From: Thermogutta terrifontis | GTDB taxonomy: Bacteria; Planctomycetota; Planctomycetia; Pirellulales; Thermoguttaceae | Length of the DNA: 64,000 nt | Assembly (NCBI RefSeq): GCF_002277955.1 | Contig: NZ_CP018477.1 | Span: 4,299,206 to 4,363,205 of the forward strand | Reading direction: 5' to 3' | In this document: positions 1 to 64,000 of the stretch, piece after piece | Position numbering within the stretch: the first letter of the stretch is position 1 | How the letters are laid out: every line of letters starts with the position of its first letter | Translations under genes and position numbers: made by a program | The notes under the pieces: generated by a model | What the model was told of the DNA's origin: nothing | The model's database searches: none | The model's input: only the letters and a program-made list of their open reading frames with translations

Positions 1-53
1 GTAACGCGGAATAGTGAGCAAGCGTTTCCCGCAGTCGGCAACTCTCTGCCGGC

Positions 54-959
54 ATGCTTTCTCCGAAAACGGGTGAACCGATGGCCGCTGTTGCCCCCCT
101 GACAAAAACATCCCCTGATCCGTCGTTTGCCACACCGAACGTGGTAGGGCGGCTGGAGCATGTGACGTTTTCCTATCGTTCGCCCACGGGTGGTCTGTTG
201 GAGCCGGTTCTTCAAGATATCTCGCTGGAGATCTATCAAGACGACTTTTTGGGAATCATCGGCCCGAACGGTGGGGGAAAAACGACGCTGCTGAAAATTA
301 TTTTGGGGCTTTTGGAACCGCAACAGGGAACGGTGACCGTCTTCGGCAAACCGCCACGCGAGGTCCGACACCTCATCGGCTACGTACCCCAGCACGCCAA
401 AGTGGATACCTCTGTTTCCGCATGCGTACTGGATATTGTGCTCGCCGGTCGGATTTGCCATTCGCGGTGGGGTTTTCTTTATGGTCGGACGGACCGCGAA
501 AAGGCCTTGGCTGCGCTTCGATTAACGGGGACGGCCGATCTGGCCCACCGGCGACTTGCCACGCTTTCGGGAGGGCAGCGCCAGCGCGTTTTAATAGCGC
601 GGGCCCTCGCCGCTGAACCCAAATTGCTGCTTTTGGATGAACCCACGGCAGGAGTTGATCCCTACGTCGAACAGAATTTGACGGACCTGCTCCATGCCCT
701 GAACGAACAGCTCCCCATCGTCATTGTCAGCCATGACATCGGCTTCGTTTCCACGCATCTCAAGCGGGTCGCGTGCCTCAATCGGCGACTCACCGTGCAC
801 TCGGCCGCAGAGGTGACGCGATCGACCATGGCCGCCTTTTACGGAGAGCACGTGCACCTCGTCCACCACGCTCCCTGCTGTCCGTTGAACGATCCTGGAT
901 GCGATCACGGTTGTGTTCCGGTTCCATCCGCAACAGGTCGAAAGATGGAGGAGCCATGA
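54..959 (+). CDS. Metal (zinc/manganese-type) ABC transporter ATP-binding protein
   Basis: ATPase subunit of an ABC importer that drives metal-ion uptake at the cytoplasmic membrane. Of 301 residues, Walker A (GPNGGGKT) is at 70-77, the ABC signature LSGGQ at 171-175, Walker B LLLLDEP at 191-197 and the H-loop His near 227. Family assignment rests on the overall ZnuC/TroB-like sequence and the ABC-3 permease that follows with a 4-base ATGA overlap. The last ~40 residues are rich in His and Cys (HVHLVHHAPCC, then Cys and His pairs), suggesting metal binding. The start is uncertain: ATG at 54 or in-frame ATG at 81, neither with a strong ribosome site. The solute-binding protein is probably just upstream, outside the window. 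The metal is not determined from sequence. Confidence 0.9.
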   Translation: MLSPKTGEPMAAVAPLTKTSPDPSFATPNVVGRLEHVTFSYRSPTGGLLEPVLQDISLEIYQDDFLGIIGPNGGGKTTLLKIILGLLEPQQGTVTVFGKPPREVRHLIGYVPQHAKVDTSVSACVLDIVLAGRICHSRWGFLYGRTDREKALAALRLTGTADLAHRRLATLSGGQRQRVLIARALAAEPKLLLLDEPTAGVDPYVEQNLTDLLHALNEQLPIVIVSHDIGFVSTHLKRVACLNRRLTVHSAAEVTRSTMAAFYGEHVHLVHHAPCCPLNDPGCDHGCVPVPSATGRKMEEP

Positions 960-1801
960 CGGAATTCTTTCACGACCTTTCCGTCAACCCATTTCTGATC
1001 AATGGACTGGTGGCGGGCGTTTTGGCAGGACTGGCCTGCGGTATCATTGGGCCGTATGTGATCACAAAGAGAATCGTTTTTCTCGCCGGGGCTATCGCTC
1101 ACATTGCAGTGGGGGGAGTCGGCATCGCGCTTTTTCTGAAATACAGTGGCGGTTCCTATTTCAGTGGTCTGGAACCGGTTCACGGTGCCACCGCCATTGC
1201 CCTTTTGGCCGCTATCATCATTGGCGTCATTAACGAAAAGCGGGCGGAACATGCAGACACTCTCATTGGCGCGCTCTGGGCGGTAAGTATGGCTCTGGGA
1301 ATCCTGCTCATCAAGTACACGCCCGGATATCAGGGCGAGTTGATGAGCTATTTGTTCGGCAACCTGGCCTATGTGACACGGTCCCAACTCGCCTGGATGG
1401 CGATTCTGGATTTGGTGATCCTCGCGACCGTGCTCCTTTTTCACAAGCAATTCATGGCGGTGTGTCTGGATCAGCAGCTTGCGACCCTGCAACGCGTACC
1501 CGTACTCGCCATCAACTTGCTGCTACTCTGTTTGGTCGCGCTCACCGTCATCTGTTTGACTCAGGTGGTGGGCCTGATACTGGTGATTGCTCTTTTGAGT
1601 CTGCCTGCTGCTACAGTTGCCCGCTTTGTCATCGGCATGCCCGCGCTGCTGGCCGGTGCCACGCTCCTGGGGATACTGATCACCACAGTTCCCCGCATTG
1701 CGGTGTACGGGACAGCGGTCAGCCCCGAATCCGCCATTGTTCTGGCGGCCGGCGGGGTCTACCTGGTGAGCCTTCTCATGACGCGGCGCGTCCCCGAATG
1801 A
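956..1801 (+). CDS. Metal ABC transporter permease (ABC-3/ZnuB family)
   Basis: Membrane permease of the same importer, 281 residues with about eight hydrophobic segments from residue 15 to the C-terminus and the family's small-residue-rich helices (LINGLVAGVLAGLACGIIGP at the N-terminus). I chose ATG 956 because it overlaps the ATPase stop as ATGA and follows GGAGGAG; the longer open frame upstream only overlaps the ATPase gene. Translation is probably coupled. The gene ends convergently 37 bases before the serine hydrolase, with no clear terminator between them. Confidence 0.9.
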   Translation: MTEFFHDLSVNPFLINGLVAGVLAGLACGIIGPYVITKRIVFLAGAIAHIAVGGVGIALFLKYSGGSYFSGLEPVHGATAIALLAAIIIGVINEKRAEHADTLIGALWAVSMALGILLIKYTPGYQGELMSYLFGNLAYVTRSQLAWMAILDLVILATVLLFHKQFMAVCLDQQLATLQRVPVLAINLLLLCLVALTVICLTQVVGLILVIALLSLPAATVARFVIGMPALLAGATLLGILITTVPRIAVYGTAVSPESAIVLAAGGVYLVSLLMTRRVPE

Positions 1802-1837
1802 GCCAAAGTCGCTCACTCCCCTCTCGCGCGGACAACG

Positions 1838-3067
1838 TCATTCTGCCAGGGCTGCCACCGCCAGTTCCTGGAATGCCTCGCGCACAGGTGAGGCATCGGA
1901 GTTGGGAAAATTGGTCCTCTGAACGAGCAGGATAAAGATCATTTTGCGCTGCGGGTCGATCCAGCCCTGTGTTCCAAAGGCCCCGCCGTGGCCGAATGTC
2001 CCCGGCGAAAGCATCCTTGTTACTCCCTGCGGTTCGCGAACGACGCACCACCCGAGCCCCCATCCGTTGCCGGGAGTAAACCCGGTGACAAGATCCCCGG
2101 TGTGCACGCGTGTCATGACGGCCACCGCCTCGGAAGAGAGGATGCGTGTGCCCTCCAGTTCACCGCCGTTGAGCACCATCTGGTAAAACCGGGCAAGATC
2201 GGCGGCCGTGGAATAGAGTCCCCCGGAAGGATTGGGGGCCCGCATACCGGCATCCTCAATCAGCCAGATGGCCCCGCCGCCCGGCACAAGATTCCCCTCG
2301 GGAGTTCTCTGGTAGGCGCGGGCCAACCGTGATCGCTGCTCTGCCGTGGGCACAAAGGTGGTATCCTTCATTCGCAAAGGCTGAAATATCTCACGACGGA
2401 GAAATTCCTCGTAGGACTGACCCGTCACGACCTCGATAATGCGTCCGCAGACCGTCAGTCCGGGAGAATAGGCCCACCGTTCGCCCGGCTCGAAAGTTAA
2501 ACCATCTCGCGCCAGCTTGGCCACTGTTTCTGCCAAAGTGGCCTCCGTCCGCTGTGACCCCGTCAGGCCTGACGTGTGAGTCAAAAGATGTCGTACGAGA
2601 AGTGGTTTCTCCGGTGGTCTGCCATTGACTTTGACGTCTGCGAATTCGGGCAGGTACTTGGCCACGGGATCATCCAAACCCACTTTTCCACGATCCACGA
2701 GGATCATGAGTCCTGTCGCCGTGATGGGCTTGGTCATTGAGGCGATTTGGAAGAGAGAGTCTTTTTGCATGGGAGTTTTGGCATCGAGATCCGCCCACCC
2801 TACCGCTTCCCAGTGAACAATCTTTCCCCCTCTCGCCAGGAGCGTCACAGCCCCCGCAATTTCTTTGTCGGCCACAAACTGTTCCATCCGGGACCGGATT
2901 TTCGAAAGAACGTCACCTCTCAGACCAACATCTTCCGGCTTTGCCTGCGGAAGCGGCCAGTGCGTGCTGGTTTCCTCGGCAACGGCGGCCGAAAGCACCA
3001 GCGACAGGAAGCAAGTGACCACCAACGTCATCCAGCGACAGCGGCATCCAGTAAGGGCAGCTTTCAT
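1838..3067 (-). CDS. Exported serine hydrolase, class C beta-lactamase/esterase family
   Basis: Secreted member of the beta-lactamase-like serine hydrolases (AmpC/EstB/penicillin-binding-protein-like). Start ATG 3067 follows TAGGAGGAG and begins a 409-residue protein with a signal peptide (about residues 1-31, ending SAAVAEE). The nucleophile motif SxxK is S110-M-T-K113. The Tyr motif reads Y200-S-P rather than YxN, and HGG at 360-362 replaces KTG, the pattern of esterase-type members such as EstB rather than true beta-lactamases. Substrate unknown; periplasmic or cell-envelope location expected. Convergent with the metal transporter and downstream of the rplI terminator, so it is its own unit. 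Confidence 0.88.
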   Translation of the reverse strand: MKAALTGCRCRWMTLVVTCFLSLVLSAAVAEETSTHWPLPQAKPEDVGLRGDVLSKIRSRMEQFVADKEIAGAVTLLARGGKIVHWEAVGWADLDAKTPMQKDSLFQIASMTKPITATGLMILVDRGKVGLDDPVAKYLPEFADVKVNGRPPEKPLLVRHLLTHTSGLTGSQRTEATLAETVAKLARDGLTFEPGERWAYSPGLTVCGRIIEVVTGQSYEEFLRREIFQPLRMKDTTFVPTAEQRSRLARAYQRTPEGNLVPGGGAIWLIEDAGMRAPNPSGGLYSTAADLARFYQMVLNGGELEGTRILSSEAVAVMTRVHTGDLVTGFTPGNGWGLGWCVVREPQGVTRMLSPGTFGHGGAFGTQGWIDPQRKMIFILLVQRTNFPNSDASPVREAFQELAVAALAE

Positions 3068-3235
3068 CGCGACTTCTCCTCCTAAGGTGTCCAGTTCAGC
3101 GCCCGTTAGCCAACACGAAAAGCGGCTTCCAAGAATAGCTCCATTGTGGCCGTCGCGACAAGCGGTGTCAAAACCCCACCAACCTACCGTTACGCCGGGG
3201 CGGCCAGACAGAAAGAGCGCGTACCGAGAAGAGCG

Positions 3236-3260
3236 CAAAAAAAATCCCCTAGCAGGGGAT
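3236..3260 (-). terminator. Rho-independent terminator after rplI
   Basis: On the minus strand a stem ATCCCCT/AGGGGAT with a 3-base loop is followed by a run of eight T. It lies 35 bases past the rplI stop and ends the ribosomal-protein operon. Confidence 0.85.
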
Positions 3261-3294
3261 CAAAACTCTAACTCCGCGAGGTCGCGCAAATCGT

Positions 3295-3843
3295 TTACTT
3301 TTTGCCACCCGGCTGCGTATCACCCACCGTGGGAACCACCCACACTTTGAGATCCGCCTCGATATCATGTCCGAGGTGGATCCGCACCGTGTACAAGCCG
3401 AGTTCCTTGAGAGGCCCCTGCAAACGAACCTGATCCGGCGATACGTTGACGTTCTGGGCCTTTAACGCCTTGGAAATCTCGTTGGGACCGACCGACCCGT
3501 AAAGATGCCCTTCCTCGTTGGCGTTGGCTTCGATCGAAATGCTCATCTGAGAGATATTTTCCGCCAGTTGCCGGAGGCTCGAGATCCGAGCCCGTTCGAT
3601 CTCCAGCAATCGGGCCTTGTGTTTTTCCACCATCCGTTTGTGGTGGTCCGTCGCGATGGTGGCGAGTCCCTGAGGAATGAGATAATTGACGGCATAGCCG
3701 CGTTTGACTTCCACAACGTCCCCCGCCTTGCCGAGGTGCTCCACATTTTGCACGAGTAAAAGCTGAACACCTCCGTGAGGACCTCGCGGTAATCCACGAA
3801 CCCCATGCTGCCGGGATTTCTTCTTACCTTTCAGCTGGTTCAT
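3295..3843 (-). CDS. rplI: 50S ribosomal protein L9
   Basis: Ribosomal protein L9, which binds 23S rRNA at the base of the L1 stalk. The signature N-domain is clear (LLVQNVEHLGKAGDVVEV, then GYAVNYLIPQGLA). At 182 residues it is longer than the usual ~148, because about 26 basic residues (MNQLKGKKKSRQHG...) precede the normal start; no internal ATG/GTG start fits better, and GAGG lies upstream of ATG 3843. It is the last gene of the pth-rpsF-ssb-rplI block. The usual rpsR gene is missing from this position. Confidence 0.95.
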   Translation of the reverse strand: MNQLKGKKKSRQHGVRGLPRGPHGGVQLLLVQNVEHLGKAGDVVEVKRGYAVNYLIPQGLATIATDHHKRMVEKHKARLLEIERARISSLRQLAENISQMSISIEANANEEGHLYGSVGPNEISKALKAQNVNVSPDQVRLQGPLKELGLYTVRIHLGHDIEADLKVWVVPTVGDTQPGGKK

Positions 3844-4005
3844 AAGCCAACCTCAAACCAAGTGTTTTTCCGCGTCCTGTAAAAGGACTGGTCTGTTGTT
3901 CTGTTTCTTCGCTTCTCGAACCAACCACTCCGACGCTCGCCACACGGATGCCGCGGTTGCGTGCTTCACGGAAAGGCCATCAAGCCGCCCAATACCAGCT
4001 CGGCA

Positions 4006-4455
4006 TCAGAAAGGCACATCGTCCTCTGGCGGGAAATCCTCGACCGGGGCAACGTCCGGTGTTGGAGTTCCACTTCCCGCCCCCGCAGCCGAGGCCCTCC
4101 CTCCGGCGTTGATGTTGTTTCCTGCCCCGCGGCCACCCAGCATTTGCATCCGCTCCGCCACGACACGCAACTTGGAACGTTTTTCCCCTTCCTTTTCCCA
4201 CGTGTCGAGGCGTAAACGTCCCTCGATCAACACCGGTGAGCCTTTCGTGAGATACTCCCCCGCGACTTCTGCGGTCCGGCCCCAAAGTGTCACGTCGACG
4301 TAAACGACCTCCTCGACCCACTCCCCCGTCGAACTCTTCCGACGTTCGTTGACGGCGATTCCGATATCACACACCGCCGTTCCACTGGGGGTGTAACGAA
4401 CCTCGGGATCCCTCGTCAAATTTCCCACCAAAATGACCCGATTGAAACTCGCCAT
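4006..4455 (-). CDS. ssb: Single-stranded DNA-binding protein
   Basis: Ssb, 149 residues. An OB-fold begins [21 protein letters not shown] and runs to about residue 110, followed by a Gly/Ala-rich linker and the acidic tail ending DDVPF, the protein-interaction tip. ATG 4455 is chosen because GGGAGG lies at good spacing and the family begins with this sequence; 18 more residues could be read upstream. It sits between rpsF and rplI, as in most bacteria, and binds ssDNA in replication and repair. Confidence 0.95.
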
Positions 4456-4550
4456 ACTTTCCACCTCCCACCCGCGAGGTCCCCCGAGCCGCGGATTATT
4501 TGCCAGCACGTGCTAGAAGCTGCACGCTGGAGGGAGGAAGCTCGCCGCTT

Positions 4551-4988
4551 TCATTCGTCCACGACGTCGGCGTCTTCCATTTCCTCCACGTCCGCCTCGT
4601 CGTCGATCTCTTCATCCACCCCCAGATCCGCCTCGGACACGGTGCGAACGGCCACCTGCCCGCCTCGCGCGTGCTCGACGAGGACGTCGATAATCCGCGG
4701 ATCAATTTTGATGTGCATAAACCGCAGGATATCCGGCGCAAGTTGCAGGCGGCGGCGGATCTCCTCCATTTTTGTGCTTTCACACTTGAAGTAAATCAGC
4801 CAATATGTGCCCCGCCGCTGCTTTTTGATCGGGTACGCCAGTCGGCGTTCCTCCCAAATACGGCTCACCAGAATTTCCGCGCCGTATTCCGTCAAAACGT
4901 CGGTAATCTGCCGGACCACACCGTCGGGGTCACGAGCAAACTTGTTGGAATCCAGAATGTAAAGACCTTCGTAAAAATTCTGCGCCAA
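4551..4988 (-). CDS. rpsF: 30S ribosomal protein S6
   Basis: S6, 145 residues. The ferredoxin-like fold begins FYEGLYILDSNKF and contains RLAYPIKKQRRGTYWLIYF and the RFMHIKIDP strand. A long acidic tail (EADLGVDEEIDDEADVEEMED) follows, as in S6 proteins that carry poly-acidic ends. I read the start as TTG 4988, because AGGAG lies seven bases upstream and this gives the standard N-terminus. An ATG at 5015 is in frame but has no ribosome site. Part of the pth-rpsF-ssb-rplI run. Confidence 0.93.
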   Translation of the reverse strand: MAQNFYEGLYILDSNKFARDPDGVVRQITDVLTEYGAEILVSRIWEERRLAYPIKKQRRGTYWLIYFKCESTKMEEIRRRLQLAPDILRFMHIKIDPRIIDVLVEHARGGQVAVRTVSEADLGVDEEIDDEADVEEMEDADVVDE

Positions 4989-5080
4989 ATGACCACTCCT
5001 TCCACTCAATGGCACCTACTACGGAGCGCTCAATATATTCTTGACCCGCACCACTCCACGGACAGCGTCACTGACCACCG

Positions 5081-5725
5081 TCAGCGATCGCCCGCATTAT
5101 AGCGGTTCATACATGCCTGTATGCCTTGATGCACCCAGAGTTCCACACCGTCGGCCGCCCGACGATACGCCTCCCGCATGACCGCCTCTTCCTCCGGCAT
5201 AAATCGGGAGAGCACAAACCGAACCGCATCCTGACCCGGCGGCGGTGCCCCGATTCCGATTCGCAACCTCGGAACGGCCTCCGTCCCAAGGACCCGAATC
5301 ACATCCGCCAATCCCTTGTGCCCCCCCGCGGAACCTCGCGCCCGAAACCGCAGCCTGCCGAGCGGCAGGTTCATATCATCGCAAATCACCAAAATATCCT
5401 CGGGCGAAAGCTTGTAAAAATCTTTCACCGCCCCGACACTCTGGCCACTGCGATTCATGTACGTCGTCGGGCTGAGCAGGAGGACCCTCGTCCCATCTAT
5501 CGTAACGTCCAACGTCTCGCCCGAAAACCGACGCCTCACTTGCTGCCCCTCTGCGAAACGGCGGGCAAGCTCCCGAAGCACTTCATAACCGACGTTGTGG
5601 CGGGTACCCTCATATTCGCGGCCAGGATTCCCCAAGCCCACAACGACTTTCATGGGTGGCAGTTCCGTCGAGGTTTGTCTCCAGGAGCTCCACCACGAGC
5701 GCAACCATTCCCCAAGTCGGAACAC
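5081..5725 (-). CDS. pth: Peptidyl-tRNA hydrolase
   Basis: Pth releases tRNA from stalled peptidyl-tRNA. The diagnostic N-terminus is KVVVGLGNPGREYEGTRHNVGYE with the catalytic His in TRHN; the CDDMNLPLGRLR and GSAGGHKGL motifs follow. Two starts are possible: GTG 5725, with GGGAG ten bases upstream (214 residues, Trp-rich 24-residue extension), or ATG 5653, the usual family start but without a ribosome site. rplY precedes it by 32 bases, the common rplY-pth pairing. Confidence 0.93.
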   Translation of the reverse strand: MFRLGEWLRSWWSSWRQTSTELPPMKVVVGLGNPGREYEGTRHNVGYEVLRELARRFAEGQQVRRRFSGETLDVTIDGTRVLLLSPTTYMNRSGQSVGAVKDFYKLSPEDILVICDDMNLPLGRLRFRARGSAGGHKGLADVIRVLGTEAVPRLRIGIGAPPPGQDAVRFVLSRFMPEEEAVMREAYRRAADGVELWVHQGIQACMNRYNAGDR

Positions 5726-5757
5726 GCCACCGCAACTCCCGGAGTCCTACGCTTACA

Positions 5758-6396
5758 CTAATCCTTCTCCTCCTCTTCCTCGGCAGCCTTCTTACGCCCG
5801 ATGACCTCCGGCTCAGCGGGACCCGGCGCCGGTGCAGCTTCCTCAACTTCCTCCTCACCCGCCGGAGCATGGCACACGACGACAACCTCGTCGGGATCTG
5901 CAAGGGCCTTTGCCCCCTCCGGCAACGTGACATCTTTAACGGTTATTGAACCACCGAGCTCAAGTTGAGTAATCAGCACCACGAGCTTCTCCGGGATCTT
6001 GTCCACTTCACATTCAATCGCCAGGCTGTGGAGATGCTGGGCCAAACGACCACCTGCCTTCACGCCCGGCGAATCACCGCGCAACTCGATGGGCACCTCG
6101 GTGCGAATCCTCTCATGGGCGCTCACCCGCGTCAAATCCACGTGAAGGATCTCCTTCCCCCACGTATCCCACTGCAATTCCTTGATGTACGCCTGTTCAC
6201 GGACGGCCCCCGTCAACTGAATGAGCCGCGTGCCGTGCCGAACGGCGGCCGCCAGCGCATCCCGTGGGACGCTCAAACACACATTTTCTTGCTTATGTCC
6301 GTAAAGGATGGCGGGCACTTTTCCCGAAGCACGGAGCCGCTTGTTGCTCCTCTTCCCGCCCGGTGATCGCAATTCAACAGGTATCTGCTCGATCAT
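5758..6396 (-). CDS. rplY: 50S ribosomal protein L25/general stress protein Ctc
   Basis: L25 of the long Ctc type (212 residues), which binds 5S rRNA. The N-domain carries the family pattern GKRSNKRLRASGKVPAILYGH. The TL5/Ctc C-domain follows (VPIELRGDSPGVKAGGRL, then ITVKDVTLPEGAKAL), and an acidic low-complexity tail ends the protein. Start ATG 6396 follows GGGGAG. It heads the rplY-pth-rpsF-ssb-rplI run; prs lies 465 bases upstream and may be a separate transcript. Confidence 0.94.
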   Translation of the reverse strand: MIEQIPVELRSPGGKRSNKRLRASGKVPAILYGHKQENVCLSVPRDALAAAVRHGTRLIQLTGAVREQAYIKELQWDTWGKEILHVDLTRVSAHERIRTEVPIELRGDSPGVKAGGRLAQHLHSLAIECEVDKIPEKLVVLITQLELGGSITVKDVTLPEGAKALADPDEVVVVCHAPAGEEEVEEAAPAPGPAEPEVIGRKKAAEEEEEKD

Positions 6397-6861
6397 GGAT
6401 CTCCCCTACCGACGGTTTCTTCTCATTCGCCACACCCCCGCCTGTGATAACACCGAACTCCCTGGCCTTGCCAGGTTTCATGGAAAGTTCTTGCGTGAAA
6501 ACATCCTCAGCGCGGATCACACTCCTTCCCGATTCCGGGAAGCTGCCGCCGACAGATCATCGCCAGGACGGGTTGGGGTCAGCCGGAAAATCTTTATTTT
6601 TGGCGTTTTCTGGAAAATTGCAAGGGCACCCGTCCGACACAACCCCATTTTTCCTCCGCCCAGGGGATGCGGACCTCCGCGTGGACTCGCGTCGGACTGA
6701 GATTCAACCCAGAGGGACCTGAGGGCAGGGGCAATTCATGAATTGCCCCCAACAACAGGTTGCACCCATCCCATCTCAGCGTTTTTGCAAAACTGGGGGT
6801 GAATCAACACCAGGTAGCGCGCCCCACAGGAGTTTAGCCGCATAACTGGTCACCGTGCATC
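6397..6861. other. Intergenic gap between prs and rplY
   Basis: I see no gene in these 465 bases. The gap holds a perfect palindrome at 6728-6749 (listed separately) and a short CCTGGC/GCCAGG hairpin at 6461-6475. Confidence 0.6.
6728..6749. repeat. Dispersed perfect palindrome, copy 1
   Basis: A 22-base perfect palindrome with half-sites GGGGCAATTCA/TGAATTGCCCC. The same core recurs at 26624-26651 and 43797-43824, with a degenerate copy at 26811-26835; all copies are intergenic. Confidence 0.85.
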
Positions 6862-7821
6862 TTAGCGGTACGTGCGGAAAAGTTTGCTGACGGATTCGTG
6901 CCGATGGATGCGTTTGACGGCCTCGCCCAAAAGTTCGGATACCGTGAGCACCCTTACGTTAGGCGGCCGACGGCTCGCATCCAGTGGAATTGTGTCCGTC
7001 ACCACAATCTCTTCTGCCGGTGCCGCGGAAAGCCGTTCCACCGCTGGGCCGCAAAACACAGGATGTGTCGCTGCCAGATAAACCTTCGCCGCCCCGGCCT
7101 CTTTCACCATGTGGGCTGCTCCCGAAATCGACCCCCCGGTACTGATCATGTCGTCGAAAATCAGGGCCACCTTGCCCTTGACCGACTCGCCAATCAAATG
7201 CGCCTGGGAAGTCGTCGTACCACTGCTACGCCGTTTATCTACAATAGCCAGCTTGCCCCCGAAAACCGGGAGGTGAATGAGAGTCCTTTTGATAGCCCCC
7301 TCATCTGGGCTAACGACTACTATGTCCTCCAAAGGGATTCCAAGGCTGAGAAAATAGGAGTCCAGCACAGGAGCCGCATAAAGGTGATCCACGGGAATAT
7401 CAAAAAAGCCCTGAAGCTGCGGGGCGTGGAGATCCATTGTCAGAACCCTGTCCGCCCCTGCCCGCGTTATCAAATTCGCCACTAGTTTGGCTGTAATCGG
7501 TACGCGTCCTTCATCTTTTCTGTCTTGCCTAGCATACCCAAAATATGGAATGACGGCCGTGATTCGCTCCGCACTTGCCCGCTTGAAACTGTCGATCATG
7601 ATAAGCAATTCCATTAAGTTTTCGTTCACTGGCGGGCAGGTCGGCTGGACGATAAAAATATCGCGACCGCGGACGTCCTCCTCAATCTTGCAGGAAATCT
7701 CGCCATCCGGGAATCGACCGAGCGAGATCCTTCCCAATGGCAAGCCCACATAGTCGGCCACCTTTTGGGCCAGCTCCGGATTGGCCCGACCGCTGAAAAT
7801 CTTCATTTCGTGGATGGACAT
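6862..7821 (-). CDS. prs: Ribose-phosphate pyrophosphokinase
   Basis: Makes PRPP from ribose 5-phosphate and ATP for nucleotide, His and Trp synthesis. Of 319 residues, the N-terminus MKIFSGRANPELAQKVADYV is typical, the metal motif DLHAPQLQGFFDIPVDHLYA is present, and the PRPP loop reads FDDMISTGGSISGAA. ATG 7821 (MSIHEMKIF) is chosen for family length; GAGGG lies about 12 bases upstream. A further 28 residues are open upstream but are not conserved. The prs-rplY-pth order is common in bacteria. Confidence 0.94.
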   Translation of the reverse strand: MSIHEMKIFSGRANPELAQKVADYVGLPLGRISLGRFPDGEISCKIEEDVRGRDIFIVQPTCPPVNENLMELLIMIDSFKRASAERITAVIPYFGYARQDRKDEGRVPITAKLVANLITRAGADRVLTMDLHAPQLQGFFDIPVDHLYAAPVLDSYFLSLGIPLEDIVVVSPDEGAIKRTLIHLPVFGGKLAIVDKRRSSGTTTSQAHLIGESVKGKVALIFDDMISTGGSISGAAHMVKEAGAAKVYLAATHPVFCGPAVERLSAAPAEEIVVTDTIPLDASRRPPNVRVLTVSELLGEAVKRIHRHESVSKLFRTYR

Positions 7822-8010
7822 AGTCGCTGAACCCTCGTTTTTTACCGGCTCACTTTGGTTCCGCGGCAATGCGTCACAAATTTTTCGTTGGCCTGAGGCG
7901 GCCAAAACCGGTCTTCCGAAGAATCCATCTTCGCGAAACTCTGGCTCACGTTCCAGCGGGACTGGAGGCCATCAAAACCTCCACAAAAAAGCAATCTGAT
8001 TGCGCTATCC

Positions 8011-8038
8011 TTGACAGTCAAAATTTCTGCTTTATCCT
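8011..8038 (+). promoter_or_regulatory. Possible sigma-70-type promoter upstream of the LRR gene
   Basis: TTGACA at 8011-8016 and TATCCT at 8033-8038 are separated by 16 bases. It lies about 245 bases before the LRR gene, so the leader would be long. Pattern match only. Confidence 0.4.
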
Positions 8039-8284
8039 ATGATTTCTGCGGCCGAAAATCTGGACTCTTCGCGGGGCCTGGTTTGTGGAATGCCCGCGCT
8101 GAGCCCGAGCACTGCATATTGGCAAGGTAAGTTCCAAATACGTCGGGGTGATGTACTTTCCGGGAAGAATTGGTCAGCAAATGGGCGTGAGCCCAGGGCC
8201 GTTCACTGAGCAGCAAGCGATTTCTCCAAAAGGCCGGGCTTGCGAAGTGTCTGGTCTTGGCTGTTAGAGTAGAGCGTTTACCAT

Positions 8285-9637
8285 ATGCCCAAATTGATCC
8301 TGGTCTGGCTTACGAGCATTCTCGCGCTTGTTCTATCGGCGGATGGCTTCGCAACTCACGAGGCCCCACAAACGCCGGGAGGTTCGACCACCGCCGCTCG
8401 GCCGAGCGATGGAGGTTCCTCGGCTCAAGCGGAGAATCGCGGGATTGCTCGCCCCGAGACAATCGAGGGTCAAAAGCTCACGGCATCGGAGATACTCAAG
8501 CGATTGGTCCCTGAAGAGCAGGCCATCGCACAGAGACTTTTCAGCTTGGGAGCCGCTCTGGGCACCGATGTCAGCGGACCGGCTGCCCACATCGTCTCCG
8601 TCAATCTGGCAGGCAGATCGATCACCCAAGCAGACCTGGAGCCTATTGGTCGCTTGCGGGAGTTGCGCTCTCTGGTGCTCGATGGCACGCCGATCACTGA
8701 CGTTGGTCTCGTCTACATCGCTCCCCTGCTCAAGTTGGAACAGATCTACCTGAATGGGACACAGATTACTGGCGCCGGACTGGCGATCCTCGCAGAACTT
8801 CCCAACTTGCGCGTGATCGAAGCGGCGGGTACCCGGATCACGGATCGCGGGATCACTTTTTTGGTAGGCCTGCAGCATTTGGAAAGTCTTGCCCTTGGGG
8901 GAACGCTGGTGACCGACCAGGCCATGCCCGAGATAGGAAAAATCGCCACTCTCCGCTTTCTCGATCTCCGATTCACACGAATTGGAACCCCCGGTTTGCG
9001 GGGCCTTGCGACGCTGCGTCTGCAATATCTCAACCTGATGGGCACCCGGGTGGATGACGAAGGGTTGGGCGTGCTCGCCACCATGGATTCCTTGCGGGAA
9101 CTGTATCTGCCGCCAGCGATCACCGATCAGGGATTGAAACAACTCTTGGCCCTTAAAGACCTCGAATACCTCGGCCTTGCCGGAACGCGAATCACCGATG
9201 AAGGCACTCGGTTTCTCGCAGGTTTTGCCAACCTAAAAGGGCTCAATCTATCCGGTACACAGATTTCCGATGAGGGATTAAAGCCACTTATGGCACTCAA
9301 AAACCTCCAGTTTGTGGACCTGTCACGGACGCTGATCACCGATAAGGCCGCGCAGGCAGTCGGCTCGTGGGAGAAGCTTGTGTACCTCAATGTGGATGAT
9401 ACCAAGGTCGGCGACAATTTCATCTCCCAGATTTGTCAGCGATTGCCATTGGAATCGCTGGCCTTGGCACGGACGTTGGTCACCGATGCCGCCGCCGAAG
9501 CCTTGGCCAAATGCCGGACCCTGAAACTGCTGATTGCCTCCGATTCCAGGATGACCAGCGATGGCGTGGCTGCCCTGGCCAAGCAAATGCCGCAAACACA
9601 AATAGTGTACAATTTATCGCGGAGCAGCAAAAATTAA
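8285..9637 (+). CDS. Exported leucine-rich-repeat protein
   Basis: 450-residue protein with an N-terminal signal segment (LILVWLTSILALVLSADGFA). About thirteen 24-residue repeats of the pattern LxxLxLxGTxITDxGLxxLxxL run from residue ~130 to the C-terminus; examples are LRSLVLDGTPITDVGL and LKGLNLSGTQISDEGL. This repeat type is very common in planctomycete exported proteins and usually acts as a binding surface; the ligand cannot be told. ATG 8285 gives the signal peptide but has no clear ribosome site. It stands alone before the DUF1559 gene. Confidence 0.85.
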   Translation: MPKLILVWLTSILALVLSADGFATHEAPQTPGGSTTAARPSDGGSSAQAENRGIARPETIEGQKLTASEILKRLVPEEQAIAQRLFSLGAALGTDVSGPAAHIVSVNLAGRSITQADLEPIGRLRELRSLVLDGTPITDVGLVYIAPLLKLEQIYLNGTQITGAGLAILAELPNLRVIEAAGTRITDRGITFLVGLQHLESLALGGTLVTDQAMPEIGKIATLRFLDLRFTRIGTPGLRGLATLRLQYLNLMGTRVDDEGLGVLATMDSLRELYLPPAITDQGLKQLLALKDLEYLGLAGTRITDEGTRFLAGFANLKGLNLSGTQISDEGLKPLMALKNLQFVDLSRTLITDKAAQAVGSWEKLVYLNVDDTKVGDNFISQICQRLPLESLALARTLVTDAAAEALAKCRTLKLLIASDSRMTSDGVAALAKQMPQTQIVYNLSRSSKN

Positions 9638-9828
9638 ATGGACTATTTGTGACGCACCTCGGAATATGCACGCTGAACACCAAAAACCCAAGCACAAAAA
9701 AGCGCAAATCCGTTGTATCTTCAAGGTGGCCGTGTTAAATTTGGTTAGGTCGGAATTTTTCTCGTAAGGGGCGGACTGGTTTAGTTTTTTTCGGTCATCG
9801 TCAGTCTCAGTCAGAGGAGGTTTGACTC

Positions 9829-10914
9829 ATGCGACACGCTGCTTTTGGCAAGATTCCGAAACGCAAAAAAGGTTTCACGCTCGTCGAGCTCCTCGTCGTG
9901 ATCGCGATCATCGGCATTTTGATCGCACTCCTTCTACCTGCCGTACAAGCGGCTCGGGAAGCAGCACGCCGCAGCCAGTGTACCAATAACCTGAAGCAGT
10001 TTGCGCTGGCTGTTCATAATTACCACGACGTTTACAAAACGTTCCCGCGACAGAGCTACATCAGCTTTTTAGCCGGTTCCGGGGTGAACCTTGACCCCTG
10101 GCGAATTTGGCAAGGCTACAGCGTCCACACGATGATCTTGCCGTACATCGAACAACGGGCGATCTATGACCGAATCGACTGGCGAATTTGGGACGGTTGG
10201 TACAATCAGCCAGCACAGCTGCGCGAGGCTGTAATTCAAACATTCTTGTGCCCGTCTGATATGAAGGCCCCGCAAACAGGGTGGCTCCATGGACCGGGTT
10301 GCAACTACGCGGTGAATTCCGGCCCCTGGTTGATCTGGTGGGACTATAGCCAGATGTGCCCCGGTACCTTCCGCCCGAACCTCGAAACCACGATCGCGGA
10401 GGTCATCGACGGAACCTCCAACACAATCATGGCGTCGGAGGTCCTCAAAGGCGATGACAATGGCGCCCAGTACCTGCCAGGTGAACCCGTCAGAAACGTA
10501 ATCCCGAGCTGGTACAATCACGGCGACCCGAACACCTATCTTGCCCCGACACTGCGGAATCAGCCGGTCCAGCCCTACATCGACAACCTGAACGCCTGGG
10601 GTATCCAGTGTCAGGCGAACATCGGTGACCACCTCAGCAACAATGGATGGAACTGGATGGGTGCCAACTACACCCAAACAGTGTTCAACACCATCGTGCC
10701 GCCGAACTGGCAGTATCCGACATGCATCGCGGAAGGCCCTCCGGGTATGGCATCCGACCGGGATGGCGCTTATCCTGCTCGGAGTTACCATCCGGGCGGT
10801 TGCAACCACGCCATGGTTGACGGGTCGGTGCGGTTCATTTCCAATACGGTCGATCTGCCGACCTACTGGGCGCTGGGCAGCCGGGCCGGTCGCGAGTCGG
10901 TCCAGGCCCCATGA
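9829..10914 (+). CDS. DUF1559 prepilin-like protein
   Basis: 361 residues with a type IV prepilin leader: KKG15 | FTLVE, with Glu at +5 of the mature protein, followed by the hydrophobic helix [28 protein letters not shown]. The C-terminus has the DUF1559 mark [19 protein letters not shown]. The start follows AGAGGAGG. DUF1559 proteins occur in many copies in planctomycetes; the leader implies processing by a prepilin peptidase, but the assembled structure and role are not established. A strong hairpin follows the gene, and a small lipoprotein gene comes next. Confidence 0.93.
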
Positions 10915-11012
10915 TAGCGGTTTTCTTCCGCACTCCGTGAATCGCGGTCTATGACTGCGCCGAGTCGCAGGCCACACGGTGGCCGGTGAGCATGGTAAGT
11001 CAGCAAGTGTGC

Positions 11013-11042
11013 GGCTGAGGCACAGTCACCTGTGCCTCAGCC
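11013..11042 (+). terminator. Strong hairpin between DUF1559 and lipoprotein genes
   Basis: A perfect 13-base stem (GGCTGAGGCACAG with its complement) and a 4-base loop, without a long T run. It may stop or attenuate transcription, or stabilise the end of the DUF1559 transcript. Confidence 0.6.
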
Positions 11043-11090
11043 CGATTTGGGTTGATACAGGTTTCAAACAGCCGCAGGGAGGAGACCACG

Positions 11091-11453
11091 ATGCTTCAGC
11101 GGACGACCTACGCGATCTTGGTAATGGCGGTTACGGTGTTGGTCATTGGGTGTTCGCAGGCAAAATCAGTTAAGCCGCCCGAACGCAACCCCAAGGAAGA
11201 GTTGATCAAGATCCTGCAACCGATTGCCGAGGGCAAGTTGCAGCAGGCGGGCAGCGCAATGGGAGAAGTGATGAACCTGATTGAACAGCTCAAAAAGACC
11301 GATCCGGCTTTGGGCAACGAGCTAGAAGGCGACGGCAAAAAGATTATGAGCACCCAGGATATCAATACAGTCAAGGCCACCGCCCAGGCGATGCTCCAGA
11401 AGCTGGGCGCAGGGAGCAGCGGCGGGGCAGCTCCGTCTCAACCCTCTCCGTAA
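11091..11453 (+). CDS. Small lipoprotein of unknown function
   Basis: 120 residues with a lipoprotein signal; the lipobox LVIGC gives Cys21 as lipidation site. The mature part is a short mostly helical domain (EELIKILQPIAEGKLQQAGSAM...) and ends in a Gly/Ser/Pro tail. ATG 11091 follows GGGAGGAG. Small helical proteins of this kind often follow DUF1559 genes in planctomycetes, so a shared role is likely but unproven. I do not recognise a named domain. Confidence 0.75.
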   Translation: MLQRTTYAILVMAVTVLVIGCSQAKSVKPPERNPKEELIKILQPIAEGKLQQAGSAMGEVMNLIEQLKKTDPALGNELEGDGKKIMSTQDINTVKATAQAMLQKLGAGSSGGAAPSQPSP

Positions 11454-11492
11454 GGATTCGGCAACGCTGACTGATGTATTTCGGTAGTGATA

Positions 11493-11530
11493 GCCACGTC
11501 GCCCAACTCTCTTCGCGGCGTGGCATTTTT
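11493..11530 (+). terminator. Rho-independent terminator after the small lipoprotein
   Basis: Stem GCCACGTCGC/GCGGCGTGGC (one wobble pair) with a 12-base loop, followed by CATTTTT, 40 bases after the stop. Confidence 0.8.
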
Positions 11531-11718
11531 GTTAGACAGCCTCGGATGGCACGGAGATAATGCTCCACCAAAAGAGAAGTTTTCATTCCGGTCGTTAGCC
11601 AAAAAACGGAAGTCAAATAAAGTGAACCTATCAGCGAGGGTGGGAATACAACGTAAAGGTCGGCTCCGCTATCCTGGCCGGCCGCAGAAGTTTCTTCAGA
11701 CGACATGTTCCGCCGAGG

Positions 11719-13143
11719 ATGATGAGGCTCACTGACGAAAATTTGCCAGGCCGTTCCGACGCCGAAAGCTTGTCGGAATCGCCGGCCGCACCGGAAAAGC
11801 CAGTTCGAAGGCGCTCATTATGGGTTCGCAAGCGTTTTTGGGCTGGCTGCGCCGGTCTCCTGCTGATCGGCGTTCTCTTCCGCTTGGTGTGGGATTGGAC
11901 CCATCCGCCCAGCCCCCTGCTTCAGGTTGCAGCAGATGCCGCACCGGAAGTGGCCGAATTGCTTCGCGAGGCCAATCAGCTGGCCCAGGACACTGTCGCC
12001 ATCTTCCCTGACGACCCGTATGCATGGGATGTGATGGGCCAGCTCCTCGGCCGGTTTGGAAAAACCGAAGAAGCAGCGCAATGCTGGGAAAAGGCACTGA
12101 AGCTGGATCCGAAGTTTGCGGTCGGGTATCAGTCCCTCGGCAATCTCGCGCTGGAGCGTGGGGAGCTGAAAAAGGCCGCTGAATATTACCGCAGGGCTTG
12201 GGAGCTCGAGCGTGACTCGTCGGTTTACCCCGTCCAACTGGCGGAAGTCCTCATCCAGGATGGTCGGCTCGAGGAAGCCCGGCAGGTGCTTACCGAGTGC
12301 CTCCGTCGGCACCCGCGTTCTCTTCCGGCTCGGGCACTACTCGGTCAGATTCTCGTCCCTTTAAAGGACTACTCCGCCGCGTGCGAGCATCTCATGTACG
12401 TGATCACTGCCAACCCGGAATACACCAATGCGTATTATCCTCTATCGACCGCGCTCAGCCGCCTGGGACAGACGGAAGAAGCGCGGAAGTACCTGGCACG
12501 ATTCCAAGAGTTGAAACGTCGTGACGAACAGCGACACCGAATGGATTTGAAAAAGGAGACACAGCTTCCTGCCGTCCGTGCTGCAGTGGCGCGGGCCTAT
12601 TTGCTCGTTGCAAAAATCTATATCGCACGGGGTGATATTAGCACGGGAGAACGGCTCTTGAATCGCGGCCAGGAGCTGAATCCCGACGAAAAGGAAATCC
12701 CGCCGCTTCTGGCGTGGCTTCAGTTCAAAACTGGGCGTGAAAACGAGGCGACATCGATTCTCCGCGATTACCGCCAGAAACACGGCAACTCGCTGGAAGC
12801 TCAAATGGCCGCGGGCAAAGTTTTTGCCGAATTCAAAAAATTTGAAGAGGCGGAAGCTGCGTATCGTCGGGCGATTGAGCTGACTCCCCTGGAGGCCGGG
12901 GGATACGCGGCGCTGGCTTCGCTGTACATCACGGCCGGCCGGCGTCCCTTCGACGCGCACGTTTTGGCCCTGCGGGCCGTGGCCCGCGAACCAGCACCCC
13001 AGTTCTTCTTCATCCTGGCCCTCGCCGCGCAGCGGGATGGAGATACCCCGGCAGCACTCGCCGCTGCTCAAGAAGCCGCCCGCTTGGATCCGTCCAACGA
13101 CCAGTATCAGAGGTTGCTCGAAAGTCTCCGCCGGACGCCGTGA
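11719..13143 (+). CDS. Membrane-anchored TPR protein
   Basis: 474 residues. A basic stretch precedes one membrane helix (about residues 40-58, FWAGCAGLLLIGVLFRLVW), and the rest is tetratricopeptide repeats, for example PYAWDVMGQLLGRFGKTEEAAQCWEKALKLDPKFAVGYQSLGNL. The orientation places the repeats outside the membrane. The stop overlaps the GTG start of the VCBS gene by four bases (GTGA), so the two are translated together. TPR genes alternate with VCBS genes in this cluster, pointing to a physical partnership of unknown purpose. Confidence 0.85.
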   Translation: MMRLTDENLPGRSDAESLSESPAAPEKPVRRRSLWVRKRFWAGCAGLLLIGVLFRLVWDWTHPPSPLLQVAADAAPEVAELLREANQLAQDTVAIFPDDPYAWDVMGQLLGRFGKTEEAAQCWEKALKLDPKFAVGYQSLGNLALERGELKKAAEYYRRAWELERDSSVYPVQLAEVLIQDGRLEEARQVLTECLRRHPRSLPARALLGQILVPLKDYSAACEHLMYVITANPEYTNAYYPLSTALSRLGQTEEARKYLARFQELKRRDEQRHRMDLKKETQLPAVRAAVARAYLLVAKIYIARGDISTGERLLNRGQELNPDEKEIPPLLAWLQFKTGRENEATSILRDYRQKHGNSLEAQMAAGKVFAEFKKFEEAEAAYRRAIELTPLEAGGYAALASLYITAGRRPFDAHVLALRAVAREPAPQFFFILALAAQRDGDTPAALAAAQEAARLDPSNDQYQRLLESLRRTP

Positions 13144-14888
13144 GAACAACGATTCCTCAATCCATCCCGCTGGTAAGTCTGTTCTTGCGATTTGTGCTCA
13201 TCGGCGCCCTGGCGGCCATGCTGGGATTCGTCGGGTGCCGCCGGGAAACCACGCCTTCTGAATCCCGCATTCCTCTCATGCGCGACGTCACGAAGGAGAC
13301 TGGCATCACCTTTGTTCACACCGATGGAAGCAGCGGTCGCCGTTACATTATGGAAACGGTGACGTGTGGACTGGCCCTCTTTGATTACAACAACGACGGC
13401 CTTCTGGATATCTACTTTGTCAACGGAGCGCCGCTACCGGGTGCGCCAGCTCGCAATCCGCCCCCTCGTAACGAGTTGTGGCGCAACGATGGCAACTGGC
13501 ACTTCACCAACGTGACCGACCAGGCTGGTGTGGGCGATACAGGCTTTGGCATGGGGGTCACGGTGGGCGATTATGACAATGATGGCTGGCCGGATATATT
13601 CGTGAATAACTATGGCCCAAATAAACTTTACCATAATAATGGCGATGGAACGTTTACTGATGTCACTGACCAGGCCGGCGTGGGCGGTGGAAATCGCATG
13701 GGTGCTGGGGCTGCCTTCCTGGACTATGACAACGATGGAGACCTCGACCTCTATGTGGCCAATTACGTGAAATTCACCGAACAGAGCCATCGCGTCCACT
13801 ACGTCAAGGGCTACCCGATGTATGCCGGGCCACGCGATTTTCCGCCCGAGCCAGATCAGCTCTACCGCAACAACGGGGACGGAACATTCACCGATGTCAG
13901 TATGGAAACGGGCATCGGAACGCACGCCGGCTCAGGAATGGGAATCGTGTGTTCCGACTACGACAATGATGGTGACACCGATGTGTTTGTCCTCAATGAT
14001 GTGGCGGGCAATTTTCTCTTCCGCAACGATGGGCAGGGACACTTCGAAGAGGTTGGTTTGGAAACCGGCTTTGCCTACAACGGCAGCGGGGATGAACTTG
14101 GGAGCATGGGCATCGACTGCGGTGACTACGATAACGACGGCTGGCTTGATTTCTTCATGACTTCGTACCAGGCAGAGCTGCCCGTCCTCTATCGGAATCT
14201 GGGCAATGGAACTTTGGAAGACGTCACCGTTGTGACTGGGGCCGGGCAGGGATGCCTCCCCTACGTGAACTGGGGAACTGGTTTAATCGACTTTAATAAC
14301 GATGGCTGGAAAGACTTATTTATCGCCTGCGGTCATCTTCAAGACAATATTGACCTTTACGACGACTCCACAGCCTATGCAGTTCGGAATATTCTCCTTC
14401 TCAATCGCGGAAATGGCACATTCGAGGATGTCAGTCGTCGCTGCGGCGATGGTCTCGATCCCGTCTTTAGTAGCCGCGGCGCGGTATTTGGAGATCTCGA
14501 CAATGATGGCGACATCGACATTGTCGTCTTAAACTCTCGGGAAAAACCAACAATTATTCGCAACGACCAGCGCAGCGGAAATCACTGGGTCCAGATCACG
14601 TTGCGCGGCGTGCAGTCAAATCGCGATGCTGTTGGTGCAAAAATCAGGATCGTCGCAGGGGGGCTCACTCAGGTGGACGAGGTCCACAGCGGGCGAGGTT
14701 ATCAAAGCTACTGGGGGCCGCGGCTCCACTTCGGTTTGGGCCGGGCAGCAGTAATTGACCGGATTGAAATCCACTGGCCTTCTGGAAAGACACAGGTCTT
14801 TGAGCATCTCCCGGTAGATCGGTTCATCACCTTCACGGAAGGCGAAAGTACTTTTTTAAGCAAGAGCGTCGATGAGATGCCGCACTGA
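13140..14888 (+). CDS. VCBS/FG-GAP repeat lipoprotein with ASPIC/UnbV domain (paralog 1)
   Basis: 582 residues, CRTAC1-like. A lipoprotein signal ends at GFVGC (Cys33). Seven Ca-binding DxNxDGxxD blades follow (DYNNDGLLDIYF through DLDNDGDIDIVV), forming a predicted seven-bladed propeller. The C-terminal ASPIC/UnbV domain includes EVHSGRGYQSYWGPRLHFGLG and IHWPSGKTQVFEHLPVD. GTG 13140 overlaps the TPR stop. First of three tandem paralogs. The family is common in planctomycetes and acidobacteria and is extracellular or surface-bound; the molecular function is unknown. Confidence 0.88.
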   Translation: MRTTIPQSIPLVSLFLRFVLIGALAAMLGFVGCRRETTPSESRIPLMRDVTKETGITFVHTDGSSGRRYIMETVTCGLALFDYNNDGLLDIYFVNGAPLPGAPARNPPPRNELWRNDGNWHFTNVTDQAGVGDTGFGMGVTVGDYDNDGWPDIFVNNYGPNKLYHNNGDGTFTDVTDQAGVGGGNRMGAGAAFLDYDNDGDLDLYVANYVKFTEQSHRVHYVKGYPMYAGPRDFPPEPDQLYRNNGDGTFTDVSMETGIGTHAGSGMGIVCSDYDNDGDTDVFVLNDVAGNFLFRNDGQGHFEEVGLETGFAYNGSGDELGSMGIDCGDYDNDGWLDFFMTSYQAELPVLYRNLGNGTLEDVTVVTGAGQGCLPYVNWGTGLIDFNNDGWKDLFIACGHLQDNIDLYDDSTAYAVRNILLLNRGNGTFEDVSRRCGDGLDPVFSSRGAVFGDLDNDGDIDIVVLNSREKPTIIRNDQRSGNHWVQITLRGVQSNRDAVGAKIRIVAGGLTQVDEVHSGRGYQSYWGPRLHFGLGRAAVIDRIEIHWPSGKTQVFEHLPVDRFITFTEGESTFLSKSVDEMPH

Positions 14889-14905
14889 TATACAGAAGTT
14901 CATCT

Positions 14906-16663
14906 ATGTTATCGCGACAATATCTCAATAACCGCCTGATTTATCTCACGCTGGTCGCCGGGGCGGTGGTATTGTGCCTAACGAGTTGCCGTCGTGGCGT
15001 CGATTCCTCAGCCACGAGCCGCTCGGCCAGCAGCAGTATCGTCCTGAAAGATGTGTCCAAAAGCTCTGGCATTACATTCCGACACACCGATGGCAGCAGT
15101 GGCGAGCACTATATTATCGAGCCCATGAGTGCCGGCCTTGCACTTTTTGACTACGATAATGATGGCTTTATTGACATTTATTTTCTGAATGGTGCTCCAC
15201 TTCCCGGTTACAAGGGACCGCCTAATCCGCGAAACGCGCTGTACAGGAATAACGGAGACTGGACATTCACCGACGTGACCGACCGGGCGCGTGTGGGCGA
15301 CACAGGATACGGACTTGGCGTGACGGTGGGGGATTTCGACAATGATGGCGATCCCGACCTCTATGTGAACAATTATGGACCTAATGTTTTTTATCGCAAT
15401 AATGGCGATGGAACATTTACCGACATCACGTCACAGACCGGAACCGCCGGGCCGGCCGATTACGTCGGGGCCGGGGCACTTTTTCTGGATGTCGATCGCG
15501 ACGGTTTTCTCGATCTCTATGTGGGGAATTATCTGCGGTTCGATCCAAGTATGAATGTCGTGCGGATGATCGACGGTATGCGATCTTATCCGTCACCGCG
15601 AGACTATTTACCCATTCCTGATTCTCTCTATCGCAACAATGGCGACGGAACGTTTACCGATATCAGCGAGGCTTCCGGAATCGCTTCCGTGAAAGGGACT
15701 GCCATGGGGATGGTGGCGGCCGATGTGGATAATGATGGCGACACCGATATCTTCGTCCTCAACGACGTCGCAGAGAACTTCTTGTTTATCAATGATGGCA
15801 CCGGTCATTTCACTGAATCCGCGATCGAGCGTGGGGTCGCCTACAACGCATACGGGGAAGAAAATGCCAGTATGGGCGTGGACTGCGGCGACGTGGATCG
15901 TGATGGGTGGTTGGATTTTTACATGACCGCCTACGAAGACGAGTTGGCGGTCCTATACCGGAATCTCGGTGGCGGCTACTTTGAAGACGTTACCCAGCTT
16001 ACAGGTGCAGGCGAAGGCACGTACGCTCATGTCAACTGGGGCGTTGGCCTGGTGGATCTCGATAATGATGGTGACCTGGATATCTTTATTGCCAACGGGC
16101 ACACGGAAGATAATATCGAGGCCCGAAGCTCGGCCACCGCGTGGCGGGTCCGCAATCTCGTTTTGATGAACGACGGTAAGGGACATTTTCGAAACATTAC
16201 AGACGAATGCGGCGACGGGCTCGCGCCCGTCGAGGCCAGTCGCGGAGCGGCTTTCGCCGACCTTGACAACGATGGAGATATCGACATTGTGGTTCTCAAT
16301 TCTCGCAGCGCTCCCACCATCATTGAAAACCGAACGAATAACGGAAATCACTGGATTCAGATTATTCTCGAGGGAACCAAGACAAATCGCGATGGCGTTG
16401 GCAGTCAGGTCACGCTTACTGCAGGGGATTTAAAACTCGTCCAGGAAAAGCTGGGGGGACGCGGCTATCAATCGTACTGGGGTTCAAGGCTCCATTTTGG
16501 TTTAGGCCAGCACAATCACATTGACCAAATCGAAGTTCGGTGGTTAAGTGGCACTACAGATACACTAAGGAACGTTCCGGTCGATTGTTTTATTAAAATC
16601 AAAGAAGGAACTCAGCGTTTCGAAGTCCTACGGTTACCACGGGCAAAAGGCTCTCCAAAATAG
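14906..16663 (+). CDS. VCBS/FG-GAP repeat lipoprotein with ASPIC/UnbV domain (paralog 2)
   Basis: 585 residues, collinear with the gene 17 bases upstream. The lipobox LCLTSC gives Cys28. Seven Ca-loop blades (DYDNDGFIDIYF to DLDNDGDIDIVV) precede a C-terminal ASPIC/UnbV domain (GGRGYQSYWGSRLHFGLG). The ASPIC segment reads VQEKLGGRGYQ where the other two paralogs have DEVHSGRGYQ, so one conserved position has diverged. Clearly a tandem duplicate of its neighbour. Confidence 0.88.
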   Translation: MLSRQYLNNRLIYLTLVAGAVVLCLTSCRRGVDSSATSRSASSSIVLKDVSKSSGITFRHTDGSSGEHYIIEPMSAGLALFDYDNDGFIDIYFLNGAPLPGYKGPPNPRNALYRNNGDWTFTDVTDRARVGDTGYGLGVTVGDFDNDGDPDLYVNNYGPNVFYRNNGDGTFTDITSQTGTAGPADYVGAGALFLDVDRDGFLDLYVGNYLRFDPSMNVVRMIDGMRSYPSPRDYLPIPDSLYRNNGDGTFTDISEASGIASVKGTAMGMVAADVDNDGDTDIFVLNDVAENFLFINDGTGHFTESAIERGVAYNAYGEENASMGVDCGDVDRDGWLDFYMTAYEDELAVLYRNLGGGYFEDVTQLTGAGEGTYAHVNWGVGLVDLDNDGDLDIFIANGHTEDNIEARSSATAWRVRNLVLMNDGKGHFRNITDECGDGLAPVEASRGAAFADLDNDGDIDIVVLNSRSAPTIIENRTNNGNHWIQIILEGTKTNRDGVGSQVTLTAGDLKLVQEKLGGRGYQSYWGSRLHFGLGQHNHIDQIEVRWLSGTTDTLRNVPVDCFIKIKEGTQRFEVLRLPRAKGSPK

Positions 16664-16712
16664 GCTTCTCGATCAGCACCGATCGAAGCCATGTGAGGGA
16701 GGCCACACAGAG

Positions 16713-17798
16713 ATGATCCTGCGCAGACGCGTTCCGGCTTGGGTGGTCGTGTTGGCAGGGGTTAGCGGCGTAGCTGGACTTGTTGCGTTATTTCTCTGGA
16801 GGCCATTATTCCAAAAACAACCTCATCACTCACCACATACTCGTCCAACAACAGGCATTATCGCTCCCGAATTCGTTAATAAACCCGTGCCGCAGACGAC
16901 TCAGCAGATCACGGAGGAAATGGATCTGGTTGCCCATTGGCTGGAAATCGCGTTCCCGGACCGCGTGGAAATGCTGGAACTTGCCGCCCGGCTGAGGTTT
17001 CACCGGGGGGATCTCGATAAGGCAGAACAATTGTGGCGCCGCGCGATCAGCATTGATCCCACCTATCCTTTTGCCCATCATGGGGTGGCAATCGTCCGGG
17101 CTCTACGCGGCGACTATGAAGCGGCCATTAGCGAATATCGCGAGACGCTTCGCCTCAGCCCAAGGGCAGTGGAACCACTTCTGGAGCTGGGCGATGTACT
17201 CATTAAGTCCGGAAAAATTGATGAGGCCATCGATCTACTCGAGAACGATTTCCCATCCACGGTGGAATCTGTCTGGCGATACACCATGCTCGGAGAGTGT
17301 TATCTGCGTAAGGATGATTTGACCAAGGCGCGACTCATGTACGAATTGGCTCTTTCTCGTAACCCCAACGACTCGTCCGCCCTATATGGTTTATCGCTTG
17401 CCCTGGTTCGGCAGGGCTACCAGTCCGAAGCCGACAAACTGGCCCAGCGGCTCAAACAGCTGCGTGAGTCTGAGCGTGAAAGCGAGCGGGAGAAGCGGCG
17501 GCGCTTTGACGAGCGAGAAGATCTCGCTCGAAAGCTGGCTGAAGCTTACAGTGGCGCGGCGCGATTTCTTTTATCGCGCAATGCAGTTGATCAGTCAAAA
17601 GCATTTGCGCAACGGGCAATTCAACTTCAACCCGACCAACCTGTAGCTCGGCAGCTTCTGGCCGAAATTCGGCTCAAAGAACTGGCGTCCCTCGCGCCGG
17701 TCACGCAACATGTTTCTCCGGGCGGTGGAGACCACCCCACAAACACACAATCACAGGGCGAAATGCCTTCGGACGACTCCTCAAATAAAAAACCGTGA
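16713..17798 (+). CDS. Membrane-anchored TPR protein (second)
   Basis: 361 residues; GGGAGG lies upstream of ATG 16713. One N-terminal membrane helix (VPAWVVVLAGVSGVAGLVALFLW) is followed by TPR-like helical repeats such as DLDKAEQLWRRAISIDPTYPFAHHGVAIVRALRGDYEAAISEYRETLRLSP. A highly charged helix (ESERESEREKRRRFDEREDL) sits near residue 255, and the tail is low-complexity. It pairs with the third VCBS gene as the first TPR gene pairs with paralog 1. Confidence 0.82.
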   Translation: MILRRRVPAWVVVLAGVSGVAGLVALFLWRPLFQKQPHHSPHTRPTTGIIAPEFVNKPVPQTTQQITEEMDLVAHWLEIAFPDRVEMLELAARLRFHRGDLDKAEQLWRRAISIDPTYPFAHHGVAIVRALRGDYEAAISEYRETLRLSPRAVEPLLELGDVLIKSGKIDEAIDLLENDFPSTVESVWRYTMLGECYLRKDDLTKARLMYELALSRNPNDSSALYGLSLALVRQGYQSEADKLAQRLKQLRESERESEREKRRRFDEREDLARKLAEAYSGAARFLLSRNAVDQSKAFAQRAIQLQPDQPVARQLLAEIRLKELASLAPVTQHVSPGGGDHPTNTQSQGEMPSDDSSNKKP

Positions 17799-17829
17799 CA
17801 GCTTGAGCACATAGCGGCCGAAGAGCTTT

Positions 17830-19707
17830 ATGACCACGGGCTGGTGTATTTTAACGATGGCATGCGTGCGATCAGTGGCTTGCAGGCCATTGAAGGTGGG
17901 CTTTGCTTTTCTGATGACATCAATCCTTTTCCTTGAAATTCTCCTGGTGCCGGGATGCCATCCAGCCGACCAGGCCGAGCCTCACAGCAGCAAAATCACA
18001 GGTTCCAACGCGCAGCCTACTTCAGCCTGCGCCGACCAGGAGATCGAGAACCCTTCGACAAAGTCTGCCCCTTTGTCCTTCTGTTTTCGCGACGTCACGG
18101 ATTCCTGCGGGATTCGGTTCATCCATACAGATGGCAGCAGCGGCCGACGGTATGTGATTGAGCCCATGTCGGCTGGCCTCCTCCTGTTCGACTATGACAA
18201 TGATGGTTGGATTGATATTTATTTCCTGAATGGTGCTTCGCTTCCAGGCTACACCGGGCCACCTTCTCCCCGAAACCATTTGTACCGAAATCTGGGCGAA
18301 TGGCGATTCGTGGACACCACCGAGGAAGCTGGGGTCGGAGACACAGGCTACGGGCTCGGAGTTGCTGCGGCCGATTACGACAACGACGGTGACGAGGATA
18401 TCTACATCAACAACTTCGGGCCGAATGTGTTTTACAGAAATAACGGCGATGGAACCTTTACCAATGTTACCCAACAGACGGGAACGGCCAACGGCGAGAA
18501 AATGGGGGCCGGTGTGTGCTTTTTGGATATCGACCGGGACGGATGGGTAGATTTATATGTTGGCAATTATATTCACTTTAATTTTGACCTGCATATTTCA
18601 AGGACCATTAACGGCGTTCCTTCTTACCCCGGACCGCTCGACTATACGGCGATTCCCGATACTCTCTATCATAATCAGAGAGACGGTACTTTCGCGGATA
18701 TTTCAGAAGCCTCGGGCATCGCCCAACTGGCCGGAACAACCATGGGAATGGTTGCCGGGGATTTCGATAACGATGGGGATGACGACATCTTCATCTGCAA
18801 TGACGTGCGAGAAAACTTTCTTCTTATTAATGATGGGTCAGGCCACTTCGACGAAGCTGCTATCTTGCGTGGCGTTGCCTACGATGCCAGCGGTTCCCCT
18901 CAGGCAAGCATGGGAGCGGACTGCGCCGACTTGAACCGCGATGGCTGGCTGGACCTCTTCATGACGTCCTACCAGAACGAGACGGTCACGTTCTACCGCA
19001 ACCTTGGCAAAGCATTGTTTGAGGACGCAACCGCCGTCACTGGAGCAGGCGCGGGAAGCTATCCATACGTGACCTGGGGTGTTGTCCTTGCCGACTTCGA
19101 CAACGACGGTGATAAGGACGTGTTTATCGCGTGTGGTCATCTGGATGATAACGTGGAACTTCGCGACCGCAGCACATCGTACCGCGCGAAAAACATTGTT
19201 CTGATGAACCAAGGCGACGGCCAGTTCGTCAACGTCAGCGCCCAAAGTGGCGACGGACTCCAGGTTGCCAAGAGCAGCCGCGGAGCGGCCGGGGACGACC
19301 TCGACAATGACGGACGTATCGATATCGTCGTCCTCAATTCCCGGGAAGCACCCACGATCCTGCGCAACGAAACACCGACTCCCTACAACTGGATGGAACT
19401 CATCCTGGAAGGTCGCACAAGCAATCGGAGTGCAATTGGCGCCAGAGTCAAAGTGGTGGCTGGCAACCTTGTCCAGTATGACGAGGTCCACAGCGGACGC
19501 GGATATCAGAGTGACTGGGGCCGACGACTCCATTTCGGCCTCCGGGAGCACAGGGAAGCTCAGCTCATCGAAGTCACCTGGCCGAGCGGACGCATCGATC
19601 GCTGGTCGCATGTCCCGGCCAACCGAATAATCAAATTGGTCGAAGGGGAAGCCACCTGGTTCCCGGTGCAGCCTGTAAGACCGAACACTATTTCCCCAAG
19701 AAAATAA
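17830..19707 (+). CDS. VCBS/FG-GAP repeat lipoprotein with ASPIC/UnbV domain (paralog 3)
   Basis: 625 residues. Lipobox LLVPGC gives Cys43, so the signal is long; ATG 17830 has AAGAG upstream, but later ATGs (17857 or codon 29) could be the real start. Seven Ca loops (DYDNDGWIDIYF to DLDNDGRIDIVV) and a C-terminal ASPIC/UnbV domain with EVHSGRGYQSDWGRRLHFGL. Ends the TPR/VCBS cluster. Confidence 0.86.
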   Translation: MTTGWCILTMACVRSVACRPLKVGFAFLMTSILFLEILLVPGCHPADQAEPHSSKITGSNAQPTSACADQEIENPSTKSAPLSFCFRDVTDSCGIRFIHTDGSSGRRYVIEPMSAGLLLFDYDNDGWIDIYFLNGASLPGYTGPPSPRNHLYRNLGEWRFVDTTEEAGVGDTGYGLGVAAADYDNDGDEDIYINNFGPNVFYRNNGDGTFTNVTQQTGTANGEKMGAGVCFLDIDRDGWVDLYVGNYIHFNFDLHISRTINGVPSYPGPLDYTAIPDTLYHNQRDGTFADISEASGIAQLAGTTMGMVAGDFDNDGDDDIFICNDVRENFLLINDGSGHFDEAAILRGVAYDASGSPQASMGADCADLNRDGWLDLFMTSYQNETVTFYRNLGKALFEDATAVTGAGAGSYPYVTWGVVLADFDNDGDKDVFIACGHLDDNVELRDRSTSYRAKNIVLMNQGDGQFVNVSAQSGDGLQVAKSSRGAAGDDLDNDGRIDIVVLNSREAPTILRNETPTPYNWMELILEGRTSNRSAIGARVKVVAGNLVQYDEVHSGRGYQSDWGRRLHFGLREHREAQLIEVTWPSGRIDRWSHVPANRIIKLVEGEATWFPVQPVRPNTISPRK

Positions 19708-19742
19708 TCGCGCCACGTGATCTGCATGAGCTCACGTGGCGC
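19702..19742 (-). terminator. Hairpin terminator between convergent genes
   Basis: Perfect 11-base stem GCGCCACGTGA/TCACGTGGCGC at 19710-19742 with an 11-base loop. Read on the minus strand it is followed by ATTATTTT, so it ends the DUF3467 transcript and may also serve the VCBS transcript from the other side. Confidence 0.65.
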
Positions 19743-19812
19743 CTTGCACCCACGGAGTTGCTTTTAAGTTAATTCATTCAATCCGAACGCTTGCCAGCTG
19801 CGCCGGATTTCC

Positions 19813-20232
19813 TCATTGATTCGGGCGAGGCGCAACGGCCGGCATCGCCCGAACACGCTTCTGGATGTCCGTTTCGAGGACACCGAAGGTGGCTTCGTGC
19901 CGCTGGATGGTAAGCTGGAGGGCGTGCAGCATCCGCTTGGCGGTGTAAAAATTCATAACAATCCGTTGGCTCACCACGATCGGCTGGGAAGGAATCCCGA
20001 TCGGCTGCGGATTCAAACCGAAGTCAATGATGACCTCTTCCGGCGTTCCAGTCACACGACAGAAATTCGCGTAACTGGCCGTCACCTTGCTGTCATCGAT
20101 CTGCAGAGTGACCCGAGGTGGAGCCGCCTGCTGGGGCTGCGGCTGCTGCGATTCGACGGCAGTTTGTGATGCCTTGTTTTCCGGATCGGTAGCACCTGTC
20201 TCCGGGGGTTGAGGAAGATCGAAGTCTGACAC
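19813..20232 (-). CDS. DUF3467 domain protein
   Basis: About 140 residues. A Gln/Pro-rich N-terminus precedes the DUF3467 core (VTASYANFCRVTGTPEEVIIDFGLNPQPIG, then QRIVMNFYTAKRMLHALQLTIQRHEATFG). GTG 20232 is chosen for the AAAGGG seven bases upstream; TTG 20238 is also possible. These small cytoplasmic-looking proteins have no known function. Monocistronic, convergent with the VCBS cluster. Confidence 0.78.
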   Translation of the reverse strand: MSDFDLPQPPETGATDPENKASQTAVESQQPQPQQAAPPRVTLQIDDSKVTASYANFCRVTGTPEEVIIDFGLNPQPIGIPSQPIVVSQRIVMNFYTAKRMLHALQLTIQRHEATFGVLETDIQKRVRAMPAVAPRPNQ

Positions 20233-20533
20233 GGCCAATCCCTTTCCTGAAAAATTAGGTCCGCTTAACTCTCCGTCGCGCCACCGCGTGGCACGACCCC
20301 ACGATGTCAACCGGCGGTCAAAGCAACCACCGTTTCCATGTCATGAATCGCTGCTTTCTAATGGAATATAGCACACATTTTGTAAGGTCATATTCCATGC
20401 CGGATGGGGCGCCGATTTCCCATCGGCCGCGAGCGTTTCACCCTGCCAATCCCACACAACCGTTAGGGTCCAGGGAATCGCCAGGAAAGGTGCTGCACGG
20501 GATCCAGGCCGATTCCCGTTGGAGGGCACGGTC

Positions 20534-22264
20534 TCAGCCATTCTCCGATGGAGAACCTGTTTGACCGCCTGCCGGTGAGACGGCAGCATTCGAGGTGTCG
20601 CCACCGCCACTGTTCTTGGGGCTGTTGTTGCCGTTTGCCCGCGCGGTCGCCTGCTGCCGATGTGGGGCGGTCACCGATTCCGAGCGACGTTCCGTCTCCT
20701 TTCGGTCTTCCGTGCGTCGCTCTGGATACTTAATCCGCCCATGGTACATCGCTACGAGTGACTTGATGAGGCTGTCTTCAATGGTGCGGAGCTCTCGTAG
20801 CGTCAGATTGGTATCGTCAAACTGCCCCTCATGGAGTTTCTTCTCGGCGATGTCTCGCACCACCGCCTCAATGCGTGATGGGGCGGGATCCTTCAGGCTG
20901 CGGACGGCACTTTCCACAGCATCAGCCAGCATGAGAACAGCTGCCTCTTTGGTTTGTGGTCGCGGCCCCGGGTAGCGGAAGTTGTTTTCATCCACCTTGG
21001 GTGCCTCCGGCTGACTCTCCTGCTTTCCCCGGGCGCGTTCGTAGAAATACTCCACAAGCGTTGTTCCGTGATGCTGTTCGATAAAATCGATGATCAACTC
21101 AGGAAGATGATGCTGGCGGGCAAGGTCCGCCCCGTCTTTCACATGGGCGATGATGACCAGGCTGCTCATGGTTGGTTCAAGGGTCTCGTGCTTGCTGGGG
21201 GCATCGGCCTGGTTTTCGATGAAATATCCCGGCTTGAGCATCTTCCCGATGTCGTGGAAATACGCTCCCACCCGGACAAGCAATCCGCGGGCACCGATCG
21301 ACTCGGCGGCTGCCTCCGCCAGTGCTCCTACATTGATCGAGTGGTTGTATGTGCTGGGGGCCCGGCGTGCCAGCTCGCGCAAAAGCGGGTGTGACAGATC
21401 GCTTAGCTCCAGAAGCGACATATCGGTGAGCACCCCGAAGAAGCGTTCCACGAAGGGGAGCAACCCCTCCATAAGGAACCCGCTGACCACGCAGGCGAGG
21501 GCCAGGCGGCCTAACTCGGCCAACAGCACGGCATCGACCGGCACCCGATTCAGCAGGGCCACCAGCAACCGAACAGCAACCCCCACCACAGCCGCCCCCA
21601 TGCTAACGTAAAGCAGTTTGGTCCGCGTGCGAATGGAATCGAGCTGAAGGATTGCCCAGGCGACAACAGCGCCCCATAACAAGACGGCCCCCACTTCCAT
21701 TCCTGTACCAAGTACGACCGCCACGATCATGACCCCAGCGAAGAGGAGGGCCAGCTCGCGGTGATAGGCCACGGCAAGCGTCTGCCCAAATATGATCATG
21801 GGGATCAGCTCAGCGTAAGGGACCTCTCTGGCAAGCCATTGGGCCAGCGTCACAGTCACAACCAAAAGAACCAGCACGCTGGTGAGGGAATGCAGTTTCA
21901 CCAGCACACGGCGTTCCCGGAAGAAAAGATAGAGGGCAACGACTCCCAAAAGGCCGGCCATCAAAAGCCAGACGGCGATAAATTGCTCCACAGCGTGGAA
22001 CCAGGCGACTCGCCCGGGGGGAAGCCCTTCCTCCGATTCCGCCGCCTCGGACTCGGATCCCCGAAGAAGGTGCCAATGCAGAGTGCCGGCCGGCAGACCG
22101 TAGCGTGCATCGATTGCCAAGTTGCCCGGCCGCTCTGGTTGGGGGGGCAGCATCCCATGGATGCTCACAGTCAATAGGGTCACCGCCACGAGGCCAAGAA
22201 CCGCTCGTAACCCCACTTCTGTGCGGCGGAGACGGTTCCAGGCCAGCTCCCATTTAGTGGGCAC
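20534..22264 (-). CDS. 7TM-HD family phosphohydrolase (PgpH-like)
   Basis: Membrane HD-domain phosphohydrolase. Several helices lie between residues 20 and 270, then the cytosolic HD domain with STYNH308SINV and YFH337D338IGK, and a Ser/Gln-rich disordered tail. Relatives such as PgpH degrade cyclic di-AMP; that substrate is inferred here. The extracytoplasmic part between the first two helices is only about 50 residues, far shorter than in PgpH. GTG 22264 has no ribosome site. The frame is open right back to the phoH stop, and AAGGGAGG lies at normal spacing before an in-frame ATC at 22330. phoH is directly upstream, a common pairing. Confidence 0.87.
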   Translation of the reverse strand: MPTKWELAWNRLRRTEVGLRAVLGLVAVTLLTVSIHGMLPPQPERPGNLAIDARYGLPAGTLHWHLLRGSESEAAESEEGLPPGRVAWFHAVEQFIAVWLLMAGLLGVVALYLFFRERRVLVKLHSLTSVLVLLVVTVTLAQWLAREVPYAELIPMIIFGQTLAVAYHRELALLFAGVMIVAVVLGTGMEVGAVLLWGAVVAWAILQLDSIRTRTKLLYVSMGAAVVGVAVRLLVALLNRVPVDAVLLAELGRLALACVVSGFLMEGLLPFVERFFGVLTDMSLLELSDLSHPLLRELARRAPSTYNHSINVGALAEAAAESIGARGLLVRVGAYFHDIGKMLKPGYFIENQADAPSKHETLEPTMSSLVIIAHVKDGADLARQHHLPELIIDFIEQHHGTTLVEYFYERARGKQESQPEAPKVDENNFRYPGPRPQTKEAAVLMLADAVESAVRSLKDPAPSRIEAVVRDIAEKKLHEGQFDDTNLTLRELRTIEDSLIKSLVAMYHGRIKYPERRTEDRKETERRSESVTAPHRQQATARANGNNSPKNSGGGDTSNAAVSPAGGQTGSPSENG

Positions 22265-22342
22265 CTGGACCAGGCCGGCCAGGCGTTCCGCACGTTTCCG
22301 TTTTGGTGCACCAAAATTTAGAAGGCCGATTGCACGCCTCCC

Positions 22343-23371
22343 TTACGCATCAGGTACCTGTTCGCTCGTGGGCTCGGAAATCTCTGAGCATTCCGCTCCC
22401 CTATGTTCCGGACCGGCTTCAGAATTCCGGCCCCGCCTCGGTGATCGCCCTTCGTAGGCATCGACAATAGCCTGAACGAGGGGATGCCGGACAATGTCTG
22501 CCCTGGTCAATTCAACCTGTGCAATTCCCGGAATGTGGCGAAGTCTCGTCCATGCATCCACCAGCCCGCTTTTTGTGTGGGGAGGAAGATCGATCTGCGT
22601 CGTGTCTCCCGACACAACGATCTTGGATTGATGCCCCATCCGGGTGAGGAACATCTTCATCTGGGCAACGGTGGTGTTTTGGGCTTCGTCAAGGATCATG
22701 AATGCCTCGTTGAGTGTGCGACCGCGCATGTAGGCGAGGGGCAGCACTTCGATGCGTTCCTCCTCGGCGTAACGAGCGGCCACGTCGTACCCGACCATGT
22801 CCCGGAGCGCATCCATGAGCGGTCGCAGGTACGGCGAAATCTTCGCCTGAAGATCGCCCGGCAAATATCCCAGGCTCTCCCCAGCCTCCACGGCAGGTCG
22901 AGTAAGCACAACCTTGCGAATCCGCTGCTCGCGGAGGGCCGCCACGGCCATCGCAACCGCCAGGTAAGTCTTGCCTGTCCCCGCCGGACCGATGCAGAAG
23001 ACAATATCGTGCTTCTGAATGGCCGACACATATCGGGCCTGACCAGGCGTGCGCGGATAAACGCGCCGTCCTCCGAACACCTCAATGGGCGGGACATCTT
23101 CCTGAATCGGGCCTGCTTGTACCTCCAGTAACAGACGGCGAACTTCCTCAGGCGCTACCGACCCGTTGCGGCGGACGAGCGATTGCAGTCGCTCCAAAAT
23201 TTCAGTGGCCTGGAGCACCGCGGCGTCTTCCCCGCTGACATAGATCTTATTGTTGTTGGCCGTTACCCGGACTCCCAGCACCTCCCGAATCATCCGAGCG
23301 TGCTGATCGCAAGGTCCTAGAACGCCGGCCAGCGTCTCCCAGTTGACAATCGAGATGGACCGCTCACTCAT
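22343..23371 (-). CDS. phoH: PhoH family ATPase
   Basis: 342 residues. An N-terminal KH-like segment (VRVTANNNKIYVSGED) is followed by the P-loop GPAGTGKT at 128-135 and the Walker B region FMILDEAQNTT, then a PhoH-type SGDTTQIDLP motif. PhoH/YbeZ proteins are linked to RNA metabolism and 16S maturation together with YbeY and the HD protein, and the next gene is indeed the HD protein. ATG 23371; GGGAGG lies too far upstream (about 16 bases) to settle the start. Confidence 0.92.
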   Translation of the reverse strand: MSERSISIVNWETLAGVLGPCDQHARMIREVLGVRVTANNNKIYVSGEDAAVLQATEILERLQSLVRRNGSVAPEEVRRLLLEVQAGPIQEDVPPIEVFGGRRVYPRTPGQARYVSAIQKHDIVFCIGPAGTGKTYLAVAMAVAALREQRIRKVVLTRPAVEAGESLGYLPGDLQAKISPYLRPLMDALRDMVGYDVAARYAEEERIEVLPLAYMRGRTLNEAFMILDEAQNTTVAQMKMFLTRMGHQSKIVVSGDTTQIDLPPHTKSGLVDAWTRLRHIPGIAQVELTRADIVRHPLVQAIVDAYEGRSPRRGRNSEAGPEHRGAECSEISEPTSEQVPDA

Positions 23372-23758
23372 CGATCGAAGGGCAACACCTCCCTTAACCG
23401 TTCTTGAGGATTTGATGTTTTCAACTTCCTTTCAGCCCGGCTTTTCCGCAATACCGGCACAAACTATTTTGCATGTGTCAACGCTGAACAACGGAAGATC
23501 GAATCGTTTCCGCAACATCCCGGCCCAAGACCATTTCCCGAGCATTACTATACTCAATCTTATACTCTGCCGCACGCCAAGTATCTCCCTACTTGATGGG
23601 GGTCTGGTATAGCCATTACGCGAGACCATGCCCAAATGTCTACTGGACCAAAAATCCCTGAGGCCCGGCCGAGCAGGATAGTTCCTGGCGAAACTACAGA
23701 GCCTCTTCTGGCGAGGAAATCGCATCCAGTTCGATCTGATAAGCTGCGGAGACGAGAC
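23372..23758. other. Intergenic gap upstream of phoH
   Basis: 387 bases between the zinc-ribbon gene and phoH. No coding frame, RNA gene or convincing repeat seen; presumably carries the phoH promoter. Confidence 0.5.
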
Positions 23759-24100
23759 TTAAACGGTCAAATCCTTAAAGCCCAGGTAGGTGTGACAGTA
23801 AGGACAAATTCGCGTGGCGGCGATGATTTCGCGATGGCACTTTTCGCAAATCTTCTTCGGTAACCGCGCAGGCGCTGGTGGGGATGGCCCCTCGGGGCCG
23901 GACTCGGCAACAGGGTTTTCCGGACGAGGGGGTGGAGCCTCTCCCAAGAGCTTCAAGATTTCATCTTCACTGAGACTCTGTTTCTTCTCAGGAACCTTGA
24001 CCTTGGCTCCACAAACAGGACAGGCGCCTGTTCGGCCGCTGTATTCTTCGCGGACCTTCAATCGATGTCCGTGAGGACAATAGACTTCAATAAAGGCCAT
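23759..24100 (-). CDS. Small double zinc-ribbon protein
   Basis: 113 residues. An N-terminal ribbon (YCPHGHRLKV...GACPVCGAKV) and a C-terminal ribbon (KICEKCHREIIAATRICPYCHTYLG) are joined by a Pro-rich linker. ATG 24100 follows GAGAGG; a longer open frame upstream is not supported. Cys/His positions predict two bound zinc ions. Function unknown; such proteins are frequent in planctomycetes. Confidence 0.75.
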   Translation of the reverse strand: MAFIEVYCPHGHRLKVREEYSGRTGACPVCGAKVKVPEKKQSLSEDEILKLLGEAPPPRPENPVAESGPEGPSPPAPARLPKKICEKCHREIIAATRICPYCHTYLGFKDLTV

Positions 24101-24767
24101 ACCTGCGGACCTCTCGCTGAGTCGCTCGAGGATAAACAAAGCCTCCTCACGACACCTTGGCCTCCTTTCTGCCGGTTTCACCCCCTTTCGTCCAACTTCA
24201 CCCACATTTTGCGACTGGCGTTCCGCCGAAATCGGGACCTTGACCGATGCCGTCACCGCGTTTAGCTCAACGCATGACGGAATCCAAACCGTGCTCTGAG
24301 TCCTCCTAGTATCACATGGTCCGACCGCGATCCAGCGCAGCAGGCCCACGCCTGAACCAAGCTCCGCTCATCACGACTACCTCACCGCTCGGTGCGCAGT
24401 CGCAACCACCAGACTCATCGACCGCGATGCTCGTCCCCCAGATAATTAACCCCTCCGGCAACCGTTCGGCCCGTCACAACTATGCGGAACTGCCTATTTC
24501 CCAAAACACGCAAATAAGTTATTCAACCCAGATTCACTATCTTACGGCACTTTATTGAGGGGGCACTAGCGCAATGGCCGAAATCTGAGCGCCCCATACT
24601 ATGTTACCCACGATTCCGCTAGTGTCAAATGCTATACAAAAAGATTTGCGGACGGTTCCATGTTGTGCGGAAACCCCAAAAACTGGCCTGTGGACCCCGC
24701 TCGCCGAAAATGTTTGCGACCTCAGCCAAGAGATGTGCGTCGGTCCAGACAGCGTCGTCAGAAATTG
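24101..24767. other. Intergenic gap, about 670 bases
   Basis: Between the zinc-ribbon gene and the end of the DUF1570 gene I find no frame with protein-like composition, no RNA gene and no strong hairpin. Confidence 0.5.
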
Positions 24768-26303
24768 TTACTGTCCAAGATCAGACTTTGACTCCCGTGT
24801 CGTTTCTTCGATCCGCATCATCGGAAGGTTGGGCAGAGATCTCATGTACGCCGCGTATTGCTCGTCCAGTTGCGAGAATCGTACACCGGTTAATTGGGAA
24901 AGGCTGCTCGGGTTATCACGGCCCAGGTACACGGTTGCCAAGAAGTTGACCAGGGCATCCCGGTAACGGCCCCCATCAAAATGCATGAAAAATTGCGTTA
25001 ATCCCGCCGCCTGACTGTAAAGGGCGCCAATCCGCGAGTCGGTTTGGAATTCCTCCATTCCTAAACTGCAAAACTTTTCCAGGGGAATATAAAAACGATC
25101 CTGGAGGAACCGCACGCGGGCGGCCAGCAGCCGTGGTGTATCAATTCCTCCGAGCACAAAGAAATCCCCTTCCTGGCGGAGGGTCTCCAAATACATGGCT
25201 GCCCCCTCGATCACCCAGTAATTGCACCGGAACCCGGGATTTGGCACCGATCGGCCGACTTCCTGGAACAACTGGTGCGTCGCTTCGTGGTAGGCAGTGG
25301 ACGCATCGAAACCCGGTCCCGCAAAAAAATAGCAGCACCGCGTCGCACCGTCGTACAGTCCGACACTGAGCTCGACCTGCGGATAGCGACTTTTCAGCGC
25401 TGCGTTGTACTCCTCGCGATTGCGGAAAAGGACAATGCGGTGCTGCACCGGATTGGTCACCGGAGGCCGATTACGAAGATCGAAGAGCGCACGGATCTGG
25501 GCGTCGGTCGTGTAAAACCGAATGAAGAGACGACTCCACACTTCATTGAGCCGCTCGAATTGCTCGGCCAGCCGAACTCCCTCTTCCAGGCTGTGATTCG
25601 TCAAAACCCGATAATGCTCAGTTTCCACGACCCAGCCGTTTTGAAGACTGCTTCTGAGCCTGCGTTCCTCTTCTGCCGAGATCCAGCGATTTTGATAGAA
25701 CCGTTCCCCCTGTTCATAACGGGCAACATAACCTTTGGGCAACCAGCCGAAACGTTCATGCCACACATCTCCTGCTCGCAATCGGCGGACTTCATAGGCT
25801 GTGCGCCAGTATCCAGAATAGGCCTGAAAACCGAAAAGCCGACGCAGCCCTTCGTGATCGGGATTCTCGTGAAGGGCCGCCAGGGCCAGGTCCAGAGCAA
25901 GGGCAGCTCGTCCCTGCCGGATGGCACCGCGGGCCAGTGCGAACAGGGCGTCGGCCTGCTCTTTTCTCAGGGCTGCCCAGCGTCTGTACCAATCTTGACG
26001 GACCGGCGACTCTCCCTCCGGAGGTTCCAGCGTCCCCATCTTGCGCGGCAGGATGGGCACCAGAAGGCGGTCTTCCAGGACCGGGTGAAGCCAGCGACGG
26101 GTTCGTTCGGCCTCTTCCGTCAGCCCCTGGCTTTCGCACCACCGCGCCAGAGACTCCAGTTTTTGCCGGTATGCCTCGGTCTGACGTCTAATACCATCGA
26201 CCAGTTCGTCCGCAACAGCGCAAGAGGCAACAAAGGACACGGCCGCGATCAAAAGTGCCAACAATCGCGCCACGAATAGGTTATGTTTGGATCCCACACC
26301 CAT
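24768..26303 (-). CDS. DUF1570 protein, exported, with HEXXH motif
   Basis: 511 residues from ATG 26303 (GGGAG at six bases). A signal peptide (FVARLLALLIAAVSFVASCAVA) comes first, then a helical region (residues 40-170), then the DUF1570 domain with HEATH at 339-343, a zinc-metallopeptidase HEXXH motif. Peptidase activity is plausible but unshown. Monocistronic on the minus strand, separated on both sides by long gaps. Confidence 0.82.
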   Translation of the reverse strand: MGVGSKHNLFVARLLALLIAAVSFVASCAVADELVDGIRRQTEAYRQKLESLARWCESQGLTEEAERTRRWLHPVLEDRLLVPILPRKMGTLEPPEGESPVRQDWYRRWAALRKEQADALFALARGAIRQGRAALALDLALAALHENPDHEGLRRLFGFQAYSGYWRTAYEVRRLRAGDVWHERFGWLPKGYVARYEQGERFYQNRWISAEEERRLRSSLQNGWVVETEHYRVLTNHSLEEGVRLAEQFERLNEVWSRLFIRFYTTDAQIRALFDLRNRPPVTNPVQHRIVLFRNREEYNAALKSRYPQVELSVGLYDGATRCCYFFAGPGFDASTAYHEATHQLFQEVGRSVPNPGFRCNYWVIEGAAMYLETLRQEGDFFVLGGIDTPRLLAARVRFLQDRFYIPLEKFCSLGMEEFQTDSRIGALYSQAAGLTQFFMHFDGGRYRDALVNFLATVYLGRDNPSSLSQLTGVRFSQLDEQYAAYMRSLPNLPMMRIEETTRESKSDLGQ

Positions 26304-26623
26304 GACAACTCCCAAATTTCCGGAACCGAGGCGACCGGCGAAAGCAGAAAACCCAAGCGGATCGTCTCTCCTTTTGAGTGTACCACACGGTGGCAGGTTC
26401 CCGCCTGGAATTCAGGGCCTTTGGTGTGCCCGCGCGACAGCACCGGGTCACCGGGGTGAACTCTCCCCAATGACCTCAAGCGATCCATGCTCCACATCAA
26501 GCTGAACAAGGGGCGTTAACCGGCGAAGGCCTGCCGAATCGGTCAGCATCCGGCAGAGCCCGATTCCAGCCTGCCCCATGTCGACTTGTTAGCACCGGTC
26601 AAACGCCCAAGACCAGAAGTGTT

Positions 26624-26651
26624 GTAGGAGCAATTCATGAATTGCCCCTAC
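26624..26651. repeat. Dispersed palindrome, copy 2
   Basis: 28-base inverted repeat, half-sites GTAGGAGCAATTCA and TGAATTGCCCCTAC, one mismatched pair. Same core as at 6728 and 43797. Confidence 0.85.
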
Positions 26652-26810
26652 AAATCTAAAAGTAAACAGCGGAGACTGGTCGGTGGCGTGGGCTGTCCCA
26701 TGTGGGGACATGGAGAGGACAAGCAACTCCTACGGGCCTGAATCTCGCTTCCGCTCAAGGCGTTGTCGAGGTCCGCGCCGTTTTCCGGCAGGAGAAAAGC
26801 GGCGATGACT

Positions 26811-26835
26811 CACGCAATTCATGCATTACCCCTAT
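26811..26835. repeat. Degenerate copy of the dispersed palindrome
   Basis: Contains GCAATTCATGCATTACCCCT, matching the palindrome core with several changes. It lies 160 bases from copy 2. Confidence 0.5.
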
Positions 26836-26966
26836 CTTGCCTGCCGCCTCCACAGTGGCTGAACTTCACAGACAGCAATGACTTTTCTCTTTCCCGGCTG
26901 CCATTTAGAATCAACGGTTTACAGTACGATTCAGTAGACGCCTGAGTTTTGCCGGAAGGACAACCT

Positions 26967-28049
26967 ATGACAAATCCAATCAATCCGTTGCGAATTGCTG
27001 TCATTGGGGGCGATGGTACGGGCCCCGAGGTGGTGGCCGAGGCTGTTAAGGTTTTGAAAGCGGTTGCCCAACTCGAGGGCATCCAGCTCGAACTTCGCGA
27101 ATTTGATCTGGGAGGAGAGCGCTATCTGCGTACGGGAGAGGTGCTTCCGGAAGACGTCTTCCAGGAGTTGAAAACCTTTCCCGCTATCCTCCTGGGGGCG
27201 ATCGGCCATCCACAGGTGCCGCCGGGAATCCTGGAACGGGGGCTTCTTCTGGAATTGCGGTTCCGATTCGACCAGTACATCAATCTGCGTCCGGTCAAAT
27301 TGTATCCCGGCGTTGAAACTCCCCTCGCCGGCAAGGGCCCGGATGATATCGACTTTGTGGTGGTGCGGGAGAACACGGAAGACCTTTACGCAGGCATCGG
27401 TGGCTTCTTGAAAAAGGGAACCCCCGACGAAGTAGCCATCCAGACTGCCATTTACACCCGCAAAGGTTGTGAGCGGTGCATCCGCTGGGCGTTTGAATAC
27501 ACCCGCAAACGCAACAAAAAGAAACGGCTGACTCTGGTGGCGAAGACCAACGTGTTGACTTATGGGCACGATCTCTGGTGGCGTACCTTCCAGGAAGTCG
27601 CCCGAGAATACCCCGACATCGAAACCGATTACAACCACGTCGACGCGTGCTGCATGTGGATGGTCAAGAATCCCGAACATTACGACGTCATTGTGACGAC
27701 CAACATGTTCGGGGATATCATCACCGACCTGGCCGCCATAATTCAGGGAGGGATGGGAGTTGCTGCCGGGGCCAACATCAATCCCGAGCCAGGCGGCACG
27801 AGCATGTTCGAACCGATGGGCGGCAGCGCCCCCAAGTACACGGGAAAAGGCATGATCAACCCGATCGCAGCCATCGCGGCGGCGGGAATGCTCCTCGAAC
27901 ACACCGGCCACGAACGGGCAGCGGAACGCGTCAACAAGGCCATCCAAATTGTCACAGGCACAAAGATGAAAAGTCAGGCTGCGGGAAAGATGGGTTACAC
28001 CACCTCGCAAGTCGGCGACCTGGTCGTCGAAGCACTCCACCAGGTATGA
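26967..28049 (+). CDS. Isocitrate/isopropylmalate dehydrogenase family enzyme
   Basis: 360 residues; ATG 26967 follows AAGGA at seven bases. NAD-dependent oxidative decarboxylase of the IDH/IMDH fold. The N-terminus reads IAVIGGDGTGPEVVAEA, the substrate loop RENTEDLYAGIGG is at about 134-146, and the Mg/NAD region includes TTNMFGDIITDLAA. RENTED resembles NAD-isocitrate and archaeal-type enzymes more than classical LeuB, so the substrate (isocitrate, 3-isopropylmalate or a related malate) is open. No leu or TCA neighbours help decide. Confidence 0.85.
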   Translation: MTNPINPLRIAVIGGDGTGPEVVAEAVKVLKAVAQLEGIQLELREFDLGGERYLRTGEVLPEDVFQELKTFPAILLGAIGHPQVPPGILERGLLLELRFRFDQYINLRPVKLYPGVETPLAGKGPDDIDFVVVRENTEDLYAGIGGFLKKGTPDEVAIQTAIYTRKGCERCIRWAFEYTRKRNKKKRLTLVAKTNVLTYGHDLWWRTFQEVAREYPDIETDYNHVDACCMWMVKNPEHYDVIVTTNMFGDIITDLAAIIQGGMGVAAGANINPEPGGTSMFEPMGGSAPKYTGKGMINPIAAIAAAGMLLEHTGHERAAERVNKAIQIVTGTKMKSQAAGKMGYTTSQVGDLVVEALHQV

Positions 28050-28095
28050 ATAAAAGCCGTAACATAGGCGCAGCGTAAACACCATTCTTGCTAAA

Positions 28096-28149
28096 TTTGA
28101 AAGACAAGCCTGGGGGCAGCGGCCTGTCCCCAGGTTTGTATCTTTCAAA
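28096..28149. terminator. Long imperfect hairpin between convergent genes
   Basis: Arms TTTGAAAGACAAGCCTGGGG (28096-28115) and its near complement (28128-28149) form a ~20-base stem. It lies between two convergent genes and could stop transcripts from both sides. Confidence 0.5.
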
Positions 28150-28187
28150 ATGGGGGCAGTGCGGATACAAAGGCCGGGAAACCGTCC

Positions 28188-29036
28188 TCAGTTGTCGGAT
28201 GAAGACTTTTCGCGCACCGGTAGCTGATATTCCCAGTAATATTTATCCCATGGTATGAAGGGGCTGTTGTAACCCAAAAGCCGTGGTGGTCCCGCGACTT
28301 GCCATTTATCCCTGTGATGCCCCAGCCACTCTTCCACGCGCTGCTGGGCAAGCTGGAGGGCCTGATTCGATCGGGGACCTCTGATTCCGGTACTCACGAA
28401 CCAACCGCCTGGCAAATCGCGGACCTCCACGGTACCGTCCTCACCGGGAGTGCCCTGATCTGGCCGTTCGTAAAAAAAAGCCATGAGGACCGGCCGCTGG
28501 CCGTTTTCTTCGAGTGTCATCTCAACTGGTGCCGTCATGGCCACATTATTCTTTTTGATGTGAGCAAAAAGTCGCCAGAATGCCGTGCCGTTGTCGCGGG
28601 TAACCGCCGCCCGATAGCCGGGATATCGCTTGACCTCCACCTCACCGACAGGGGTGCAGGGTGGAAATCCAACTGGCAAATCGGCCTCGGCTATTGGACG
28701 GAATCGCAGGTCCTCAACAATGTTTTTCAGTGCAGTAAGGACTTCGGACTGATCACCGCCGGCGGCCATTCGGCTTTTCATGTCCCGCAATCGCGCGGAG
28801 ATATACGATTCCGACGGCAAACAAGCAACAGCGCGGTCGATGGCTTCAGAGAGAAGCGACTCTTGAACTTTTGGTTCTTTATTCTGCAGAGGTTTCGCCA
28901 ATTCATCAGCGGCTCGCCTGTAGTCGCCGGACAGCGGATGTTCAGGAAACTCCGCACCACGCCCCACTGCACCGGCGAGCATCAATGCAATAATCGCAAT
29001 GACAACGGATAACATCCCGATCATGAGAGTCTTCAT
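28188..29036 (-). CDS. Exported SOUL heme-binding family protein
   Basis: 282 residues. A signal peptide or membrane anchor (MIGMLSVVIAIIALMLAGAVG) and a short helical region precede the SOUL/HBP domain: VEVKRYPGYRAAVT, NNVAMTAPVEM, FFYERPD, then PWDKYYWEYQLPV at the end. SOUL proteins bind heme or act in heme transfer in other organisms; binding is not shown here. ATG 29036 follows AAGGTGA. A hairpin upstream separates it from the fasciclin gene. Confidence 0.85.
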   Translation of the reverse strand: MKTLMIGMLSVVIAIIALMLAGAVGRGAEFPEHPLSGDYRRAADELAKPLQNKEPKVQESLLSEAIDRAVACLPSESYISARLRDMKSRMAAGGDQSEVLTALKNIVEDLRFRPIAEADLPVGFPPCTPVGEVEVKRYPGYRAAVTRDNGTAFWRLFAHIKKNNVAMTAPVEMTLEENGQRPVLMAFFYERPDQGTPGEDGTVEVRDLPGGWFVSTGIRGPRSNQALQLAQQRVEEWLGHHRDKWQVAGPPRLLGYNSPFIPWDKYYWEYQLPVREKSSSDN

Positions 29037-29107
29037 ATATCAGTCACCTTTTCTAATGGCCAAGGTTTTTGTGTCTACCAGGAGGCCACTGCTCGAGTAA
29101 ACGATAG

Positions 29108-29144
29108 TCCGGAGAGTCGGGCGGTTGCAGGCCCGATCTCTCCG
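29108..29144 (-). terminator. Hairpin after the fasciclin gene
   Basis: Stem CCGGAGAGTCGGGC/GCCCGATCTCTCCGG with one bulge and an 8-base loop, no clear T run. Probably marks the end of the fasciclin transcript. Confidence 0.5.
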
Positions 29145-29199
29145 GATCCGCGGCACGATCGTGGACAGGAGTCAGTCCACCATGAGGGAGGCCTGAGTT

Positions 29200-29736
29200 T
29201 CAGTTCGTATTTCCGCAGCTCGAAGCGTGCGACTCAGACTTCTCCGGCGGCAGAATAACGGCATCAATGACATGGATGATGCCGTTGGACGCTCGAATGT
29301 CGGTCTTCACAACCTTGGCCTGGTTGACCTTCACGCCGGCGTCAGTCACGGTGATCTTGATTGGCGAGCCCTGCACCGTCTTCAGGCTCTTGCTGGCCAC
29401 CACCTTCTCCGCCGGATATTCACCGGCCACCACATGGTAGGTCAGCACCGCCGTCAACTTCGCCTTGTCCTTCAGAAGCGCTTCCAGAGTTCCCTCGGGC
29501 AACTTGGCAAACGCCTCATCCGTCGGGGCAAACACGGTAAAGGGCCCCTTGCCTTTCAAAGTCTCCACCAGACCAGCAGCCTGGAGCGCCTTGGCGAGGG
29601 TCTTAAAGGACCCGGCCTCAACCGCCACATCCACAATGTCCTTTTTGGCTGCCTCATCAGCCCGATTCATCTGAGCCAGACCGAACCCTCCAAGCAGCAC
29701 GGCAATCGCGACGACACCAACCGGAAACCGACGCAT
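29200..29736 (-). CDS. Exported fasciclin (FAS1) domain protein
   Basis: 178 residues. The signal peptide ([19 protein letters not shown]) is followed by one FAS1 domain: [37 protein letters not shown], then the YHVV motif and the closing [17 protein letters not shown] 29736 follows AAGGAGG at seven bases. FAS1 domains mediate adhesion. The gene is divergent from a CarH/MerR-like regulator, and its leader holds three copies of an 8-base motif that also occurs at the regulator promoter, so regulation by that protein is likely (inference). Confidence 0.9.
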
Positions 29737-29775
29737 CACAAAACCTCCTTACACTGAAGGGACCTACGGACCTTT

Positions 29776-29798
29776 CAGGCACGCCCCTTGCGTGCCTG
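29776..29798 (-). promoter_or_regulatory. Hairpin in the fasciclin leader
   Basis: CAGGCACG/CGTGCCTG, 8-base perfect stem with a 7-base loop, between the operator boxes and the ribosome site of the fasciclin gene. It may stabilise the mRNA. Confidence 0.45.
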
Positions 29799-29799
29799 C

Positions 29800-29829
29800 T
29801 GAACGAATTTATTTCGTTCATTTCGTTCA
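29800..29829 (-). promoter_or_regulatory. Predicted operator of the fasciclin gene
   Basis: Three copies of one 8-mer: TGAACGAA at 29800-29807 (inverted) and TTCGTTCA at 29813-29820 and 29822-29829. A TATAAA -10-like box on the minus strand sits at 29837-29842, so the boxes fall at or just after the expected transcription start, a typical repressor position. Confidence 0.6.
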
Positions 29830-29986
29830 AACGTAGTTTATACAGGTCAAACTGTCCGGGCAAGGGGTCAAGAGCAAAAATTTTCCGCCGCCACGGAATT
29901 GCCGCGAGAACACCGGAAAAATCGCAGATCCCTTCAAAAGAAAGGAATAAAAGGGTAGGATTGAGCAGGAGAGGTGGTTTGCTAAG

Positions 29987-30013
29987 TGAACCGTAAATCG
30001 TTCAAAGCGTTCA
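29987..30013 (+). promoter_or_regulatory. Predicted operator of the CarH-like regulator gene
   Basis: TGAAC at 29987-29991 and CGTTCA at 29999-30004 and 30008-30013, the last ending one base before the start ATG. The two direct copies have the same 9-base period as in the fasciclin operator. No ribosome-binding site is visible, so the transcript may be leaderless or the operator may cover the start region. Confidence 0.6.
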
Positions 30014-30014
30014 C

Positions 30015-30941
30015 ATGACTGCTTTGTTGACCCCAAAACAACTCGCCCTCGCCGCCGGTGTCAGCGAGTCCACCGTGAAACGCTGGTGTGACCGCGGCCT
30101 GCTGCCCGTCGCCCGCACGCCCGGAGGACACCGCCGCATTCAGCTCCATGAAGCCCTGCGGGTTTTAAAGGAGCTGAATCTCCCTCTGCGCCACCCAGAG
30201 GCGCTTGGACTGCCTGCCTTTTCCGGCCAAGGGCAAAGGGTTCTCGAAAAGGCCAAGGACGAACTACTTCAGGCCTTAAAAAACGCCCAGGCCGACCGTT
30301 GCCGGATCATCCTTCACGAGCTTCGCTGTGTGGGCCTTTCTTTTGCCGAAATTGGCGACCATGTCATCGCCCCGGCCTTCGAGCAGATCGGCCAAGAATG
30401 GGAATGCGGAAAGCTGCAAATCTACCAGGAGCGGGTAGCGTGCTGTATTCTTTCGGAAGTGCTCGCCGAAATGGTGTCAACTCTTCCCGAGGAAACTATG
30501 CATCAGCCACTGGCGATTGGAGCCACTCTGAGTCAGGACCATTACGTCCTGGCCTCCCAACTGGTTCAGTTAGTCTTGAGGGAAAAGGGATGGCGCGCCA
30601 GATTCCTGGGGCCCAATCTCCCTGCCCCTACACTCCGCCAGGCCATCGCCGATTGGCATCCCAGGTTATTCTGGCTGAGTATTTCTCACATCGCATCGCA
30701 GCAGGAAGTTATCGACGCCTGCCAGAATTTGTTCGATTACTGTCGCCAATCTGATTGCCTTTTTGTGATTGGCGGCCGATCGATCGACACGTCTCTGCGC
30801 CAACAGCTCCGGTATTCGGCGTATTGTCCCGACCTGACCCACCTGGCCATGCTTTTGGATACGCTCCCACCACCCGTGCAGACCACCGAAGGGGTCACTG
30901 GCAGATCAACAGAGCGGCCGTCCGACGCGCCTTCCGGCTAA
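30015..30941 (+). CDS. MerR/CarH-like regulator with B12-binding-type domain
   Basis: 308 residues. An N-terminal MerR winged-helix (PKQLALAAGVSESTVKRWCDRGLLPVARTPGGHRRI) is followed by a helical bundle with W129-x9-E139-R140, and a cobalamin-binding-like Rossmann domain with DH176YVLAS, LSISH and VIGGRS. CarH/LitR proteins are adenosylcobalamin-dependent light-responsive repressors; their bundle motif is Wx9EH, here Wx9ER. The candidate lower-ligand His (H176) is kept, though the usual GExHxxG context is SQDHxxLA. It probably represses itself and the divergent fasciclin gene; effector use is uncertain. Confidence 0.82.
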   Translation: MTALLTPKQLALAAGVSESTVKRWCDRGLLPVARTPGGHRRIQLHEALRVLKELNLPLRHPEALGLPAFSGQGQRVLEKAKDELLQALKNAQADRCRIILHELRCVGLSFAEIGDHVIAPAFEQIGQEWECGKLQIYQERVACCILSEVLAEMVSTLPEETMHQPLAIGATLSQDHYVLASQLVQLVLREKGWRARFLGPNLPAPTLRQAIADWHPRLFWLSISHIASQQEVIDACQNLFDYCRQSDCLFVIGGRSIDTSLRQQLRYSAYCPDLTHLAMLLDTLPPPVQTTEGVTGRSTERPSDAPSG

Positions 30942-30980
30942 TCGAACCACCCCCGCAACCACTGTTGTGGAAGTCGGGGG

Positions 30981-32333
30981 TCACCCCAGGCCGTGTTTGG
31001 CCAGCTTATCGCGAAAAGTGGACGGTTTCATTCCCAGGGCCGCCGCGGCCGCTGTCTTGTTGCCGCCTGCTTCTCGCAGGGCTCTCTCCAACAGTTCGCG
31101 TTCCGCCTGATTGATGGCCTCTTGAAAATTGGCGATTCCGCCGCGTTCCGAACCGCTCTTGCCAATCTTGGCGGGAAACTGAGCGATTTCAGAACGGAGG
31201 AGTTCCGCCGTGATTTCACCGTTGCCAATGAGAAAGACTCTTTCCAATGTGTGGTAAAGCTCCCGGACATTGCCGGGCCAGTCGTGCTCTTGGAGGATCT
31301 CCATCGCGCCGGGGCCCACAGTGAATGGCTTGTCCCCCGCAATCTTTTTGAGGAGATGCTCGACAAGCAGGGGAATATCCTCCCGTCTTTCCCGAAGTGG
31401 CGGAATGTTGATGCGGAGCACGTCCAAACGGTAGTACAGGTCCTGCCGAAACGTGCCCTGGCTGACTCTCTCGAGCAGGTTTTGCTTGGTGGAGGCAATG
31501 ATCCGGACATCCGCGTGAATGGGGGTGGTGCCTCCTACCCGTTCGAAAACCTTCTCCTCGATCACCCGGAGCAGCTTGGCCTGTTGATCGAGCGGGATAT
31601 CGTCCACATCATCCAGGTAGAGCGTGCCTCCCTGGGCGATTTCGAATCGGCCGGGCTTTCGCTGGTCCGCTCCGGTGAACGCACCCTTCTCGTGTCCATA
31701 CAACTCGCTTTCGATGAGATGTGCGGGGAAAAGCGTGCATCCCACTTTCACGAAGGGGCGGTCGCGGCGATGAGATTTCCGGTGAATCACCTGCGCGATC
31801 AAATCCTTGCCCACACCGGTTTCGCCACACAAAAGAACGTTGGCGTCAGTGCGGGTACAGATTTCGATCATCTTCTTGACCCGCGTCATCACCGCCGACT
31901 GGCCCACCACAAGCTGATCGATGTCCTCGGTTTCGGGGGCTTCGGCGGGCCGAGATTCCCTTCGCCGACCGCGCTCGCGCTCCAGCCGCGCCAGAACAGG
32001 GAACAAATCCTCATTGCGGAATGGTTTGGTGATGAAGTCGTAGGCCCCGAGTTTCATTGACTCCACAGCCAACTGGATGCTGCCGTAGGCCGTCATCATG
32101 ATCACGTCCGTAGCCGGTGCCTGCTCCCCTTGTTTGACGTAGCGAAGCAGCTCCAAGCCGTCCACTCGGGGCATTTTGACGTCGGCAACGATGACGTCGA
32201 AATGCCGTTGCCGCAATTTTTCCAGAGCCTCTTCGCCGTCCGCTGCCGTGTCAACTTCGTAGCCCTGCGCAGCGAGATCATCCGCCAGCGTCACCCGCTT
32301 GATCTTCTCGTCGTCCACAATCAGGATCCGCAT
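30981..32333 (-). CDS. Sigma-54-dependent NtrC-family response regulator
   Basis: 450 residues. Receiver domain (acid pocket D8-D9, phospho-acceptor D51 in VADVKMP, T81, K103), AAA+ sigma-54 activator domain (Walker A GETGVGKD at 170-177, GAFTGA loop at 217-222 in YGHEKGAFTGADQRKPG) and a C-terminal Fis-type HTH (NKTAAAAALGMKPSTFRDKLAKHGLG). The GAFTGA loop is intact, so it should activate sigma-54 promoters. Its histidine kinase is encoded 61 bases upstream. Targets are unknown. Confidence 0.95.
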   Translation of the reverse strand: MRILIVDDEKIKRVTLADDLAAQGYEVDTAADGEEALEKLRQRHFDVIVADVKMPRVDGLELLRYVKQGEQAPATDVIMMTAYGSIQLAVESMKLGAYDFITKPFRNEDLFPVLARLERERGRRRESRPAEAPETEDIDQLVVGQSAVMTRVKKMIEICTRTDANVLLCGETGVGKDLIAQVIHRKSHRRDRPFVKVGCTLFPAHLIESELYGHEKGAFTGADQRKPGRFEIAQGGTLYLDDVDDIPLDQQAKLLRVIEEKVFERVGGTTPIHADVRIIASTKQNLLERVSQGTFRQDLYYRLDVLRINIPPLRERREDIPLLVEHLLKKIAGDKPFTVGPGAMEILQEHDWPGNVRELYHTLERVFLIGNGEITAELLRSEIAQFPAKIGKSGSERGGIANFQEAINQAERELLERALREAGGNKTAAAAALGMKPSTFRDKLAKHGLG

Positions 32334-32394
32334 GGTGGTTTATCAGCCTTCCTAAAGAACAACCGAAACAATCGGAGCAATCGCTTCCGTGAAA

Positions 32395-33690
32395 TCACGT
32401 GGGCTTCTTATCCCTGTCACGGTAGGCATTCAATATGACCGTAAAAGTCGTTCCCTGCCCCAGGGTACTCCGGACCTCAATCCTTCCGCCCATTTCCGAG
32501 ATCAGCATCCGGCACAATCCCAGGCCCAGGCCCGTACCCCCGGAGTCCGCGCGAGTGGTAAAAAACGGTTCAAAAATTTTTTCGAGATTGGCCCGCGGGA
32601 TACCCACCCCCGTGTCAATTACCTCGATGGCCACCGAATTCATTTGATCGTCGTCCTGCGTGCCCAGCGCCCGGGTGCGGAGGGTCAGTGTTCCGCCATT
32701 GGGCATAGCAGCCAAAGCGTTGGTACAGAGATTGAACACCACCTCCTGGATCGTGTACTTGTCTCCCAGCACCGGCGGCACTGGCCGAAGATCCTTTTCC
32801 ACCCGTATATTCTGCCCAATCCGCGTACCCAGCATGGCGAGGGTGCCTTCGACGGCCGCGTTGACGTCCGTCTTTTCCAAAACCAGGCCGCGAGGCTGCG
32901 CAAACGCCTGAACGCGTTTCGCCGTCCGCTCGATCCGTTCCAAGGCTTCCGCCATCATGTTGACGTATTCTGTCAATCGGGGGTCGTTCTTGACGGCCTC
33001 ACTGATTCTGCGCAGGCAGTTCTGCACTCCATCCAGTGGATTGGCAATCTGGTGCGCAATCCCCGCCACAAGTTGGCCGATTCCCAGCATTTTTTCCTTC
33101 TGGCGAAGCTCGGCGTGGGCACGGTCCACGTAACGCCGAATGGAAGTCGTAAAATAGGTTGCCATACCGAGACTGGTCGCCACGGCACAAAATAGGGCCA
33201 GCGCTTCCAGGTTGTGAAGTGGAGGCAATTCCTGACCGCCGAACCTGAGCGGAAAGCGGGGAATCAAGTTCAAACTCTCGAAAAAGATAATGGCGCCGAT
33301 CACCAAAGCCGTTGCCCCCGCCACGATGTAGGGCCGTGCCCCACGCAGGTACATCCCTGCAATGATCATATGAAAGATGTAGTAGATCACGAATGGATTA
33401 TGGCAAAAATCGGAAAAATAGAGAACCAGCGTCAGGGCCGCGAGGTCGAGCACGATTTGGATAAAAAAGCTATCCTCGGGCCGAAAGCCCCGAAGAGGAC
33501 TCTCCTCTCGCACAATAAACGCGAGAACTGCATTGTAAAGAAGCATTCCCACCCCCACCGCGTACAGAGGGTAGGGCGTCTGCAGCACCCCGAGTGCGAA
33601 ATATCCGAGCGTCGTCGCGACGAAAACCGTGGCCGCCGCGATCCAGCGGATGCGAATCAGCCAAATTGCGCCACTCGGGGGAAGTTTCAT
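32395..33690 (-). CDS. Six-TM sensor histidine kinase
   Basis: 431 residues. Six membrane helices lie between residues ~12 and 183 with short loops and no periplasmic sensor domain. The HisKA H-box follows (AGIAH213QIANPLDG), then HATPase_c with N-box FNLCTNALAAMPNGG (N320-N324), G1 DTGVGIP (from D359) and G2 GTGLGLG. It pairs with the downstream NtrC-type regulator on the same strand. The stimulus is probably sensed in or through the membrane; not identifiable. Confidence 0.93.
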   Translation of the reverse strand: MKLPPSGAIWLIRIRWIAAATVFVATTLGYFALGVLQTPYPLYAVGVGMLLYNAVLAFIVREESPLRGFRPEDSFFIQIVLDLAALTLVLYFSDFCHNPFVIYYIFHMIIAGMYLRGARPYIVAGATALVIGAIIFFESLNLIPRFPLRFGGQELPPLHNLEALALFCAVATSLGMATYFTTSIRRYVDRAHAELRQKEKMLGIGQLVAGIAHQIANPLDGVQNCLRRISEAVKNDPRLTEYVNMMAEALERIERTAKRVQAFAQPRGLVLEKTDVNAAVEGTLAMLGTRIGQNIRVEKDLRPVPPVLGDKYTIQEVVFNLCTNALAAMPNGGTLTLRTRALGTQDDDQMNSVAIEVIDTGVGIPRANLEKIFEPFFTTRADSGGTGLGLGLCRMLISEMGGRIEVRSTLGQGTTFTVILNAYRDRDKKPT

Positions 33691-33989
33691 GGGGTTGATT
33701 TACGGAAACAGGGCAATCCAAAAACGCACACCCCGGATGGGTCCTTTCAACGCGTCGATTAATTGCATCTTGTCATGTTAATTCTACTCTAAATCGTTCG
33801 CGCCTGGGTCGTAGTCCCAGCAGAGGCGGTCTTCGTCCATAATGGGGACTAATGAGGAAAAAGTTGCCCGCCGGGGGGCCGAGAGCCCGGGCAATCTTCA
33901 GCTCCATTCACCGGGCGTCCGTTGCGTGCCTCGACCAGCCACAGCGTTCGGAATTGCGTGTGTAACAAAGCAACTTCAAGGATACCCCG

Positions 33990-34787
33990 ATGGCTACAGC
34001 CTCTGACATCCAGCGTCGTCTGCAGTTTGCGATAGAAGCCGCCCGTGCCGCGGGCGAGATCACCCTTCGCTACTTCCGCAACCGAAATTTACTGGTCGAG
34101 AGAAAGGCCGACGACTCGCCCGTCACAAGAGCGGACCGCGAGGCAGAATCCTATCTTCGGGAACAAATCCATCAGGCATTTCCCGAAGATGCGGTCATCG
34201 GTGAAGAGTGGGGCGACACCGGCGGTAAGAGCGGATTCCGCTGGATCATCGACCCCATTGACGGCACGAAATCGTTCATCCATGGCGTTCCGCTGTACGC
34301 CACGCTGATCGGAGTGGAGTACCAGGGACGAGCGGTCCTTGGTGTAGACAGGATCCCCGCCACCGGGGAGTGTGTGTATGCTGCGCGCGGATCGGGCGCC
34401 TGGTATCAGCAGGGGGACAATCCGCCCGAGCCCGCCCGAGTTTCGACATGTCGCTCGCTGAGGGAAGCAGCCTGGGTTACGAGTGAGGTGGCCAATTTCA
34501 CCAAAATCGGCCGACGCGAGGCTTATCATCGTCTTGAAGAGGCAACCCGCCTTTCCCGGACCTGGGGGGACGGTTACGGGTATCTGCTCGTGGCCACCGG
34601 ACGAGTCGATTTCATGGTCGACCCTCTCATGGAAATCTGGGACGCAGCCGCGATTCAACCCATCATCGAGGAAGCTGGCGGCAGGTTCACGGACTGGGCC
34701 GGACAGCCCACGTTCGCGTCAGGCAATGGCGTGGGCAGCAACGGCTGGCTTCACGAGGAAATCCTCAGAATCTTGCGAACTACCTGA
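33990..34787 (+). CDS. hisN: Inositol-monophosphatase family, histidinol-phosphatase-like
   Basis: 265 residues. Mg-dependent phosphatase with motif 1 at GEEWG (E72/E73), motif 2 DPIDGTKSF (D88, D91) and motif 3 WDAAAIQPIIEEAGG. The exact DPIDGTKSFIHGVPLYATLIG pattern matches the HisN-type histidinol-phosphatase branch, which would act at the penultimate step of histidine synthesis. No his genes are nearby, so inositol phosphate or another sugar phosphate is still possible. About 300 bases of non-coding DNA precede it. Confidence 0.85.
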   Translation: MATASDIQRRLQFAIEAARAAGEITLRYFRNRNLLVERKADDSPVTRADREAESYLREQIHQAFPEDAVIGEEWGDTGGKSGFRWIIDPIDGTKSFIHGVPLYATLIGVEYQGRAVLGVDRIPATGECVYAARGSGAWYQQGDNPPEPARVSTCRSLREAAWVTSEVANFTKIGRREAYHRLEEATRLSRTWGDGYGYLLVATGRVDFMVDPLMEIWDAAAIQPIIEEAGGRFTDWAGQPTFASGNGVGSNGWLHEEILRILRTT

Positions 34788-34811
34788 AAGTTTGTTTCAG
34801 TACGGGTGACG

Positions 34812-35402
34812 TCAGTCCACCTGCCCCTCGGCGAACATCTCCCGCACGAGAAGCCGCACTTCCTCGAGCCAGACTGTTCGCTGCTCGTGCGTGCTGAGGA
34901 TAATCGACTCAAAATTTCGGCGGCGAAAATTCGTCACGCCACAGAAGCCAAAGATGCAGTTCTTCCAGAGATTTTCCAGTGGATCGCCGTAGAGCCGCAA
35001 TTCGTCATCGCGCGGTGTGTTGGACGTCGTGAAGACCAGTGCCCGTTTGCCCGCCAAAAGCCCTTTGACGCCGTCCGCCGCAAAATCATACGCCACCCCC
35101 TGCCGGAATACGCGATCGACCCAACCTTTCAAGATCGCCGGAGGCTGTCCCCACCAGTTGGGATGAACAATGACGTAGCCGTCAACTTTCTGGAGTTCCT
35201 CGCAATGCCGACGGATTTCCGCTGGAACTTCCGCATCCTTGGGAATTTGTTCAAACGGCAACAGGGGATCAAAATTCTCGCGATAAAGATCGTGATAGAT
35301 GACTTCGTGGTTGATCTCCTGGAGAGTCTGCGCAGCCGTCGTGGCAATGGCGTGACAGAAACTCCCAACACGTGGATGTCCCAGTACCACGAGCACCTTC
35401 AT
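34812..35402 (-). CDS. Flavodoxin-fold NAD(P)H:quinone reductase
   Basis: 196 residues with the NQO/MdaB-like fold: MKVLVVLGHPRVGSFCHAIA at the FMN loop, DGYVIVHPNWWGQPPAILKGWVDRVFRQGVAYDF at the flavin/substrate region, and KRALVFTTSNTP. Probably reduces quinones or similar electrophiles in the cytoplasm. Starts at ATG 35402. Convergent with the hisN-like gene at 25 bases; no operon partner. Confidence 0.88.
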   Translation of the reverse strand: MKVLVVLGHPRVGSFCHAIATTAAQTLQEINHEVIYHDLYRENFDPLLPFEQIPKDAEVPAEIRRHCEELQKVDGYVIVHPNWWGQPPAILKGWVDRVFRQGVAYDFAADGVKGLLAGKRALVFTTSNTPRDDELRLYGDPLENLWKNCIFGFCGVTNFRRRNFESIILSTHEQRTVWLEEVRLLVREMFAEGQVD

Positions 35403-35595
35403 CGCCTCAGTTTCCTCCTCTGTCCCAGGTGATTTTTTCCAGATTTCTTGTCCCCACTCGAGCAGGGCTGCCCGTACAAGTGAGACTTCCTATCCCACGG
35501 TCATCCCTGGCGTTTACAACACGGATCCAGTGATCCACGATAAATGCCCGAACCGCCTGGCGGTGAAAACGCCCGGCGGTCCGTTTCTCCGTTCT

Positions 35596-36075
35596 CTAAT
35601 CGGGCGGCGAGCGATTCACCCCCGAGCCCGCCGGACATTCGCCGCGTTCCAGCGGCGGTGGATCTTCTGGAGAAATGGTGAAAGCGGCAATGATCTCTGG
35701 AGGAATACGGGTCGGCTGCCCGGTCTTGTAATTGACAAACGCCCACAGCGTTTCTGCCCGAGCAAGCAGTTCCCCGTCGCGGCTGCGATAAATCCGGTAC
35801 TTCCGCCGGGAAGTTACTTTTTTAAAGTCCGCGACCCAGGTTTGCACGACGATTTCATCTCCCAGCCGGGCCGGGGCTAGATACTCGATGGTATGCGACC
35901 GCACGACCCAGCCGGCACCCAGCGCCAGGTGCCGGTCGGGCGACCATCCACAGGCCGTGGAATGGGCGACGGCGGCGTCCTGAAGCCACTGCACGTAGGC
36001 CACGTTGTTGGCGTGCCCCAGGGCGTCAATTTCCTCCGGTTGAACCAGGTGATGGTGATTAAAAACGGCCGTCAT
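35596..36075 (-). CDS. Acyl-CoA thioesterase, 4HBT family
   Basis: About 159 residues with the hot-dog thioesterase pattern QPEEIDALGHANNVAYVQWLQDAA, where the Asp in the ALGHANN segment is the expected catalytic residue, followed by RSHTIEYLAPARLGDEIVVQTWV. Substrate not predictable (4-hydroxybenzoyl-CoA-like to acyl-CoA). ATG 36075 gives the standard start but lacks a ribosome site; GTG 36108 is an alternative. Confidence 0.85.
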   Translation of the reverse strand: MTAVFNHHHLVQPEEIDALGHANNVAYVQWLQDAAVAHSTACGWSPDRHLALGAGWVVRSHTIEYLAPARLGDEIVVQTWVADFKKVTSRRKYRIYRSRDGELLARAETLWAFVNYKTGQPTRIPPEIIAAFTISPEDPPPLERGECPAGSGVNRSPPD

Positions 36076-36247
36076 CGCCAACAATGACCCCAAAGAGTAC
36101 CGGTGCACGTAGTTTAATTACGCCCAAAGGCTGGCTTCGGTTTGCCCCCCATGTGCCCGTTTCTCCCGCGCCGAACGTCCTATCTGCCAATTTTGTTCGG
36201 ATTTCGCCCCGTTGTAGCGACGCGTGCTTTCGCGGAACACGTTGCGT

Positions 36248-36988
36248 TCACCGCCACAAATCGTCTCCTGCAAAAGGATGGATGGGTCCCAGTCCTTTCG
36301 GTTTCGGCAGCACCTTCAGAATTTCCTCGGCGAGCTTTAGATCGTCTCTAGTGGTGATCTTGATGTTGAGCGACGAGCCCGGCACGACGTGTACTTTCTT
36401 TCCCAGCCGCTCCACAAGCTGCGCGTCGTCGGTAGCCGGGAATCCTCCTCGTTTTTCGTAGGCTTCCAGCAACCAATCTCGCCGAAAAACCTGCGGCGTT
36501 TGAGCTTCCCATAGTTCTTCCCGGGGCTGCGTTGCGACGATGACTCCCGATTGATCCACACGCTTCAACGTGGCGGTGACAGGCACCGCCAGGATGGCGG
36601 CCCCGGTCTGTTGCGCTTTCTGGAAGACGGCATCAATCCACAGTTCACTCAGGCACGGACGGGCGGCATCGTGAACGCAGACGAACTCGGCGTCCGATTT
36701 CACGTGGCGGAGGGCGTTGTGCACCGAGTCGGCACGCTCCCGACCTCCTTCGACCACCTGCACACCCAGCAGTGTGATGTCGGCACTGAATCGCGAAAGA
36801 AAATCCTCGCGATCGTCAGGCGCCACGGCCACGATGATCTGGATGACGTCCTCCCGCTGAGAAAATCGATGGAGACTGTGGAGCCAGACAGCCCGCCCAG
36901 CCAAGGGCGCAAACGGTTTCTTGTAATGTTTGTCCTGAAACCGCGAACTGGCCCCCGCTGCCGGTAAAATGACGGCGAATCGTGCCAC
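36248..36988 (-). CDS. ispD: 2-C-methyl-D-erythritol 4-phosphate cytidylyltransferase
   Basis: 246 residues; third step of the MEP isoprenoid pathway (CTP + MEP to CDP-ME). The nucleotide-binding N-terminus reads FAVILPAAGASSRFQDKHYKKPF, with VVEGGRERADSVHNAL and the DAARP motif near residue 110, and the late WEAQTPQVFRRD and ATDDAQLVE segments. GTG 36988 is supported by AAGGGAG at six bases. Not linked to ispF here. Confidence 0.93.
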   Translation of the reverse strand: MARFAVILPAAGASSRFQDKHYKKPFAPLAGRAVWLHSLHRFSQREDVIQIIVAVAPDDREDFLSRFSADITLLGVQVVEGGRERADSVHNALRHVKSDAEFVCVHDAARPCLSELWIDAVFQKAQQTGAAILAVPVTATLKRVDQSGVIVATQPREELWEAQTPQVFRRDWLLEAYEKRGGFPATDDAQLVERLGKKVHVVPGSSLNIKITTRDDLKLAEEILKVLPKPKGLGPIHPFAGDDLWR

Positions 36989-37170
36989 AGCAAACTCCCT
37001 TCCTCCACGACCTTAAGCAACTTAATCTGGAAAGCCGGATCGATTTCTTCACCATCGGCGGAAACCGGCTTTCTGTCAACGGCGGGAGCCCGGCACCTTA
37101 TTTCCGTCTGGAGGACCTCATCACCAGGGAGTACCTGAAAACGTGGATCCTCAAAGGACGCGCAGGACGC

Positions 37171-37399
37171 GGACCTGACAAGCAGGTCCATCCGAAGGCC
37201 CCGGGTCCGGGCGGAACCGGGCCCTCCAGTCCATCCCTGGAGGGACGCCTTCCACGGCGTCCGTCGCATGCCGGAGGGGCACGCCTGTCGTGCCCAGCGA
37301 ATAGGTCAACCTCGGCAAAAGTCAAAAAGCGGACCTGACCAGCAGGTCAACCCGGACCGATTCCCGAACAAAGCCGATTCCAGATCGGCGCTTTGTTCG
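37171..37399. repeat. Array of short hairpins
   Basis: Consecutive inverted repeats: GGACCTG/CAGGTCC (37171-37189), CCTCCAG/CTGGAGG and GACGCC/GGCGTC in 37220-37265, GGGCACG/CGTGCCC near 37276-37300, GACCTG/CAGGTC (37332-37348), and a large hairpin with arms 37365-37378 and 37384-37399. The first and fifth hairpins share the sequence GCGGACCTGAC[A/C]AGCAGGTC. No protein is encoded in 36989-37547. Confidence 0.65.
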
Positions 37400-37547
37400 A
37401 TGTGCGGGTGAAAAACCGGGCGAAATCTCCTTCGGCGGAGTTGCCAGCCGGGGGGAAATCGGATACAGTAATCATAAGATGAGTGGTTAGATGTGCATGA
37501 TATGGCCTGCCCTGGGGCGGGGTCGGAGATTCATCCGCGGGAAAGTT

Positions 37548-37623
37548 CGGGGCGTGGCGCAGCCTGGATTAGCGCGCTTGCTTGGGGTGCAAGAGGTCAC
37601 CGGTTCGAATCCGGTCGCCCCGA
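37548..37623 (+). tRNA. tRNA-Pro (GGG anticodon)
   Basis: 76 bases fold into a full cloverleaf. The acceptor CGGGGCG/CGCCCCG with discriminator A has the C1-G72 pair typical of bacterial tRNA-Pro. The anticodon stem CTTGC/GCAAG encloses loop TTGGGGT, and the T arm is ACCGG TTCGAAT CCGGT. CCA is not encoded. Confidence 0.95.
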
Positions 37624-37931
37624 CTTGCCGATGCTTTTTCGTGAATACGACGAAACACGGACGTGAGTATTTCACGAACTACCGACCCCGGGTTACAAGC
37701 CGCCGAATCTCGCGTCGAAATCTTCGGCGGTTTTAATCTGTGCTCGGCTGCTCGGTTCATCAGGTCAAACAATCTTGACCGGCCCACAGAAATCGCCTAT
37801 CTTATCGGGCCGTCGTGCCCGCTTGGAAAATTCTCCGGATTTTGCCGATACAAGGACTTGGTAGCGCCAAGATATTGACTACCCTGCAGCACGGATGTCC
37901 GCCTGAACGCAGCTTTCAGGAGTCCGCACGG

Positions 37932-38588
37932 ATGACGCAGACCCGCCGTTCCCTGTTCTGGTGGTGTATTGCCGGAGTGGTGCTTCCCGCGTCTCTTGTC
38001 ACTGCCGGATGTGCCACGACGCATGCTGAGCGGGGAGCCCTTTTCGGCGGACTTCTCGGAGCTGGGACCGGGGCCATCATCGGTAATGCCGCGGGAAACA
38101 CCCTTGCTGGAACGGCCATAGGGGCTGGCGTGGGAGCTCTCGCCGGATCGGCCATCGGTGACAGCCTCGACGAAATGGAGGCTCAAAATCGTGCCCTGAT
38201 TGCCCAACAGCTTGGGCGGGAAATCCCGGCGGGCGCTGTCACATTTGATGACGTCATTGCCATGACCAAGGCCGGCGTCGCCGAAGAACTCATCGTCAAC
38301 CATATTCGCATCAACGGAATGGTTCGTCAGCCAACCACGGATGATATCATCCGGCTACAGAAAGAGGGTGTCAGCGTGAACGTCATCAAAGCGATGCAGG
38401 AGCCGCCTTTGCGTCGCCAACCCAGTAATGACCGGCCCATCGTCATTCGCGAGTCAAGCCCTCCGCCGGTCATCATTTATGAGCGCGATCCCTGGTGGTG
38501 GGGACCTCCCTGGCCGCATTATCACTACCACTACCGGTATTACCGCCCCCGGCCGGGTGTCAGTTGGGGAATTACCTTCCACAATTGA
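37932..38588 (+). CDS. Glycine-zipper lipoprotein
   Basis: 218 residues. Lipobox VTAGC, then a glycine-zipper helix region (GALFGGLLGAGTGAIIGNAAGNTLAGTAIGAGVGALAGSAIGD), a helical middle with TTDDIIRLQKEGVSVNVIKAM, and a Tyr/His/Trp-rich tail (DPWWWGPPWPHYHYHYRYY). ATG 37932 has AGGAG upstream. Similar to the glycine-zipper surface lipoproteins of planctomycetes; an envelope role is expected, function unknown. Confidence 0.8.
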   Translation: MTQTRRSLFWWCIAGVVLPASLVTAGCATTHAERGALFGGLLGAGTGAIIGNAAGNTLAGTAIGAGVGALAGSAIGDSLDEMEAQNRALIAQQLGREIPAGAVTFDDVIAMTKAGVAEELIVNHIRINGMVRQPTTDDIIRLQKEGVSVNVIKAMQEPPLRRQPSNDRPIVIRESSPPPVIIYERDPWWWGPPWPHYHYHYRYYRPRPGVSWGITFHN

Positions 38589-38853
38589 TGCAGCTTTGGA
38601 GCTCCCTCCGACACCGAGTCCCACTCCCCGTCTGAGCCACCGTGCGCGCGTCTCGTCTCCGGGTTCTTACTCGGGTGATCTGTCGCACCTACCACTTTCT
38701 GCCTGGTAGCGACCCTGGAACCACTTTACGTGAGGCGACTCCGCGCAGATTATGCCGGACAATCCACCACCCCTTCCGCGCGGCTGTGCTGGCTGTGTGA
38801 GAGGAGGAAAAATGGAGCGAGCAGTATAACCGAGAATCGTCCACGGTGTATCA

Positions 38854-40101
38854 CTAACCTGTCCTGCGAAACTCCTCGGGTGACATAGGGCCGATGACGT
38901 CGGTGGCGTTGCACGTTAGCGGATATTTTTCGGCGATGGCGTTAACCTGTTCCAGGGTCAGTTTCTCAATGATCGCCAAATCATCCTCCAGCGAGCGATA
39001 CTGCCCCGTGGTCAGGCGCTCGGAGCCTATTGGAAAGAGCCGCGCGGAAGGCCGTTCCGCTGCCAGGGCAAGGCTGGACATGAGTTTGTTTTTAACGCGT
39101 TCAAGTTCCTCAGCAGTCACGCCATGTTGCTCGATGGCCGTGTAAACCTCCCGCAACCGCTGCAGGTTTTCCTGAAGAGTGCTGGGATCGCAGCTCATCA
39201 TCGTCGCGAAAATCCCCGCGTCCTCATAGCCTTCGTAGCTCAGCGAGATGGAGTCCACCCGACCCGGCTCGATAAACTCCCAGTATAGGCGGCTGGATGA
39301 GCTTCCCGACACAATAGCCGTCAGTATCTGGGCGGCGAAGCGGTCAGGGCTGTCGGCCGGGGGAGCCTCGGCCAACTGGATGACATATTGCTGAGTGGCG
39401 GAGGGCTTTTGGTGCACACGCAGTCCGTAGGCTGGCTCGAGCAACCGTTGCCTAATCCGTTCGCTCTCGATCGGTTCCAGGTAATTGCAATGCTTTTCGG
39501 CAAGAGCCACCAATTTGGGGAATTCGACCGCACCAGTCGCTGCAATCACCACATTGCCGGCCGTGTATCGCTGGTAGTAGTAGCTGCGCATTTTCTCAAC
39601 AGTGAGTCCGGAAATGGACTCGGCAGTACCGATCACGCTCTGCCCGAGGGGATGTCCAGCGAAGAATCTTGCCCGGCACAGATCGTCCACTCCATACGGT
39701 GGTTGATCCAGGTACATCGAGATTTCTTCCAGGATCACCTGCTTTTCCAATTCAAAATCTTCCGGTCGCAGAGCGGGGCGAAGAAGCAAGGCGAGCAGCT
39801 CGAACGCGCGATCCAGATATTCCGGCAAAAACACCGCGTAATAGACGGTCTCCTCGAACGAGGTGGTGGCGTTGTAAGAGGCCCCGATCTCATCGAACCC
39901 GCGATTGATATCCTCGGCCGTGATTTGCCCCGTCCCTTTGAACGCCATGTGCTCGAGAAAATGGCTGACCCCGGCGAGTTCCGGGGGCTCGTCCCGGGAG
40001 CCTGCCCGAACAAAAAAGCCCAGGGCAATCGACAGAGCCTGGGGATGGCTTTCACAAATGACTTCCACTCCGTTCCAGAGCTTATGGCTGTAAAAGTTCA
40101 C
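38854..40101 (-). CDS. M16 family zinc peptidase, catalytic member
   Basis: About 415 residues. Inverted zinc motif HxxEH at H47-F-L-E50-H51 (HFLEHMAFKGT), with the third ligand region VILEEISMYLDQP downstream, and the M16 C-domain. GTG 40101 is chosen because GGAGG lies at good spacing and the start lies within the last codons of the upstream gene (20-base overlap). Pairs of an active and an inactive M16 protein usually form a heterodimer; the upstream gene is the inactive partner. Confidence 0.9.
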   Translation of the reverse strand: MNFYSHKLWNGVEVICESHPQALSIALGFFVRAGSRDEPPELAGVSHFLEHMAFKGTGQITAEDINRGFDEIGASYNATTSFEETVYYAVFLPEYLDRAFELLALLLRPALRPEDFELEKQVILEEISMYLDQPPYGVDDLCRARFFAGHPLGQSVIGTAESISGLTVEKMRSYYYQRYTAGNVVIAATGAVEFPKLVALAEKHCNYLEPIESERIRQRLLEPAYGLRVHQKPSATQQYVIQLAEAPPADSPDRFAAQILTAIVSGSSSSRLYWEFIEPGRVDSISLSYEGYEDAGIFATMMSCDPSTLQENLQRLREVYTAIEQHGVTAEELERVKNKLMSSLALAAERPSARLFPIGSERLTTGQYRSLEDDLAIIEKLTLEQVNAIAEKYPLTCNATDVIGPMSPEEFRRTG

Positions 40102-41341
40102 TGGGGACCTCCACAGGCCTCGGACCAACTGTCACGACTGTAAAATCTCGGGGCGGATTATCTCGGAGGAATTGGTTGACTTCCTCTGTGGAAAGGGAAT
40201 CCACGGCCTCCTTGATTTCCTGCATGGAGCGCACCCGACCCAGAAGCGACCAATCCTGGGTGAGCGTGTGGGCCCTTGCCGCGCTGGATTCCTGAAGAAA
40301 CACAATTCCACTTTTCAATTGCGCCTTGGCGCGATCCAGCTCATCTTTGGTGACGCCCTCCCCGAGGTTCTGAAGCTGTTCCAGCAAAACCTCCAGCGAC
40401 TCTTCGGCGCGTTCGGAGGTGGTGCCCACATAACAGATCACCCCACCGAATCCCCGGATAACAACATAGTTGGCTCCCACGGCATAACACAGCCCCCGTC
40501 TTTCCCGCAGTTCCATGAACAGTCGGGAACTGGAACCACTGCCCAGCATCCCGGCGGCCGCTCGCGCCAAAAAATAATGGTCATCCTCGTAGGGGATACT
40601 CCTATAGGCGACCCCGATATGAGTTTGCTGAGAATCAAATGGAACATGGGCCTGGCGCTCGGTGGGCCAGCGTGTTTCCGGTGCAGGGGGCGGAGATCCT
40701 TTCCAGTCACCGAGGAGTTCTCCAACCCACGTCACCAATTCGTCCCAGTTGAATCGGCCTGCCACACCAATGACAACCCCGCTGGGCTGGAAGTGCCGCT
40801 CCACAAACTCCGCCACCTCTTGCCACGAAATAGCCGCCACGTGGTCAATCACGCCATGGGGCGACCGACTCCAAGGATACGGGAGAAACCGATATCGAAG
40901 GGCCTTATTCAACTGGTGTTCCGGATCGTCTTCCTCCGCCTGAATCGTCTGGATGAGCCCCTGACGGGCAGATTCGAGATCCTCTTGAGGAAGACGCGGC
41001 TTTCGCAAAACGTCGCTGAAGATCGCCAGGGCGTCCCGCAGATGCTTCGGCCGCATCGCTGCGCTGAGATGGATAAACCGATGTCCCACCGATTCCGACC
41101 ACACTACGCCCAGGTTCTCCAGGTCTTCCAGAAACGCCCGGGCGTCTCGCGGCCCGGCCCCACGGAGAACCATGTCCGTGGTCAGGCTCGCCAGTCCCTG
41201 GCGATCCTCGGGGTCAAACGCGGCCCCCGCCGGAATTGCGATGTCAAAGCCCACCGAACTGAGCCATGGGAGCGGCTCGGCCAAAAGGACCAAACCGTTG
41301 TCAAAGCAATGGACCAAGCAGGAAGTACTGGAGGCAGTCAC
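40082..41341 (-). CDS. M16 family peptidase-like protein lacking the zinc motif
   Basis: About 419 residues with full M16 N- and C-domains (GVVIGVAGRFNWDELVTWV, SSRLFMELRERRGLCYAVGANY). The HxxEH position reads DRQGLASLTTDMVLRG, so it cannot bind zinc and is probably the structural partner of the catalytic M16 protein encoded next. The start is uncertain: GTG 41341 has GGAGG about 12 bases upstream; 39 more residues are open upstream. Confidence 0.85.
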   Translation of the reverse strand: MTASSTSCLVHCFDNGLVLLAEPLPWLSSVGFDIAIPAGAAFDPEDRQGLASLTTDMVLRGAGPRDARAFLEDLENLGVVWSESVGHRFIHLSAAMRPKHLRDALAIFSDVLRKPRLPQEDLESARQGLIQTIQAEEDDPEHQLNKALRYRFLPYPWSRSPHGVIDHVAAISWQEVAEFVERHFQPSGVVIGVAGRFNWDELVTWVGELLGDWKGSPPPAPETRWPTERQAHVPFDSQQTHIGVAYRSIPYEDDHYFLARAAAGMLGSGSSSRLFMELRERRGLCYAVGANYVVIRGFGGVICYVGTTSERAEESLEVLLEQLQNLGEGVTKDELDRAKAQLKSGIVFLQESSAARAHTLTQDWSLLGRVRSMQEIKEAVDSLSTEEVNQFLRDNPPRDFTVVTVGPRPVEVPSELLQP

Positions 41342-41557
41342 GTGAGGTTTTTTCCTCCAAAATCTTTCACAATGGACGTACACCAAATGCGATCCACCCA
41401 GAATCGCGGTAATGTCGCAGGCCGGTTCAAATGATCTGTCGCTGGGTTTTTTACCCAAAAGTTCATTCTAAGCTGCCCAGCTTGGCTGCCGAAGAGCGGG
41501 AGTGTCGTAACAAACGCACGGAAACTATAATTTACACTGAAGAGGTAGGCTGCTGGG

Positions 41558-41611
41558 CTCGTCCCCAACCGAGCCGGCTTAGTTGTCTGAGGAAACTCGG
41601 TTGGAGACGAG
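41558..41611. repeat. Large hairpin upstream of rnc
   Basis: Arms CTCGTCCCCAACCGAG (41558-41573) and CTCGGTTGGAGACGAG (41596-41611), 16 bases with one mismatch and a 22-base loop. A second pair, CTCTACAGC (41612-41620) and GCTGTAGAG (41678-41686), directly follows and encloses the stretch up to rnc. Confidence 0.7.
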
Positions 41612-41696
41612 CTCTACAGCATGTATAAACACCCCCGGCTGGCAGCAGAGAGCCAGCATGAGCGGGAGAGTTGATCAGCTGTAGAGTGGCGGTCTC

Positions 41697-42482
41697 ATGG
41701 GAACCTGCGAAAATACCGACGATCCGAGAGTCCGTGCCTGCCAGGAAAAAATCGGCTACTCTTTTTCAAATCCCCGTCTTCTTCAGACGGCCCTGACGCA
41801 CGCTTCCGGGGCGGAAAGCCGTCTCGAATCGAACGAACGGCTGGAGTTTCTGGGCGACGCCGTGCTGGGGATGGTGGTCTGCGAGCTTCTGTACAAAAGG
41901 CTACCCCATCTCACGGAAGGGGAGCTCACACGGTTGAAATCAAGCATCGTCAGCCGATCGCACTGCGCGCACCTGGCTCGACAGTTGGGTTTGGAGGAAC
42001 TGATCATCATTGGAAAGGGCCTGGCCGGTCAGCCCTACCTTCCCAACTCGCTCCTGGCAGCAGTCTTCGAGGCCATCACGGCAGCCATTTACCTGGACGG
42101 AGGACTGGAGGCCGCCAAGCGATTCATTGAACCACTCGTCCTTCCCGAGCTGGAAGCCTTTGTCCGCGACCGAATCGGCGAAAACTACAAATCGGTCCTC
42201 CAGCAGATCAGCCAGCGGTCCTTCGGAACCACGCCCGTGTACCTCCTGCTGGAGGAACGGGGACCGGATCACGGCAAACTTTTCAAAATCGCCGCTCAGA
42301 TTGGTGCCACACGGTATCAGGCTGCCTGGGGAAGAAGCAAGAAAGAAGCCGAACAGCGCGCAGCCTGTAACGCCCTGCATCAGTTGAGAGAACTGCCGCC
42401 GCCTTGTTCGGATGAACTTGGTGAGGATGGGATGCCCGTGGTCGGACCGGTTGCTGAGGGAATCGAACGGTTCCTGGAATAA
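41697..42482 (+). CDS. rnc: Ribonuclease III
   Basis: 261 residues. The RNase III signature NERLEFLGDAVLG is at 46-58 with catalytic acidic residues E50 and D54, and the second cluster AVFEAITAAIYLDGG is near 122. A C-terminal dsRNA-binding domain (NYKSVLQQISQRSFG... KKEAEQRAACNALHQL) runs from about 162 to 234. Processes rRNA and dsRNA. The leader holds two inverted repeats that could be substrates for its own cleavage (inference). The PP-loop gene follows after 76 bases. Confidence 0.94.
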   Translation: MGTCENTDDPRVRACQEKIGYSFSNPRLLQTALTHASGAESRLESNERLEFLGDAVLGMVVCELLYKRLPHLTEGELTRLKSSIVSRSHCAHLARQLGLEELIIIGKGLAGQPYLPNSLLAAVFEAITAAIYLDGGLEAAKRFIEPLVLPELEAFVRDRIGENYKSVLQQISQRSFGTTPVYLLLEERGPDHGKLFKIAAQIGATRYQAAWGRSKKEAEQRAACNALHQLRELPPPCSDELGEDGMPVVGPVAEGIERFLE

Positions 42483-42558
42483 GTGGGCCAGCCGCTCCAC
42501 AATGGTCATAAATGGTCATAAGGCTGCGTGAAATGATGACTGCGGCGAGGGAAGTTCC

Positions 42559-43557
42559 ATGAAAAAACTTGCGGTGGTGCTCCTGTCGGGTGGGCTGGAC
42601 AGTACCCTTGCCGCCCGAATTCTGCAACTTCAGGGTTTCGAGGTGATCGGTTTGACGGTGCGTCTCCCGTTTCACCGTTGCGAATCAGCAGCGCTTCAGG
42701 CAGCCTGCGAGCTTCAAATCCCATTGGCAATGCGGGAGGTCGGGGAAGACTACATGGAGGTCCTACGTTATCCCCGGCATGGCTACGGAAAGGGGGCCAA
42801 TCCCTGCCTGGATTGCCGGACATATATGCTGCGAATGGCCCGACAACTCATGGAAGAGCTCGACGGGATGCTGGTGGCCACCGGGGAAGTCCTCGGTCAG
42901 CGGCCGATGAGTCAAAAACGTCCCCATCTGGGAATCACAGCGCATGAATCAGGGCTCCAGGACCGCCTTCTTCGACCGCTTTCCGCCAAATGCCTGCCGC
43001 CAACATGGCCCGAGCGGGAAGGCTACGTGGATCGCGAAAAACTGTATGCTTTTACCGGCCGAAGCCGCAAACCGCTTTGGGCGCTAGCCAAGCAATTGGG
43101 CCTCAAGGATATCCCCGAGTCCGGTCCTGGCTGTTCGCTCACCGATGTGCAATTCGCCCCCAAGGTTTTCGACCTTCTGGACCATGATCCACGAGCATCG
43201 CTGTGGGACTGTGAACTCCTCACCCTGGGACGCCACCTTCGGCTGGATGATCGCACGAAACTCGTCATCGGGCGAAACGAGACGCAAAACCTTCGGCTCC
43301 GCCGTCTTTTTGCGAGAGGACTGCGACAAGACTGCGCGCTTGTAACTCCCATCAATTTTGTCGGTCCGGACGCCATCCTTGTCGGCGACGTCTCCGAATC
43401 CCAGTGGGAAAAAGCCGTCCAGATCATCCTTCGCTACGTGCGTCGCGAACTTCCCCCTCTCGTCGAGGTCGAGATATGCACCAGAGGTGAAGTCTTCCGT
43501 CGTCAGTTCCCACGTCCCGTGCCAAAGAATTCGACATCTCCGGATCAAGCGTTGTGA
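42559..43557 (+). CDS. PP-loop ATPase, MnmA/ThiI-like, with NFACT-R-like tail
   Basis: 332 residues. N-terminal adenylating PP-loop (VVLLS10GGLDSTLAARIL), then a CxxC-containing middle (NPCLDCRTYMLRMA) and TGEVLGQRP...SQ, as in tRNA thiolases. The region from ~225 (KLVIGRNETQNLRLRRLF, VTPINFVGPDAILVGD) resembles the NFACT-R/DUF814 domain. The combination fits the tRNA-modification group that joins a thiolase PP-loop to NFACT-R; the exact tRNA product is unknown. It may share a transcript with rnc. Confidence 0.72.
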   Translation: MKKLAVVLLSGGLDSTLAARILQLQGFEVIGLTVRLPFHRCESAALQAACELQIPLAMREVGEDYMEVLRYPRHGYGKGANPCLDCRTYMLRMARQLMEELDGMLVATGEVLGQRPMSQKRPHLGITAHESGLQDRLLRPLSAKCLPPTWPEREGYVDREKLYAFTGRSRKPLWALAKQLGLKDIPESGPGCSLTDVQFAPKVFDLLDHDPRASLWDCELLTLGRHLRLDDRTKLVIGRNETQNLRLRRLFARGLRQDCALVTPINFVGPDAILVGDVSESQWEKAVQIILRYVRRELPPLVEVEICTRGEVFRRQFPRPVPKNSTSPDQAL

Positions 43558-43796
43558 TCGCAAAAAAAGCGTCAACACTGGCGGAAGTTCGGTAAAGACG
43601 GGGCGTCACTTGCCCTATCGACAGGTTGACACATCCCCATTTTCCCTTTGTCAATCGGAACGCGGAGGTCCACAGGGACACGTGGGGGAGCGGAATTCAG
43701 CCCGGAGGAACCTCTTGGCAGGTCCACATTCCAACCTTTGGACGGCCTATTTCAGCCGCCCCGCCCTCACTGCTGGGTTGATTTTCTGGTTCTACG

Positions 43797-43824
43797 GTAG
43801 GGGCAATTCATGAATTGCCTCTAC
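43797..43824. repeat. Dispersed palindrome, copy 3
   Basis: 28-base inverted repeat with half-sites GTAGGGGCAATTCA and TGAATTGCCTCTAC, one mismatched pair. Same core as at 6728 and 26624. Confidence 0.85.
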
Positions 43825-43919
43825 GACACCTTGTCCCCGCGGCATCTCATGGTTTTTACACAAGTGGGAATGGTTCAGGTGGGCAGGTTCTTGACGCCGG
43901 TGATCGAAGCGAGAGGAGT

Positions 43920-43957
43920 CAAAAAGTTAGGGACGCCCACCATCCTGGAGGCGTCCC
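43920..43957 (-). terminator. Terminator of the histone-like gene
   Basis: Stem GGGACGCC/GGCGTCCC with a 12-base loop; on the minus strand it is followed by TAACTTTTTGAC. On the plus strand it is followed by TTTCTC, so it may work both ways. Confidence 0.75.
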
Positions 43958-44012
43958 TTTCTCGTCGTTGTACTCGAAAGAGCTGTCGCCGAGCTGCGTC
44001 CGTCGCGGATTC

Positions 44013-44228
44013 TCACGGAGTAGCCGGCGGGGTTTCCGCCACCGGCGCCGGCGCCGGTGCAGGCGCCTTCTTCACCGCGGCCTTCTTCTTGGCCGTCTTC
44101 TTCACCGCCTTCTTCGCGGTCTTCTTCGCTGCCTTCTTAGCTGCCTTCTTCGCCGGCTTCTTTACCGGCTTCTTGGCGGCTTTCTTGGCAGCCTTCTTCG
44201 CCGCCTTCTTCGCGACTTTCTTGGCCAC
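44013..44228 (-). CDS. Histone H1-like Ala/Lys-rich protein
   Basis: 71 residues, almost entirely repeats of AAKK/PVKK/TAKK (MAKKVAKKAAKKAAKK...) followed by an Ala/Pro tail. GTG 44228 has AAAGGAGG at eight bases. Resembles bacterial H1-like DNA-binding proteins (Hc1-type tails); predicted to bind DNA by charge and lack a fold. Ends at a clear terminator. Composition could also arise by slippage, so copy number of the repeat may vary. Confidence 0.8.
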   Translation of the reverse strand: MAKKVAKKAAKKAAKKAAKKPVKKPAKKAAKKAAKKTAKKAVKKTAKKKAAVKKAPAPAPAPVAETPPATP

Positions 44229-44493
44229 CTGTCGGTCCTCCTTTTAAAGACCTGCGGCGTCGAGAGGGTGGAACCCTTGCCACGTTTTCAACCACTCTCG
44301 CACGCCAAACCACCCAAACACTACCACACAACCACGTGCCGGTTCCGTCACCTGCTGACATGGACTGGTGTTCATCGTCAGCGGCCCATCCGTCCGAGCC
44401 ACCTTCAAGCCGCTGTCACCGAATCAACCAGTCCCTTCATTATTAATTGTTATTATCGTAACGTCTTCTTTGAAAAGTGCAAGCTGAGTGAAT

Positions 44494-44526
44494 GAAAAAA
44501 CGTGTCGAGTTTTTCCGCTCGACACG
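44494..44526 (-). terminator. Terminator after the dihydroorotate-dehydrogenase-like gene
   Basis: Stem CGTGTCGAG/CTCGACACG at 44501-44526 with an 8-base loop; on the minus strand it is followed by TTTTTTCATT. Confidence 0.85.
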
Positions 44527-44561
44527 TTTCACTGCCCACACCAACCAACAAGCCGCAAGTT

Positions 44562-45569
44562 TCAGATGGGTACTCCTGTGAACGACGTGATGGCCTTCAT
44601 GTAGTTTCCGCGTTCGAACACTTCGGGATTCGGGCAGTTCTTGTGGCTCATGCTGCCTTTCATTTGCTCCACGGATTCATATTCCTGCTCCTCCATCCAC
44701 TGCTCGATCTGCTGGAGAAACGTCTTGATACAGCCAAACCCCTGCTTGTAGAGCACCGAAGCCAGCATGACCACATCGGCCCCTGCCAGAACAGACTTGA
44801 TCACCGCCTCTGCCGAATGTACCCCGCCGGTGAGGGCCAGAGAAGCGTTGACCTTACCGTAAAGAATGGCGATCCAGCGCAATGGCAGCAGCAACTCAAA
44901 CTCGGTGCTTAGCACCAGATGCGGTTTCGTTTCCAGTGTATCCAGACGGATATCTGGCTGGAGAAACCTGTTGAAAAGGACCAACCCGCGTGCACCGGCG
45001 TCCACCAGTTGTCTCGCAAAATGCCCCACCGAGCTGAAATAAGGACCGATTTTCACCGCCACGGGTATCGTGACCGAGGAAGCCACGGCTTTGACGAGAC
45101 TGAGATACTGGGCCTCCACTTCGGCTCCGGAACGCTCCAGATCGGCGGCCACGAAGTAGATGTTCAGCTCGATCGCGTCGGCGCCAGCCTCCTGGAACAG
45201 CTTGGCGTACCGGATCCAGGAGCCCTCGCTCGTCCCATTCAGACTGGCAATCACGGGGATAGAAAGGCACCGTTTGGCGGTGCGAATCCGGTCGAGATAT
45301 TCGTCCGTTCCCAACCGATACTCTTCCGGTTCGGGAAAATAGGAGAGGGCCTCCGCAAAGCTATCGGTACCGAACTCGTGGACGCGGGCGAGATTTTCCT
45401 CCTCTGCCAAAATCTGTTCCTCAAACAGGGATGGCAGCACAATGGCCGCTGCCCCGGCATCTTCCAGCCGTCTCTGGTTATCGAGAGATTCCGTGAGCGG
45501 GCAGGCCGCGGCCACGATCGGGTTTTTCAATTCCAACCCCAAATAACGCGTACGTAGATCGACACTCAT
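44562..45569 (-). CDS. Dihydroorotate dehydrogenase-like flavoprotein
   Basis: 335 residues with a TIM-barrel of the DHOD/PreA class: MSVDLRTRYLGLELKNPIVAAACP at the start, IPVIASLNGTSEGSWI, GADAIELNIYF, IPVAVKIGP, LTGGVHSAEAVIKSVLAGADVVMLASVLY. The N-x-Y substitutions show it is not a classical PyrD. It follows nifJ by 39 bases on the same strand; this gene pair is seen in other bacteria, suggesting an electron-transfer or redox role linked to ferredoxin. Substrate unknown. Confidence 0.85.
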   Translation of the reverse strand: MSVDLRTRYLGLELKNPIVAAACPLTESLDNQRRLEDAGAAAIVLPSLFEEQILAEEENLARVHEFGTDSFAEALSYFPEPEEYRLGTDEYLDRIRTAKRCLSIPVIASLNGTSEGSWIRYAKLFQEAGADAIELNIYFVAADLERSGAEVEAQYLSLVKAVASSVTIPVAVKIGPYFSSVGHFARQLVDAGARGLVLFNRFLQPDIRLDTLETKPHLVLSTEFELLLPLRWIAILYGKVNASLALTGGVHSAEAVIKSVLAGADVVMLASVLYKQGFGCIKTFLQQIEQWMEEQEYESVEQMKGSMSHKNCPNPEVFERGNYMKAITSFTGVPI

Positions 45570-45608
45570 GTTCAGTTCCTCCGCTGGGTTCCTTCGCTGG
45601 ATGCATCC

Positions 45609-48600
45609 TCACTCGCCATCACCGCCGGAAACTGCCCCGGAACGGGCAAGGGCCGCGCTGAGATTCTCATACAGCGCATACCGGAAATTGATGTCTTCCT
45701 GGCCAAGCTGGAACAATTGCTCGGCACGCTCGGGCTTCGAGCGACTCAAAATGGCAAACCGAGCCTGTTTGAGCGCGAAGTCCTTGAAGGCCCCCTTGGG
45801 TGGGCGACTGTCCACGTGGAGCGGCTGCTCTTTGTCACGCGGATCGTAATGGTAGAGCGGCCAGTAACCGCACGCCACCGCTTCCTTCTGGTACTCCATG
45901 CCTTTGGCCATATCGATCCCCCACCCGATGCAGTGCGAGAGGGCGATGATGAGCGACGGCCCGCGGAATGACTCCGCCGCCCGAATGACCTTGATCGCGT
46001 GCAGCGGATTGGCACCCAGCGAAATCTGGCCGACGAAAACATTTCCGTACGACATCGCAATCAGACCGAGGTCTTTCTTGCGGCTCGGTTTTCCCGCCGC
46101 TGCGAATTTGGCCACTGCTCCTCGGAAAGTGGCCTTCGACGCCTGGCCGCCGGTGTTGGAATAGACCTCCGTATCCAGCACAAGGAGGTTGATATCCCGA
46201 CCGGAAGCCAGCACATGATCGAGGCCGCCAAAACCAATGTCATAGGCCCATCCGTCTCCACCGAAGCTCCAGATGCTGCGGCGGATCAGATAATCTGCCG
46301 AGGCGATCAGATTCGCCGCATCATCACCTGGAATCTGGGCCAGCTTCTTCTTGAGTTCGGCCACCAGTTGCCGCTGCTTGGCAATCTGCTCGTCTGTCTC
46401 CTGAGGATTATTCAAAAGCTCAGTAACCAGGTTGTCACCAATCTGAGGGGCGAGCTTCTTAAGAAGCCCTGTGGCGTAATCAATCTGCTGATCGACGGCC
46501 AACCGCATGCCGAAGCCAAACTCGGCCGCGTCCTCAAACAGGGAATTGTTCCAGGTGGGGCCCCGGCCCTCGTGGTTGGTCGTGTACGGGGTGCAGGGCA
46601 AATTCCCACCGTAGATCGAGGAGCACCCCGTCGCATTGGCAATCATCATGCGGTCCCCGAAAAACTGAGTGATGAGCTTGATATACGGGGTTTCGCCGCA
46701 ACCGGCACAGGCGCCGGAGAATTCAAACAGCGGCAGCAAAAGCTGCGAGCCTTTGACCGTATCGACCGCCACCTTGCTACGTTCGATATCCGGGATGCGG
46801 AGGAAGAAATCGAAGCATGCCCGCTCCCGTTCCAGATGGTCCAGCTTGAACAGCATGTCGATCGCCTTGTGCTTCGCCACCTCCTTATCACGGACGGGGC
46901 ACACCTCCACACACAGACCGCAACCGGTGCAATCATCCGGGGCAACCTGCACCGTCATGTAATAACCCGGATATTCCTTACCCCGCCACGGAGCCGACTT
47001 GAAGCCCTCGGGAGCCTTTTCGAGAATCGCCGGCTCGTAAACTTTCATCCGAATGGCTGCATGCGGGCAGACCAGTGAGCACAGCCCGCACTGGATGCAA
47101 ATCTTCGGATCCCAGATGGGAATCTCCAGGGCAATGCTCCGCTTTTCGTATTTCGTCGTCCCCGTGGGGAACGTCCCGTCCACCGGCAGGGCACTCACCG
47201 GCAATTCGTCGCCGCGGTAGGCGATCATGGGCCCCAGCACGTTCTTGACGAATTCCGGAGCGTCCTCTGGCACCGGCGGCAGCATGTGAATCTTGGAGGT
47301 CACCTGGTTGGGGTACTTCACTTCCTGGAGCGACTCCAAAGCTTTATCCACTGCTGCAAAGTTTTTCTCAATGATCGCCGAGCCACCCTTCTTGCCGTAG
47401 GTGTCGACGATCATGTCCTTAATCTCCTTAATGGCCTGTTCCACCGGAATGATGTTGGCCAGCTTGAAGAAACAGGTCTGCATGACTGTGTTGATACGCA
47501 CACCGAGACCTGTTTCCTTCGCCACGCGGTAGGCATCCACCACGTAAAACTTCAGTTTTTTGTCGATGATCTGCTTCTGGACCTCGGCGGGCAGATGGTC
47601 CCATACTTCATCAGCCGAGAATGGACTGTTGAGGAGAAAGGTCGCTCCCTCTTCCGCGGCCGCCAGAACGTCAATCCGTTCCAGGAAGTGGAACTGATGG
47701 CACGCCACAAAATTAGCCTTGTTGATGAGATATGATCCCTTAATCGGCCGGGGACTGAAGCGGACGTGGGAGATCGTCATCGATCCCGCTTTGCGGGAGT
47801 CATACACGAAGTAACCTTGGGCGTAGAAGGGGGTATTCTCGCCGATAATTTTGACCGAGCTCCGGTTTGCTGAGACGGTCCCGTCGCTCCCCAGCCCGTA
47901 AAACAGGGCCCGCACCACGTCCGGCGGCTCAATGGACAAGTTCGGATCGTAATCCAGACTCAAATGGGTAACATCGTCTTTGATACCGACTGTGAAATGC
48001 CGCTTGGGCTGAGGCTTCTTCAACTCGTCAAAGACCGCCAGCGCCATGGCGGGGTTGAACTCTTTGGAGGACAGACCGTACCGACCTCCGATAACAAGCG
48101 GTGTCGGTGCGCCCGGGGCATGCTCCGCCCATTTCTCAGCGAGAGCCGCCACCACGTCGATGTAAAGGGGCTCGCCAATCGCTCCAGGTTCCTTGGTCCG
48201 ATCCAGGACCGCGATTCGGCGGACCGTGGTGGGAAGCGCCCGGACGAACGCTTCCGCATCAAACGGGCGATACAACCGAACTTTCACCAATCCCACCTTT
48301 TCGCCCCGCTCGACGAGATAATCGACGGCTTCTTCCACCACGCCGGTTCCGGACGCCATCGCCACGATCACGCGTTCCGCATCCGGCGCCCCCACATAGT
48401 CGAACAGGTGATACTGACGTCCAAAAAGCTGCGCGAATTTGTCCATCGCCTTTTGGACGATGGCAGGGGTCTTCATATAGAACGGATTGCACGCCTCACG
48501 TGACTGGAAGAAGACGTCCGGATTTTGGGCCGTTCCCCGCAAAACGGGCTTCTCAGGAGACATGGCCCGTTGCCGGTGTGCCCGCACCAGTTCCATATCG

Positions 48601-49187
48601 ATCATCTTCCGCACGTCATCATCGCTGAGCTGTTCGATCTTGGCCACCTCGTGAGACGTGCGAAAACCATCGTAAAAGTGGATGAACGGCACGCGGGCTT
48701 CCAGCGTCGCCGCATAAGCGATGAGGGCCAGGTCCTGTGCCTCTTGAACCGATGCCGACGCCAGCAGTGCCCAGCCGGTGCTGCGGCAAGCCATCACGTC
48801 GCTATGGTCCCCAAAGATGGAGAGGGCATGGGTGGCGACGGTGCGAGCGGTCACATGGAATACTGCCGGAGTGAGTTCCCCAGCGATCTTGAACAAATTG
48901 GGGATCATCAACAAAAGCCCCTGTGAGGCCGTGAAGGTCGACGACAGTGCTCCCCCTTGCAGGGCCCCATGACAGGCTCCCGCGGCACCCGCCTCACTCT
49001 GCATCTCCACAACCTGGGGCACGGCACCGAAGATATTCTTTCGGCCAGCAGCCGCCCAGGCATCCGGTAACTCACCCAGCGTGGAGGATGGCGTGATCGG
49101 ATAAATCGCCATCACTTCCGAGCAAAGATGAGCAATATTGGCGGTCGCCTCATTTCCCTCAACAGTTACGAAACGCTTCTCGGCCAC
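45609..49187 (-). CDS. nifJ: Pyruvate:ferredoxin (flavodoxin) oxidoreductase
   Basis: 1192-residue single-chain PFOR; converts pyruvate and CoA to acetyl-CoA and CO2 with reduced ferredoxin. Order of domains: pyrimidine-binding N-terminal domain (FVTVEGNEATANIAHLCSEV), domain II/III, two 4Fe-4S clusters (CIQCGLCSLVCP and CTGCGLCVEVCP), then the TPP domain with the proximal cluster (ACAGCGETPY, GDGWAYDIGFGGLDH, VYSNTGGQASKA). Full length for the family. GTG 49187 follows GAGGAG. Usually oxygen-sensitive, so it points to anaerobic or facultative growth. Confidence 0.97.
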   Translation of the reverse strand: MAEKRFVTVEGNEATANIAHLCSEVMAIYPITPSSTLGELPDAWAAAGRKNIFGAVPQVVEMQSEAGAAGACHGALQGGALSSTFTASQGLLLMIPNLFKIAGELTPAVFHVTARTVATHALSIFGDHSDVMACRSTGWALLASASVQEAQDLALIAYAATLEARVPFIHFYDGFRTSHEVAKIEQLSDDDVRKMIDMELVRAHRQRAMSPEKPVLRGTAQNPDVFFQSREACNPFYMKTPAIVQKAMDKFAQLFGRQYHLFDYVGAPDAERVIVAMASGTGVVEEAVDYLVERGEKVGLVKVRLYRPFDAEAFVRALPTTVRRIAVLDRTKEPGAIGEPLYIDVVAALAEKWAEHAPGAPTPLVIGGRYGLSSKEFNPAMALAVFDELKKPQPKRHFTVGIKDDVTHLSLDYDPNLSIEPPDVVRALFYGLGSDGTVSANRSSVKIIGENTPFYAQGYFVYDSRKAGSMTISHVRFSPRPIKGSYLINKANFVACHQFHFLERIDVLAAAEEGATFLLNSPFSADEVWDHLPAEVQKQIIDKKLKFYVVDAYRVAKETGLGVRINTVMQTCFFKLANIIPVEQAIKEIKDMIVDTYGKKGGSAIIEKNFAAVDKALESLQEVKYPNQVTSKIHMLPPVPEDAPEFVKNVLGPMIAYRGDELPVSALPVDGTFPTGTTKYEKRSIALEIPIWDPKICIQCGLCSLVCPHAAIRMKVYEPAILEKAPEGFKSAPWRGKEYPGYYMTVQVAPDDCTGCGLCVEVCPVRDKEVAKHKAIDMLFKLDHLERERACFDFFLRIPDIERSKVAVDTVKGSQLLLPLFEFSGACAGCGETPYIKLITQFFGDRMMIANATGCSSIYGGNLPCTPYTTNHEGRGPTWNNSLFEDAAEFGFGMRLAVDQQIDYATGLLKKLAPQIGDNLVTELLNNPQETDEQIAKQRQLVAELKKKLAQIPGDDAANLIASADYLIRRSIWSFGGDGWAYDIGFGGLDHVLASGRDINLLVLDTEVYSNTGGQASKATFRGAVAKFAAAGKPSRKKDLGLIAMSYGNVFVGQISLGANPLHAIKVIRAAESFRGPSLIIALSHCIGWGIDMAKGMEYQKEAVACGYWPLYHYDPRDKEQPLHVDSRPPKGAFKDFALKQARFAILSRSKPERAEQLFQLGQEDINFRYALYENLSAALARSGAVSGGDGE

Positions 49188-49733
49188 GGCTCAATCTCCT
49201 CTTGATCTATGCCAAATACGGCGGCAAAACTTCTTGACCCAGTCCAGTGATTACGAGCAATCCGAGACCACGAACAAGCCCATAGCCACGGCCCACAATC
49301 GCCCCGAGAGTCTTCCGAGAATGGTCCGTCAAGGTCCCCATCGCGCGGCAGACTCGCTGATACCGACCACCCGGCCGGTCGCTCGGAAAAGCCAGGACAT
49401 CAACGATCAGGTTGGCAGAAATTGCCATTCCCCTGAGATCGCACATCTCCCTGATCTCGTTTCACTCCCGGAAGCCCAAACCGTAAGCCTAACGATTTCT
49501 GCCAGTCGTTGCAAGTTGCGTCGGATCACCGGTTTTCGAAACCGGCCCGGTTTCAGCCGTCCATCGCAATTTCGTTAGCAGTTGTCACCAGCTTACAGTC
49601 GATCCGTACCTGGCCCTGAACAGCGTTCCCCGTATAATTTCACTGCTCGGTTATGACAATTTTGTCTAACGCAATTGCGACATACAATTTTCGACCGGAA
49701 CAATGTTTTGACCCAGTAAACAGGAGCATCCCC
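49188..49733. other. Divergent promoter region of nifJ and peroxiredoxin
   Basis: 546 bases without a supported gene. A perfect TATAAT at 49633-49638 and a TACAAT at 49683-49688 (TTGTCT fifteen bases before it) are candidate -10 boxes for the peroxiredoxin gene; -35 matches are weak. Confidence 0.4.
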
Positions 49734-50312
49734 ATGAAGTCCCTTGTACTCACCAAATTGACCGCCATCGCCTCGGTGTTGGGTTCGTCGCTACTCGGTG
49801 TGTTCGCCGGCCAAAAACCCGAGCAACGAGTTGAGCTTCGGGTGGGGGATGAAGCTCCAGACTTCAAACTTCCCGGGAGCGACGGCAAAACGTATCGTCT
49901 TTCCGAATTCCGTAACAAAAAGATCGTCGTCCTCGCCTGGTTCCCCAAGGCCTTCACGCCCGGTTGCACCCGTGAGTGCCGCGCTTTCGCCCAGCAAGCA
50001 GACGCGTTTTCAGGACTGCCAGTGGCATATTTTACAGTCAGTGTTGATACGCCCGAGGATAACAAACGGTTCGCCGAATCCCTCAAGGCCCAATATCCCA
50101 TTCTCAGTGATCCGACTCGGGAAACAGCCCTCGCCTATGGCGTTCTCACCAATCCTCAGGGATTCGCTCAACGATGGACCTTTATTATCGGTCCGGATGG
50201 AAAGATTCTTCACATTGACAAGCAGGTCAAGGTGGACACACACGCCCGGGATGTTGCCGATTGGATCCGCAACTGGCTGCAACAGCACCCGGAGTGGAAA
50301 CCCCAGGAGTGA
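49734..50312 (+). CDS. Exported peroxiredoxin, BCP/AhpC-TSA type
   Basis: 192 residues; ATG 49734 follows AGGAG at seven bases. A signal peptide (about residues 1-26) precedes the thioredoxin-fold peroxidase: GDEAPDFKLPGSDGKTYRLSEF, then the peroxidatic site FTPGC78TREC82, giving a BCP-like CxxxC pair. Reduces peroxides outside the cytoplasm; the electron donor is not encoded here. Divergent from nifJ, so protection of oxygen-sensitive metabolism is a reasonable guess. Confidence 0.88.
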   Translation: MKSLVLTKLTAIASVLGSSLLGVFAGQKPEQRVELRVGDEAPDFKLPGSDGKTYRLSEFRNKKIVVLAWFPKAFTPGCTRECRAFAQQADAFSGLPVAYFTVSVDTPEDNKRFAESLKAQYPILSDPTRETALAYGVLTNPQGFAQRWTFIIGPDGKILHIDKQVKVDTHARDVADWIRNWLQQHPEWKPQE

Positions 50313-50405
50313 GCCGTTTGCAACCCCAGCGATAGCCCCTGCCGTATTCGGTACCACCTCTTTGCCGGCGTATCAGAAAGTTCACTGATCCACAAACTTA
50401 ACAAC

Positions 50406-50437
50406 TCAGCCCCGGGGCGTTTGACCCGGGGCTGAGC
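50406..50437. terminator. Strong hairpin between convergent genes
   Basis: Perfect 12-base stem CTCAGCCCCGGG/CCCGGGGCTGAG with an 8-base loop. No strong T run on either side. It probably ends the peroxiredoxin transcript. Confidence 0.6.
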
Positions 50438-50491
50438 CATTAGCGGCCACTCGGCCATCGGCCGGTTTCAACTCAACTCGGACGAGTTCCT

Positions 50492-52174
50492 TCACGGATG
50501 AAGGTTTTGCGTGACGGTGGGATCGGGATGCCGCACCATCCGGCCAACGCGCATCAGACGCAAATCCGCTTCCCAGACCACCTCAGCGGATTGTCCACTT
50601 GTCGTCGCCCGAGCTGTAACAAGCTCCTCCCGATCATTCTGGTGGAGGTACTCTTTGATTTGCTGCACCCGCTTGTTCTTCGGATTCAACTGGGCGCACA
50701 CGTCCGTCATTTTCTCGATCGAGGCCCTCATTTCAAATGACGGGGCTGCCTGCTCGCCTTGAGCGACACAGTCGTCGATCGCACGTTTCAGCATCGCCAC
50801 CGCGTTCTTTCCAATAGCCACACCGGCGTATCCATTTGCAGCCGTAAAAGCCACCTCCAGCTTATCGCCGATGAGGGCCTTCTGCTCGGGCTTGAGCTTA
50901 TCGCCCAAATCGATCTCCATGAAATGGATGACGGCATCCCCATGGCGAGCGTAGTCGGGGGTCACCGTGATCCTCTCAAACAACTTGGGAAACCTTGCCC
51001 GAGCGGATTCCACAAGGTGCCCCACAAATTCCTCCGCCGCATGTGAATTGCCGACGAACTTGGCACCCACAAGTGTGAGTTGATCCGGCTTGGCCACCAG
51101 GGTCACAGCGCCCTCATACCGGCCCTGGTGGACCCAGTCATCGGCAATCCGAAGCCACTCTTCGAAGAGCTCTCGTACCAGATTGGCATCCTCCGCCTTG
51201 TGAATCCCTTTTTCGATTACCCGTTCCATTTCGGCGCGCAGCGCCTGACCAATTTTCTCCAACTCCTCTTCAGGCGGCGTCGGGAAAGTGGACGCCCACC
51301 CGGCAGAAAAGACCGCATCCGGCCAGTGCCGCAGGGCGACGAGTGGACTCGTCACGTTCTGCTGCCCCGCAAAATACCGCGCGAGATTTGTATTGGGCAG
51401 GGCAACGCAACGGCACACGCATCGCACCTTCTGGTTTTCCCGATCCACCTGCCAGCCGACGATGACTTCCTGAGTCTCCACCGTTGCCGCTGATGCCACC
51501 GCAAGAATCTGAGGAACAACTGTCGCTGCCAGGGGATGCCGTTGATCCTCACGGCGTGCCTTGTCCTTGACCTTTTCCACCCAGGCCCCCAACCGCGTAC
51601 CGAAGCTGGCCAAAACTTGCGGTACATTAATTCGGACTCCCACGTCCCATTGAGGATCAAAGCCTTCTAACCACGGTTCAGGCGAAGCCGGCACCCGCGA
51701 CACAGCCGCTTGCTTCTCACTCACATATACCCAGCCCGCACCTAAATTGGCATAAAGTTCCTTCCCCAAAAACGTGAATTTGACGACGCCGCCTTCCTTC
51801 TCCTCGATGTCGCCGATCCAGGGTTCGACCACCCCGTGGAGCGCATGGACGTCCGTTGTCGGTACAGCCGCCACCCAAACCACGCGATCTCCCCCCAGCG
51901 ACACAGCAGCCAAACCAAGGGGCCGGGAGTCATCCAAACCATTTTTCGCGAGCGTTTCCATTCGCTCCAACAGCCATCCCATGGCCCGGGTGGCTGCATC
52001 TTCCTCAGTCCCAAGGATTTCCTGAACAACCTTCATATCCGCCCGGCATTCCCGTAACGGGGCAATCCGAACCACCGCCAGCGGTTCTGCTGCCTGCGCG
52101 ATCTGTGCTAACAACAGCAGTCCCGTCAGACCCCACACAAACTTCCACAGACTCCAATCTCGCAGCAACCTCAT
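50492..52174 (-). CDS. Exported protein of unknown function, ECF sigma operon
   Basis: 560 residues from ATG 52174 (GGAGG at five bases) with a signal peptide (FVWGLTGLLLLAQIAQA). The rest is a mixed alpha/beta protein (PLAVVRIAPLRECRADMKVVQEIL..., WVAAVPTTDVHAL, FLGKELYANLG) with no recognised catalytic motif. It resembles the planctomycete exported proteins that often accompany ECF sigma genes, and its beginning loosely resembles the first gene of this operon (53586-54527). Last gene of the operon, 112 bases after the anti-sigma-like gene. Function not assigned. Confidence 0.7.
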   Translation of the reverse strand: MRLLRDWSLWKFVWGLTGLLLLAQIAQAAEPLAVVRIAPLRECRADMKVVQEILGTEEDAATRAMGWLLERMETLAKNGLDDSRPLGLAAVSLGGDRVVWVAAVPTTDVHALHGVVEPWIGDIEEKEGGVVKFTFLGKELYANLGAGWVYVSEKQAAVSRVPASPEPWLEGFDPQWDVGVRINVPQVLASFGTRLGAWVEKVKDKARREDQRHPLAATVVPQILAVASAATVETQEVIVGWQVDRENQKVRCVCRCVALPNTNLARYFAGQQNVTSPLVALRHWPDAVFSAGWASTFPTPPEEELEKIGQALRAEMERVIEKGIHKAEDANLVRELFEEWLRIADDWVHQGRYEGAVTLVAKPDQLTLVGAKFVGNSHAAEEFVGHLVESARARFPKLFERITVTPDYARHGDAVIHFMEIDLGDKLKPEQKALIGDKLEVAFTAANGYAGVAIGKNAVAMLKRAIDDCVAQGEQAAPSFEMRASIEKMTDVCAQLNPKNKRVQQIKEYLHQNDREELVTARATTSGQSAEVVWEADLRLMRVGRMVRHPDPTVTQNLHP

Positions 52175-52286
52175 GGCAACCTCCACGTAACAGACAGCCG
52201 ACACTTGGACCGCCCATCACCAGTCCCGGCACGCCGCGCTCAGGACCGCGGGCCCAGAATTCCACAGTCAAACCATCCGAAGCCTC

Positions 52287-52868
52287 TCACGGTGTCCGCT
52301 GTTCACCGGTCCGAATTTGAGCCACCAGATTGAGAGGCAGTTGGTTTTTAAGCATCTCACTCGCGATCAGAAGGTCCCGGTCCAGTCCGGCCCAGCGACC
52401 CGATTCAAGCTGAGTCAATTGAGTTTGCAACTGCTGAACCGTCCGATCCGGTGTACTCACAATGACAGCCAGTGACCGATCCGGAAAAAGCCCGATCTCC
52501 CTCGAATTGCCGTGAATCACGGCCTCGGGTGGGTTTTCCGTTTGGCCGCTCATCTTCTTCGCCACTTGTTCTGTTTTAGGCCCGACCATGAAGGGAAATC
52601 CACCGTGCCTAGCGGACGTCACCGCCAAAACCGCCAGCACGACTGCCACCGCACACCCGGCCAACGCCAATCTCACACGCAACCGCTGCCGTGAAAACAA
52701 CCAGCGCGCTGTTCGGTTTCCGCCGACCGCTCCAATCCGCGCGACCTGCCGCAGAATTCTCTGATGGAGTTCCTGCGAAAACTCCGGTCGCTCCTCCTGG
52801 GCGGCTGCTGCCAACAGCCCAGCCAACCATTCCTCCTCGTGATGATTACGATGTCGAGCCTGTCTCAT
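52287..52868 (-). CDS. Single-TM anti-sigma-like protein
   Basis: About 193 residues. A cytoplasmic N-terminus (EEEWLAGLLAAAAQEERPEFSQELHQRIL) is followed by one membrane helix near residue 70 (VRLALAGCAVAVVLAVLAV) and an outside domain. Position right behind the ECF sigma gene and topology suggest an anti-sigma factor, but no zinc HxxxCxxC motif is seen, so this is inference. Start ATG 52868 or GTG 52877; neither has a good ribosome site, which fits translational coupling. Confidence 0.65.
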   Translation of the reverse strand: MRQARHRNHHEEEWLAGLLAAAAQEERPEFSQELHQRILRQVARIGAVGGNRTARWLFSRQRLRVRLALAGCAVAVVLAVLAVTSARHGGFPFMVGPKTEQVAKKMSGQTENPPEAVIHGNSREIGLFPDRSLAVIVSTPDRTVQQLQTQLTQLESGRWAGLDRDLLIASEMLKNQLPLNLVAQIRTGEQRTP

Positions 52869-52894
52869 GGTGTACACCGATCGTCATCGATGGG

Positions 52895-53512
52895 TTACAA
52901 AACCCGCCTGTTGTTTACCTGACGACTGGGTTGTTCCTCTCGGTCCTCAAACGTGGCCGTGAACTCCTGAAGATGGGGGAGCAGAATCTTTCTCGCTCGG
53001 CAAAGAATCGTCTTCACGGCCCCCTCTGACTTCCGGACAATAACGCCGATCTCCCGAGCGCTCATCTGTTCCACGTAAAATAGCCACACGACCGTAAATT
53101 GAAGCGGAGTCAGCACACTCTGGACCCGGTCCCAAAGTCGATCGCGCTGCTCCTCATTTTCCATGCCCGTTCCATAACGCGCCTGCTGAACCGTGGGCAC
53201 GCTACCCTCTGTCAGCGACTGCCACTGGCGCCGCCGCAGAACGTTGAGCGCCACCCGATAGGCCACTGTGAAAATCCACGGCCGAAATTCAGCCCCTTCC
53301 CGAAACGACCAAAGCTTCTTGAACGCCCGCAGAAATGTTTCCTGCGTCAGATCCTCGGCATCCTGGTGAACTCCGCATTTTCGCTGCAGAAAATGTCGAA
53401 TGGGCACCTGGTACCGACGTGCAAGCTCGCCGAAGCTGCGCGTGCAGCCCCGCTTGGCTCGCTGCACGAGCTCCTCGTCGGTCAGCAATCGAAGTGACTC
53501 ATCACCACTCAT
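52895..53512 (-). CDS. ECF-type RNA polymerase sigma factor
   Basis: 205 residues. Region 2 contains DAEDLTQETFLRAFKKLWSFREGAEFRPWIFTVAYRVALNVLRRRQ; region 4 contains LTPLQFTVVWLFYVEQMSAREIGVIVRKSEGAVKTILCRARKIL. No extra C-terminal domain. Starts at ATG 53512. The operon order is exported protein, sigma, membrane anti-sigma-like protein, exported protein. Such sigma factors direct envelope stress responses in other bacteria; the signal here is unknown. Confidence 0.93.
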   Translation of the reverse strand: MSGDESLRLLTDEELVQRAKRGCTRSFGELARRYQVPIRHFLQRKCGVHQDAEDLTQETFLRAFKKLWSFREGAEFRPWIFTVAYRVALNVLRRRQWQSLTEGSVPTVQQARYGTGMENEEQRDRLWDRVQSVLTPLQFTVVWLFYVEQMSAREIGVIVRKSEGAVKTILCRARKILLPHLQEFTATFEDREEQPSRQVNNRRVL

Positions 53513-53585
53513 CGAAAGAACTTTGAACCAAATTCGACCTCCGCACGCCTCCGTTTCTCAATTGGACCACCCCCGTTACCCCTCA

Positions 53586-54527
53586 TTATTTTTCCCCCAA
53601 CCAGGGCACGAGCTTCACCAGCACGTCCAGAACATCGTCTGTAGGGGCCGTCCAAACCAGCGTGGTCCTGTTCTCGCTGGCAAAAACTTTGGCATGATCC
53701 ATGAGCGCCACATAGTGCGGTTCATCCGCGTAATGGAGCTTGCCGATGGCCAATAGTCCCACCAGCGCATCTCGAACATTGAGGGCGATGTCGGCCCCTT
53801 CCACTTCAAACGTGGCCTGAACAAATGCCTGCCCCTGATGCTCTCCCAGCGCCGCGGTCAATCGCCGACTGCGGCGAATGAGCGGAGACATGAACTGCAC
53901 CGAAAGCTGGTCCATGCTCCGCGCGTGAATCTGAAGATACGTACCCTGACGTACCTGGTAGAACGGATCACCGCTTCCAACTCCCTCCTTCGCCGCGCTC
54001 GTCGCGATTTCGTCCACCAGATCACCCTCCCGGCTCAGGACAATCCAATCGCCGGGGAGAAAACATCCATGGAGAAAGGCCCTTTCGCCCGCATCGTGCC
54101 ATCGGTGGACAGTAATTCCCGCCACAGTGCGGGTGGCGTACTCTGGGTTGGATTTGATAAAACCGAGTAACCGCTCCTGGTTCACTTTCATCCGGACGAG
54201 GACAGCGCCCTTCTTTGGATCGAAACTCAGCCCCAGGAACGTCACCCCGTGCAGATCGTTTCTCAGATCGGCTTCCGCAAGCGTCGCAGCCGCTTCGATT
54301 TCCGCCCGATTCGGACTTCGCTGCCAGAAGCGTTCTAAAACCCGTCCCGCGCCAGGCGACTGCCGAATCGCATCGACGTCAATGTGCACGATCCACCGCC
54401 AACTTTTCGGAACCAGCCGCCAGTCCAGTTCACCGGCCGTCCCGCAAAGGGGGAATGATACCCCCCATCCCGCGAGGATGAGCGTCCAAATCACTCGAGT
54501 GGAAATACGGCGCCCGTGCATCATCAT
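53586..54527 (-). CDS. Exported protein of unknown function, first gene of the ECF operon
   Basis: About 313 residues from ATG 54527 (AAAGG upstream of MMMHGRRIS). A signal peptide (VIWTLILAGWGVSFPLCGTAG) comes first, then VPKSWRWIVHIDVDAIRQSPGAGRVLERF and repeated alpha/beta segments. No catalytic motif recognised. A longer open frame upstream (to 54737) lacks ribosome sites. It is 73 bases before the sigma gene. Confidence 0.68.
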   Translation of the reverse strand: MMMHGRRISTRVIWTLILAGWGVSFPLCGTAGELDWRLVPKSWRWIVHIDVDAIRQSPGAGRVLERFWQRSPNRAEIEAAATLAEADLRNDLHGVTFLGLSFDPKKGAVLVRMKVNQERLLGFIKSNPEYATRTVAGITVHRWHDAGERAFLHGCFLPGDWIVLSREGDLVDEIATSAAKEGVGSGDPFYQVRQGTYLQIHARSMDQLSVQFMSPLIRRSRRLTAALGEHQGQAFVQATFEVEGADIALNVRDALVGLLAIGKLHYADEPHYVALMDHAKVFASENRTTLVWTAPTDDVLDVLVKLVPWLGEK

Positions 54528-54835
54528 GCCATGACCTTTTTTCATCACTTCCGCCATAAGAGAGCCGTCACCAAGTATACACTCCAGGCGCCCAAGAGGT
54601 GACGGGAATTTCGAACTCGACTGCGAAAGAACTGCCCGACTGACAGCAAACCGTCCCTGGAAAAGACAAGCCAGCCAACGTTCACCCAGGCTAAAACCGA
54701 AATCGCGGGGAAAAGCCCTTTGTGGGTCTAATGGCAACGAACGAGCGTCCGCTGACCAAAACCAGACTGGGATGCGCGATAGAGGTGATGGCCCCGTCCT
54801 CGACCAAACCCTGGTCTTCTTCTATTCGTCGCTGA

Positions 54836-55258
54836 TCACCTCCCACCGAAGCCCCGCGTACTCTCCGACGTCACCTTGCCGAAGGCGTCGTAGACGAGAT
54901 GATTGACCACGGTGGTCATGTTGCTGCCCGGATCATACTTGGCGATGTCCCGGACCGTGTTCAAGTGGTCCGTCAAGGTCCACTGTACCCAATCCGCCGT
55001 GCCGCCGTCCACGGCTTCCTCGGCCAAAATTTGGTCCACCGCTGGACCCCAGAGATAACGCCATTCCAGATCACCTGTTTGAACCAGCCCGGAGCCCGTC
55101 CGCCGAAAGTCCATCACCACCTGGTTGCCGTCATAGGCCAAGTTCTGTTTCTGTTCGTAGTCACCGTCCCCGTTGAGGTCGGCCAGCTTCCGGACCAAGC
55201 AGTTTGCATGGTCGTACCAGCAACCCGGCGCCGGTCCAAACCAGCAGTAATACTCCAC
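54836..55258 (-). pseudogene. Rhs core fragment F, left end of the array
   Basis: About 140 residues of Rhs/YD-repeat core in frame (NLAYDGNQVVMDFRRTGSG, LWGPAVDQILAEEAVDGG, QWTLTDHLNTVRDIAKYDPGSNMTTVVNHLVYDAFGKVTSE), ending in TRGFGGR-stop. It breaks off before the RWYDARVGRWLSEDP core-end motif and has no tip. An upstream TAG closes the frame, so it has no proper start. This is a remnant and the left boundary of the module array. Confidence 0.8.
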
Positions 55259-55331
55259 AAATCGCCATTTAAATGATAATTTCTACGGTCGGAAAAAGTC
55301 TGCTCCAACAGTTGCGCCCAGGTCAAACCGG

Positions 55332-55799
55332 CTACAACCATAAGAATTGCGAGTACAACGTGTCATACCAAACACTAAACGCGTATCCAACGTACAGCTT
55401 GTCCAAACGAAAATCTGGCTTGACCACTTCCCTCTCTAATTCAACGTAGCGTTCGGGAATCACAGTGCACGCCACGCTGTGCAGGTGATTGGGTTGGTAA
55501 GGTAGGATAACAATCTCTCCGGCTGTTAATGTGTATGCTTCGGTTGTAATCGGAATAAGCAGCGTTGGGCACATTTCATGCTGCCAGTACACTACCGCGG
55601 TGACATCAACATCCTGGGCCGCCTTGAAACGCTGCCCCTTATTAGGCAGCGGGATGTCTCGGGACTTGGCTAAAAATGCCTGCTGAACAATATCGCGCAT
55701 GCGTTGCACCTCGGGTATTGCACTTTGATACTCCTTATCGCCTTCGCACCCCTGATCTCGAAATGACTGTTCCAATCGAAAGGCGAATGGTGGTAACAT
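55332..55799 (-). CDS. Small protein following Rhs tip E, immunity candidate
   Basis: 155 residues, no signal or membrane helix. The second half (ILPYQPNHLHSVACTVIPERYVELE, then YVGYAFSVWYDTLYSQFLWL) aligns with the gene at 61156-61644 (ILPYEPDHSISVACRLIPEKYKELE, YLGYAFAVSYEQLHIDFEWL). Both genes follow tips beginning GHWTWPWNWF, so tip and follower have been inherited together. By analogy with Rhs toxin/immunity pairs this is a candidate immunity gene. ATG 55799 with AGAGG upstream; 20 bases after the tip E stop. Confidence 0.72.
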   Translation of the reverse strand: MLPPFAFRLEQSFRDQGCEGDKEYQSAIPEVQRMRDIVQQAFLAKSRDIPLPNKGQRFKAAQDVDVTAVVYWQHEMCPTLLIPITTEAYTLTAGEIVILPYQPNHLHSVACTVIPERYVELEREVVKPDFRLDKLYVGYAFSVWYDTLYSQFLWL

Positions 55800-55819
55800 G
55801 CCAACAGCCTCTCAACACG

Positions 55820-56407
55820 CTAGCCAAGTCCCCAAGGCATTCCCGCGCAATACGATGCGTACACGGCTTCTAGATGTTTGGCCTCTCCACATCGTTGGTT
55901 CAACCTTGCCAGCAATGCCGCCTTCCAAACCGCTTCGCATGCAGCTCCCAAAGTGCGATGTGCTCGAAAATAATGAGAAAAGGTTCTTGCAATCTTTAGT
56001 GCATTTTCGCCGGCGGGAATCTGATTAAATGGCGGAATCAATTGGGGCGGTTCCACGGGAACCGGCGGGCGAGAAGGTTTAAACCAGTTCCACGGCCATG
56101 TCCAGTGACCTATCGGATCAATCTCCTCGAGCACCCTATTCCCCACATACCGATACAAATTCCCATCCCCGCCGGCGAAGCCGATCGGGTCCTCGCTCAG
56201 CCAGCGGCCAACCCGGGCATCGTACCAGCGGTTGAGGTTGTTTTGCAGTTGGGTGTCACTATCGATCGGTCTACCCGTGACTAATAATCGACTGTTACTG
56301 ACAAATAATGATCAGTTCTTAAAGAAGAAAACATTCCCTGTCGCCGCGTTACTCTCCGACGTTACCTTGCCGAAGGCGTCGTAGATGAGATGGTTGACCA
56401 CCATCGT
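55820..56407 (-). pseudogene. Rhs core/tip module E, interrupted
   Basis: The frame from 56407 reads core sequence (NHLIYDAFGKVTSES) but meets TGA at 56312-56314. It then continues as VTGRPIDSDTQLQNNLNRWYDARVGRWLSEDPIGFAGGDGNLYRYVGN and the tip GHWTWPWNWFKPSRPPVPVEPP...CAGMPWGLG. No start codon with a ribosome site follows the stop. The tip is homologous to the tip of module A. The core copy is only ~290 bases long and begins about 30 bases after the gene of module D. Confidence 0.78.
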
Positions 56408-56435
56408 CGCCCGCGATCAAAGCTCCTATCCCATC

Positions 56436-56738
56436 TTAAAATTCTGTAGCAGAATCATCAAACGGATTTGGTATCTCGCCGACAAGGAGCTTGCCAGCAG
56501 TAGTCAGGTGTGGGATCACATGTATAAGAAACCCGATCAAGAAATCACGGGTTTGCTCGGCATCCCACGCTTCGGGGTTTCTCACCAAGTTATACAGCGT
56601 TTCCAAATCCGAAAGCCAGTCAGTCATGTGGAAAACGAAATCAGCTTGCTTTTTTCGAAAGTCTGCATCTTCTTTCCCATCTTCGCCTATTTCAAACGCG
56701 CGAGCCAAGAGAGCTTCTAATTTCTGTTTTCTGCTCAT
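56436..56738 (-). CDS. Small protein following Rhs tip D, immunity candidate
   Basis: 100 residues (MSRKQKLEALLARAFEIGEDGKEDADF...), predicted helical and soluble. Its ATG (56736-56738) overlaps the tip D stop as ATGA, and GGAG lies upstream. It is in the same frame as the Rhs core, which hides it inside a longer open frame, but the overlapping stop in the tip frame shows that it is a separate gene. Proposed immunity partner of tip D. Confidence 0.68.
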   Translation of the reverse strand: MSRKQKLEALLARAFEIGEDGKEDADFRKKQADFVFHMTDWLSDLETLYNLVRNPEAWDAEQTRDFLIGFLIHVIPHLTTAGKLLVGEIPNPFDDSATEF

Positions 56739-57608
56739 ACTTTTTTCTCCGTGCCGATTTTTTCTAGTTGTTCTTTCCAGAGCTTGATTTGAGGTTCCAT
56801 TTCCTTCGCCGTTTTCTTTCCCACACACGGCAACATCTTCTCTATTCGTTTTATCCATCCCACGACCTCGCTTTTTGCAATGGTTGATAACAGGAGCTCC
56901 GGCCCGTTCGTCTGCAATTTTCGCAAAGTGTTCTTCGATCCGTCTCGAAAGCCCCGAAATAGTCTCTAAGGCCTTTTTGCGAGTAACCCCCGCGATGGGG
57001 CACACTAAATCCGAAGGATCAAAAGATTCGAAGCACTTTCGCTGTCCTTCCTCGTCGTATGGCCAGAATAACCAATCCGGCCACCACCCTGGTTTAGGCC
57101 GCGGGGGCGGCAATTCAATAGCGATTTGTAACCCAAGGGGATCGACTCTGCTCTGTGTCACATTCCCCACATACCGATACAAATTCCCGTCGCCACCGGC
57201 AAAGCCGATTGGGTCTTCGCTCAGCCAGCGGCCGACCGTAGCGTCGTACCAGCGGTGGAGGTTGTTTTGAAGTTGAGTGTCACTATCGAATGGTCTACCG
57301 GTGAATAAAAAGAGACTATCAATCGTCGGATTAGTCTCCGACGTGACTCGGCCAAAAGCGTCATAGATGAGATGGTTGACCACGGTGGTCATGTCGCTGC
57401 CCGAATCATACTTGGCGATGTCCCGGACCGTGTTCAGGTGGTCCGTCAAGGTCCACTGTACGGTTTCGTCAGCCCTGTTGTCAACATTTTCCTCAGCGAA
57501 AATCTGGTCCACCGCCGGACCCCAGAGGTAACGCTGCCGCAGGTGGCCTACCTGCATGTCGCCCGAGTTGGTACGCCAGAAATCCATGACAATCTGGTTG
57601 CCAGCGTA
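56735..57608 (-). pseudogene. Rhs core/tip module D with a frameshift in the tip
   Basis: Core from about 57608 (GNQIVMDFWRTNSGDMQV) to LSEDPIGFAGGDGNLYRYVGN. The tip DPLGLQIAIELPPPRPKPGWW...RIEEHFAKIADERAGAPVINHC runs to an A5 run (plus strand T5 at 56872-56876). Beyond it, the protein-like continuation SEVVGWIKRIEKMLPCVGKKTAKEMEPQIKLW...EKKV is in the next frame and ends at 56735, overlapping the next gene as ATGA. So one base has been gained or lost, or the site is slippery. Core 5' end is truncated. Confidence 0.72.
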
Positions 57609-57671
57609 ACGCCTGGCGATTTGCCATGAACATCCAACCTCAGCAGCTGCCTCACGTGCGGCGAATCTGAA

Positions 57672-58412
57672 CTACCTTGGCGACGAAACCTCGACGCCGT
57701 CTACTGGGATGCCATCTAACACCAGACGCAGCTTATCCTTGGGGAGATTCTGTGGGATAAGCACTATCGCTCCATCAACGCGCAGCGCATGCACATACTT
57801 GTGACCGGCATAGAGCTTTCCAGGCCCGAAGGGTGACTCCCCTTTCCAGAGGGCTTCATACAGTAAATCGCGAGGTTCGGGAAACTTAATGCCGCATCCG
57901 GCGGATTCCACGATCAAAACAGCGGTGCGCGGAAGCGTATTTGGATCCCAACACCTTGGATCCTTACCCCGCACAAGCATCACGTACGAGGTAATCTCCT
58001 GGTTCGGATCCTTGCTGGCCAGCTTGTCCCAATAGCAATAGTGCCATCTGTCTTTATAAAATTCTTCCAGAACCTGCCGGTTATGGGCGCTATCCGATGC
58101 CTCTTCCAGGCGGTACCCGCGCCGGCGGCACTCACGATGGAGCACCCGCCAACTGTGAACCTGGCCGTTCGGACCCACAACGACAGGAGGCGGCAAACGG
58201 CCACCATTCTCCTCCCTATACCAGTCCAAACTAGACCTGATCAGCATCAGGTGGGCAATACACCGCCGCTTGAATGGAGTTTCACGGATAATACATCTTG
58301 CAGTCCAAAGAATGTACGTTAATCCTACCCCAAGCACTGCAATAGGGAGCAGACGCCAAACGACTTTTATCAGCTTTGGGTTTAGCGTCGCCATATCGGC
58401 CAGTCGAAGCAT
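57672..58412 (-). CDS. DUF1559-like protein in the Rhs array
   Basis: 246 residues. An N-terminal membrane helix (LPIAVLGVGLTYILWTA) is followed by a globular part resembling the C-terminal half of planctomycete DUF1559 proteins: LMLIRSSLDWYREENGGRLPPPVVVGPNGQVHSWRVLHRE, then AVLIVESAGCGIKFPEPRDLLY and a late ALRVDGAIVLIPQ. No prepilin leader. It starts inside the last codons of module C (31-base overlap), the place where a tip partner or immunity gene is found in the other modules. AGGAG lies 11 bases before ATG 58412. Confidence 0.65.
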   Translation of the reverse strand: MLRLADMATLNPKLIKVVWRLLPIAVLGVGLTYILWTARCIIRETPFKRRCIAHLMLIRSSLDWYREENGGRLPPPVVVGPNGQVHSWRVLHRECRRRGYRLEEASDSAHNRQVLEEFYKDRWHYCYWDKLASKDPNQEITSYVMLVRGKDPRCWDPNTLPRTAVLIVESAGCGIKFPEPRDLLYEALWKGESPFGPGKLYAGHKYVHALRVDGAIVLIPQNLPKDKLRLVLDGIPVDGVEVSSPR

Positions 58413-59860
58413 TTGGATAGGTACTCCTGTTTAGCCGGGATACCCGGTTGCGGTAAATAGATGCCACCTACGCTAATCACGCCCACTGAAATAAGCTCCG
58501 TCAGGTCCGTGACAAGATAGTTGTGTAGGGGATGGGCCTGCGGCTCTGAGGCGTAGACACCCATTTCTCCTCCCTTCCACGGATCAAGATACACAGTACA
58601 ACATCCTGCTGGAGCTGGGCTAAACCTCTGCTGCTCTTCCACCGGAGGAACTGCGGAAAGAGCAATCCAATTGTGGGTCAACTCCTCACCTTCGACCAGC
58701 CCAACCCGTTCTATCCAAAAGCAACTACCAGCTTGCACAATAGGTGACAGATTCTCAAACACGATTGTCTGCCATTGATAACACATCCACCCATGGCGGT
58801 AGTGGCCAAACCAAGGGTTGGGCCTCCGCATGACGTCAAAGATGCGTACGAAAACGCGAGCAATCCTCACCGCTTCATTGCGACACTGCTGTTTCGTGCA
58901 CTGGATACAGTGGCAATTCTCACATATCGACTTAATGACATCGTAGGCGTGTGAGAAGGCGTGGGGTGAAAACGTTGGTTCCCAGACTGGTTGGATCGGA
59001 CGCGGGCGCATTACGCTTGGATGGTAGAATGGTCCGTCAAGACCGTTGGAGTCAATCCCAATTAGCGCCCGATTGTTCACATACCGATACAAATTCCCGT
59101 CGCCGCCGCTAAAGCCGATGGGGTCCTCGCTCAGCCAGCGGCCAACGCGGGCATCATACCAGCGGTTGAGGTTGTTTTGAAGTTGGGTGTCACTATCGAA
59201 TGGTCTACCGGTGAATAAGAAGAGACTATCAGTAGTCGGATTACTCTCCGCCGTGACTTTGCCGAAGGCGTCGTAGATAAGATGGTTGACCGCGGTGGTC
59301 ATGTCGCTGCCCGGATCATACTTGGCAATGTCCCGAACCGTGTTCAGGTGGTCCGTCAGCGTCCACTGTACAAGGTCGGGTGTGCCGCCGTCAACGGCTT
59401 CCTCGGCCAAAATTTGGTCCACAGCCGGGCCCCAGAGGTAACGCTGCCGCAGGTGGCCCACCTGCATGTCGCCCGAGTTGGTACGCCAGAAATCCATGAC
59501 GATCTGGTTGCCATCGTAGATGAAGATCCGCCGCTGCTCGGCATGGCCGTCGCCGTCGTCATCGAGCCGCTTGTAGACCCAGCGGTTGGCATAGTCGTAG
59601 GCGTACTCGACCACATGATCGACCGCCGCGGCGTAGCTGGATCGGTGCTCCACCTTGGTGAGCCGGTTGCGGTGGTCCCAGGTGTACTGGGTGATGTCGG
59701 TGTCGCCCGCGTCAAGCTGCCCATTGGCGTTGGCGTCGATGAACCGGTGCGTGCGGTTTCCCTCGGCATCGTAGAGATAGCGGTAGGTGCCGTCGGAGAG
59801 GAGCCGATTGTTGGTGCCGGTGGTGTAAGTGCTACCATTGGCGGTAACGCGGTTGCCGTT
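58382..59860 (-). CDS. Rhs core/tip module C, 5'-truncated
   Basis: About 490 residues without a proper start. Core sequence begins at 59860 in NGNRVTANGSTYTTGTNNRLLSDG, 26 bases after the stop of the preceding module's gene, and runs through the EHRSSYAAAVDHVVEYAYDY and LTDHLNTVRDIAKYDPGSD segments to RVGRWLSEDPIGFSGGDGNLYRYVNN. The tip is unique: about 210 residues, Cys/His-rich (ICENCHCIQCTKQQCRNEAVRIARVF, FGHYRHGWMCYQWQ), ending CFDWPIWRR. First in-frame GTG is at 59653. Not expressed alone unless fused to a full rhs gene by recombination. Confidence 0.75.
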   Translation of the reverse strand, partial: NGNRVTANGSTYTTGTNNRLLSDGTYRYLYDAEGNRTHRFIDANANGQLDAGDTDITQYTWDHRNRLTKVEHRSSYAAAVDHVVEYAYDYANRWVYKRLDDDGDGHAEQRRIFIYDGNQIVMDFWRTNSGDMQVGHLRQRYLWGPAVDQILAEEAVDGGTPDLVQWTLTDHLNTVRDIAKYDPGSDMTTAVNHLIYDAFGKVTAESNPTTDSLFLFTGRPFDSDTQLQNNLNRWYDARVGRWLSEDPIGFSGGDGNLYRYVNNRALIGIDSNGLDGPFYHPSVMRPRPIQPVWEPTFSPHAFSHAYDVIKSICENCHCIQCTKQQCRNEAVRIARVFVRIFDVMRRPNPWFGHYRHGWMCYQWQTIVFENLSPIVQAGSCFWIERVGLVEGEELTHNWIALSAVPPVEEQQRFSPAPAGCCTVYLDPWKGGEMGVYASEPQAHPLHNYLVTDLTELISVGVISVGGIYLPQPGIPAKQEYLSKCFDWPIWRR

Positions 59861-59885
59861 GGGCTGCCTATTATCCCTTTCCAGA

Positions 59886-60383
59886 TCACCAACAAACTAG
59901 GAACGGTGGAAGCGAGAGGGTGTTGATGACGTCCTCCACAAGTTGAAACGGCTTTTCGTAGGGGCCTTCAATGCTATCTACGTAAGTTATGCGACCTGCC
60001 GGACCAATAGTTATGTCCAAGGTTCCGCTATAGTTTCGCTCGAAGTAGCAGTCAACTACCCGATGGTATGCGTTTCCTCCCGGGTCGACCCAATCGACCT
60101 CCAGATGTGATTCACCCGAAGGGTTAATACGTGTCGTTACGCGCGACCCTTCGGCCAGATATGGCAAACAGGTGCGACCTCCGGTGTAGGAAAGCACCAC
60201 ATCCTGGATCGGTTTTCCCGAGTCGTTTTGAAGGGTCACGGAAACGCCGCTCGCGTATTGCCACTTGAGGAACAACAACACAGCAAACGCGATGACTGCA
60301 AAGAGCACAACAGCGCAGACAACGCCTTTCCATGTCAGTGGACCAGTTACCCTAAGATACAAGCCTTTCGGCCACATCGCCAT
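59886..60383 (-). CDS. Membrane protein following Rhs tip B, immunity candidate
   Basis: 165 residues. One membrane helix near the N-terminus (VVCAVVLFAVIAFAVLLFLKW) and an outside domain with Ig-like strands (VSVTLQNDSGKPIQDVVLSYTGG...). ATG 60383 has GGAG just upstream and lies nine bases after the tip B stop, the spacing of a coupled toxin-immunity pair. No sequence family recognised. Confidence 0.62.
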   Translation of the reverse strand: MAMWPKGLYLRVTGPLTWKGVVCAVVLFAVIAFAVLLFLKWQYASGVSVTLQNDSGKPIQDVVLSYTGGRTCLPYLAEGSRVTTRINPSGESHLEVDWVDPGGNAYHRVVDCYFERNYSGTLDITIGPAGRITYVDSIEGPYEKPFQLVEDVINTLSLPPFLVCW

Positions 60384-60392
60384 CTGCTCCGA

Positions 60393-61094
60393 TCAATAGC
60401 GTTCGTAGCTGTTCGCGGGTGGTGTCCCTCCAGGCGATAACTGAAGGCGGCCTTCATGAACTGCGCTTTCGCACCCGCGCGAGCAGTCTTCGTCCGATCT
60501 TGCAGATTTACCAATCTTCCTTCCCACAGCATTGTTGAACTGATCCATCGCCTCTTCGGCAGCTGGCTGATCATCTCGCGCGCAGTATTCATGGACGTCT
60601 GCAATTCGTTTCGCCACGTCCTGGCCAAGCCGTCTACACATGAGGCACGACCAATAGCAGTGCCGAAATGCATCTGCTGGGCCATTATGCAGTCCGTCCG
60701 GTCCACCTGGTAGGCGCTCGGCGACTCGCTGCGTTTCCCGAATCGCTTGGTGCGAAAGCCTGTTGGCGATCCACGCATTGATGGGACCGACAGCCCGAAT
60801 CTGCGCCCATCCTTCACCGCATGGACACGGACTTTGCTTCAAACCGGTTGGGTCTTGAAAGCCTGTAGGTTTATTCCCCACATACCGATACAAATTCGCG
60901 TCGCCGCCGTCAAAACCGATGGGGTCCTCGCTCAGCCAGCGGCCGACACAGGCATCATACCAGCGGTTGAGGTTGTTCTGTAGGCCAGTGTCGGCATCGA
61001 AGGGCCGGGCAGTGAAGAGGAACAGCCAATCTGACTCGGCCTTCCTCTTACAAATTACTCTACCAAATGTTCGCCGAATCAATTCGTTAATCAA
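60393..61094 (-). CDS. Rhs core/tip module B with DUF6973-like tip, 5'-truncated
   Basis: About 233 residues. A short, more diverged core end (RRTFGRVICKRK...SDWLFLFTARPFDADTGLQNNLNRWYDACVGRWLSEDPIGFDGGDANLYRYVGN) is followed by a Cys-rich linker and a domain with NGPADAFRHCYWSCLMCRRLGQDVAKRIADVHE and MDQFNNAVGRKIG. This HNGPxDAFRHxYWS...MDxxNNxxGR pattern matches the DUF6973 family found as tips of polymorphic toxins. The frame opens with TTG and lacks a real start. Its partner gene follows by nine bases. Confidence 0.72.
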   Translation of the reverse strand: MINELIRRTFGRVICKRKAESDWLFLFTARPFDADTGLQNNLNRWYDACVGRWLSEDPIGFDGGDANLYRYVGNKPTGFQDPTGLKQSPCPCGEGWAQIRAVGPINAWIANRLSHQAIRETQRVAERLPGGPDGLHNGPADAFRHCYWSCLMCRRLGQDVAKRIADVHEYCARDDQPAAEEAMDQFNNAVGRKIGKSARSDEDCSRGCESAVHEGRLQLSPGGTPPANSYERY

Positions 61095-61155
61095 CGTTTT
61101 TCTACTCGCCCAAGTGTTCGCTTACTTCTTGTAATGTGGCGATTAGAAGTATTCG

Positions 61156-61644
61156 TCAACCATTTCTCACATCATCATCTGTCGGCTCGACTTTGCCTAG
61201 CCATTCAAAATCAATATGGAGTTGCTCGTAAGACACAGCAAACGCATACCCCAGATAGTTTGGATCGTCGCGCATCGACTTCTCCACCACGTGGCACTCG
61301 AGTTCCTTATATTTCTCCGGTATCAACCTGCAGGCTACCGAAATACTATGGTCTGGCTCATAGGGCAGGATGAGTACGATCGAGGGATTCACTATATAGT
61401 CCTTAATCGGCATCGAAAAAAGGGCGCGGCCATCCGGAGACAAGTCAAAATACACGAGTGTCTTTAAAGCCACGTCTGACAAAGACCGGAATCGCATACC
61501 TTTGTGAGGAAGTCTCATATGCTTCGGCCTGTACCGAATTTGCTCCTCAATAAATCGCTTAGCTACTTTCACCTCCGGCAATTCCGGAATCTCACCTGTT
61601 GCTATCTGACCTGTGCAACTTTCTAATCTATCCACCCAGCGCAC
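61156..61644 (-). CDS. Small protein following Rhs tip A, immunity candidate
   Basis: About 162 residues, soluble. GTG 61644 is chosen because AGGAGG lies eight bases upstream; the longer GTG at 61683 would overlap the tip and has no ribosome site. It is homologous to 55332-55799 over the second half, and both are behind related tips. The N-terminal third differs between the two. Proposed immunity partner of tip A. Confidence 0.72.
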   Translation of the reverse strand: MRWVDRLESCTGQIATGEIPELPEVKVAKRFIEEQIRYRPKHMRLPHKGMRFRSLSDVALKTLVYFDLSPDGRALFSMPIKDYIVNPSIVLILPYEPDHSISVACRLIPEKYKELECHVVEKSMRDDPNYLGYAFAVSYEQLHIDFEWLGKVEPTDDDVRNG

Positions 61645-61657
61645 GGTGCCACCCTCC

Positions 61658-63415
61658 TCACCTAACCCACGGTACTGAAGCACAGTAGACTGCGAAAAGA
61701 GTTTGGAGAAACCGCGCCCTACTTCCGCTCAATTTCTGCTCGCAAAACATGGCATCATGGATTGCGTCACATGCAGCTTGCCAACTCCCTGCGCGCCGCA
61801 ACCAATAACCGAAGGCCTGGGCTAGTTCCGTCGCGCTCATTCCGGGAGGAATTAATTTCGGATTTGGTGGTGGTACAAGCGGTGGGGGCGATTGCGGAAA
61901 CGGTGGGCGAGAAGGTCTAAACCAGTTCCACGGCCATGTCCAGTGACCTATCGGATCAATCGCCTCGAGCACCCTATTCCCAACATACCGATACAAATTC
62001 CCATCGCCGCCGTCAAAACCGATGGGGTCCTCGCTCAGCCAGCGGCCGACACGGGCATCATACCAGCGGTTGAGGTTATTTTGAAGTTGGGTGTCACTAT
62101 CGAACGGTCTACCGGTGAATAAAAAGAGACTATCGATCGTCGGATTACTCTCCGACGTCACCCGGCCAAAGGCATCGTAGATAAGATGATTGACCACGGT
62201 GGTCATGTCGCTGCCCGGATCGTACTTCGCGATGTCCCGAACCGTGTTCAGGTGGTCCGTCAGCGTCCACTGTACGAGGTCGGGGGTACCGCCGTCAACG
62301 GCTTCCTCGGCCAGGATCTGGTCCACCGCCGGACCCCAGAGGTAACGCTGCCGCAGGTGGCCCACCTGCATGTCGCCCGAGTTGGTACGCCAGAAATCCA
62401 TGACAATCTGGTTACCATCGTAGATGAAGATCCGCCGCTGCTCGGCATGGCCGTCGCCGTCGTCATCCAGCCGCTTGTAAACCCAGCGGTTGGCGTAATC
62501 GTAGGCGTACTCGACCACATGATCGACCGCCGCGGCGTAGCTGGACCGGTGCTCCACCTTGGTCAGCCGGTTGCGGTGGTCCCAGGTGTACTGGGTGATG
62601 TCGGTGTCGCCCGCGTCGAGCTGCCCATTGGCGTTGGTATCAATGAACCGGTGCGTGCGGTTCCCCTCGGCATCGTAGAGATAGCGGTAGGTGCCGTCGG
62701 AGAGGAGCCGATTGTTGGTGCCGGTGGTGTAAGTGCTACCATTGGCGGTAACGCGGTTGCCGTTGGCGTCGTACTGGTAGCTCTCGTCGCTCTGGTAGTC
62801 GTAGTCGGCGGCGGTGAGCTGGCCCGTGGCGTCGCTGGTGTAGTCGGCCGTGCCGTCCACCGAGTTGATGTACTGCGTCATGCGATTGGCGGCATCGAAG
62901 TTCCAGGTGTATTCCACAAAGGTGGTCTGGCCGCGGAAGTGGCTGAGGCCCCGCAGTCGCCCGGCCTGGTCGTAGGTGTAGTCGGACTGGGCGACAAGCT
63001 GTGTGCCAGCCAGGTCGGCGTAACGGGTGAGGGAGACGAGCTGTCCGGCGGCGTCGTAGGCCAGGTCGACCCGCTTTTCGGCCACGGCCCGGCCGCCGGG
63101 CTGGGGACCCTGGGTGATCCGTATTACCCGGCCAAGGTTGTCGTAGGTCCACTGGTTGACGAACTCGGCCGTGCCATTGACCTGGGTTTTCAGTTCGGTG
63201 CGGCGACCGACCGCATCATAGGTCTGGTTGAAGGTCACCATGGGTGTCAGCCCCACGATGCTGTGGGTCAGTGTGATCACCCGGCCCAGGGCATCATAAG
63301 TGTACGTGTAGTCAGCCTCGACGTCGTCGACACTGGTGAGTTGCCCGACCAGGTCATAGCTGAACGCGATCGTTCGTTGACGGTTCTGGTCGGCCCCCTG
63401 AAGTGGCTGAAGTGC
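61658..63415 (-). CDS. Rhs core/tip module A, longest core copy, 5'-truncated
   Basis: About 585 residues of open frame. YD repeats (FSYDLVGQLTSVDDVEADYTYTYDALGRV, QWTYDNLGRVIRITQGPQPGG, DYTYDQAGRLRGLSHFRGQTTFVEYTWNFDAANRM) run into the core shared with modules C-F and end RVGRWLSEDPIGFDGGDGNLYRYVGN. The tip GHWTWPWNWFRPSRPP...FAVYCASVPWVR follows. A stop at 63416-63418 closes the frame upstream; the first in-frame start is GTG 63280, without a ribosome site. The sequence beyond 63415 is not Rhs, so the core copy was cut there. Confidence 0.8.
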   Translation of the reverse strand, partial: ALQPLQGADQNRQRTIAFSYDLVGQLTSVDDVEADYTYTYDALGRVITLTHSIVGLTPMVTFNQTYDAVGRRTELKTQVNGTAEFVNQWTYDNLGRVIRITQGPQPGGRAVAEKRVDLAYDAAGQLVSLTRYADLAGTQLVAQSDYTYDQAGRLRGLSHFRGQTTFVEYTWNFDAANRMTQYINSVDGTADYTSDATGQLTAADYDYQSDESYQYDANGNRVTANGSTYTTGTNNRLLSDGTYRYLYDAEGNRTHRFIDTNANGQLDAGDTDITQYTWDHRNRLTKVEHRSSYAAAVDHVVEYAYDYANRWVYKRLDDDGDGHAEQRRIFIYDGNQIVMDFWRTNSGDMQVGHLRQRYLWGPAVDQILAEEAVDGGTPDLVQWTLTDHLNTVRDIAKYDPGSDMTTVVNHLIYDAFGRVTSESNPTIDSLFLFTGRPFDSDTQLQNNLNRWYDARVGRWLSEDPIGFDGGDGNLYRYVGNRVLEAIDPIGHWTWPWNWFRPSRPPFPQSPPPLVPPPNPKLIPPGMSATELAQAFGYWLRRAGSWQAACDAIHDAMFCEQKLSGSRARFLQTLFAVYCASVPWVR

Positions 63416-63492
63416 TCATTTCCGCCGCCGGACATTACGGGTTGCAGCGGCACATTGAAACAAGCGACGCGTAAAGCAAAAATTCTTCGCCA

Positions 63493-63774
63493 CTACCAGG
63501 GTGGTCCGATCAGTCCCAATTCGTCCAAGATGAACGCAAGAAACCATATTATAGCGATAATCCAGCCAATCACACAGACAACTTTTCGAAGCAAGTGCCA
63601 AGTGTTGCACATCAGTACTAAGCATGCGATAGTTAATATGGCTGTGCATATTATACCAATGGGGCGGAACCGTCTTGTCCACAACATCCAACTCGTGGCT
63701 GTGATCGACCATATGCATATTTTTGCCAGCACGCTACGCGTCCGCTCGTCCACAAACCTGCGCGGTCCGTTCAT
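63493..63774 (-). CDS. 93-residue membrane protein, follower of module G
   Basis: 93 residues with two to three membrane helices (ICIWSITATSWMLW, IGIICTAILTIACLVLM, VVCVIGWIIAIIWFLAFIL). ATG 63774 has GAGG at eight bases and lies 41 bases after a partial reading frame that enters from the window edge. It ends about 75 bases before Rhs core A. The position matches that of the other follower genes, so it is probably the immunity or partner gene of module G. Confidence 0.62.
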   Translation of the reverse strand: MNGPRRFVDERTRSVLAKICIWSITATSWMLWTRRFRPIGIICTAILTIACLVLMCNTWHLLRKVVCVIGWIIAIIWFLAFILDELGLIGPPW

Positions 63775-63815
63775 CGCAGCAGTCCTCTTCAGGATGCCGA
63801 AGCATACATCCTCGC

Positions 63816-64000
63816 TTAATGCTCGGTGATATATCTGGTATAGTAGTTATATGTCCAGCTATTAGTTGAAAGCCACTCTATGGGTTTCGAGGCCTGCGCT
63901 CGCGGCAGCCACACGGTGGATGTTCCCAGCGACACGCATTCGCACCAGACTAACCATTTCCACTTGAACATCCAAAAACCCTCTACGTCGAAGAAGAGTT
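63816..64000 (-). CDS. Partial open frame at the window edge, probable tip of module G
   Basis: 60 residues and a TAA, open to the right edge: Trp/Tyr-rich sequence (EGFWMFKWKWLVWCECV, WLSTNSWTYNYYTRYITEH). Probably the C-terminus of another Rhs tip, judged from position and orientation only; no family recognised. Confidence 0.45.
   Translation of the reverse strand, partial: LFFDVEGFWMFKWKWLVWCECVSLGTSTVWLPRAQASKPIEWLSTNSWTYNYYTRYITEH

Follow-up and report, generated by a model that had tools for sequence, protein, structure and literature searches.

CarH is characterized by 11-bp operator repeats (nnnnTnnACAn) and by the motifs RxWERRY, Wx9EH and D/ExHx2G/P (PMC9304148, excerpts). CtMerR from Chloracidobacterium thermophilum was proposed to be a light-responsive regulator with a DNA-binding domain unlike that of CarH; its cobalamin domain binds adenosylcobalamin (AdoCbl) and responds to light (PMC11796333, excerpts). 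The class II LitR proteins of Pseudomonas (PplR/PmlR2) are CarH-like, are thought to be B12-free and repress light-inducible genes (PMC9758184, excerpts). The SCHIC domain of AppA holds heme instead of cobalamin, its ligand His284 lying two residues off the B12 ligand (PMC9144470, excerpts). As for the DNA side, BldC protomers bind head-to-tail to 9-bp direct repeats, AATTXXXX(C), in which Arg30 reads the C-G pair (PMC5859096, excerpts). Photo-oxidative stress induces a fasciclin gene in R. sphaeroides, and cyclopropane-synthesis-like genes, folE2 and Beta-Ig-H3/fasciclin stand together in a Rhodobacter table (PMC7074977, excerpts). A fasciclin of Azospirillum is controlled by RpoE-ChrR (as cited in excerpts of PMC10949492), and in Vibrio cholerae the blue-light response involves ChrR together with a MerR-like protein whose gene is predicted to share an operon with that of a photolyase (PMC5241685, excerpts).

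Here, we analysed a locus of Thermogutta terrifontis contained in a stretch of 64,000 nucleotides (hereafter the window) of a single-contig genome of 4.81 Mb, counting motifs both in the window and genome-wide. A sequence-only reading had proposed that a CarH-like regulator represses itself and a divergent fasciclin gene through shared CGTTCA boxes, perhaps in response to light or B12. The literature searched, thin in subscription journals, contained no report joining CarH-like proteins with fasciclin, none describing the operator and no DNA target for this family of cobalamin-fold regulators.

Organization of the regulator-fasciclin locus

The relevant features of the window are as follows.

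28188..29036, minus strand: SOUL heme-binding-like protein (Pfam PF04832, E 5.6e-11; synteny)
29200..29736, minus strand: fasciclin-domain protein (Pfam PF02469, E 1.8e-43; open reading frame; start ATG 29736 or GTG 29739)
29776..29798, minus strand: perfect hairpin in the fasciclin leader, CAGGCACGC-AAGGG-GCGTGCCTG, 9-bp arms and 5-base loop (from the sequence)
29800..29807, minus strand: inverted box TGAACGAA, 8-bp dyad with 29813-29820
29811..29829, plus strand: candidate operator at the fasciclin gene, ATTTCGTTC at 29811-29819 and ATTTCGTTC at 29820-29828, then A
29995..30013, plus strand: candidate operator at the regulator gene, AAATCGTTC at 29995-30003 and AAAGCGTTC at 30004-30012, then A; fits the 72-site consensus given below
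30015..30941, plus strand: regulator, 308 aa (Pfam, NCBIfam, AlphaFold model, PDB matches)

The SOUL gene lies downstream of the fasciclin gene on the same strand. A direct read of the intergenic DNA agrees with what had been described: CGTTCA-n3-CGTTCA is present at both promoters with the same 9-base period. On the fasciclin side the boxes are exact 8-mers, TGAACGAA once (29800-29807) and TTCGTTCA twice (29813-29820 and 29822-29829). On the regulator side, TGAAC occupies 29987-29991 and CGTTCA occupies 29999-30004 and 30008-30013, the last box being separated by a single base from the ATG at 30015. Both operators have the same orientation, though the fasciclin gene runs the opposite way.

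The inverted TGAAC box had been read as a further part of the arrangement. It is indeed found at both promoters, but it precedes the first direct box by 10 bp at the fasciclin gene versus 7 bp at the regulator gene. Among the relatives' loci that we read, TGAACGAA occurs only at the fasciclin promoter of two Thermogutta genomes, and the second of these genomes lacks an inverted TGAAC at its regulator promoter; the box gives no signal in the 72-site profile either. On the basis of these loci and the profile, we reject the inverted box as a generally occurring element of the operator. The dyad at 29800-29820 also appeared on the list of a terminator scan; a terminator was rejected, the stem having only 3 G-C pairs and the regulator promoters of relatives showing the nonamers without the dyad. 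A hairpin similar to that of the fasciclin leader is present in the second Thermogutta genome (L033/L048).

The sequence-only reading had placed the fasciclin boxes at the expected transcription start; when 29000-30100 was scanned for a simple sigma-70 consensus, no promoter-like site was returned. No Shine-Dalgarno-like stretch lies close to the regulator ATG, the nearest G-rich run being about 40 nt upstream. With just one base between the operator and the start codon, the transcript would start at about the operator if the mRNA is leaderless.

Conservation of the tandem repeats

The exact pair CGTTCA-N3-CGTTCA occurs exactly twice in the window, with no additional match at one mismatch, and twice in the whole 4.81-Mb genome, both times at the regulator/fasciclin locus. 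The reversed-letter control also yields two matches genome-wide, and when one mismatch is tolerated, two matches turn up in 7 of 100 shuffles of the window; consequently, the rarity of the motif alone is weak evidence. What lifts the boxes above chance, judged by comparison of sequences, is their conservation upstream of regulator relatives, and this is the decisive evidence.

Full-length relatives of the regulator are found in 5 other genomes among 101 of the family to which the window belongs (41-94% identity; L033-L037), the closest named relative at the locus being a Thermogutta MAG (L048) with a regulator 94% identical. In 4 of the 5, the regulator is divergent from a fasciclin gene and nonamer repeats are present at both intergenic ends:

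L033: fasciclin end CGTTCATTTCGTTCA; regulator end CGTTCAAATCGTTCA
L034: fasciclin end CGTTCAAATCGTTCA; regulator end CGACCAAAGCGGTCA
L035: fasciclin end CTTTCAAATCGTTCA; regulator end CGACCAAATCGTTCA
L037: fasciclin end CGTTCAACTCGTTCA; regulator end CGATCAAAACGACCA

An equivalent of the fasciclin-end site is present in L033/L048, L034/L049 and L037/L079, and a one-mismatch form in L035/L051. In the fifth relative, L036 (7100-7910; same contig as L062), the divergently oriented gene encodes an alpha-L-fucosidase and AAATCGTCCAAAACGTCCA lies in the interval; the alpha-L-fucosidase would be another output of the same switch.

The fasciclin genes themselves provided a control, using 600-nt promoter regions of 26 family rows, of which 18 had a readable open reading frame. 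The degenerate motif CGNYCA-N3-CGNYCA is found in 5/5 fasciclin promoter regions that lie beside a regulator (exact motif in 4/5), a count in which the 600-nt region takes in the regulator-end site and, in G066, only the regulator end fits the strict pattern. It is found in 0/13 rows for fasciclin promoter regions without a regulator; these rows represent 12 distinct regions, L209 and L213 being parts of one open frame in G070. Of the 8 of 26 rows that lacked a readable frame, L195, L199 and L210 come from closer relatives and the other five are more distant (34-36% identity). Two same-genus genomes, G024 (97% complete) and G050 (87%), have no match to the regulator at E 0.001, nor any to the fasciclin gene at E 1e-20; both assemblies are incomplete, and the double absence looks as if the pair had been gained or lost together.

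A more distant set was obtained by scanning named genomes with a six-sequence alignment; 80 of 101 confirmed loci were kept, selected by the peptide patterns [VIL]KRWCDRG and [IVF][AS]P..IG. Judged by their record titles, these 80 named loci comprise 75 from Planctomycetes, 4 from Acidobacteriota (L078, L083 Sulfidibacter corallicola, L096, L102 Acanthopleuribacter pedis) and 1 from a Myxococcales MAG (L088). Within 650 nt upstream of the regulator, the exact motif is present in 32/80 (mean 0 and maximum 0 over 100 dinucleotide shuffles) and the degenerate motif in 47/80 (mean 0.5 and maximum 3 over 100 shuffles); by this strict pattern the degenerate motif is missing from 33/80. Sites in these 51.9 kb of upstream DNA are strongly oriented, 71 following the direction of the regulator gene and 6 opposing it, and the remaining 711 kb of the 80 loci hold 39 sites on both strands together. 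The reversed-letter control gives 1 in the upstreams and 13 in the remaining DNA. At least two forward sites are present in 19/80 loci. Two operator copies are seen upstream in L083, L096 and L102, and one in L078 and L088.

Both the gap and the period are specific. On the gene strand, the exact motif with its gap of 3 is present in 23 of 78 non-redundant 300-nt upstreams; any other gap from 0 to 15 is seen in at most 3 of them, and the reversed-letter control in none. CGNYC repeats have a period of 9 in 59/80 loci, each other period from 6 to 20 being found in 6-20 loci. Retention of a site while its flanks diverge is a usual mark of function. When upstreams were grouped such that no blastn match of at least 60 nt at E 1e-3 joined two groups, the 80 upstreams fell into 38 groups, and the operator is present in 23 of these mutually unmatched groups, in its exact form in 14.

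The consensus over 72 sites from 47 loci is AAATCGTTC-AAATCGTTC-A, with flanking information of at most 0.35 bits. In this profile the CG, pyrimidine, C and A columns were preset by the search pattern and the A-tract columns were free; the latter reach 0.9-1.2 bits ahead of the first CG. In a complementary search with the A-tract and CG preset and positions 7-9 left free, C occupies position 9 in 49/50 and 50/50 matches (37 loci). The distance from the beginning of a site to the regulator start is either 14-60 nt or, toward the divergent gene, 96-617 nt.

Conservation in orthologous intergenic regions, on which the sequence-only reading had made its proposal depend, was thus found in near relatives, in distant upstreams and in the fasciclin comparison. 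The proposal that regulator and divergent fasciclin gene have operators in common is strongly supported by these sequence comparisons. Self-regulation, which had likewise been proposed, gains from the conservation of operators at the regulator promoters of relatives, and the regulator most likely autoregulates.

Search for further targets in the host genome

A genome-wide scan for the motif had also been suggested. It returned the exact pair only at the locus described above; further targets were sought with looser patterns. CGNYCA-N3-CGNYCA gives 140 matches versus 81 for its reversed-letter control and was discarded as too noisy for finding a regulon. WWNCGNYCAWWNCGNYCA gives 6 matches versus 3 for the control; two are the regulator/fasciclin locus. 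Three others were rejected as targets, L216 and L219 lying inside genes according to the open reading frame tables and L218 inside a 1005-aa open frame, and the remaining match, L217, lies among small unassigned open reading frames. A photolyase-like gene of the same genome (G000:C1:1627038-1627430; L214) scores below the Pfam cut-off. No operator was found upstream of it, and a CGTTCAACTCGATCA match lies only within its coding frame. These scans yield no additional convincing target in the host, and the regulon seems, from motif searches, to be limited to the regulator/fasciclin locus.

Fold and DNA-binding domain of the regulator

Pfam detects in the regulator an HTH_17/MerR domain (residues ~4-43) and a B12-binding_2 four-helix bundle (82-151), and a B12-binding Rossmann domain at residues 167-263 scores 28 bits against a cut-off of 32.1. 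The architecture of CarH, i.e., helix-turn-helix (HTH), four-helix bundle and Rossmann domain, is present by both Pfam and the model. The NCBIfam models for HTH_BldC (E 1.2e-11, 44.3 bits, cut-off 77) and CarH (56.7 bits, cut-off 400) both score below their cut-offs on the protein. When the HTH alone was compared with PDB chains at E 0.01, the only matches were 8jbs (CtMerR) and two BldC entries, the BldC chains at E 8.8e-06 and 1e-05. An AlphaFold model built from a 26-sequence alignment has a mean pLDDT of 87.7. Its residues ~69-289 find their best structural match in CtMerR 8jbs (Z 26.6, rmsd 2.1, 219 aligned), followed by a photocobilin (Z 24.7, rmsd 2.2, 207 aligned), AppA SCHIC (4heh; Z 20.2, rmsd 2.8, 203 aligned) and CarH (5c8e; Z 19.6, rmsd 3.0, 201 aligned).

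The recognition helix reads KRWCDRG, and the RxWERRY motif of CarH is absent. By chain lengths and alignment, Arg30 of BldC would correspond to Arg23 of the regulator, whose equivalent is found in 110/110 relatives; that the recognition helix does not vary is in part an effect of selection, because the pattern used to find loci contained the Arg. The AAATCGTTC repeats fit the BldC-type 9-bp repeat AATTXXXX(C), with an A/T tract of AAAT rather than AATT. Judging by these matches the DNA-binding domain appears BldC-like and, by analogy, the regulator most likely binds its operator head-to-tail. The assignment to CarH made by the sequence-only reading is consequently not sustained: the HTH appears BldC-like, the repeats are of 9 bp and not 11 bp, and the CarH motifs are lacking.

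Residues of the cobalamin pocket

Pocket residues were counted in an alignment of 110 proteins (the window, the 80 named loci and 29 further loci, some of which may represent the same organism twice); ten B12 proteins with a different family membership were left out of these counts. The position of the axial histidine is Tyr in 103, Phe in 3, Thr in 2, Ser in 1 and His in 1. At the final position of Wx9EH, 100 proteins have Arg, 9 have His and 1 has Ala; all nine that keep EH belong to the lower-scoring loci (the additional 29). The W of Wx9E is kept in 108/110 and the E in 110/110, a GG is found in 110/110, and a His one residue ahead of the Tyr occurs in only 12/110. The window protein itself has Wx9ER, DxYx2A and SxS instead of SxT/V, and lacks the CarH motifs Wx9EH and D/ExHx2G/P.

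The host genome encodes a cobalamin adenosyltransferase, so AdoCbl could be available. Judging by the pocket residues, B12 sensing nonetheless appears doubtful, and the regulator would not sense AdoCbl in the fashion of CarH. Given the cobalamin-domain fold and a conserved change in the pocket, the Tyr is probably used for something.

Gene neighborhoods and the light question

Neighbors were labelled from naive open reading frame calls and from families of scanned representatives only, and the following are raw counts, not set against a background rate. Among the 80 loci, neighbors include sigma-70-family proteins (45), TIGR01777-like oxidoreductases (32), FAD amine-oxidase-like proteins (21), CMAS (18), DUF1365 (16), photolyase (10), GTP cyclohydrolase I (5) and fatty-acid desaturase (4). 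At least one of sigma factor, FAD oxidase, CMAS, DUF1365, photolyase and fasciclin is present in 73/80 loci (raw count), and at least one of FAD oxidase, CMAS, DUF1365 and photolyase in 31/80 (raw count). Sigma-factor genes are common in planctomycetes, and one neighbor cluster (17) has a sigma-54 activator as its representative. The fasciclin arrangement is a minority one, found in 11/80 loci (12 with the window). By type of neighbor, the motif is present in 8/11 loci with fasciclin, 29/44 with sigma factor, 7/13 with FAD oxidase, DUF1365 or CMAS and 3/12 of the others. All four Acidobacteriota loci have FAD oxidase and CMAS neighbors.

Light is plausible because the neighbor genes of relatives resemble sets of photo-oxidative-stress genes, and by this analogy a light or photo-oxidative link is suggested. 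Of the two signals originally considered, light is thus favored by the neighborhoods and by the fasciclin reports cited above, but B12 is disfavored by the replacement of both histidines in nearly all relatives.

The fasciclin genes also keep other company. Among 21 fasciclin matches in the family (at least 57% identity), 15 have, no more than 5 kb away, a gene that resembles the regulator's B12 part. Ten of these 15 lack the regulator; the protein could be read in 8, all of which (8/8) keep Wx9EH and the axial His, and one of them, compared with the PDB, has a photocobilin as its best match. Fasciclin, and SOUL, which is present in 7 of 12 fasciclin-bearing family stretches fetched, thus repeatedly adjoins cobalamin-fold proteins of either type. 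Loci with fasciclin near an intact-His B12 protein and without the regulator are L038-L041 and L043-L046 (e.g., L041:4697-6701, L043:2450-4124, L040:7555-9272); these B12 proteins have ~140 N-terminal residues without a Pfam match, and several of the loci also carry SOUL. An ECF-type sigma gene lies alongside in L040, L041 and L043, an arrangement in which a B12 light sensor possibly acts on the sigma factor.

Proposed mechanism and alternatives

We propose that the regulator family joins a BldC-like winged HTH to a CarH-like cobalamin-domain fold. Two protomers would bind head-to-tail to AAATCGTTC-AAATCGTTC-A at two promoters, that of the regulator gene and that of the divergent gene, with the repeats pointing the same way at both, and occupancy of the start regions would most likely repress both. 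Light, or a photo-oxidative signal linked to reactive oxygen, would then free the DNA and lift repression, inducing protective functions: fasciclin and probably SOUL in the host, and a sigma factor, photolyase or lipid-modifying enzymes in relatives. Taken as a whole, we regard this account as likely.

The alternatives concern either the signal or the DNA partner. The regulator could act through these same operators in response to something other than light, such as heme, a porphyrin or general oxidative stress, sensed directly or via a partner. The fold matches the heme-binding AppA SCHIC (4heh, Z 20.2; PMC9144470, excerpts), a SOUL heme-binding-like gene follows fasciclin, and class II LitR operates without B12, through a LOV partner (PMC9758184, excerpts). 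However, the heme ligand of AppA is His284, and here a His precedes the Tyr in only 12/110 relatives; photolyase neighbors (10/80 loci) also point to light. We hold a non-light signal to be less probable than light, yet a contender to be taken seriously. A true AdoCbl photoreceptor similar to CarH or CtMerR, binding AdoCbl base-on or facing the Tyr and released from the repeats by light, strikes us as unlikely. The best fold match of the regulator, CtMerR 8jbs, does bind AdoCbl and respond to light (PMC11796333, excerpts), the W (108/110) and E (110/110) of Wx9E are retained and an adenosyltransferase gene is present. Against this, the axial His and the His of EH, both among the key AdoCbl-binding residues of CarH (PMC11796333, excerpts), are replaced in nearly all 110 relatives.

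On the DNA side, a different regulator might bind the repeats, the adjacent gene being merely a neighbor, given that binding by the adjacent regulator is something we infer. Yet the motif tracks the regulator (5/5 versus 0/13 fasciclin rows), in 23/38 unmatched groups and across three phyla, and its 9-bp period and consensus fit the BldC-like HTH of the regulator; we see very little chance of another binder. Sigma-factor promoter elements, e.g., ECF -35/-10 boxes in place of a repressor operator, are more improbable still. Motifs resembling AAC and CGT do occur in ECF promoters, and a sigma-70-family neighbor is present in 45/80 loci. However, near-identical nonamers 9 bp apart contrast with two different elements 16-19 bp apart, the sites point the same way at the two divergently arranged promoters (71 forward, 6 reverse), and the fasciclin loci of G038, G027 and G005, which adjoin an ECF-type sigma gene and lack the regulator, have no motif. 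We discard the sigma-element reading because of the spacing and the orientation.

Returning to repression by the regulator itself, a broader extension can be put forward tentatively, as a conjecture we would not bet on. The regulator would represent a large uncharacterised family of Planctomycetes and Acidobacteriota in which a sensor altered from His to Tyr and from EH to ER reads another ligand (heme, porphyrin, bilin or base-on cobalamin), represses through BldC-type AAATCGTTC repeats and governs a photo-oxidative response, with fasciclin and SOUL as its output in Thermogutta. A conserved and specific DNA target is now proposed for these uncharacterised cobalamin-fold regulators, and planctomycete fasciclin and SOUL genes are placed in a light or photo-oxidative context, which hints that the switch may help to protect against damage by light.

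Comparison with known systems

The regulator shares its HTH, four-helix bundle and Rossmann domain with CarH and the class I LitR proteins of Thermus, Myxococcus and Bacillus, which also use direct-repeat operators as described in source excerpts. CarH operators are nevertheless built of 11-bp repeats, against the 9-bp period observed here, and the nnnnTnnACAn pattern is absent. The period matches BldC of Streptomyces, which has a related HTH and recognizes direct repeats of 9 bp that contain an A/T tract and carry C at position 9; according to the excerpts, BldC is a protein of 68 residues that lacks an effector domain and controls development, whereas the regulator has 308 aa and a cobalamin-domain fold. 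BldC-type binding of 9-bp repeats and CarH-type sensing, which have been studied apart, are thus joined here.

On the sensing side, class II LitR is described in its source excerpts as reduced, within the B12 module, to the four-helix half and as working with a short LOV partner, whereas the regulator is modelled with the Rossmann half as well. AppA SCHIC and the photocobilins have the cobalamin-domain fold in common with the regulator (Z 20.2 and 24.7), but AppA binds heme through a His and has a BLUF domain, and photocobilins, as excerpted, retain EH, bind B12 in the His-on form and have a globin-like domain. The conserved Tyr and Arg that here stand in place of two B12 histidines raise the question of what a cobalamin fold can sense. 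The closest described relative is CtMerR (8jbs/8jbt), the best PDB match by sequence, over HTH and cobalamin domain, and, for the cobalamin domain, which is what the crystal contains, by fold as well. CtMerR keeps EH and DLH, whereas the regulator family mostly has ER and DxY; we predict that the nonamer repeat is a target for CtMerR too.
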